This document shows, piece by piece, positions 1-35,753 of a DNA stretch of 35,753 nucleotides. A program made the position numbers and the translations under genes. The first letter of the stretch is position 1, and every line of letters starts with the position of its first letter. A model generated the notes under the pieces. The model made no database searches. It was not told the DNA's origin and saw nothing but the letters and a program-made list of their open reading frames with translations. Origin of the DNA: Flavobacteriales bacterium (GTDB taxonomy: Bacteria > Bacteroidota > Bacteroidia > Flavobacteriales_D > Crocinitomicaceae); NCBI GenBank assembly GCA_947454395.1, contig CANGLG010000003.1, forward strand, positions 1 to 35,753. The letters are read 5' to 3'.

Positions 1-470
1 ATGGTCATCTTACCGGTTGCATTGATGGTTTTTACGAGTTCTTCGAGTGTTGTATCGAGTCCCATTTTAACGAGCGTTGGCGGTGAGATTCGGTTGGAAA
101 TGCGGCGAATGGTATCGGCGGTTTTTTCAATGACTTCGGAGGTGTCTGCTAAAAGTCCGAATAGGCGATCGGGTTCGTTGAGTCGGTTTTGTGCGTTCAG
201 AATATTGATTTTTAAAACGGTGACAAGTGCTCCGATTTCATCGTGTAGGTCCATGGCGATTTGAACTCGCTCTTGTTGCTCTGCTTTGATGGATGCTTCG
301 CTGATTTGGCGTTCGAAGTTTATTTCGGCTGTACGCAAAGCTTCTTGTTCGCGCTCGATTCGTTTTTTGAATGTGAGGAATAACACATAGAACGCAATCG
401 ACATGAAAGCGAAAAATCCTGAAAAGGCTATGATTAAGCCTAGTAATGAGATGTTTTCGGTAGTTTCCAA
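1..470 (-). CDS. Sensor histidine kinase (NarL/HisKA_3-type), truncated by window edge
   Basis: Minus-strand reading gives ETTENISLLGLIIAFSGFFAFMSIAFYVLFLTFKKRIEREQEAL...QERVQIAMDLHDEIGALVTVLKINILNAQNRL: one TM segment followed by a HisKA_3-like ERxxIAxDLHDEIG box. Start uncertain (TTG at 470 or upstream). Confidence 0.75.
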   Translation of the reverse strand, partial: METTENISLLGLIIAFSGFFAFMSIAFYVLFLTFKKRIEREQEALRTAEINFERQISEASIKAEQQERVQIAMDLHDEIGALVTVLKINILNAQNRLNEPDRLFGLLADTSEVIEKTADTIRRISNRISPPTLVKMGLDTTLEELVKTINATGKMT

Positions 471-1051
471 AATGCGTATGCGATTAACAATTTTGAGGAG
501 CCTTCGATGAAGTTATGGATGAACCATAAGTTTTGATGCATAAGCGAAATAATAAAATAGAATAAAATAAAAGTTGAAGATTTATAAAATAATATTGAAG
601 TATTGATAATTTGTAATGAATTAATATCAGTGCTTTTATCGTTTGAGATTAAATCAACGAAATATATTATTGGACAAAAAACAAAAGTTATATTCTCAAT
701 TATTAAACTGTATTCTGTGTAACCTAATTTTATCATTTCTATAATAAAAGAAGAAATACAAGCAATAAAAAGTAAAACAATAAAATACAATAAGTTTTTG
801 TTTTTAATAATTCGAAAATAAAACACTGATAACGACACAATTGTACTCAGTTGAAAAGTATAAAATATCAGTGAATTATTAAAATCATAAAACTTGGAAA
901 AAATTAAACCTAAAGTTGAAATAAATGATATTGAAAGATAAAACACAAATTCTAAATTGAATTTGTGTTTTTTATATATTAATACAACTAGTGGCAGAAA
1001 ACCTGCCACTAGTTGAAAAAAGAGAGAAACTGTTTTAATATCAAATGTCAT
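440..1051 (-). CDS. Multi-pass membrane protein of unknown function
   Basis: 203-aa ORF with about 6 hydrophobic segments; start overlaps upstream stop by ATGA; end overlaps the histidine kinase start. Confidence 0.7.
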   Translation of the reverse strand: MTFDIKTVSLFFQLVAGFLPLVVLIYKKHKFNLEFVFYLSISFISTLGLIFSKFYDFNNSLIFYTFQLSTIVSLSVFYFRIIKNKNLLYFIVLLFIACISSFIIEMIKLGYTEYSLIIENITFVFCPIIYFVDLISNDKSTDINSLQIINTSILFYKSSTFILFYFIISLMHQNLWFIHNFIEGSSKLLIAYAFWKLPKTSHY

Positions 1052-1344
1052 GAATTTAATGGATTTGACGCGACAATTGTTGGTGGTGTTCTGTCACCAT
1101 AATCATAAACCTTCCCATTGTACAAGTCATTTCCTTTGGCATCTACACCAACAAGAACGTTAGTCATGTTTCCACTGGCATCTACTGCGTTGTATATACG
1201 GATGCCCACGCAACCTGCTTGAGATAAAATATCTTTGTATACAGTATCAGAGTACATCACTGCTTTTGTTGCGTTCGGATAGCTTCTTCTGAAAGATGCG
1301 GTCATCGTTGAACCGTCTGCTAGGGTAATAATTGAACCTGCCAT
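1048..1344 (-). CDS. Small hypothetical protein (98 aa)
   Basis: MAGSIITLADGSTMTASFRRSYPNATKAVMYSDTVYKDILSQAGCVGIRIYNAVDASGNMTNVLVGVDAKGNDL...; ATGA overlap with the next gene. Confidence 0.75.
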   Translation of the reverse strand: MAGSIITLADGSTMTASFRRSYPNATKAVMYSDTVYKDILSQAGCVGIRIYNAVDASGNMTNVLVGVDAKGNDLYNGKVYDYGDRTPPTIVASNPLNS

Positions 1345-1469
1345 AATTTTAATTTTTTAAAGTTAATAAATTGTTTGTTTTTCAAATGTAGTTATGCAAA
1401 ACATGCAATTTACATGAAAAAAACTGGACAAAAATCAACTTTTTGAACCACAACTTTTTGCATTTTTCA

Positions 1470-1511
1470 ATTAGGGGTTTACCCTTAATACTTTAAGTAT
1501 AAACCCCTAAT
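1470..1511. repeat. Strong inverted repeat / hairpin
   Basis: ATTAGGGGTTTA (1470-1481) and TAAACCCCTAAT (1500-1511) are perfect 12-bp arms; nested CTTAA-TACT-TTAAG inside. Confidence 0.8.
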
Positions 1512-1619
1512 CAAATTCAACTCAATGCAGCATTGTTTGCAAAATTAAATCGGAAATTTGAATTTGTTTTTCAGGGTTTATACTGATTTTTATAGGGGTT
1601 TTACGTAAAAAGGTGGTTA

Positions 1620-2090
1620 AGGGTGGAGGGTTGAGGGTTAAGAGTTAAGGGTTAAGGGTTAAGGGTTAAGAGTTAAGAGTTAAGGGTTAAAAGTGGAGGG
1701 TGGGAAGTGGAGAATGTATAATTGAAAATGTAAAATGGATAGTGGAATGGAGAGTTGAGAGTTAAGGGTTAAGAGCTAAAAGAGGAGGGTGGAAAGTGGA
1801 GAATGTATAATTGAAAATGTAAAATGGAGAGTGGAATGGAGAGTTGAGAGTTAAGGGTTAAGGGATGGTTGATTGCAGATTGGCAGATTACATATTAGCT
1901 TCGCTGCTGCCTTCGGCGGTGCGGATTATTGTTGAGGGTAGAGGGTTAAGGGTGGAGAGTTAAGGGTTAAGAGTTAAAAGTGGAGAGTGGAGGGTTAAGG
2001 GTTGATGGCAGATTGGCAGATTACATATTAGCTTCGGCGGTGCGGATTATTGTTGAGGGTTGAGGGTGTAGAATTGAGGGAGGAGGGAGG
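1620..2090. repeat. Degenerate G-rich repeat tract (GGGTTAA/GAGTTAA heptamers plus about 89-bp tandem duplication)
   Basis: Runs of gggttaagggttaagggttaagagttaa; unit aagtggagggtgg..agtggagaatgtataattgaaaatgtaaaatgga.. at 1691-1779 repeats at 1780-1868; cagattggcagattacatattagcttcg occurs at 1876 and 2009. Confidence 0.85.
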
Positions 2091-2160
2091 AGGATGTATG
2101 AATAAGGTGCTGCGTGAAAAGCGAACTTCGGGGAATTGGGTTGGTTTTTTGTAAATGATT

Positions 2161-2210
2161 AAAATGTCAAGTTTATTGTTTAAAAAACTGGACAAACTAG
2201 TTTGTTTTAA
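2161..2210. repeat. Left imperfect direct repeat flanking AbiE-type module
   Basis: aaaatgtcaagtttattgtttaaaaaactggacaaactagtttgttttaa resembles 3895-3939; shared core AAACTGGACAAA. Confidence 0.6.
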
Positions 2211-3160
2211 ATTCTCTTTATTAGTTTTTTGAAAGATTCTGCAACATCACCTTCAAAAGGAATTGGTCTGTAAGCATATGCAGCCAATTCTGATAAATAG
2301 GCGCTCTTTAATTTTATCCATTGGCTGTCAAAGTCTGATATTAAAGGTGATTCGATAAGTTTTTTTTGTTGCCAGTTTAATGGTTCGTCAAAAATGTCTC
2401 TATCATGTTGAATAATTTCTTCGAATCGGATTTGGAAAGATTTAGATTCAACGAATTCTGCACATTGCGGATTCTTTAGTAAATAGTGTATATCATAAAA
2501 ATGTCTGATTTTTTGAGCAGTACTTTCAACAGGGTTTGAATCAAAAGAAAAACGTATTAAGGAAACGAGTTTTTCTAGTAATGTTTGCTCTTTACTTAGC
2601 ACATTGATATTAAAAGACTGTAGTCCAAATCTATCGATGTATTCCGAATTTCCAGAGGCAATTAAGAAATCATGCACCATGCTTGAAATCGATAGTTTTT
2701 CAAACGGAAAAGGATTTGCGAATGAGTTGATTTCAACGATAATAGTATTAGCCGAATTACTGTTTTCCAATGTAGGGTATTCAAAAACTGACTTTCGAAA
2801 GCGTGATCCTTTGCTTGTTACTCCTGAGGTGGGTCTTTCCGTTAAAGAACTTGTTATTTCTTTTTCAAGCGTTCGGATGATTGTTTTTATCTCATTCCCT
2901 GATTTGTTTCCATCATCTATAATTGCCAAATCAACATCTTCCGAAAAACGATCGATTAAGTTGTGTCCTTTTGATAAGGATGTTCCACCTTTGAAAACGG
3001 AACTTTCACTGAATTTACTCCTGGATAGTTCCTTTAATACTAAGGTAATCCAATAGTCTTTTTCAACAAATTCAAATCTGATACCCAAGTGTTGTGCTGT
3101 GGCTCTGAGTGTATCTGAGAATAATTTGGATTCTTGGTGCAAGTTCATATTAAATTCCAT
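2207..3160 (-). CDS. Nucleotidyltransferase AbiEii/AbiGii toxin family protein
   Basis: FKGGTSLSKGHNLIDRFSEDVDLAI motif typical of AbiEii nucleotidyltransferases; overlaps the upstream antitoxin-like gene. Confidence 0.9.
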   Translation of the reverse strand: MEFNMNLHQESKLFSDTLRATAQHLGIRFEFVEKDYWITLVLKELSRSKFSESSVFKGGTSLSKGHNLIDRFSEDVDLAIIDDGNKSGNEIKTIIRTLEKEITSSLTERPTSGVTSKGSRFRKSVFEYPTLENSNSANTIIVEINSFANPFPFEKLSISSMVHDFLIASGNSEYIDRFGLQSFNINVLSKEQTLLEKLVSLIRFSFDSNPVESTAQKIRHFYDIHYLLKNPQCAEFVESKSFQIRFEEIIQHDRDIFDEPLNWQQKKLIESPLISDFDSQWIKLKSAYLSELAAYAYRPIPFEGDVAESFKKLIKRI

Positions 3161-3867
3161 TTTTCAGTATTAGATAATACGGATGAAACACCAGTCAATT
3201 TATATTTTGTGAAAGGATTTAATGAATTGTATAGTGTCTCTGTGGATGTGTTTTTATTCTCGTCCAACATCGCGCCAAGTAAAGCTCTTGTGGCAGGCGG
3301 ATATTTCATTGCTAAGCGCATGAGTAATGTAATCTCTTTCTCTTTGAGTTCTTTTATTATCTGCAAAAAACGCAAGCATGAATTTCTTGGATTCGAATCC
3401 GGTATCTTTTTGATGTATCGAATAGCATCCAAAATTTGCAATATAGGGATACTCTCTTTAGTAATGGTATTTTTTTGTTTGATAAAAGAAATAGTATAGG
3501 TGTCTCTTTTGAATCTTGGTCTAACTTGGTTTTTCCCTATTTGAATCGTATTGCTTACTTGTGTTGTAAGACCTAATTTATTATAGATACTATAACCTGT
3601 CAGATAACCAACTGTTTTTCCGTTATCTTCAATTAAGTCTTTTACAACTTGTTTTTGGCTTGGTAGTAATTTCCCAAAAGGCGTTGTTTCCGGTTTATAA
3701 TATTTACCCTTTGAAAGTTTTGCAATTTTACCAGCTGCAGCCATTCTATTAAGTGCTTTAATGACTGCTTGTTTCTGATTCACCTTGCTAGTAAAATCAT
3801 CATAGGTGAAAATGTATCCTTTCGGAAATCTATCAATTGTAATTGCTATGTATTCAGTTGTTTTCAC
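3145..3867 (-). CDS. DUF6088 / AbiEi-like antitoxin
   Basis: N-terminal winged-helix-like region (YDDFTSKVNQKQAVIKALNRMAAAGKIAKLSKGKYYKP) directly upstream of and overlapping the AbiEii-like gene. Confidence 0.85.
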   Translation of the reverse strand: MKTTEYIAITIDRFPKGYIFTYDDFTSKVNQKQAVIKALNRMAAAGKIAKLSKGKYYKPETTPFGKLLPSQKQVVKDLIEDNGKTVGYLTGYSIYNKLGLTTQVSNTIQIGKNQVRPRFKRDTYTISFIKQKNTITKESIPILQILDAIRYIKKIPDSNPRNSCLRFLQIIKELKEKEITLLMRLAMKYPPATRALLGAMLDENKNTSTETLYNSLNPFTKYKLTGVSSVLSNTEKWNLI

Positions 3868-3894
3868 TATTCAATATCAGAAGCAAAGGTAGTA

Positions 3895-3939
3895 AAAATG
3901 TCCTGTTTTTTAAATAATAAACTGGACAAATTGTTTTAA
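3895..3939. repeat. Right imperfect direct repeat flanking AbiE-type module
   Basis: aaaatgtcctgttttttaaataataaactggacaaattgttttaa resembles 2161-2210. Confidence 0.6.
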
Positions 3940-3955
3940 TACGTTTTAGCTTCTT

Positions 3956-4588
3956 TCACCTTTCCTCACTCAAACTCTTCAACAACTTAATCAAACTCAA
4001 CTGGGGATGACAATCGGATTTGTCGGCACGGAAGGAAACGTGTGTCCAGATGCCTGGCGTACCATTGAGGGCCAGGGTATTGAGTTTCCACATATCGGGT
4101 TGGTAGGTATTGGGAATGGTGTATTTCTCGCAGAGGTACTCGAGTAGGGTTTTGAGTGATTCGAGTTGTTCGTCTTTGTATTTATGGAAAAAGCGGTGAC
4201 CGCGCCATTGCATGCCGTAGTCGATGACTTCTTCTTTGGGGACTTCTCGGTTGAAAGTGGAATAATACTTTCCGCTTTTTTCGATTAATGCGCCCCAATT
4301 ACAGATTTCAATGCCAATAGATTGTTGGTTCAACTGGGTGTTGTTGCGGTTGTGTGTGCCTAGGTGGTGCGCCCAATGGGCTGAACTGAAACATTGGTAA
4401 ATGATGCCGTCTCCATCGATGACGAAAGCTGTTGCCACCCGAACCGGTGTATACTCCCATCCGCTGATGACGTTTTTGGCGTTTGGACCGCTGACGGTGT
4501 GGTGTAAAACAATCTGTTTCTTCGGATGTGCTTCCGGGTAATATTGAGCTTTGGTTAATGGGAATTGAATGAGGTTTTTGATGTTCAT
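3956..4588 (-). CDS. N-acetylmuramoyl-L-alanine amidase (Amidase_2)
   Basis: KKQIVLHHTVSGPNAKNVISGW, SAHWAHHLG, QSIGIEICNWG, THVSFRADKSDCHP motifs. Confidence 0.88.
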   Translation of the reverse strand: MNIKNLIQFPLTKAQYYPEAHPKKQIVLHHTVSGPNAKNVISGWEYTPVRVATAFVIDGDGIIYQCFSSAHWAHHLGTHNRNNTQLNQQSIGIEICNWGALIEKSGKYYSTFNREVPKEEVIDYGMQWRGHRFFHKYKDEQLESLKTLLEYLCEKYTIPNTYQPDMWKLNTLALNGTPGIWTHVSFRADKSDCHPQLSLIKLLKSLSEER

Positions 4589-4622
4589 GGATTTATTTTT
4601 TAGTTGGTTAATTTTTATTCTT

Positions 4623-4714
4623 GGGTGATTGTCACCCCTCTGTATCTCCCCTCGCAGGGGAGAAGGATTAGAACTCTGTCTCCCCTTCTGCCACGGCAGA
4701 CAGGCATGGGGAGA
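4623..4714. repeat. Cluster of three tandem hairpins (REP-like intergenic repeat)
   Basis: GGGTGA-ttg-TCACCC; TCTCCCCT-cgc-AGGGGAGA; TCTCCCC...CTGCCacGGCAG...GGGGAGA. Confidence 0.7.
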
Positions 4715-4725
4715 AGGAAAAGGTT

Positions 4726-5352
4726 TTATTTTCGTTTGTCGGGGGTATCGGATGAGAATGCGATGAGGTTGAACATTTCACGCATTCGGGAGCGGATACG
4801 GGTGCCGTAAATGGATTCTACTTGATCGGCATTGAGGTTGGTCGTGATGTGGGTAAGAATGCCCTGTGTTTTGTAAAGGTCGTAGCGCTTGAAGAGAATG
4901 AATTCCATGGTGTTGCATTCGTTGCCCATATGTTTGAGGAAGGGTTCAACTCCTAAATCATCGAAGCAATAATGGGTGTATTGGTCGGCAATGTTGTTGA
5001 TGTATTTGTATCCTTCCAAGTTGTAAAAAACGGCAACTTCCTTTGTAGAAAGTATCTTATACCTCCTATCGGGATAATTGAATTCATTGATGAGGTTCAT
5101 GAATGCTGACTTCCCACAACCCACTGGTCCTGCCAATATGATTCCTTTGTGGATGTCAATGCCTAAACTATTGCATCGTTCTTCATCTCGTATGGCGTAA
5201 CAAATGAGTTTGTACAGGATGTTGTGGTCGCATTGGTGCAATTCAAATTTTTGACCAAATCGGGATTTTCCAAGTTTAGTTATGTGTTTGAGGCAGTCGG
5301 CGAACGTATAGTTTCGGACATTGTCTTTTAGTTTAAATGGTAAATTACTCAT
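4726..5352 (-). CDS. DnaC-like AAA+ ATP-binding protein
   Basis: Walker A GIILAGPVGCGKSAF and Walker B HYCFDDLG; ends with typical arginine-rich RSRMREMFN. Confidence 0.75.
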   Translation of the reverse strand: MSNLPFKLKDNVRNYTFADCLKHITKLGKSRFGQKFELHQCDHNILYKLICYAIRDEERCNSLGIDIHKGIILAGPVGCGKSAFMNLINEFNYPDRRYKILSTKEVAVFYNLEGYKYINNIADQYTHYCFDDLGVEPFLKHMGNECNTMEFILFKRYDLYKTQGILTHITTNLNADQVESIYGTRIRSRMREMFNLIAFSSDTPDKRK

Positions 5353-5364
5353 ACTCTTATTTTT

Positions 5365-6075
5365 TCAATAGGCTTTTTTGTGATCAATGGAAGGGGAAAC
5401 AATGAGTCTGTTCAATGCTTGCTTTCCATGTTGTTTTGTTTCGTTTTCAACTGTATGGTTCATCATCCATTTTTTGGCGAGTGCCATCCAGTTGTGAATG
5501 TTATTTTTTCCGGATTTCCAACCGATGGATTCGTAATGGAGGAAAAACAATTCTGCTTCCCTTTTAACGGAATTGTTTTCTTTAAAAAAATCCAAAACTT
5601 CTTCCAATTCGGGTGTGTCAAAAGTTGATTTGCTTTCTGTGTTTTTAGTAATTAATTCTTCTTTTTTAGTTGTTTTAATTCTTTTATTTAAAGGACTCAT
5701 CTGTTGTTTGTCAGCTGTTTGATGTGTCGTATTGCTTGTTGTATTATGAGTTATCGTATTTGTTGTATCAAAAATGAACATGTGCACTGAGCTACCTTTG
5801 AATGGATTGTGCGAAGGATGATACTTTATATAATTCCATTCTTGTAATTGGTGTAAGCCTTTGTGGTAGGTATTGATTGAACCTATTTTTGCTGCTTTCA
5901 TCAATTCACCACGGTGTACCAAAATGGGATTGTTGAAGTTTCCCGCATTCCACATGTGAAACAGTGCATAATACAAGCTGACATGCCAAGCTGATAAGCG
6001 ATTGTCTTCCGTAATCATTTGACTTACTCGGTTCAAATGCACGATGTAATTGATCTTAAACGATCTCTTTGACAT
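5365..6075 (-). CDS. Replication-initiator/DnaD-like hypothetical protein of a mobile element
   Basis: 236-aa ORF packed between HTH and DnaC-like genes; N-terminal winged-helix-like SAWHVSLYYALFHMWN... and C-terminal WKSGKNNIHNWMALAKKWM. Confidence 0.55.
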   Translation of the reverse strand: MSKRSFKINYIVHLNRVSQMITEDNRLSAWHVSLYYALFHMWNAGNFNNPILVHRGELMKAAKIGSINTYHKGLHQLQEWNYIKYHPSHNPFKGSSVHMFIFDTTNTITHNTTSNTTHQTADKQQMSPLNKRIKTTKKEELITKNTESKSTFDTPELEEVLDFFKENNSVKREAELFFLHYESIGWKSGKNNIHNWMALAKKWMMNHTVENETKQHGKQALNRLIVSPSIDHKKAY

Positions 6076-6076
6076 G

Positions 6077-6379
6077 CTACAGACGATTACGAACGCGTGA
6101 TTCCAACAACTGATGAATGTCTTCTTTGGGATAAAAGATTACCCCTCCAATTTTTGTGTACGGTATTTTACCTGTTAAACGGAGGTTTTGAAGGGTGCTG
6201 GGCGAAATGGCCAACATGCGTTGCACCTGATAGGACTTTAACCAACACTTTTCTTCTTTTCGCTGTGTTTCTACTTCCATTTCCTGTTTTCTGGTCTGGT
6301 TTAACAGGGTTTTAAATTCGTGTAGAAGTTCTTGTTTGAAAGCAATCAAGTCTTCTACGGTAACAATTGTAGCTGCCAT
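6077..6379 (-). CDS. Helix-turn-helix (excisionase/MerR-like) DNA-binding protein
   Basis: WLKSYQVQRMLAISPSTLQNLRLTGKIPYTKIGGVIFYPKEDIHQLLE; start taken at MAATIVTVEDL rather than the longer ORF start at 6517. Confidence 0.85.
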   Translation of the reverse strand: MAATIVTVEDLIAFKQELLHEFKTLLNQTRKQEMEVETQRKEEKCWLKSYQVQRMLAISPSTLQNLRLTGKIPYTKIGGVIFYPKEDIHQLLESRVRNRL

Positions 6380-6604
6380 AATTTTGATTTTAAATTCAAT
6401 GCAAATAGAACTGAAAAAAATAAGCAGATGGGGTTGCAAGGGGTTGTGCAACCTGTTCTGAAAGTGCTGTAAATGTTGGGGTTTTTCGTTATATAAAAAA
6501 CGAAAAGGATGAGGCATGACAGCTTCAAATTTCGTTAGAAAACATTCGAATTGCCTCTAGAAACAGCCAAAAATGAGTAGTTTTGACTGTAATTAAAAAG
6601 ATTC

Positions 6605-6761
6605 AGTAGCGACACGCTTTTTTTGGGTAATCGAAACCGCCAATTTAAAGAACCCCCTAAAAGACAAGCCAGTCGTCCTCGCATGGCGTGGGCACAGTTT
6701 GCATGGGGGTAGAGCTTGGCGGTTCTAGATTACCTGCAAATTGATGACCACGCTACTTTTT
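6605..6761 (+). ncRNA. Candidate structured non-coding RNA
   Basis: Nested perfect helices: AGTAGCG (6605-6611)/CGCTACT (6751-6757); GGTAATC (6626-6632)/GATTACC (6728-6734); AACCGCCAA (6635-6643)/TTGGCGGTT (6716-6724); ACCCCC (6652-6657)/GGGGGT (6705-6710); the closing stem is followed by TTTTT. No ORF of note covers it; TAGTTTTG at 6578-6585 fits the Bacteroidetes -7 element TAnnTTTG. Confidence 0.6.
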
Positions 6762-6777
6762 AAGAATTAATCATGCG

Positions 6778-6981
6778 ATGGAAAATTTAAGCAATAACCC
6801 TTCCGGCAGTTCTGAACTTCTCCTTTTTATGCATATTCACGGTATTCAAACTTTGTCGGAACTTTTGCGGTATTCGGAAGAAGAGTTGCTTCATATGGCG
6901 GGTTTTTCTGTTCATTTGTTGTTGGAAATTGATGCATTTAAAAGGTCTCATTTGAATTCAGATTCCGGTTCAAGCGATTAA
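6778..6981 (+). CDS. RNA polymerase alpha-subunit C-terminal-domain-like (HhH) mini-protein
   Basis: HGIQTLSELLRYSEEELLHMAGFSVHLLLEIDAFKRSHL resembles RpoA CTD (I.TLgdLl.ySEEdLL.irnFG..SL.EI...L). Confidence 0.6.
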   Translation: MENLSNNPSGSSELLLFMHIHGIQTLSELLRYSEEELLHMAGFSVHLLLEIDAFKRSHLNSDSGSSD

Positions 6982-8461
6982 TCATTTGTATGAGTTTGGT
7001 TTTCAATGCTTCTACATTTTTTGGGTCTTTGTCATAGTAATTATTTCGTAAACTGGCTACGGCAATACTTGGTTGATTCATGGTGCGGAATGCATTGGAA
7101 AAAGTTGAAAAGACTTGGGTTTTGTTTTTATCTTGAATGATTCCCTCTTCTACCATTAAGGCAGCAAACAAAGCTAATTGTGGGACATTTAGAGTGGTGG
7201 TGAGCTTTTGGTTACCGCTGTTTTGCGAAAACGGAATTGTATCTTCCGGATTGGAAGCATGTATTCCATCCATATAAGCTATTTCTTCTTTTATCCAAGA
7301 AGCCAGCAACTCCGCTGCTGAAGGAAAGTTTTGTCTATAAGCTACTTTGGTTAACGGTATGATTTGCCTGATTTTCTTTTGTTCCTGCAATAGCCATTGT
7401 CTTAATTCTATTTGATTTTTCTGGTTTTTCATTTCCAATCGTAGTTTCTTGGTTTTCCAAGCAATAAATTCTGTTTGATTGAAATTCAACAGCAAGAGTG
7501 TTTCTGATATGATCTCACTTTCAGGAGTGTTTGAGGTTGAACATTGCAAGGTATTTGTCAACTCATACACTAATAATTTTGCATAAGTGAATTCGTGAAG
7601 CGAAGTATATATTCCATTCCCTGTTTCAATCAATTGGATTTGTGAATTGATGATGTGTTTCAATTCCTCATCTGCTAATGTTGCAATTTGAGCTTTTAAG
7701 GTTTGAATACGGGATTGGAGCTCACCTGTTGAAATGTGGTAATTTCGCATGTATTCGTTCACCTCATCTGAAAAATGATGTCCATACTTGCGCTTAGTAT
7801 TTAAAATGGTCAGATTCAGAAAATAGAGGGTAAGTGCTTCGAATTCTTTGGTAGCATAGTTTTCAGTTAAAAAATGGGTGAGTTTAGGAACCCCTTCTCG
7901 CTGAGTATTTAATAAATCCATTGCATCATTCAAAAGGGATAATTGCATTTCAGAAATCCAATAGCGGACCGTTTGGGAAAATTCACTGCTGTAAAGTTGG
8001 GTTCTGATATTGGCGAAAATCTTCTCTGTTTCTGCTTTCAGATTCATGTATAAAAAAGCAAATTTCACTTCCCCTAACGTAAGCTTATTCCATTCTGTTC
8101 GTCGCTCAATTAAACAGATTTTATGCTGTTTCCCAGGTAATTGTGTGATTCTATCTATGCGTTGAATATCTACACTAATTGCATGGGCTGCCAAAATTGA
8201 TACTGGGTTACTTTTCCAATTTTCATTTGTGTTAATCGCGTTGGTGTGGTAATGTTCATAAGCAGGGTGAGCGATTGTTATTCTGCATATGGGATAAAAC
8301 CCCTCGCCTTTTTTGTTTGTCTTCACTTCAAGGATATGAATCAAGGAAGCATTTCCATAAAACTGCTCTAATGCATCACAATAAAAATCAAAATCATCAT
8401 TATGAATCAGCTCTTTATACCAAGTGCTAAACTCCATTTGTACGTTAACTGAAACCTGCAT
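6938..8461 (-). CDS. Hypothetical mobile-element protein (507 aa)
   Basis: Long ORF; C-terminal NVPQLALFAALMVEEGII..KTQVFSTFSNAF resembles RteC-type/Bacteroidetes mobile-element proteins; tail-to-tail overlap with 6778-6981. Confidence 0.7.
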   Translation of the reverse strand: MQVSVNVQMEFSTWYKELIHNDDFDFYCDALEQFYGNASLIHILEVKTNKKGEGFYPICRITIAHPAYEHYHTNAINTNENWKSNPVSILAAHAISVDIQRIDRITQLPGKQHKICLIERRTEWNKLTLGEVKFAFLYMNLKAETEKIFANIRTQLYSSEFSQTVRYWISEMQLSLLNDAMDLLNTQREGVPKLTHFLTENYATKEFEALTLYFLNLTILNTKRKYGHHFSDEVNEYMRNYHISTGELQSRIQTLKAQIATLADEELKHIINSQIQLIETGNGIYTSLHEFTYAKLLVYELTNTLQCSTSNTPESEIISETLLLLNFNQTEFIAWKTKKLRLEMKNQKNQIELRQWLLQEQKKIRQIIPLTKVAYRQNFPSAAELLASWIKEEIAYMDGIHASNPEDTIPFSQNSGNQKLTTTLNVPQLALFAALMVEEGIIQDKNKTQVFSTFSNAFRTMNQPSIAVASLRNNYYDKDPKNVEALKTKLIQMINRLNRNLNSNETF

Positions 8462-8533
8462 GGATATGAAAACATCTTTCTCTGTTGTTACGAAAACGTT
8501 TGTTTGGGTTTCATAAATGGTGATTTTTTAGGT

Positions 8534-8563
8534 GTTTACCCGTATTTATTTGAGTATTTACCC
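8534..8563. promoter_or_regulatory. Two TTTACCC direct repeats about 22 bp apart
   Basis: gTTTACCC at 8534-8541 and aTTTACCC at 8556-8563 upstream of the 507-aa gene. Confidence 0.35.
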
Positions 8564-8571
8564 CTAATTCT

Positions 8572-9843
8572 CTACTCTGCTTTTTTGTATGATGCCTCAT
8601 CCGAATGTTCACCAAACAGTTTGTTTTTAAGCATGCTCATGTCTTCGCTTACTTTTTTCTCTAATACTTTGGCATAAATCTGCGTGGTCTTTATACTTGT
8701 ATGGCCGAGCATCGCACTGACGGTCTCGATTGGAACGCCATTTGCTAATGTCACGGTTGTGGCAAAGGTATGTCGAGCAATGTGCGTGGTTAGCTTCTTT
8801 TTTATTCCGCAAATGGTTGCAATTTCTTGTAAATAGGCGTTGTAGCGCTGATTGGAGTTTACGGGCAAGAGTTTGTTGTTTCGAATGCAATATTCGTGGT
8901 CTTTGTATTTTTCTAAAATTCTCAATGCAATGGGCAACAATGGGACTCGTTCACTGACTCCTGTTTTTTGTCTCTCTGTGCACAGCCACACGTTGCCGTC
9001 TATTCCGATTTCTTCTTCTCCTTTGGCAAAGTTGTAGATGTCGCTGTAAGCAAATCCGGTGAAGCAACAGAATATGAAAACGTCTCTTACTTCTTCCAAA
9101 CGGGCGATTTGAAATTCTTTGTTGATTAGGATGTTTAGTTCTTCTTGGGTTAATACTTGTCGAACGGGGTTCCGATAGCTTGTTTTGAATCCGTTCAAGG
9201 GGTGTGATGGTATCCAGTCAAGGGTTACTGCCATATTGAAAATCTTCTTTACAATCTTAATGATTTTGTGTATGGTGTTGTTTTGTAGTTTTTCCTTCGT
9301 GACGAGGTAATGTTCGAATTCCGTGATAAAGGAGAGTCGAACTTTGTCTAATGGTATGTCGTTCAATCCTTTGTTGGTTTTCATGAAATAGAGTAGCTTG
9401 GCATGTGTTGATTGATAGCGTAACAATGTCTTCCGTTCGATTTTTCCTATCTCAACCATTTCTTTCATTTTTAGGTTGTGGTACTCAAATGCTTCGGTGA
9501 GTGTTTTACGCTGGTTATTTGGGTCTTTGCCGAGGTACTTGTCACGTATAATTGCTGCTGTGACTTGTTCGCTACAGGCGATTGTCTGGTTGTAAATGGT
9601 CATTAGTTTTCCTTTTACCATCATTAGGTACGAGTTGATGACTGCGGCTTCTTCGTACTTTGGTTTTACGGACTGTGTGGCTTTGTCCCAATGTTCTGCC
9701 GGTACTGTTCGTGCTACTGATAGTTCTACGCGTATTCCATCTACGGTTATTCTTAGGTAAATAGGGAGTTTCCCGCTTTTTTGCTTGCGGTTGCTATTGA
9801 CCCAAAATAATAGGTGCATGGGTGAATGAACTGAATTGTACAT
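8572..9843 (-). CDS. Tyrosine-type site-specific integrase (Bacteroidetes phage_int_SAM type)
   Basis: FCCFTGFAYSDIYNF, HIARHTFATTVTLANGVPIETVSAMLGHTSIKTTQIYAKV (catalytic H-x-x-R-H..Y signature); N-terminal VNSNRKQKSGKLPIYLRITVDGIRVELS arm domain. Confidence 0.96.
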   Translation of the reverse strand: MYNSVHSPMHLLFWVNSNRKQKSGKLPIYLRITVDGIRVELSVARTVPAEHWDKATQSVKPKYEEAAVINSYLMMVKGKLMTIYNQTIACSEQVTAAIIRDKYLGKDPNNQRKTLTEAFEYHNLKMKEMVEIGKIERKTLLRYQSTHAKLLYFMKTNKGLNDIPLDKVRLSFITEFEHYLVTKEKLQNNTIHKIIKIVKKIFNMAVTLDWIPSHPLNGFKTSYRNPVRQVLTQEELNILINKEFQIARLEEVRDVFIFCCFTGFAYSDIYNFAKGEEEIGIDGNVWLCTERQKTGVSERVPLLPIALRILEKYKDHEYCIRNNKLLPVNSNQRYNAYLQEIATICGIKKKLTTHIARHTFATTVTLANGVPIETVSAMLGHTSIKTTQIYAKVLEKKVSEDMSMLKNKLFGEHSDEASYKKAE

Positions 9844-9941
9844 GTTGTATTAATTTTTTCAGTGCAAATCATACTATTATGACCCCATCAACGGGTAAAA
9901 CGGAATTTTTTGTTTTGTAGGTTTAATAAGGGATACAAAGC

Positions 9942-9992
9942 AAAAGTGAACAAAATTACAACAAATGAATGTTCACTTTTTGTTGTAATTTT
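9942..9992. repeat. Two interleaved inverted repeats upstream of integrase
   Basis: AAAAGTGAAC (9942-9951)/GTTCACTTTT (9971-9980) interleaved with AAAATTACAACAAA (9952-9965)/TTTGTTGTAATTTT (9979-9992). Confidence 0.85.
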
Positions 9993-10083
9993 AAAACTAG
10001 TTTAATGGTGTTTTTTGGGTGTTTTTGGGATTAAATTCGAGTGCTTTTTGCGTGTTTTGGTAAAATATAGGGGTATTTAACGC

Positions 10084-10110
10084 AAAAAAGGAGCTGAATA
10101 GCTCCTTTTT
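10084..10110 (-). terminator. Rho-independent terminator of tRNA-Gln
   Basis: GGAGCT-gaat-AGCTCC flanked by A6 and T5, just downstream of the minus-strand tRNA. Confidence 0.8.
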
Positions 10111-10111
10111 G

Positions 10112-10184
10112 TTGACCCACTAGGGCTCGAACCTAGACTCTTCTGGACCAAAACCAGACGTGTTGCCAGTTACACCATGGGTCA
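10112..10184 (-). tRNA. tRNA-Gln (anticodon TTG)
   Basis: Reverse complement TGACCCATGGTGTAACTGGCAACACGTCTGGTTTTGGTCCAGAAGAGTCTAGGTTCGAGCCCTAGTGGGTCA folds as a cloverleaf; acceptor TGACCCA/TGGGTCA, anticodon loop TTTTGGT, T-loop GGTTCGAGCC. Confidence 0.95.
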
Positions 10185-10336
10185 TTAAAACTTATTGGCT
10201 TTCCAATAGCGGTTGCAAATTTAAAAACAAATTTTAAATTTTAATGCGGCGAGCTCATTTTTTTTAATTTAAAAAGCTATCAAAACTAATATTCTTAAAT
10301 TCGCAAAAGTTTTTATTCAAATTAACTACTTAACTT

Positions 10337-13300
10337 ATGAGTTATTCTAAACTTAATACGATAATTGGCTGGATTATTTTCTTAATTGCATCAAGTGTTT
10401 ATTTGATGACGATTGAATCAACTGCAAGTTTATGGGACTGTGGAGAATATATAACAGCCGCATACAAACTTGAAGTAGGACACCCTCCAGGCGCACCATT
10501 ATTTATGATCTTCGGAAAGTTGTTTTCGCTTTTTGCATCTCCTGAAAATGTTGCTGTTTGGATTAACGCTCTTTCAGCTTTATCAAGTTCTTTTACAATT
10601 CTTTTCATGTTTTGGTCTTTGACGCTGTTAATTAAAAAAATGGTTCTTGCCAAGTCCAAGACAATTTCGGGAGGAGATCAATTTGCGATTTTCTCTGGTG
10701 CGGCAATTGGTTCTTTAGCCTATACCTTTTCTGATTCATTTTGGTTTTCTGCAGTTGAGGGTGAAGTTTATGCAATGGCATCCTTGTTTACTGCAATAAT
10801 TTTTTGGGCGATATTAAAATGGGATGAGGAAATGGCATTGGTTCAAAATGGACAATTATCAATTACTGCGAACCCAAATCGTTGGATATTATTAATACTT
10901 TTCCTTTTAGGGCTTGCAATTGGCGTTCACTTATTAGGTATCCTAGTTGTTCCTGCCATTGGTTACATGATCTATTTTCGCGTAAAGCCAATTGTAAATA
11001 TAGGTGGTGTTTTGTTGACAGGTCTTATTTCAATCTTCGCTTTAGGATTTATTCAAGAGGGGATTATTCCAGGGTCAGTATCATTAGCATCTAGTTTTGA
11101 GGTGGCATTTGTAAATAGTTTAGGATTGCCATTCTTCACAGGGACAGTTTTCTTCTTTTTATTGCTTATTGGTGCTTGTATAGTTGGTGTTTATTTTGCT
11201 CAAAAATCCAAAAAAACCATTCTTTACAACGCAATGATGGGATTAATTTTCCTTCTAATCGGATACGGAAGTTTTGCAGTTATTGTAATCCGTTCAAATG
11301 CAAACACTCCATTAGATGAAAATGACCCAGAAAATCTAGTTACTCTTCACTCCTATTTAAAAAGAGAACAATATGGTTCTGCTCCCATTCTATTCGGAAA
11401 TTATTGGAATTCACTAAGAGAAGGAGAAGAAATGACTGCGGAAGGTCCACAATTACTAAGTCGTGAGGGTTGGGGAGATCTTTCTCCTTATTACTTAAGG
11501 AGATTTGTTGTAACTGACAATGACATCGCCGTGAAAGCTTTCACAAAACAAACGGATGCTGAAAACTGGGTGAAAGAAAATGGTGGAGCATACATGATAG
11601 AGGAAAAATATTACGAAAGTAATGCTTCAATTCGTAAGCAAGCCGTTCCCTCCTATTCTCAATCGACTTTCTTTCCAAGAATGTATTCAGGGGACAATCC
11701 ACTTCATCAACAAGGGTATGAAAATTGGTCTGGTTATGACGCCAATGAAGACAAAGGAACTGAATTAGGAAGGGATGGTAAGCGCTTGCCAACATTTGGA
11801 GAAAACCTGACTTATTTTTTCCGTTATCAAGTTAATTGGATGTATATGCGCTATTTCATGTGGAATTTTTCTGGTCGTCAAAACGACATTCAAGGACACG
11901 GCGACAACTTACGTGGAAACTGGATTTCAGGAATTAATTTCATTGATGAAGCAAGATTAGGTAGTCAGGAGTTTGCTCCTCATTACACAACTGACAATCA
12001 GGCTCATAATAAATTTTACATGTTGCCTTTATTTCTTGCTTTAATCGGGCTTATTTTCCACATCTACAAAGCTCCAAAAGATGCTTTTGTTCTTGGTCTT
12101 GCATTCTTATTTACAGGACTTGCAATTGTAGTTTATCTTAATCAAAAACCATTTGAACCAAGAGAGCGAGATTATGCATATGCAGGATCATTTTATTTCT
12201 TCGCTATGTGGATTGGAATAGGCGTCTATGCAATATATGATATTCTACTTTCACGGATCAAAAACGCCAATTCAAGCGCACTTGCAGCAACTGCTTTGGG
12301 GGCAATTGTTCCTATAATCATGGGCGTACAAGGATGGGATGACCATAACCGTAGCGGTAAAACTTCTGCAAGAGACTTGGCTTATAATTACTTACAGTCT
12401 TGTGAGAAAAACGGAATCATATTTACCAATGGAGATAATGACACCTTCCCACTTTGGTACCTACAAGAAGTTGAAGGTATTCGAACAGATGTGCGTGTGT
12501 GTAATCTTTCTCTTATGGGAACAGACTGGTACACGAATCAAATGAAAATGAAAGCATATTTGTCTGACCCGTTACCAATAAAATTCCGCGAAGACCAAAT
12601 TCTAATGTATGCAGGAAATACAGATCAAGTTTATTTCTTATCGCTAATAGAATTATTATCCATGCAGGCTGATGAGGATATTATTTCGAAGGTTGTAAAT
12701 TTACGTGTTAAAGGAAATAAACGTGAAGCAAAACAAGCCTTGATGTATTTCAATTCTAAAATTGGTGCAATCACATCAAAAATTACTACCACAGATCCGA
12801 ATGCTCTAAAAGGAATTGAATACCTTACAAATACAGATGATACTAATTTGGCTGAAAGTATTCTTAAAAAATACTATGGTACAATCGCTATCTTTAAGGG
12901 TGCTCAAACAAATTCAGTTCAATTGGCTTCTGGAGCTGCAAATGAGCTTCAAGCATTATTAGAAGAATTTGAAACTCCTTGGTCTGCCGTTGATTTTAAA
13001 GAAGCTATGGCTTTTGTGCGTGATGATAAAAACATGGTAACAAATGAAGGAAACAAATTTAGTTTCTTCCCTTCAAGTCGTTTTTCACTTAAAGTAAACA
13101 AGAAAAATGCTTTGAAAGCCGATATTTTGTCGAATGGGGAATTAGGTAAATGTCCTGATAAAATAGTTTTTGAATTCAATTCAGAAAGGGATCGCTATTT
13201 AGCGAGAGATGAAATAATGATGATGGACATTGTTGCAAATAATGACTGGAAAAGAGGCATCTATTTTTCAAGCAATCGCGGATCCTCATTCTCAATTGCC

Positions 13301-14233
13301 TTGTTAAGTGCTGGACACATAAGACAAGTAGGTATGGCTTATGAGTTAAACCCTATGAAAAACGAACCTGTTTTCTTCAATTTGCCAAAAATGAAGAAAA
13401 ATCTGATGCAAACATACCTTTATGGTGATATGAAAAATCCGAAGGTGTTGACAGATTACTATGCCCGTAGACATACGCAGCAATACCGTGTTAATTTCTT
13501 GCTTTTAGCTGAGCAATTATTAGAAAAAGGAGATAAAAAATCTGCTATTCAACTTCTTGATAAATCACTAGAGTTAATGCCTTTGGAAACAGTTCTAGAC
13601 TTTGGTGAAGTAAATCAAATTGATCCTATGAATTCATTAAAAATTAATTCTGCGCATCAAAGCTTCATGTTTCAGGGTCAAGAAATAAAAGCAAAATCGA
13701 GTGGGTGTTTACATGAATACGTTCAACTTTATTTTATTTCAGGCGATAAAACTAAAGCGACGAAACTTGGAAATAAGTTAATAGATAATTACGAAACGAT
13801 TTTCCGTTATTTCGAACACAGTGATGGAACCTATACTGGAAACCCAGAAAACGCAGAAGATCTATACGCCGCTTTGGATGCTTGTTTTAAAATGTATGTT
13901 ATTGCAAATGATTCGGAACTTGGAAGTAAAAATGGCGTTCTAGCTAAAAGGTTATTTAAGGTGATTAACAATGTCTATCAAAATATCATGCCTCGCGTTT
14001 ACAATGAATTACAGCAAAAAGCGAGCGATGCAGGGGAAAGTGCAACAAGTATCACTGGTGGCACATACTATGTAGGTATGATTAATGGTTTACAAGTTAA
14101 CCTTGGCTCGATGGGCGAACATTACGGATTATTAAAACCATCTGGTAATTCAGCTCCTGTACAATCAAAACCTGAGCAAATAGATTTAGAAAATCTTATG
14201 CAAGGAGATACAAATACAGATACGTTGAAATAA
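10337..14233 (+). CDS. DUF2723 family membrane protein (predicted protein O-mannosyltransferase-like)
   Basis: N-terminal YLMTIESTASLWDCGEYITAAYKLEVGHPPGAPLFMIFGKLFSLF is characteristic of DUF2723; many TM helices, 1298 aa. Confidence 0.92.
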   Translation: MSYSKLNTIIGWIIFLIASSVYLMTIESTASLWDCGEYITAAYKLEVGHPPGAPLFMIFGKLFSLFASPENVAVWINALSALSSSFTILFMFWSLTLLIKKMVLAKSKTISGGDQFAIFSGAAIGSLAYTFSDSFWFSAVEGEVYAMASLFTAIIFWAILKWDEEMALVQNGQLSITANPNRWILLILFLLGLAIGVHLLGILVVPAIGYMIYFRVKPIVNIGGVLLTGLISIFALGFIQEGIIPGSVSLASSFEVAFVNSLGLPFFTGTVFFFLLLIGACIVGVYFAQKSKKTILYNAMMGLIFLLIGYGSFAVIVIRSNANTPLDENDPENLVTLHSYLKREQYGSAPILFGNYWNSLREGEEMTAEGPQLLSREGWGDLSPYYLRRFVVTDNDIAVKAFTKQTDAENWVKENGGAYMIEEKYYESNASIRKQAVPSYSQSTFFPRMYSGDNPLHQQGYENWSGYDANEDKGTELGRDGKRLPTFGENLTYFFRYQVNWMYMRYFMWNFSGRQNDIQGHGDNLRGNWISGINFIDEARLGSQEFAPHYTTDNQAHNKFYMLPLFLALIGLIFHIYKAPKDAFVLGLAFLFTGLAIVVYLNQKPFEPRERDYAYAGSFYFFAMWIGIGVYAIYDILLSRIKNANSSALAATALGAIVPIIMGVQGWDDHNRSGKTSARDLAYNYLQSCEKNGIIFTNGDNDTFPLWYLQEVEGIRTDVRVCNLSLMGTDWYTNQMKMKAYLSDPLPIKFREDQILMYAGNTDQVYFLSLIELLSMQADEDIISKVVNLRVKGNKREAKQALMYFNSKIGAITSKITTTDPNALKGIEYLTNTDDTNLAESILKKYYGTIAIFKGAQTNSVQLASGAANELQALLEEFETPWSAVDFKEAMAFVRDDKNMVTNEGNKFSFFPSSRFSLKVNKKNALKADILSNGELGKCPDKIVFEFNSERDRYLARDEIMMMDIVANNDWKRGIYFSSNRGSSFSIALLSAGHIRQVGMAYELNPMKNEPVFFNLPKMKKNLMQTYLYGDMKNPKVLTDYYARRHTQQYRVNFLLLAEQLLEKGDKKSAIQLLDKSLELMPLETVLDFGEVNQIDPMNSLKINSAHQSFMFQGQEIKAKSSGCLHEYVQLYFISGDKTKATKLGNKLIDNYETIFRYFEHSDGTYTGNPENAEDLYAALDACFKMYVIANDSELGSKNGVLAKRLFKVINNVYQNIMPRVYNELQQKASDAGESATSITGGTYYVGMINGLQVNLGSMGEHYGLLKPSGNSAPVQSKPEQIDLENLMQGDTNTDTLK

Positions 14234-14234
14234 T

Positions 14235-14840
14235 ATGCACTTCTTCCGATCCCCGCTAGTTGCCCGAATTCTATTTCCGGGTGGCCTTTGGAAAGGAAAG
14301 GACAAGAATGCAGTTTATTTAACTTTTGATGACGGACCAAATCCACATGTTACTCCATGGGTTCTAGAATTGTTGAAGAGGCAAGAGATTAAAGCTACTT
14401 TCTTTCTCGTTGGTAATAATATTAAACAAAATCCGGAATTGGTTGCAAAAATTGAATCGGAGGGACATCGGATTGGAAATCACACAATGAATCATGAGCG
14501 AGGAACCAAAACAAAACTGGATGTTTATCTAAATTCTGTTAATGAAGTTGATCGTTTGATAAATAGTGATTTATTTAGACCTCCTTATGGAAGAATTAGT
14601 TTTTGGCAATTTTTAAAACTTTTGAAAAACGGAAAGAAAATAATTTTCTGGTCTTGGCTTTCTTATGATTTCGATAATCAAATTTCAACGGAAAAAATTA
14701 TTGAGAAAGCGAAGAAAATCAAGGGAGGAGATATTCTAGTTTTTCATGACAGCGAAAAAAGTTTCTCAAATCTGAAAGGATCGATTGAAAAAATTATTTG
14801 TGAAATAAAAGCAAAAAACCTATCGTTTAAAACTCTGTGA
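14235..14840 (+). CDS. Polysaccharide deacetylase family protein
   Basis: AVYLTFDDGPNPHVTPWVLELLKRQEIKATFFLVGNN...HRIGNHTMNH...RPPYGRIS motifs. Confidence 0.95.
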   Translation: MHFFRSPLVARILFPGGLWKGKDKNAVYLTFDDGPNPHVTPWVLELLKRQEIKATFFLVGNNIKQNPELVAKIESEGHRIGNHTMNHERGTKTKLDVYLNSVNEVDRLINSDLFRPPYGRISFWQFLKLLKNGKKIIFWSWLSYDFDNQISTEKIIEKAKKIKGGDILVFHDSEKSFSNLKGSIEKIICEIKAKNLSFKTL

Positions 14841-14841
14841 A

Positions 14842-17034
14842 ATGAAATATTTTTTCGAACATTTTGTTGCTGCGTTTCATATCCCGATAAAAAATCCGGT
14901 ACTTGTTTTTTCATTGCTATTATTTATAATTCTACTATCTCCGATTTTCTTGCGTAAAGTTAGAATACCTTCAATCATCGGCCTAATTATTTCTGGAGTC
15001 ATCATTGGCCCAAACGGATTAAGGTTGATAGGAGAAAAAACGATGGAATCTGAAGGGTCGATTAAACTTTTCTCAACCATTGGCTTACTTTATATTATGT
15101 TTATTGCTGGTCTTGAATTGGATTTAAATCAATTTAAAAAATACCTGAACAAAAGCATCACTTTCGGTTTATTGACGTTTGCATTACCCTTGTTTTTAGG
15201 ATATCCTATTTGTTATTACGCTCTTCATTTAAGTCCAATGGCAAGTTTGCTTACTGCAAGTATGTTTGCTACACACACGCTCGTCGCCTATCCAATTATA
15301 AGTAAATATGGATTATCTAAACACAGTTCAGTTGCAATAACTGTTGGTGGTACGATATTAACAGATACTGCGGTACTTATTATTTTGGCAATAATTTCAA
15401 GTTCAACAAAAGGGAACCTCGATTTTGCCTTTTGGATTCGATTAATCACTTCTTTGAGCATATTCTCTTTTATAATGTTTTTCATTATTCCAAAGGTGGC
15501 TCGTTGGTTCTTTAGTAAATTGGACAGTGAAAAAACTTCCCAATACATCTTCGTGCTTTCGGTTGTTTTCTTCTCTGCGTTTCTTGCAGAGATGGCTGGT
15601 GTAGAACACATTATTGGAGCATTTGTCGCAGGTTTGGTTTTAAATAGATTGATTCCTCACAATTCCATTTTAATGAACCGAGTTGAGTTTATTGGAAATT
15701 CTCTTTTCATTCCATTCTTCCTTATTTTCGTAGGAATGGTGGTCGATTACAAAGCATTTTTTCAGGGGACTTGGCCACTTGTGATTGCCGGTGTTTTGAC
15801 TTCTTTTGCCATCTTTAGTAAATGGCTTGCCGCCTTCGCAACACAGTTGATTTTTAAATTAACCAAAATTGAACGACAAATAATTTTTGGATTAAGTACC
15901 TCACATGCAGCAGCAACGCTGGCAATTATTATGGTTGGTTACGATGGGGGAAAAGGGATTTTGGATATTAATATAGTTAATGGTACAGTACTTTTAATTC
16001 TCTTTACTTGTATGACGGCTTCTTTTGTGACTGAAAGCGCAGGAAAAAAATTATTGATTGAAATATCTGAAAATAGCGACTTAGATGAAAATGAAACTAG
16101 GCTTCGAAACAAGCATATTATGGTTTCAATCAATGAATTAAGCGGTAACGAAAACTTAATTGATTTTGCGCTACTTGTATCCGATCCAAAAGTAATTAAC
16201 CCAATATCCGTTGTTAGTGTTTATCCCAACAACGATCAAGCGGAAAAAATGATTCGTAAATCCAGAAAATCGCTTGAAGACATCGTGAAGCATTTTTCCG
16301 GACATGAATCAAAAATAAATACCATTGCGACCATAGATCACAATTTATCCTCTGGTATTGCAAGGGTTTCCAAAGAACTCGTATCAGATATTGTCATTCT
16401 AAATGACAGCCAAAACAATTTAAACATTCTGAAAAGAATCGTTGGCGATGATCGTGCACATTTACTTGATGTTTGTGATAAAACAATTTTCTTTTGTCAG
16501 CTTGACAAACCTTCTGTTAGTTATGAAAATATCATTTTAGTTGCACCGCCTTTATCCGAACTTGAGCCTACTTTTTCTCTTTGGGTGGAACGTGTGATTC
16601 GACTTGCTAAAGAACTTTCTATTAACATTGAAATTTATGCAACTCACGCAACATTTGAACGCTTTCAAAAAGTAGGGTATGCCAACAAATTGGACTTTAA
16701 TGTCAAGTTAATAGAAATTGAAAGTTCAGAAGACTTTTTCTTACTTTATAATAAGTCAAAGGAAGATCTAATAATATTTTGTTCAGCAAGAGTTGGTTCT
16801 GTTTCATACGAACCTGGATTGGAGGCATTTTCTTCAAAAATTGAAAAAGCTTGCCCAAAAAATGATTCGATTTTTATTTATCCCGGATTGCAATTTGATC
16901 AACTTTACTCTAATTACGAAGATATTTCAGCATCACCAATTCTGGCTGGAGTTGAAACAATTCAAAAAATCGGACGTGAAGTTGGGAATATATTTAAAAA
17001 ATCTGATTCAGACGAAGGCACAACCAAAGATTAG
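14842..17034 (+). CDS. Cation:proton antiporter (CPA2/KefB-like) with C-terminal USP-like region
   Basis: LRKVRIPSIIGLIISGVIIGPNGL...FIAGLELDL...AGVEHIIGAFVAGLVLNRLIP; multiple TM. Confidence 0.92.
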   Translation: MKYFFEHFVAAFHIPIKNPVLVFSLLLFIILLSPIFLRKVRIPSIIGLIISGVIIGPNGLRLIGEKTMESEGSIKLFSTIGLLYIMFIAGLELDLNQFKKYLNKSITFGLLTFALPLFLGYPICYYALHLSPMASLLTASMFATHTLVAYPIISKYGLSKHSSVAITVGGTILTDTAVLIILAIISSSTKGNLDFAFWIRLITSLSIFSFIMFFIIPKVARWFFSKLDSEKTSQYIFVLSVVFFSAFLAEMAGVEHIIGAFVAGLVLNRLIPHNSILMNRVEFIGNSLFIPFFLIFVGMVVDYKAFFQGTWPLVIAGVLTSFAIFSKWLAAFATQLIFKLTKIERQIIFGLSTSHAAATLAIIMVGYDGGKGILDINIVNGTVLLILFTCMTASFVTESAGKKLLIEISENSDLDENETRLRNKHIMVSINELSGNENLIDFALLVSDPKVINPISVVSVYPNNDQAEKMIRKSRKSLEDIVKHFSGHESKINTIATIDHNLSSGIARVSKELVSDIVILNDSQNNLNILKRIVGDDRAHLLDVCDKTIFFCQLDKPSVSYENIILVAPPLSELEPTFSLWVERVIRLAKELSINIEIYATHATFERFQKVGYANKLDFNVKLIEIESSEDFFLLYNKSKEDLIIFCSARVGSVSYEPGLEAFSSKIEKACPKNDSIFIYPGLQFDQLYSNYEDISASPILAGVETIQKIGREVGNIFKKSDSDEGTTKD

Positions 17035-17037
17035 CCA

Positions 17038-17937
17038 TTGATGAAAAAACAGACCAATATTCTATTTTACATCCTAAGTGTCTATGTCATATTACAATTT
17101 TTGTGGTGGGGTTTTCACTTAATTCAACTAAGCCAAGAAAGTAATTTAGACGATAAAATAGTTTATAGAAAAATCTTAATGATTGTTGGTGAAGGTTCTG
17201 TTTTTCTATTAATTCTTGTTTTCGGATTATTCAAAATAAGATCCACGATTCGCAAAGAATTAACCTTTTCTCAAAGACAATCAAATTTTTTACTTTCTGT
17301 TACACATGAACTCAAAACTCCCATTGCCTCTACCAAATTGTATCTTCAAACATTAATAAAAAGGGATCTAACCCCTGAAAAGAAAACAGATTTACTCACT
17401 AAAGCACTCGAGGAAAACGAACGGTTGGAATTACTTATAGATAATATCCTAAATGCTTCTCGGTTAGACAACAAAGCGCTTTCACCTGTAATTACAGAAA
17501 TTGAATTCAAATCAACCGTCAAGCAAATCATTGAACGATTCAACAAACGTTTCCAGGAGATAGTAATTGAAATGGACATAGAAAATGAACCGGTTCTACA
17601 AGGAGACAAATTCATGATTGAAACAATCGTAACGAATTTGATTGAAAACGCAATTAAATATGCAGGAAAGAATGCAGGAATTAAGGTTTTTTGCAGACAA
17701 TCTGGAAATTCAATGTCTTTTGGAGTTTGTGATTTAGGGCCTGGAATTCCTCCCGAACAAAAGGGAACAATCTTCAATAAATTTTATCGCGCAGGGAATG
17801 AAGATACCAGGCAAACAAAAGGAAGTGGACTAGGTTTATACATTGTTTCTGAGTTTGTTAATCTGCATCACGGAACAATTGTATGTAAAAATAATTTGCC
17901 CCAAGGCAGTATTTTTGAAGTAACTTTACCATTATGA
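17038..17937 (+). CDS. Sensor histidine kinase
   Basis: HisKA SVTHELKTPIASTKLYLQTL; HATPase N-box LIENAIKYAG, DLGPGIP, GSGLGLYIV. Confidence 0.95.
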   Translation: MMKKQTNILFYILSVYVILQFLWWGFHLIQLSQESNLDDKIVYRKILMIVGEGSVFLLILVFGLFKIRSTIRKELTFSQRQSNFLLSVTHELKTPIASTKLYLQTLIKRDLTPEKKTDLLTKALEENERLELLIDNILNASRLDNKALSPVITEIEFKSTVKQIIERFNKRFQEIVIEMDIENEPVLQGDKFMIETIVTNLIENAIKYAGKNAGIKVFCRQSGNSMSFGVCDLGPGIPPEQKGTIFNKFYRAGNEDTRQTKGSGLGLYIVSEFVNLHHGTIVCKNNLPQGSIFEVTLPL

Positions 17938-19448
17938 GCAAACAAGTTGGACTTATTATTTTAGATGGTTGGGGGATAGGAAATGGTTCTAAATCAGATG
18001 CCATCTCAAATGCGAATACTCCGTTTATGGATTCCCTTTTGAATAATTACCCGAATGCGACTTTAAAAACAAGCGGTGAAGATGTTGGTCTTCCTGATGG
18101 TCAAATGGGAAATTCAGAAGTTGGTCATTTGAATATTGGGGCCGGAAGAATTGTTTATCAGGAACTTACACGTATTAATAAAGCAATTCGAGACGGAGAA
18201 TTTCAAATAAATAAGGTTTTAACTTCTGCCTTTGCAGATGCAAAAAAACGTAATTGTAAAGTTCATTTCATAGGACTTGTTTCCAAGGGAGGTGTTCATA
18301 GTTCACAAGAACATTTGTATGCGCTTTGTGATATGGCAAAATCTCATGGATTGGATAAGGTATTTATTCATGCGTTTACCGATGGCCGTGATTGCGATCC
18401 AAAAAGTGGATTGGGTTTTCTTCAAGAATTGAATAATCATTTAAAAAATTCTGCTGGCAAGGTTGCATCTATTGTGGGTCGTTACTACGCGATGGATCGT
18501 GATAATCGGTGGGAACGTGTCAAAAAAGCGTACGACTTGCTGACAAAAGGTGTTGGTTCGCAATTTAATTCACCCGCTGAAGCAATTGAATTTTCCTATC
18601 AAAATGGAATTACAGATGAATTCATTGAGCCAAGTATCATCAATTCTGAAGGAATTATTGAAAATGGAGATGTGGTAATTTGCTTTAATTTTCGAACAGA
18701 TCGTCCGAGAGAAATTACGATTGCTTTAACTCAAAAAGCTTTTCCTGAATGGGAAATGGAGCCTTTGGATTTGCATTATTGCTCGATGACCAATTACGAC
18801 GCGACTTTCAAAAATATAAATGTGGTCTATGAAAAAGATAATTTGTTCAATACACTTGGAGAGGTTGTTTCAAATGCTGGCAAAAAGCAAGTTCGCATTG
18901 CTGAAACAGAGAAATATCCGCATGTAACCTTCTTTTTTAGTGGAGGTCGAGAAGCCGTTTTCCCAAATGAAGATCGAATTTTGGTTAATTCACCTAAGGT
19001 TGCGACTTACGATTTACAGCCGGAAATGAGTGCCTTTGAAGTTCGTGATCGCATAGTTGATTTTATGGGTAATCAAAAGCCTGATTTCATTTGTTTGAAC
19101 TTCGCGAATCCAGACATGGTTGGACATACTGGAGTTTATGAAGCGATTGTAAAGGCTGTCGAGACTGTTGATGCGTGTTTAAATGATGTTGTGAGCAAAG
19201 GACAAGAACTTGGGTATGAGTTCTTAGTCATCGCAGACCATGGAAATGCAGATTATGCATTAAATGACGATGGAAGTCCCAATACGGCTCATAGTTTGAA
19301 TCCGGTTCCGATGGTTTTGGTGACGAATGACAAAAACGTAACACTTCAACCTGGAATTCTTGCCGATGTGGCTCCGACGATTTTAAATCGAATGGGAATT
19401 TCTGCTCCGAAAGAAATGACTGGTAAAAACCTTGCCGAAATCCTTTAA
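17934..19448 (+). CDS. gpmI: 2,3-bisphosphoglycerate-independent phosphoglycerate mutase
   Basis: LIILDGWGIGNGSKSDAISNANTPFMDSLL, DGQMGNSEVGHLNIGAGRIVYQEL, HAFTDGRDCDPKSG, IADHGNADYA. Confidence 0.98.
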   Translation: MSKQVGLIILDGWGIGNGSKSDAISNANTPFMDSLLNNYPNATLKTSGEDVGLPDGQMGNSEVGHLNIGAGRIVYQELTRINKAIRDGEFQINKVLTSAFADAKKRNCKVHFIGLVSKGGVHSSQEHLYALCDMAKSHGLDKVFIHAFTDGRDCDPKSGLGFLQELNNHLKNSAGKVASIVGRYYAMDRDNRWERVKKAYDLLTKGVGSQFNSPAEAIEFSYQNGITDEFIEPSIINSEGIIENGDVVICFNFRTDRPREITIALTQKAFPEWEMEPLDLHYCSMTNYDATFKNINVVYEKDNLFNTLGEVVSNAGKKQVRIAETEKYPHVTFFFSGGREAVFPNEDRILVNSPKVATYDLQPEMSAFEVRDRIVDFMGNQKPDFICLNFANPDMVGHTGVYEAIVKAVETVDACLNDVVSKGQELGYEFLVIADHGNADYALNDDGSPNTAHSLNPVPMVLVTNDKNVTLQPGILADVAPTILNRMGISAPKEMTGKNLAEIL

Positions 19449-20695
19449 TGGTGAGTCACGAAAAGCACGATCCCTTTGCCGTATTGAAAATCAAAGACTA
19501 TCAGTTCTTTTTGACTTTTCGATTTTTTCTTACGATGGCCATCCAAATGCAAAGTGTAATTGTGGGTTGGCAAGTTTATTCGATTAGTGGAAGTGTATTG
19601 GATCTTGGATTAATTGGTTTAGCCGAAGCGATTCCTTTCATTTTGATTTCTATCTTTTCAGGGCATATTGCGGATACATTTAACCGAAAGAAAATCATTG
19701 TTCTTTTCACCTTGATTTTTATTTTGGCAAGTACTGCCTTGTTGTACCTATCCATTGAGAATAGTGGTTTATTGAAAACGTATGGGACTTTGCCAATTTT
19801 CATTTTAGTTGGAATGATCGGCATTATTCGCGGATTTATGTCAGCAGCGCTTTCTCCATTTCTTTCTCAACTTTTACCTCGGAAATTATATGGAAATGGC
19901 GCGACTTGGAACAGTACGATTTGGCATTTGGCATCGATTATTGGGCCCTCAATTTCCGGTTTTTTAGTGGCAATTGATTATATGACGGCATATGGTGTGG
20001 CGTTGGTATTCATTTTTATTGCCTTGTTTTCATTGATATTCATTCCGAGGAAGGAAACACCAACGAAAGACGAAGGCGAAAGCATTTGGGAAAGTATCAG
20101 CGTGGGCGTAAAGTTTGTAATGAAAAACCAACTCGTTCTTGGCGCGCTGTCCTTGGATTTATTTGCGGTTTTGTTTGGTGGAGCGGTTGCCCTACTTCCT
20201 GATTTTGCCAAGAATGTGTTAAACGCTGGACCCGTTGAATTGGGATATTTACGTGCAGCTCCTGCATTTGGTGCAGCGATTATGGCTTTAATTATCGCAT
20301 ACAGACCACCCGTTGGAAATGCCGGGAAAATTTTGTTGTATTCCGTTGCGGGGTTTGGAATTTCTACGATTCTATTTGGTTTCTCAACGAATTTCTGGTT
20401 GGCTTTGTTTTTCTTATTCTTGACGGGCGCTTTCGACAATGTGAGTGTGGTAATTCGTCATTCCATTTTGCAACTAGCCACACCGGATCACATGCGAGGA
20501 AGGGTTTCAGCCGTTAACGGAATTTTCATCGGTTCTTCGAATGAAATAGGCGCTTTTGAATCGGGTCTGACTGCCAAATGGTGGGGAACAAAAGCAGCAA
20601 TTGTTGTGGGTGGTTCGTTAACAATGTTAGTGGTGGCAATTACAGGAAAAATCTCACCTAAGTTGAGGAAGCTGAACTTAAAGGATTTGGAGTGA
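19448..20695 (+). CDS. MFS transporter (EntS/enterobactin-exporter-like)
   Basis: 12-TM pattern; FRFFLTMAIQMQSVIVGWQVYSISGSVLDLGLIGLAEAIPFILISIFSGHIADTFNRKK. Confidence 0.92.
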   Translation: MVSHEKHDPFAVLKIKDYQFFLTFRFFLTMAIQMQSVIVGWQVYSISGSVLDLGLIGLAEAIPFILISIFSGHIADTFNRKKIIVLFTLIFILASTALLYLSIENSGLLKTYGTLPIFILVGMIGIIRGFMSAALSPFLSQLLPRKLYGNGATWNSTIWHLASIIGPSISGFLVAIDYMTAYGVALVFIFIALFSLIFIPRKETPTKDEGESIWESISVGVKFVMKNQLVLGALSLDLFAVLFGGAVALLPDFAKNVLNAGPVELGYLRAAPAFGAAIMALIIAYRPPVGNAGKILLYSVAGFGISTILFGFSTNFWLALFFLFLTGAFDNVSVVIRHSILQLATPDHMRGRVSAVNGIFIGSSNEIGAFESGLTAKWWGTKAAIVVGGSLTMLVVAITGKISPKLRKLNLKDLE

Positions 20696-20710
20696 TTGAA
20701 TTGGAGTTAA
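20653..20710. repeat. Left copy of MFS 3'-end direct repeat
   Basis: tcacctaagttgaggaagctgaacttaaaggatttggagtgattgaattggagttaa; encodes ..LRKLNLKDLE*. Confidence 0.8.
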
Positions 20711-20994
20711 AGCAGTTGATTAAGATCTTGTCTTCCAATTATTGTCATAATCTCGACTTCTCCATTTGTTGTTTTGAAAAAAATACTATCTACACCACAG
20801 GCGCATCTTCTGTAACCTGATTTAATAAAATCAACAGCTTCAAATGCTTCTGGGTTTTTCGCAATTATTTCGAAATAATCAAAGAAAGACTCAACGTATT
20901 TATCAGCTTGATTAATACCAAATCGATGCACTCCATAATGATGAATCCGAATTAAATCCTCTTTTGCAACATTACTTAACTTATATTTAGCCAT
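20707..20994 (-). CDS. parE: ParE/RelE-type toxin
   Basis: MAKYKLSNVAKEDLIRIHHYGVHRFGINQADKYVESFFDYFEIIAKNPEAF...GYRRCACGVDSIFFK..EVEIMTIIGRQD. Confidence 0.92.
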   Translation of the reverse strand: MAKYKLSNVAKEDLIRIHHYGVHRFGINQADKYVESFFDYFEIIAKNPEAFEAVDFIKSGYRRCACGVDSIFFKTTNGEVEIMTIIGRQDLNQLL

Positions 20995-21226
20995 TCAGCA
21001 ATTTCTTAGATTGCTTTAAAATTTCAGATTTTGAATCGGTGGTAAATCCAGATTTTTCCGCTCGATCAAGCTTTAATCGTATTAAATCAATTTGCTTTTG
21101 CTGATTCCTTGCTTGACGAATTAAATCATTGACTAATTCACTCTTACTAGAATATTCTTTATTCGCAATTTGATTTTTAAGCCATTCATCATTTGGCTCA
21201 GTAAAGGAAATGCTTTGTCGTCTCAT
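20987..21226 (-). CDS. parD: ParD-type (ribbon-helix-helix) antitoxin
   Basis: RRQSISFTEPNDEWLKNQIANKEYSSKSELVNDLIRQARNQQ; overlaps parE. Confidence 0.92.
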   Translation of the reverse strand: MRRQSISFTEPNDEWLKNQIANKEYSSKSELVNDLIRQARNQQKQIDLIRLKLDRAEKSGFTTDSKSEILKQSKKLLNG

Positions 21227-21239
21227 AATTTCTTTGTAG

Positions 21240-21257
21240 TGGTGTAAATATACACCA
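21240..21257. promoter_or_regulatory. Likely ParD operator palindrome
   Basis: TGGTGTA-AATA-TACACCA perfect 7-bp arms 14 bp upstream of parD start. Confidence 0.65.
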
Positions 21258-21282
21258 AAAACGCATCACAAAATAATATTAT

Positions 21283-21342
21283 TACAACTTAGTTGAGGAA
21301 ATTGAATCTAAGAGATTTGGAGTGAGGGTGATTTGGATTTAA
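21283..21342. repeat. Right (divergent) copy of MFS 3'-end direct repeat
   Basis: acaacttagttgaggaaattgaatctaagagatttggagtgagggtgatttggatttaa; encodes LRKLNLRDLE*. Confidence 0.8.
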
Positions 21343-21346
21343 CTCC

Positions 21347-22309
21347 TTAAGGTTTTTTTATAATTCTGTATGTCGTGTTTGATTTATCCCCCCATTTCTC
21401 AAAAATACCCTGGTCAACTCCATGTTTCAGATCACGGCTTGCTGTTGCTGAAGAAATTTCCTTAAAAACACGCATGTAATCTTTTCGATTGAATTCTGAA
21501 TCAATGGTTTCTGAGAAATAAGTTAGCCGATCCTCCATCGTCATGACGCGACTTTTTAAATCAAGCAAATTAGAAAGAGAATCATTAATGACATGAAGCA
21601 TATACTCGATGAAAGGTGTTGAACTTCCTGATTTGTCACTATTAGAAAGCGCGTGATAATAGTCTTTTTGGGTTTTATGAATACTATTTTCAAAAGGGAT
21701 AAATTCAAAAACTGAATTTTCCTTCATTAAAATCAATGTTTGCCAAAATCGGCCCATTCTCCCGTTACCATCAATGAAAGGATGAATAAATTCCATTTCA
21801 TAGTGAAAAACACAGCTTTTAATTAAAGTTAATTCATTTGATTTTTTCAAGTAGTTAAATAAATCATTCATTAGAAAAGGAACATTATCAGCCGGTGGAG
21901 CTAAATGAGCTATCCGATTACCAGCCACGATGCCAACACCTGTTTTACGGTATTTTCCATTCGTTGAGATTAAACCTTTCATAAGAATTTCATGCGCTTT
22001 GAGGAATGATTTAGAAGAAGTTGGATCGAATAATTTCAATTGATCATAAACCGCAATTGCATTTAATACTTCAATGACATCTTTCTCTGGACCAATTACT
22101 CTCTTTTTCTCAATTAGCGCAGTGATTTGCTCTTCAGTGAGGGTATTTCCCTCAATGCTTAATGACGAATGGATTGTTTTTATTCGGTTTTCCTTCCTGA
22201 GTTTGGGAGAAGGTTTGTCCAAAAATTTAGCGTTAATATGACCAATTTTTTCAGATATTTCAGCAATTAGTTTTAAAATCTCAGAAGTTATCTGATAAGG
22301 AGGATTCAT
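21347..22309 (-). CDS. Fic family protein with C-terminal DNA-binding-like domain
   Basis: Fic motif HPFIDGNGRMGR; inhibitory-motif-like SSLSIEGNTL near the N terminus; C-terminal RKDYMRVFKEISSATASRDLKHGVDQGIF winged-helix-like. Confidence 0.95.
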   Translation of the reverse strand: MNPPYQITSEILKLIAEISEKIGHINAKFLDKPSPKLRKENRIKTIHSSLSIEGNTLTEEQITALIEKKRVIGPEKDVIEVLNAIAVYDQLKLFDPTSSKSFLKAHEILMKGLISTNGKYRKTGVGIVAGNRIAHLAPPADNVPFLMNDLFNYLKKSNELTLIKSCVFHYEMEFIHPFIDGNGRMGRFWQTLILMKENSVFEFIPFENSIHKTQKDYYHALSNSDKSGSSTPFIEYMLHVINDSLSNLLDLKSRVMTMEDRLTYFSETIDSEFNRKDYMRVFKEISSATASRDLKHGVDQGIFEKWGDKSNTTYRIIKKP

Positions 22310-22313
22310 ATAA

Positions 22314-22337
22314 TGATACTATCATTTGATACTATCA
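22314..22337. promoter_or_regulatory. Tandem palindromic operator upstream of fic
   Basis: TGATACTATCA at 22314-22324 and again at 22327-22337; each is TGATA-C-TATCA. Confidence 0.65.
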
Positions 22338-22355
22338 AATATACTTAAATTTAGT

Positions 22356-22721
22356 TTACATCTCTCTTAAAATTTTATCCATCTTTTTGCCTTTGGCCAA
22401 TTCATCTACTAATTTGTCAAGATACCTAACTTGTTTCGTTAACGGATTTTCAATTTCTTCGATCCGATAACCACAGATTACGCCTTTAATCAAGTTGGCA
22501 TTTGGGTTCAATTTTGCTTTTTCAAAGAATGTTTCGAACGTCGCTTTCTCGGTAATTAATTCTTGAATTTTTAGGTTGTCAAAACCTGTTAGCCATTCGA
22601 TGACTTGATTCAATTCTTCAATTGTTCTTCCTTTTTTCTCAATTTTAGCAATGTAAAGCGGATAAACCAAGGCCAAGGTCATTTTCGCCATTCGTTCGTT
22701 ATGTTCAGGTGTTGGTTGCAT
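22356..22721 (-). CDS. DUF2200 domain-containing protein
   Basis: ERMAKMTLALVYPLYIAKIEKKGRTIEELNQVIEWLTGFD. Confidence 0.88.
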   Translation of the reverse strand: MQPTPEHNERMAKMTLALVYPLYIAKIEKKGRTIEELNQVIEWLTGFDNLKIQELITEKATFETFFEKAKLNPNANLIKGVICGYRIEEIENPLTKQVRYLDKLVDELAKGKKMDKILREM

Positions 22722-22722
22722 C

Positions 22723-23115
22723 TTATTTTAGTCGTTCTAATTTCCCTTTTCTCTTGATAATATTTTTATAATCCCATTGTATTTCTCTTGACTTCTTAAG
22801 CCAGCGAATTAAGTCCTCCGTATTTACTTCTGAAAAGTGATTATAAAAGATAGAAGCGTCTTTAAATTTTCCTTCTCTTACAATTAACGATTCTTCATCA
22901 AAATCTGCTCCGCTCCAAAACATCAGTCTGATTCCCTTTTTCTGTTTACTGTATCCAACCACCGGATTTCCGTCTAAAAACCAAACTGGATGGGCGTGCC
23001 AAATTTTACTTTCTGCTTCTTTCAATTCGTTGTTAATTGTGAAAGCGAGTAAGTCGCAAACTTCTTGGTCTGTTTCTGTATGTTGGACGTTATATGACTT
23101 TATTTCTTCGTTCAT
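22723..23115 (-). CDS. DUF1801 domain-containing protein
   Basis: ESKIWHAHPVWFLDGNPVVGYSKQKKGIRLMFWSGADFDEESL. Confidence 0.85.
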   Translation of the reverse strand: MNEEIKSYNVQHTETDQEVCDLLAFTINNELKEAESKIWHAHPVWFLDGNPVVGYSKQKKGIRLMFWSGADFDEESLIVREGKFKDASIFYNHFSEVNTEDLIRWLKKSREIQWDYKNIIKRKGKLERLK

Positions 23116-23921
23116 TGTTTTTCCTTTGCTGTCGCTTTAATAGAATAGACCATTGGAATTTTGTTGTCCAGATGTTCTATTCTGTATTTATTTGGCTCAA
23201 ATTCTACTGTCTTGTTAAAACAATTATAAGGCGAATAGTCGAACTCGTCAAACGATTTTATTTCAAGTCCGTTTTTAATCAGACTGTTTAATACTTCGCT
23301 GATACCGTGGTTCCAAGATACGTCGTAAATGGTTAAATCAGCTGTTTTGTCGGCATATGTCCCGCTATTCGTTTCTATAATTGCTCCTGTATTAAAATAT
23401 CTGTAACCGATTTTTTCGAAGTTGCCATCAAACATCCAAACAACCGGATGAAATTCCACAAACACAAATTGTCCGTTTGGCTTTAAAAACTTGTAAATAA
23501 TTTTTGCCCACTGATCCAAGTCGGGCAACCAACCAATAGTCCCGTAACTTGTGAAAACGATGTCGAATTTTTCGTCCAACTGATTTGGTAGGTCATAAAT
23601 ATCGCAACAGATGAACTTGGCATTCGAGCCAGTTTCTTTTGCAATTTGTTGAGCGTTTTCAATCGCTTTATCTGATAAGTCAATACCAGTAACATTCGCA
23701 CCCAGTCTGCTCAACGAAATGGTGTCTTGTCCGAAATGACACTGCAAGTGCAAAATAGTTTTTCCTTTAATATCGCCAAGCAAGTTTAATTCAATATCAT
23801 TGAGTGAACTTTTTCCTTTTAGAAAATTGTCAAGGTCGTAAAATTCGGACTTTAAATGTGCTTCAACTCTCTTGTTCCAAGCTTGACGGTTTATTTCGAG
23901 GTAATTGTTTTCGGGGGTCAT
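23112..23921 (-). CDS. Class I SAM-dependent methyltransferase
   Basis: LLGDIKGKTILHLQCHFGQDTISLSRLGANVTGIDLSDKAIENAQQIA. Confidence 0.95.
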   Translation of the reverse strand: MTPENNYLEINRQAWNKRVEAHLKSEFYDLDNFLKGKSSLNDIELNLLGDIKGKTILHLQCHFGQDTISLSRLGANVTGIDLSDKAIENAQQIAKETGSNAKFICCDIYDLPNQLDEKFDIVFTSYGTIGWLPDLDQWAKIIYKFLKPNGQFVFVEFHPVVWMFDGNFEKIGYRYFNTGAIIETNSGTYADKTADLTIYDVSWNHGISEVLNSLIKNGLEIKSFDEFDYSPYNCFNKTVEFEPNKYRIEHLDNKIPMVYSIKATAKEKQ

Positions 23922-23941
23922 TTTATGTTGGTGGGATTTAA

Positions 23942-24021
23942 GATTAACGGTTCTGCTGTAGGCAATTTGGCCCTTTCTTTCGAGTGTAACCGGGCGCCAT
24001 TTTGCTTACAGCATGTTATAG
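23942..24021 (-). repeat. attC-like imperfect palindrome (site A)
   Basis: TGCTGTAGGCAATTTGGCCC (23954-23973) pairs with GGGCGCCATTTTGCTTACAGCA (23992-24013); outer boxes GATTAAC and GTTATAG. Confidence 0.5.
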
Positions 24022-24522
24022 TTTTTCTTTATTTATTGGCTCTCCTTGCTGGTTACTTTCTGCGTCCGCAATTCTAGCCATCTTTTCTGTAATTGTCATT
24101 CCATCTTGTCCTTTCACATCCAATAATAATTCAATTCCCTCACTCGTTTTCTTTAATTTGAATTGATATTCGTGTGGCTCTGGTAATCCATCGGTGAAAT
24201 TATTCGGGATAAAGTGTCGAACTTTGATATAATATTCTTTTCCATAAGTAATTAGAAAGTCATTTTCACCACATATCGTTTCAAATCCAGTTGATTTACC
24301 ACTTTCAAACACGATTTGTTTTAAACCTTTTTCAACTAATGGTTTATCATTTGTGTTGTTTCCTGAATAAAATCCATATTGTATTCTAACTAATTCGACG
24401 TCCATTCCTTTAGAGACTTCCACAGTGATTTTATTGTTCGCTTTTTGGTTAAACGAATAAATTCCGACACCACATATCAACAATATGGCAATTACAAATA
24501 TGGTTTTTGCTCTGTTCATCAT
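24016..24522 (-). CDS. Hypothetical membrane-anchored/secreted protein
   Basis: 168-aa ORF, N-terminal TM AKTIFVIAILLICGVGIYSF. Confidence 0.7.
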   Translation of the reverse strand: MMNRAKTIFVIAILLICGVGIYSFNQKANNKITVEVSKGMDVELVRIQYGFYSGNNTNDKPLVEKGLKQIVFESGKSTGFETICGENDFLITYGKEYYIKVRHFIPNNFTDGLPEPHEYQFKLKKTSEGIELLLDVKGQDGMTITEKMARIADAESNQQGEPINKEKL

Positions 24523-24525
24523 TAA

Positions 24526-24664
24526 CTATAACGTTTTGCAGCTTGGCGATCGGCCCGACTCTTTAAAATAAATTATAGTTTCGAAGTTAAATTTATTTTC
24601 TTTCAAATTTTCCGTTCTTCCGAAGTAAAGATTGGAGGGTTGGTGCTTGACAGCTGTCATAAGC
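24526..24664 (-). repeat. attC-like degenerate spacer (site B)
   Basis: GTTATAG box before the 24522 start codon, TCTTTA/TAAAGA and AAAATAAATT/AATTTATTTT inverted repeats, TGACAGCTGTCA palindrome. Confidence 0.35.
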
Positions 24665-24667
24665 ATT

Positions 24668-25036
24668 TTAATATTGAGTTTCAACTGAATTATTTTTTAT
24701 TATCTCAGTTATGTAATAGCCTTCCTCGACATATCTTTCTTGCTCTTTCAATTTATTTCCTCGTTCAAATTCAACCTCAAATTTGTATGTTCCTTCACCT
24801 GAAGTATGCTTATATGTATAAATGTAACTATCCCCATTTTTTAATGAATTAATAGTCTGCCCGTTAATATATATTGATTTAATTGGCTGATCAGATTCAT
24901 TTTTAAATTTAACTCGTACGCTATTATTAGGAACACTAAAAAGAGGAATGTAAAAATATCCTATTTGTCTATTAATAACCAGAAAACCAGTAAAGGCTAT
25001 TATTAAAATCAATATTATTTTGGAAGTTGGCTTCAT
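24668..25036 (-). CDS. Hypothetical protein with N-terminal TM
   Basis: 122-aa ORF MKPTSKIILILIIAFTGFLVINRQIGYFYIPLFSVPNNSVRVKFKNESDQPIKSIYINGQ. Confidence 0.65.
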   Translation of the reverse strand: MKPTSKIILILIIAFTGFLVINRQIGYFYIPLFSVPNNSVRVKFKNESDQPIKSIYINGQTINSLKNGDSYIYTYKHTSGEGTYKFEVEFERGNKLKEQERYVEEGYYITEIIKNNSVETQY

Positions 25037-25087
25037 TGCTTATAACGTTCAGACGACTGGAGAAGGCAGCACTTTTATTTTCCAAAG

Positions 25088-25600
25088 CTAAAATAAGAAA
25101 AATATATTTTTAAATAAATTCCTAAGGAAAAGTAATAAACCTATCTGTATCAACGGATATAAATTCAGACTAAAAGCCACGCAGAGCCATAGCAAATAGG
25201 GCAGAAGAAGTAGAATTGAACTTGTGCGTTTGGACTTTTCAACGAGAAACAAAAAACTGAAAACCGTCACGAACAAAAGCGCTATTACAATGCAACCCAA
25301 ACCTAACAAATGCCAACGAAAGAAAATTGGGTTCCAACCAATGTTTAGAACGTAATGAGCAATTAAAAGAGCTATAAAACTTTTATTCCAACTGAAATTT
25401 TTGACCAGAAAAACTGTGAATAAAATCATGATGGTTGTCCAAGCTAAACCAAAGAAATAGCCTGGCGGCGTCCAAGGAGCTCGTTTTAATTCGATATACC
25501 AGGTGTTTGTTGCAGGTGAACCTCCCATTAAATAACTTCCGAGTGCTAAAGCTCCAAAATTAAGGACAAGGAAAACGATTATTTTTAGTAACTGCTTCAT
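25088..25600 (-). CDS. TspO/MBR family protein
   Basis: WYIELKRAPWTPPGYFFGLAWTTIMILFTVFL...YVLNIGWNPIFFRWH. Confidence 0.93.
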   Translation of the reverse strand: MKQLLKIIVFLVLNFGALALGSYLMGGSPATNTWYIELKRAPWTPPGYFFGLAWTTIMILFTVFLVKNFSWNKSFIALLIAHYVLNIGWNPIFFRWHLLGLGCIVIALLFVTVFSFLFLVEKSKRTSSILLLLPYLLWLCVAFSLNLYPLIQIGLLLFLRNLFKNIFFLF

Positions 25601-26007
25601 TTTAAGATAACACCGGGAACTCCGAGTTGTTCAATTAGTTTAAAGTTTGATTCTGTGATAATTCCTGCAGGAAAGATAAATTTCTTGTCATACAACACGT
25701 CGTTTACCCAAAAACTTACCCAATATTCGTTGGCGATTCCAAAAACTTCAGGCATAATGGGTTCAATGCGTGCGGCTTCATTCGGTAACATAACTTCAAT
25801 TCCGTGGCGTAAGGTAGAGGTCTTGATTTTTTCTCCGGTCATCAAATTTTCGCCATAGCCAGTGCTTGTGACAATGATTCCTTCCATGATGTCATCACGC
25901 AAATTAAAAAGATACACATAATGTTCCTTATCCTCTGCTTCCGGTTTTGTCTGAACAATTGCAATCGCAACATTTTCTACTTTCGGACCTTTTAATTCTT
26001 CCTTCAT
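25597..26007 (-). CDS. Hypothetical protein
   Basis: 136-aa ORF overlapping both neighbours by ATGA. Confidence 0.8.
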   Translation of the reverse strand: MKEELKGPKVENVAIAIVQTKPEAEDKEHYVYLFNLRDDIMEGIIVTSTGYGENLMTGEKIKTSTLRHGIEVMLPNEAARIEPIMPEVFGIANEYWVSFWVNDVLYDKKFIFPAGIITESNFKLIEQLGVPGVILK

Positions 26008-27248
26008 TTTTTATCAATCTGTTTCTCGATTTTATCTGCCATTTTCAAATAAACAAATAAATCCATTGGATGTCCCACTTTTTCGTCGTATTTAGCATGA
26101 AACGCTTTATCGGCTTCTTTGTTTTCAGGGATTAAGAAATTGTCTTCGCGTTCCATCCCGAGACGCACGACAACCATTTTTTTATCCGGAATTGCAATTA
26201 TATATTGTCCTTTTAATCCCCGACAATAATAAATTGGTTTTCCATGATTCTTATAAGTCCAAATATGCCAACCGTAACGCAAATTTTGAATATTTTCTTC
26301 CGTTGATAACTTAGGTGTTTTTACCATTTCGTGAATGTACCATTTTGGAACAACTTGTTTATTTCCAATTTTTCCTTCGTTTAGAATGAGTAACCCAATC
26401 AATGAAAAATCGCGTGGAGTGGCATACAAACAACAAAAAGCTTTTTCATCTCCGCTTTCCTTGTCCAAACTCCAATATGCGTTATGGCCTGCACCCATTG
26501 GTTTCCAAAGTTTTTCTTCCGTGTATTCGGAAATACTTTTGCCTGTTGCTTTTTGGAGAACAAATCCCAATATTTGAGAATCTCCACTTTGATAATTAAA
26601 TTTTGTTCCCGGTTTTTCAACTACCTGTTGTCTGGTAACCAAACCATAAAGATCGTCACCGTAATACGCTTCAGCTGCTTCTGAAATCGGATTACTTCCA
26701 CTTTCGCGCCAATCAAACCCGGCAGCCATTAAAAGTAAATGACGAATCGTAACGTCATTTCTACCATTTTCATTGAATTCGGGTAAATAGTTCCCGACAG
26801 GCTCATCCACACTTTTTATTTTCCCCTCTTCAATGGCAATTCCAATTAGCAAACCGATAACCGTTTTCGCGGCAGAAAAAGAATTTGAAACTGTTTCTTG
26901 ATTGTGGTTCCCGAAATATTTTTCAAATAAAAGTGTGTCATTTTTAAATACTAAAAACGATTTTGTTCCAAGGCGATTATGGTATTTCTTTTCGAATTTA
27001 TCAAAGGTAAACGAATTGTATTTCTCGTGTCTTTGCCAATTAAATGGGACTTTTGCTTTATCAATTGTCGTGTGGGGAAATACATTCAAATCGTAAATAC
27101 CAGGGCCTGATTTTCCAATCGCATACGTTTTCATTATTCCGGAATAAAGATAAAATCTCCCGGAAAGCAAAATGAATAAGTTCAACCCAACAATAATTGT
27201 CAAGAATGAATAGAGAAAATAGCGAAATCCTTTTTTAATGCGTTTCAT
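26004..27248 (-). CDS. Serine hydrolase (beta-lactamase class C family)
   Basis: SNSFSAAKTVIGLLIGIAIEEGKI (SxxK), FNYQSGDSQILGFVLQKATG (YxxG/S-like). Confidence 0.92.
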   Translation of the reverse strand: MKRIKKGFRYFLYSFLTIIVGLNLFILLSGRFYLYSGIMKTYAIGKSGPGIYDLNVFPHTTIDKAKVPFNWQRHEKYNSFTFDKFEKKYHNRLGTKSFLVFKNDTLLFEKYFGNHNQETVSNSFSAAKTVIGLLIGIAIEEGKIKSVDEPVGNYLPEFNENGRNDVTIRHLLLMAAGFDWRESGSNPISEAAEAYYGDDLYGLVTRQQVVEKPGTKFNYQSGDSQILGFVLQKATGKSISEYTEEKLWKPMGAGHNAYWSLDKESGDEKAFCCLYATPRDFSLIGLLILNEGKIGNKQVVPKWYIHEMVKTPKLSTEENIQNLRYGWHIWTYKNHGKPIYYCRGLKGQYIIAIPDKKMVVVRLGMEREDNFLIPENKEADKAFHAKYDEKVGHPMDLFVYLKMADKIEKQIDKK

Positions 27249-27251
27249 CGT

Positions 27252-27956
27252 TTAAGATTTAATTGAAAAATCAAAAAGTTCTGAGAGGTGATTTTGCAAT
27301 CGAATGGCTACTTCACTGATATTTAGCTCATAACCTAACTCCCGTTGCATTGAAGTTACCGCTTTATCATCAATTCCACAAGGAATGATATGTGAAAAAA
27401 AGTTTAAATCTGTATTTATATTAAATCCGATGCCGTGCATTGTAACCCAACGTGAACTTTTCACTCCCATAGCACAAATTTTCCTAGCTTGTTTTGTATC
27501 ACCGTCAATCCAAACACCAGTCAATCCTTCTACACGACCGGAATCAATTCCAAAATCTTTTAAGGTAAAAATAACCGCTTCCTCTAAAAAGCGCATGTAT
27601 TTGTGAATATCCGTGAAAAACTGCTCCAAATCAAAAATTGGGTAAACAACTAATTGTCCAGGACCATGATAAGTAATATCTCCACCCCTATTTATTTTGT
27701 AAAAAGAAGCATCATGTTGATCCAACTGATTTTCATTCAAAAGTAAATTTTCGACATTACCACTTTTTCCTAAAGTAAAGACATGTGGATGTTGACAAAA
27801 CAAAAGGTGATTTTCTGGGATTTCTTCCGTTTCACCGTTGCGTTTTGCAATTTTTAAATCAATTGCCGTTTTAAAAAGAATTTCTTGGTAGTCCCAAGCT
27901 TCTTTGTAATCAATGAGACCCAAATCACGAACATAAACGACCGGTTTACTATCCAT
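27252..27956 (-). CDS. lipB: Octanoyltransferase LipB
   Basis: RGGDITYHGPGQLVVYPI and HGIGFNINTDLNFFSHIIPCGI; start taken at MDSKPVVYVRDLG, overlapping the upstream stop by a few nt. Confidence 0.96.
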   Translation of the reverse strand: MDSKPVVYVRDLGLIDYKEAWDYQEILFKTAIDLKIAKRNGETEEIPENHLLFCQHPHVFTLGKSGNVENLLLNENQLDQHDASFYKINRGGDITYHGPGQLVVYPIFDLEQFFTDIHKYMRFLEEAVIFTLKDFGIDSGRVEGLTGVWIDGDTKQARKICAMGVKSSRWVTMHGIGFNINTDLNFFSHIIPCGIDDKAVTSMQRELGYELNISEVAIRLQNHLSELFDFSIKS

Positions 27957-28938
27957 TGAATTTGGCCATTTCTCCTTTGAGGTAATCAATAATTTGAATA
28001 TCGATGATATCTGCTCCGTTCAAATTACATAAGTAATAGGAAGCCCAATCAACAACATTTATTAAGTACAAAGACCTTTCAACGAAGTTATTTCCTTTTG
28101 CTTCCAATTTGAAAATTTCTCCACACTTGGATTCAACATGTGCCATGGAAATTTCCAATCGTTTTTGATTTCTTGGATGTAAATCCCCTGTGCAAAAGAA
28201 AACAGGTGCAAAACGTGCATCTCCGCCACTCCATCCAACCAATTCGTTGTGATTCATTTCCGGAATGGTATGATGCCAGCCCAAATATTTCGAGTTTTCA
28301 TCAAATTGTTGTCTCGCTCTGACAATCACTCCTTCGTATTTTGTTTCAGAATAATAGATTCCAACTTTACCAAATAAAAAGTCTGCCAGTTCTTTAGCAA
28401 TTTGATGAATTTCTTGATTTTCCTTATTTAATAACGCAACAGAAGCGTTCATTTGATTTAAACTCGTTGATGAAATCAACCCCAATTTTGATAGAATATC
28501 CAATAACTGAACTACTGAAAATGCCAATGCACTTCTCGGAGGATTTCCACCCGGTACAAGCACGTAATCATATTGATTTGTTTTACAAAAATCAGCCAAA
28601 CTTCCACCGCTACAAATTCCAATGATGTGACAACCAACTTCATGCGCTTCTTGAACACTCATGATAGTTTCTTCTGTATTACCAGAGTATGATGAGCCGA
28701 TTACCAACGTGTTTTTATCTACAAAAGCTGGAAGTGCATATTCGTTACTGATTAAAACCGGAACTTTTATTTCGTCTTGAATCCAGTTTGCAACAATTTT
28801 CGCTCCGATTCCGGAACCACCTAATCCACAAATTAATATATTTTTAATTTCATTTTTTGGTTGTAGGTAGTTTTTCCCTTTAGCAATTTCAACTGCATCT
28901 ACAATGTTTTGGGGAAATGCTTCAATTAGGTTTTTCAT
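27949..28938 (-). CDS. Bifunctional phosphoglucose/phosphomannose isomerase-like SIS protein
   Basis: NILICGLGGSGIGAKIV, VIGSSYSGNTEETI, VLVPGGNPPRSALAFSV, PEMNHNELVGW. Confidence 0.92.
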   Translation of the reverse strand: MKNLIEAFPQNIVDAVEIAKGKNYLQPKNEIKNILICGLGGSGIGAKIVANWIQDEIKVPVLISNEYALPAFVDKNTLVIGSSYSGNTEETIMSVQEAHEVGCHIIGICSGGSLADFCKTNQYDYVLVPGGNPPRSALAFSVVQLLDILSKLGLISSTSLNQMNASVALLNKENQEIHQIAKELADFLFGKVGIYYSETKYEGVIVRARQQFDENSKYLGWHHTIPEMNHNELVGWSGGDARFAPVFFCTGDLHPRNQKRLEISMAHVESKCGEIFKLEAKGNNFVERSLYLINVVDWASYYLCNLNGADIIDIQIIDYLKGEMAKFNG

Positions 28939-28983
28939 TTTTATTTTTTTAATGTTAGGATTTTATGATGGAATGACTTAATG

Positions 28984-29058
28984 ACAGATGACATTGGGAC
29001 AAATGACCGAGAAACAAATTACGGAGGGATAAATGACTGAAAGACAAAAGACATTCGG
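28984..29058. repeat. Five 15-nt degenerate tandem repeats
   Basis: ACAGATGACATTGGG / ACAAATGACCGAGAA / ACAAATTACGGAGGG / ATAAATGACTGAAAG / ACAAAAGACATTCGG. Confidence 0.75.
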
Positions 29059-29099
29059 ACTTCATTCTACATTTTCAATTTTTAACTTTTAATTTTCAC

Positions 29100-30641
29100 T
29101 TAAAGAGGGATATTCCCGTGTTTCTTCTTTGGTAACGTCTCTGCTTTTTTCTCCAACATTTTGAATCCGGCAATTACTTTGGCTCTTGTTTCTTCGGGAA
29201 GAATCACATCATCCACAATACCTCGTTCTGCTGCGCGATAAGGATTTGCAAACATTTCAGCATATTCAGCTTCTTTTTCTAACCATTTGGCTTGTGGGTC
29301 TTCAGCTGATGCGATTTCTCTTTTGAAAATGATTTCAGCTGCGCCTTTTGCGCCCATAACAGCAATTTCGGCAGTTGGCCAAGCAAAATTCAAATCTGCT
29401 CCAATGCTTTTGGAGTTCATTACGTCAAATGCACCTCCATAAGCTTTTCTTGTAATAACGGTAATTCTTGGAACTGTCGCTTCTGAAAAAGCATATAGCA
29501 ATTTAGCTCCATGTGTTATTATACCTCTCCATTCCTGATCTGTGCCCGGCAAAAATCCCGGAACATCTTCAAATACTAAAAGTGGAATGTTAAATGAATC
29601 ACAAAAACGAACGAATCGAGCTCCTTTTCGAGATGCATCAATATCTAAAACTCCGGCTAATGCAGATGGTTGATTTGCAACGACACCAATTGTTTTTCCT
29701 TCGATGCGCGCAAAACCAACAACGATATTTTTAGCGTAATCCGCCTGAACTTCTCTGAAACTTTCATCGTCAATAACACACTCCACAACTTTGCGGATGT
29801 CGTATGGAATATTTGCGTTCTCAGGTAGTATTTTACCAATCTGATCCAGCTTGGATTTGGTGTAATTAAAAATTGTTGGTTGTGGTGCTAATTCGTAAGC
29901 GTTCTGAGGTAAGTAAGTAACTAAATCTCTTACCTTTTTCAAACATTCTACATCATTTGCTGCAGTGAAATGATTAACTCCTGATTTTTCCGCATGTGCT
30001 TTTGCTCCTCCCAAATCTTCGGAAGTTACTTCCTCGTGAGTTACCGTTTTTACAACATTCGGACCAGTCACAAACATGTATGAAGTTTCCTCGACCATGA
30101 AAATAAAATCGGTTAATGCAGGCGAATAAACTGCACCACCAGCACATGGCCCCATGATAACTGAAATTTGTGGAATCACTCCAGAGGCTCTTGTATTTCG
30201 ATAAAAAATATCCGCATAACCAGCCAAAGAAACAACCCCTTCTTGAATTCTAGCTCCACCTGAGTCGTTTAAACCAATTACAGGCGCTCCATTTTTCATG
30301 GCCAAATCCATGATACGGCAAATTTTCGCAGCATGTGTTTCAGAAAGAGAACCGCCTAAAACAGTGAAATCTTGCGAGAAAACATAAACCAATCGACCAT
30401 GAATGGTTCCGTAACCAGTAATTACACCATCGCCAGGAAAACGTTGTTTATCCAAGCCGAAAGCGGTAGCGCGATGTTCGACAAAAGAACCTATTTCTTC
30501 AAAAGAATTTTCATCCAAAAGCACCGTTACTCGCTCCCGAGCGGTAAGTTTACCCTGCTGGTGTTGTTTATCGATTCGTTCCTTTCCTCCTCCTAAGGTT
30601 GCTAACTTCCTTCTATTCAGTAAATCTTGGTTTTTATCCAT
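29100..30641 (-). CDS. Acyl-CoA (propionyl-CoA) carboxylase beta subunit
   Basis: [107 protein letters not shown]; start at MDKNQDLL. Confidence 0.97.
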
Positions 30642-30747
30642 AGACACAAAAATAAGAGAAAAATGCAATGAATTTGCCGTTTTGATTTAAGAAATAACTA
30701 TTCGAGAAAATTTGTAAATAATAAAAATAAAAAATGGTAAGGTCTTG

Positions 30748-31539
30748 TTAAAGAGACTTCGTTCTTCCTCCATCAACAGGAAGATTAATCCCGTTAATAT
30801 AGGAAGCTTCTGGTGAAGCCAAGAAAGCAATCGCTGCTGCTACTTCTTCAGGCTGTGCAATACGTTTCATTGGAGATTCTTCTGCCATTTCACTAAAAAT
30901 ATCCAAAACACTTTCTCCTGTTTTTTCAGATTTTGCTTCTGCGATTCCCTGTAAGCGAATGGTATTTGTTGCTCCAGGTAAAACATTATTAACTGTAATC
31001 CCATATTGGCCGAGTTCATTCGCAAGTGTTTTACTCCAACTTGCAACTGCTCCACGAATGGTATTTGAAACTCCTAAATTTGGGAGGGGTTGCTTTACGG
31101 AAGTAGAAATCACATTGATAATTCTACCATAACCAGATGTTATCATTCCTGGATAAATAGCTTGCACTAAAATATGATTACAAATCAAATGTTGATTGAA
31201 CGTATTGATAAACTCATCTACAGACGCATCTTTGATCGGTCCGCCCTTCGGTCCACCAGTATTATTGATTAAAATATTGATAATGTTTCCTTCCGAAATA
31301 AAATCAGTAATTATTTTTTTTAGTTCTTCCGGATTTGAAAAATCAGCTACTATAAATTGATGATTTTGTCCTTCTTTTTTGGATAAATCAGCGATTGCTT
31401 GTTGCAATTTATCTTTATTTCTTGCAATTAAAACAACATTCGCTCCCATCTCTGCCAGTTTTAATGCCGCTGCTTTTCCGATTCCTTGGGTACTTCCACA
31501 AACGAGGGCTGTTTTATTCAATATTTTTTTACTGTTCAT
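30748..31539 (-). CDS. SDR family oxidoreductase (FabG-like)
   Basis: TALVCGSTQGIGKAAALKLAEMGANVVLIARN, NNTGGPKGG, C-terminal INGINLPVDGGRTKSL. Confidence 0.93.
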   Translation of the reverse strand: MNSKKILNKTALVCGSTQGIGKAAALKLAEMGANVVLIARNKDKLQQAIADLSKKEGQNHQFIVADFSNPEELKKIITDFISEGNIINILINNTGGPKGGPIKDASVDEFINTFNQHLICNHILVQAIYPGMITSGYGRIINVISTSVKQPLPNLGVSNTIRGAVASWSKTLANELGQYGITVNNVLPGATNTIRLQGIAEAKSEKTGESVLDIFSEMAEESPMKRIAQPEEVAAAIAFLASPEASYINGINLPVDGGRTKSL

Positions 31540-31679
31540 AATTTTTAAAATCTTCGTTTGGCAAAGATACATTATTCAATAAATTATTTTTTGTGTTCCA
31601 ACAATAGTTAAACTATAAATGAAAAAACAGGATTTTTTAACCCAAAAAATTCTATTATATTTGAAACAAATTATTTAAA

Positions 31680-34382
31680 ATGAAAAAAATTACTCTACTA
31701 CTTTCAATTTGTTTTTTTGCCTTTTTAGGTTTTTCTCAATGTAACTACACATTAGTTCTTGGTGACGCTTATGGTGATGGTTGGAACAATGGTCAAATGG
31801 TCTTGGTTCAAAACGGAGATACAATTGCATTTTTGAATGGACCTAACCAAAGTCCGAATTTTAGCGCAAATGACACAACAATTCTAGTACCTGTTACGCC
31901 TGGTATCCAAGCTGATCTTATTTGGAATGTCCCAGGAAATTGGCCCAGTGAAATGAGTGTAATTTTGTATGATGAAAATGGAATTGAACTCTTCAATATG
32001 GTAAGTAATTCAGATTCACTTGCTCTCACAACACTTTTTTCATCAACTCCAACATGTGCACCATGTAGTGCTCTTCCTGCTCCAGGAAATACACTTTCTA
32101 GTAATGGGCTAAGTTTATGCCCAGGCACAAATTCATTGTTAACTCTTGAAACAACGACATTAGGCTCTGGTGTCACTTACCAATGGTATAGTTCTACTGA
32201 TGGTATTAATTACACAGCTATTTCTGGAGATACATCTAATTCTTTATCAATTACCGCTACAACTGACATATATTATTATTGTGCCGTAACTTGCTCTGGA
32301 TTCAACTCAACAAATTCGAACCCTGTTCATATAACAATAGCTCCTTATACACAATGTTATTGTACTCCGCAATATACAACTGGAACATCATTTGGAGATT
32401 TGATTTCAAATGTTTCAATTGGAGGAACAACATTATCTAATAACACTGGTTTTGTTGCAGGTGACCCCTCATATACTTTTTTTACTGGGCAACCTAATTA
32501 TACTGCAACCCTTGTTCCATCATCCTCTTATAGTTTATCTATTTCAACAGGTGAATATGGAAGTCAAGGCTATGCAGCTTGGATTGATTATAACGATGAT
32601 GGTTTATTTTCTTCTTCAGAGCAAATTGGTTATTCTCCCTCTTTGGTTGGTTCTGGATTTACTCAAGGTGCCGTTAATGACTCAATTACATTTACAATTG
32701 CACTTGCTTGTAACCCTCCTGCTGGAATCCACAGGATGAGAATCCGTGGAGCATATAACGTTAATGGCGGCACAATAGACCCATGTGTTTCTTATGGATA
32801 TGGAGAAACTGAAGATTATTTAGTTACAATTGCTCCTGCTCCTGCATGTCCATCTGCAGGTCAAGTTTTTAATTCAACTACAACACAAACTACAGCAAGT
32901 ATTTCTTGGTTGTTAGGTTGTTCATCTGCAACTATTTTTGATATTGAATATGGTCCTGTTGGATTTACTCAGGGTACCGGCACAACCTTATTAAATCAAA
33001 CTGTTTCAATAAGTAATGATACAGCTTCATTTATGATTACTGGCTTGACAGAAAGCACAGAATATACCGTTTACTACCGCGCAGTTTGCGGAGGAAATAG
33101 CAGTATGTGGTCAACAGGAAGTAATTTCTATACTTTGTGTAATGCAATAATAGGTGATGGTTGGTGCGAGAATTTTGATGCTATCTCTTCAACCGAAAAT
33201 TGTTGGACGATATTAAACTTAAACGGTGATGCAACAGCTTGGGATATGAATGACACAGGAAACTCATTCAATGGAACCGACGCCGCTGCAATATCAACAG
33301 ATTTTAATGGAGGAAATAATGATGATTATTTAATTACTCCACAGTTAATTTTGACCGGAAATGAAGCTTTAGTTTTTAACTATAAAGTACGAAGTTCATT
33401 TGAGCCGAATGACTTTAAAGTATTAGTCTCAACTACAGGAATTAATCCAGCTGATTTTTCTAATACAATCTTCAATGACACGGCAAGTAACACAACTTAT
33501 CAAGACACTACACTTGACTTGTCTGCCTTTAGTGGGAATGTTTATATAGCGTTTCAAATACCTCAAGGTGGCTTAGATGGATGGGTACTTTACATTGATC
33601 AAGTTTGCGTTACATCATGTCCTCCTGTTAATATTAATGATGACTCTGCAGATGTTTGTAAAACTTTAGGAACAATTAATTTAAATACAAGCTTAAATGT
33701 TGGTGCTACCGGTGGACAGTGGTCATTTCCATCAAATCCAACTTTGTTGACTGGTTCAGATTTGAACACTTCAACATTATCATCTGGGGTGTATCAAGCG
33801 TTTTATATTGTATCATCAAATTGTTCGACAGATACTGCTGTAGCTACAATTAATGTTTTTGGGGCTTCATTTGCAGGGAATGATACCACTTTGACCGTAT
33901 GTAGAAATGAACCTTTTGACTTATTTAATTCTTTATCTGGATCGATTGATTTAGGTGGTACATGGTTTAATCCTTCGAATCAAGCATTGAATGGTAGTTT
34001 AGATATTGCTAGTAATATTCCTGGACAATTTAATTATTCTTATGTGACATCAAATGGAGTTTGCGCTGCAGATACTTCTATCGTACTAGTTACTGTAAAT
34101 GGTTCTTGTAACTTCAGTGGAATTAATGAAGTCGACTTATCAACGGTTAATCTCTATCCGAATCCAACGACAGGAGTTATTCATTTGGATATAGACGCAA
34201 TAAATGAAAATAAATCTGTGATTGTTGAAGATATAAATGGTAGAATTATTTTAGAACTTACTGACTTTATTAAAGAAAATGGTAATTATTCTTTTAATAT
34301 GGGTACAACTACAAATGGAATTTATTTTGTTAAAATAGCTGGCAAATCAGGAAGTAAAACATTTAAAATTGTTAAACAGTAA
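31680..34382 (+). CDS. Secreted T9SS cargo protein (GEVED and MAM/choice-of-anchor-J-like domains, C-terminal sorting domain)
   Basis: Signal peptide MKKITLLLSICFFAFLGFSQ; GEVED-type WIDYNDDGLFSSSEQIG...GYGETEDYLV; C-terminal VNLYPNPTTGVIHLDI..GIYFVKIAGKSGSKTFKIVKQ. Confidence 0.93.
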   Translation: MKKITLLLSICFFAFLGFSQCNYTLVLGDAYGDGWNNGQMVLVQNGDTIAFLNGPNQSPNFSANDTTILVPVTPGIQADLIWNVPGNWPSEMSVILYDENGIELFNMVSNSDSLALTTLFSSTPTCAPCSALPAPGNTLSSNGLSLCPGTNSLLTLETTTLGSGVTYQWYSSTDGINYTAISGDTSNSLSITATTDIYYYCAVTCSGFNSTNSNPVHITIAPYTQCYCTPQYTTGTSFGDLISNVSIGGTTLSNNTGFVAGDPSYTFFTGQPNYTATLVPSSSYSLSISTGEYGSQGYAAWIDYNDDGLFSSSEQIGYSPSLVGSGFTQGAVNDSITFTIALACNPPAGIHRMRIRGAYNVNGGTIDPCVSYGYGETEDYLVTIAPAPACPSAGQVFNSTTTQTTASISWLLGCSSATIFDIEYGPVGFTQGTGTTLLNQTVSISNDTASFMITGLTESTEYTVYYRAVCGGNSSMWSTGSNFYTLCNAIIGDGWCENFDAISSTENCWTILNLNGDATAWDMNDTGNSFNGTDAAAISTDFNGGNNDDYLITPQLILTGNEALVFNYKVRSSFEPNDFKVLVSTTGINPADFSNTIFNDTASNTTYQDTTLDLSAFSGNVYIAFQIPQGGLDGWVLYIDQVCVTSCPPVNINDDSADVCKTLGTINLNTSLNVGATGGQWSFPSNPTLLTGSDLNTSTLSSGVYQAFYIVSSNCSTDTAVATINVFGASFAGNDTTLTVCRNEPFDLFNSLSGSIDLGGTWFNPSNQALNGSLDIASNIPGQFNYSYVTSNGVCAADTSIVLVTVNGSCNFSGINEVDLSTVNLYPNPTTGVIHLDIDAINENKSVIVEDINGRIILELTDFIKENGNYSFNMGTTTNGIYFVKIAGKSGSKTFKIVKQ

Positions 34383-34412
34383 TTCCTGATACAACCAAAA
34401 CAAATTTTTTAT

Positions 34413-34440
34413 AAGTCGGGAGTTAATCTTCCGACTTTTT
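34413..34440 (+). terminator. Rho-independent terminator
   Basis: AAGTCGG gagttaatctt CCGACTT followed by T-run. Confidence 0.8.
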
Positions 34441-34497
34441 TATTTTCAGTTATCTTATTCTGTTGTGGTTAAAACGGATTTTCTTTTACCTTTGAAT

Positions 34498-35514
34498 ATG
34501 ACTAAATACATAGTTGTTACAGGAGGAGCTGGTTATATCGGTTCACACACGGTTGTTTCACTTGTTGAACAAGGTTTTACGCCTATTATCTTAGACGATT
34601 TTCGAAATGCAAATAGAATTGTGATTTCAGGTCTTAAAACTATCCTAGAAAAAGAACCCATCATACTCGAATTCGATATTTGTAATCCTGAATTTATCAG
34701 TTCGGTATTCCAAACCTATTCTCCTCAAGCTGTAATTCATTTTGCCGCTTACAAAGCAGTTGGGGAATCAGTTGCAGAACCATTAAAATACTATCAGAAT
34801 AATATTAGCGGTTTGGTCAATGTATTACAGAAAATGCTGGAATACAACATAAATAATTTTGTGTTTTCTTCCTCTTGTACCGTTTATGGTGAGCCCGATG
34901 GAAACAAAGAGGTTAGCGAAGAAACAGAGAAAAATCTACCTAATTCACCTTATGGGTACACGAAATGGATGGGAGAACAAATAATCCAGGACACTTTCAA
35001 TGCTTATGACCATTTGAAAATTATTAATTTACGCTATTTCAATCCGGTGGGAGCGCATAAAAGTGCTTTAATCGGGGAATTTCCAATTGGCAGACCAAAT
35101 AATTTATTACCATTCGTAACACAAACTGCAATTGGCAAACAAGAAGTTTTAACGGTTTTTGGAAACGATTACCCAACTCCTGATGGCACTTGTATACGTG
35201 ATTACATTCATGTTTGCGATTTAGCAAATGCGCATGTGAAAGCCGTTGATTTTTTACTACAACAAGAAAAAGGAATTCTTGAAAATATTAATATCGGAAC
35301 AGGAAAAGGTACGAGCGTAAAAGAAATCATCGAAACCTTTGAGAAGGAAACTGGCGTTCCGTTAAATTGGCAATATGGACCAAGAAGAAGCGGTGATGTT
35401 ATTGAAATTTTCGCAAATGCAGAAAAAGCATGGGATTTATTGGGATGGAAGTCTGAACTGACCATTAAAGATGCGATAATTGATGCTTGGAACTGGGAAA
35501 AACACCTAGCATGA
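34498..35514 (+). CDS. galE: UDP-glucose 4-epimerase
   Basis: IVVTGGAGYIGSHTVVSLVEQG, SSSCTVYGEP, YGYTKWMGEQI, NPVGAH; start at MTKYIVV. Confidence 0.97.
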   Translation: MTKYIVVTGGAGYIGSHTVVSLVEQGFTPIILDDFRNANRIVISGLKTILEKEPIILEFDICNPEFISSVFQTYSPQAVIHFAAYKAVGESVAEPLKYYQNNISGLVNVLQKMLEYNINNFVFSSSCTVYGEPDGNKEVSEETEKNLPNSPYGYTKWMGEQIIQDTFNAYDHLKIINLRYFNPVGAHKSALIGEFPIGRPNNLLPFVTQTAIGKQEVLTVFGNDYPTPDGTCIRDYIHVCDLANAHVKAVDFLLQQEKGILENINIGTGKGTSVKEIIETFEKETGVPLNWQYGPRRSGDVIEIFANAEKAWDLLGWKSELTIKDAIIDAWNWEKHLA

Positions 35515-35753
35515 AAACTCGAATTACATTTATTTTAATATCCTTTTGTTTTTTTGGTTTTAGTCAAAAAGATTCAAATTTAATTTCAAGACATAGACCA
35601 GGAATATTTTGGTATTTCAATGGATTAAGACCAATAAAAGATGCCGATAATAGAAAATATGACCGTTTGATTCTAGATTTGACTTATAACGATTGGGCCG
35701 GTTCCGTTGATCCTTTTCAAAACAAATGGAATTCTCTTGGTCTGAATACAAAC
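35511..35753 (+). CDS. Secreted hypothetical protein, truncated at window end
   Basis: ATGA overlap with galE; MKTRITFILISFCFFGFSQKDSNLISRHRPGIFWYFNGLRP...; signal peptide, open to window edge. Confidence 0.75.
   Translation, partial: MKTRITFILISFCFFGFSQKDSNLISRHRPGIFWYFNGLRPIKDADNRKYDRLILDLTYNDWAGSVDPFQNKWNSLGLNTN

Follow-up and report, generated by a model that had tools for sequence, protein, structure and literature searches.

A family of pseudoknotted RNAs preceding same-strand genes in Bacteroidota, with two mutually exclusive conserved pairings

A structured RNA encoded at positions 6595–6761 of the window, the whole 35,753-nucleotide stretch of Flavobacteriales DNA analyzed here, was found to be one copy of a large RNA family without a match in Rfam 15. 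The family comprises more than 100 loci, collected with a three-copy covariance model, a DNA pattern and a second covariance model, nearly all of them in Bacteroidota. Its fold, its position before same-strand genes and the mutual exclusion of two of its pairings, hairpin H5 and pseudoknot PK1, are established. It is a real RNA and a leader in cis, and it is probably a switch: the reading favored from sequence, at a probability of about 0.55, is a 5' leader that controls the next gene in cis, in which PK1, together with the U tract beside it, would turn the gene off and H5 would leave it on.

The window copy and its fold

The first-pass annotation of this DNA had proposed four nested helices, followed by a T run (6757–6761) and preceded by a TAnnTTTG-type −7 box (6578–6585), in a gap without a credible ORF. 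All four helices (H1–H4) were present where proposed, as were the T run and the box; frames within the gap are short and unshared between relatives. The MFE was −62.4 kcal/mol versus −46.7 ± 4.1 for shuffled sequences (z = −3.8), and none of 200 shuffles was equally stable. The features, all on the + strand, are as follows (R1 and R2 are the two covariance models):

6595–6761, +: structured leader RNA, window copy; R1 207 bits, R2 63.6 bits (E 4e-7)
6578–6585, +: putative Bacteroidota −7-type promoter box TAnnTTTG, TAGTTTTG, by consensus match only; predicted leader start about 10 nt further
6605–6611, +: H1 5' strand AGTAGCG, pairing with CGCTACT at 6751–6757 (7 bp); in the MFE fold, family-wide signal weak
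6616–6625, +: PK2 5' strand region, U-rich, pairing with 6658–6665; co-varies family-wide, 5 bp only in the window
6626–6632, +: H2 5' strand GGTAATC, pairing with GATTACC at 6728–6734 (7 bp); many compensatory changes
6635–6643, +: H3 5' strand AACCGCCAA, pairing with TTGGCGGTT at 6716–6724 (9 bp)
about 6653–6657, +: H4 5' strand CCCCC, pairing with GGGGG at about 6705–6709
6675–6682, +: H5 5' strand GTCCTCGC, pairing with 6686–6693
6686–6702, +: apical strand, the putative switching element, GCGTGGGC-A-CAGTTTGC; its partner is H5 or, as PK1, 6736–6753
6736–6753, +: PK1 3' strand GCAAATTG-ATGA-CCACGC; family-wide swap test
6757–6761, +: U tract directly 3' of the PK1/H1 3' strand; five T in the window
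6773–6781, +: start region ATGCGATGG; putative pairing with CCACGC at 6748–6753
6778–6981, +: predicted target gene, 67 aa, RNA polymerase alpha-CTD-like (Pfam RNA_pol_A_CTD, E 7.5e-4, below the curated cut-off)

A possible pseudoknot TTTGC/GCAAA, pointed out in the annotation, extends to 8 bp (CAGUUUGC at 6695–6702 with GCAAAUUG at 6736–6743), and a G-U pair of this match is replaced by G-C in the relative G030. A second pairing had been overlooked: apical GCGTGG (6686–6691) pairs with CCACGC (6748–6753), overlapping the 3' strand of H1 and, unlike H1, conserved. Regarding the inner hairpin, the CCtCGC/GCGtGG version exists, whereas GCCA/TGGC is unconserved in two close relatives. The promoter box varies as TAGCTTTG in G030, TATCTTTG in L009, L010 and L013, and TACTTTTG in L015, and the ATGCGATGG start region is identical across three relatives whose flanks diverge. 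A leader peptide, MSSFDC*, just 5' of H1 was considered and rejected, its frame being lost in L009–L017; since the synonymous-looking changes in it sit where the promoter box leaves the base free, reading the stretch as a promoter is preferred.

Family and co-variation

Two close copies within the genus are 96% and 89% identical to the window copy, and among these three the stretch from promoter box through T run is conserved far above its flanks. R1, built from these three copies, matched nine clear divergent copies in the order, plus L019, which R2 confirmed at 75.8 bits; the weak R1 matches L018 and L020 lacked the recognizable core and were discarded. A flexible DNA pattern of the conserved core matched at least 119 stretches in bacterial genomes, nearly all Bacteroidota, and four further stretches in viral contigs. 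One match, L144, in a coding region of Anaerolineae, was dismissed as due to chance. R2, built from 30 copies of which none came from the window's genus, recovered the window copy at 63.6 bits (E 4e-7). It found six copies in the window's own genome, five of them on other contigs. Across the phylum 35 of 297 genomes were carriers, as were 11 of 71 within the genus; the true share of carriers is probably higher, because the filters were strict. Outside Bacteroidota the pattern was matched in a few MAGs labeled Verrucomicrobia, Pontiellaceae, Lentisphaeria, Desulfatirhabdium or Clostridia; copies L063, L064, L102, L133 and L148, which carry the first four of these labels, may reflect wider spread, transfer or mis-binned contigs.

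The annotation had called for a search of Rfam and had recognized neither 6S RNA nor tmRNA in the fold. Above the gathering threshold, Rfam 15 matched only tRNAs in the window and in the 18 pattern loci scanned, and the best matches of a permissive sub-threshold scan were at chance level. The structured RNAs Flavo-1 (RF01705), 6S-flavo (RF01685), Bacteroidales-1 and Bacteroides-1 likewise belong to Bacteroidota, and their models matched no copy scanned at the Rfam gathering score. 6S RNA was rejected for want of a match to the 6S or 6S-flavo models, and tmRNA because ARAGORN on the window gave only tRNA-Gln. Phage and plasmid collections, queried by blastn with two copies, gave no match, and neither did an exact 24-mer search of IMG/VR or an IMG/VR search for related loci via the 507-aa neighbor protein.

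Co-variation among homologs, another check that had been proposed, was assessed by a swap test in which each locus was paired with its own partner or with partners exchanged among 119 loci (of the matches listed). Own partners exceeded swapped ones for H2 (19.1 versus 10.4 ± 0.16), H4 (19.2 versus 11.7 ± 0.21), PK1 (22.8 versus 17.2 ± 0.25), PK2 (18.9 versus 14.2 ± 0.25) and H5 (17.6 versus 14.2 ± 0.21; 97.3% paired). H1 was the least supported helix family-wide (15.7 versus 15.0 ± 0.24), and as the main closing helix it is possible but weak. In a 79-sequence alignment, 95.1% of cells were paired and 496 were double-change cells, versus 151 in shuffled controls and at most 122 when partners were slid; this alignment was fitted to the model and is thus biased toward structure, a bias that the swap tests do not share. 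H3 was paired in 99.8% of the alignment cells, with double changes in seven of its eight pairs and variants such as CGCCAA/UUGGCG, GUCGAA/UUCGAC, CGACCAA/UUGGUCG and CUGGUA/UACCAG. Because most of H3 was prescribed by the pattern in the genome contigs found with it, co-variation of this helix rests on model-found copies, GUCGAA/UUCGAC being an example. Combined, these results indicate that H2, H3, H4, H5 and both pseudoknots co-vary strongly. Where a non-Watson-Crick position had helix on either side of it, the pair was G-U in 96 cases and A-C in 3, an excess indicating that the sense-strand RNA, not a folded DNA, has been selected.

Position and downstream genes

Among the matches listed, the first downstream gene lay on the same strand as the RNA in 117 of 128 loci, mostly starting 30–60 nt past it; this count includes the rejected L144 and scores the window, L004 and L005 as misses because a small ORF there overlaps its neighbor, so that it is if anything low. 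Upstream genes were mixed (85 same-strand, 45 opposite). In a second, independent set, drawn from randomly chosen genomes of the phylum, 24 of 28 downstream genes and 7 of 29 upstream genes were on the same strand. The position, which is read from sequence, is that of riboswitch- or attenuator-type leaders (117/128 and 24/28 loci).

Most downstream proteins are unrelated, and no pathway unites them; those that recur include surface, DNA-modification and regulatory proteins, among them BspA-type leucine-rich proteins, DNA methyltransferases, Cro/C1-type HTH proteins and HSDR_N proteins. A same-strand gene that follows the RNA even though these genes are mostly unrelated points to a 5' leader and not to a packaging RNA of the element. 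The annotation's suggestion of a regulatory RNA is very likely right, but its element-specific or packaging variant did not hold, given the five further copies on other contigs of the same genome and more than 100, nearly always before a same-strand gene, across Bacteroidota. Similarly, the RNA does lie between a replication-type operon and an alpha-CTD-like ORF, as had been noted, but not as an independent ncRNA: more than 100 copies, nearly always before a same-strand gene, indicate a cis-acting leader, in the window that of the ORF at 6778–6981. Homologs of this 67-aa ORF directly follow the RNA in L004 and L005, and small ORFs do so in L022, L024 and L025.

In the window's genus the downstream genes encode paralogous LamG proteins with a T9SS tail, and all five copies outside the window in its genome precede LamG-type genes. 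The paralogs at L203–L219 form an expanded set with similar starts and ends and a variable middle, each behind an RNA copy and scattered over the genome; Bro-N proteins adjoin several. SusC/RagA receptors lie downstream in one subgroup. In a subgroup including L157, L160, L169 and L173, the gene starts 220–370 nt further, beyond another inverted repeat. At L157, L165, L169, L170 and L179, a second inverted repeat (for example GCCCTCTA...TAGAGAGC) was seen between the RNA and a SusC/RagA-like gene; on the upstream side of the RNA lies a small gene in divergent orientation that looks HTH-like.

A candidate attenuation switch and its rivals

The 3' side of H5 is the strand that pairs in PK1, so that H5 and PK1 cannot coexist; among the matches listed, 110 of 117 loci show this overlap on one apical strand. 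Directly after PK1, 79 of the 117 have a U tract, versus 5.5% of control windows. Conserved pairings that exclude each other (110/117) close to an expression signal (U tract 79/117) are also what characterizes riboswitches and attenuators, and this exclusivity suggests an attenuation switch. In a subset of loci, the 3' segment was also more complementary to a stretch further downstream than in swapped controls (12.7 versus 11.3 ± 0.17), as in expression platforms.

In the proposed mechanism, transcription would start about 10 nt past the TAnnTTTG box and yield stacked H2–H3–H4, capped by hairpin H5 and held by PK2. The emerging 3' segment would take the apical strand from H5 to form PK1, which, ending at the U tract, would act as an intrinsic-terminator-like OFF state, H5 being the antiterminator ON state. 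A signal (small molecule, protein or ribosome) may bias the choice via the conserved AAA/ACC internal loop and the region around it, and the controlled gene in the window would be the 67-aa alpha-CTD-like ORF. Switching, its direction, the transcriptional level and the existence of a signal are what we infer. Several observations speak against attenuation: the targets have no pathway in common, whereas those of metabolite riboswitches usually do; the stem of PK1 spans a long range, unlike a local terminator hairpin, and H5 is the first of the two to form; gene starts are displaced by 220–370 nt in one subgroup; and in the window PK2 has only 5 bp and the U tract only five T.

A cis leader might instead act on translation, the 3' segment joining either PK1 or the start region and PK1 opening the start codon; in the window, CCACGC would pair with GCGAUGG around the start codon. 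The complementarity between 3' segment and downstream stretch and the retention of ATGCGATGG in three relatives fit this somewhat unlikely reading, but a clear downstream competitor occurs in a subset of loci only and the U tract is more widespread. To our knowledge, Bacteroidota do not rely on Shine-Dalgarno pairing. The absence of Shine-Dalgarno sequences is noted in PMC9723704. If the RNA bound RNA polymerase or a factor and conferred resistance to termination, as put RNAs do and other leaders for processive antitermination in mobile and surface-polysaccharide operons, this would fit the observed occurrence of one large, pseudoknotted leader before many unrelated accessory genes; but many targets are apparently single genes, the leader itself contains the U tract and the H5/PK1 exclusivity would not be required, all of which makes this doubtful.

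An independent trans-acting small RNA gene with its own promoter and terminator, upstream of other genes by chance, would account for the promoter-like box, the compact fold and the 3' U tract. It is improbable given that 117 of 128 loci have a gene downstream on the same strand, usually at a distance of 30–60 nt, which in many cases leaves too little room for a separate promoter. Carriage with accessory genes, a patchy distribution, the presence of an integrase no more than 6 kb away in 19 of 137 loci and the location of the window copy in an integrative element would suit a folded single-stranded DNA site (cassette attachment, transfer or replication origin), but this is strongly disfavored, and very improbable, on account of the 96 G-U versus 3 A-C positions within helices, the upstream promoter-like box, the strict orientation to the next gene and the pseudoknots. 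An attC-like folded recombination site was rejected on the same G-U and A-C counts. Other candidates set aside were a type III toxin-antitoxin RNA (single RNA per locus, with rare exceptions, and unrelated downstream proteins), an OMEGA RNA or TnpB/IscB guide (TnpB/IscB not among the families listed next to the RNA) and a packaging RNA.

The favored attenuation switch resembles riboswitches and pseudoknotted 5' attenuators (preQ1, fluoride, ZTP) in its leader position, pseudoknotted core, exclusive pairings and U tract; unlike these, it has no Rfam match and no shared target pathway, and its terminator-like stem would be the pseudoknot itself. Leaders of the put/EAR antitermination type serve unrelated genes with one RNA in mobile elements and surface-related operons, as is the case here, but there is no match to them in Rfam sequence or structure and the targets here are often single genes. 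Structured 5' regions, some without an Rfam match, are described in Flavobacterium psychrophilum (PMC9723704), likewise RNAs upstream of genes in Bacteroidota, and candidate structured RNAs of human microbiomes, with thousands of motifs in supplements, in PMC8040213. The examples named there (pheA, hisG, ftsY, alaS, rimP; HMP2 motifs) differ from the targets found here, and the family was not found described among the named examples of PMC2864571, PMC8040213 and PMC9723704. The claim is accordingly that it is not in Rfam 15 and was not found described in these; an unnamed entry in the PMC8040213 supplement may overlap with it.

A large, strongly conserved family before surface receptors, adhesins, restriction and regulatory genes, with carriers including Bacteroides, Prevotella, Alistipes and Chryseobacterium, seems to have been missed by the RNA family catalog, in a phylum whose post-transcriptional control is poorly charted. 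If the switch is real, this would be an orphan riboswitch-like class, directly testable in cultured carrier strains such as Prevotella communis E15-14, Bacteroides finegoldii DSM 17565 and Chryseobacterium sp. MYb7, and its signal would show how accessory surface and defense genes are set together. Tentatively, the family may even be a new signal-sensing leader class that jointly controls surface proteins (SusC/RagA, leucine-rich adhesins, LamG/T9SS) and DNA-modification or defense genes, replaces the terminator hairpin by a pseudoknot and spreads with mobile elements.

In seven related integrative elements, including that of the window, a replication-type operon lies on one side of the RNA and the gene for a conserved protein of some 500 aa on the other. 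In the window this is a 507-aa protein without a family match (6938–8461), 21–63% identical to its counterparts beside the RNA in related elements. A tyrosine integrase (8572–10184) adjoins a tRNA-Gln on the same strand, which marks the likely site of attachment; as the tRNA end was not found repeated anywhere else in the window, the second boundary of the element probably falls outside it. The element also carries an AbiEii-type toxin (PF08843) with a DUF6088 partner (2207–3867), a type IV toxin-antitoxin-like pair, and in L023 Lamassu-type LmuB and LmuA genes (4555–8519, PADLOC) lie directly upstream of the RNA copy.
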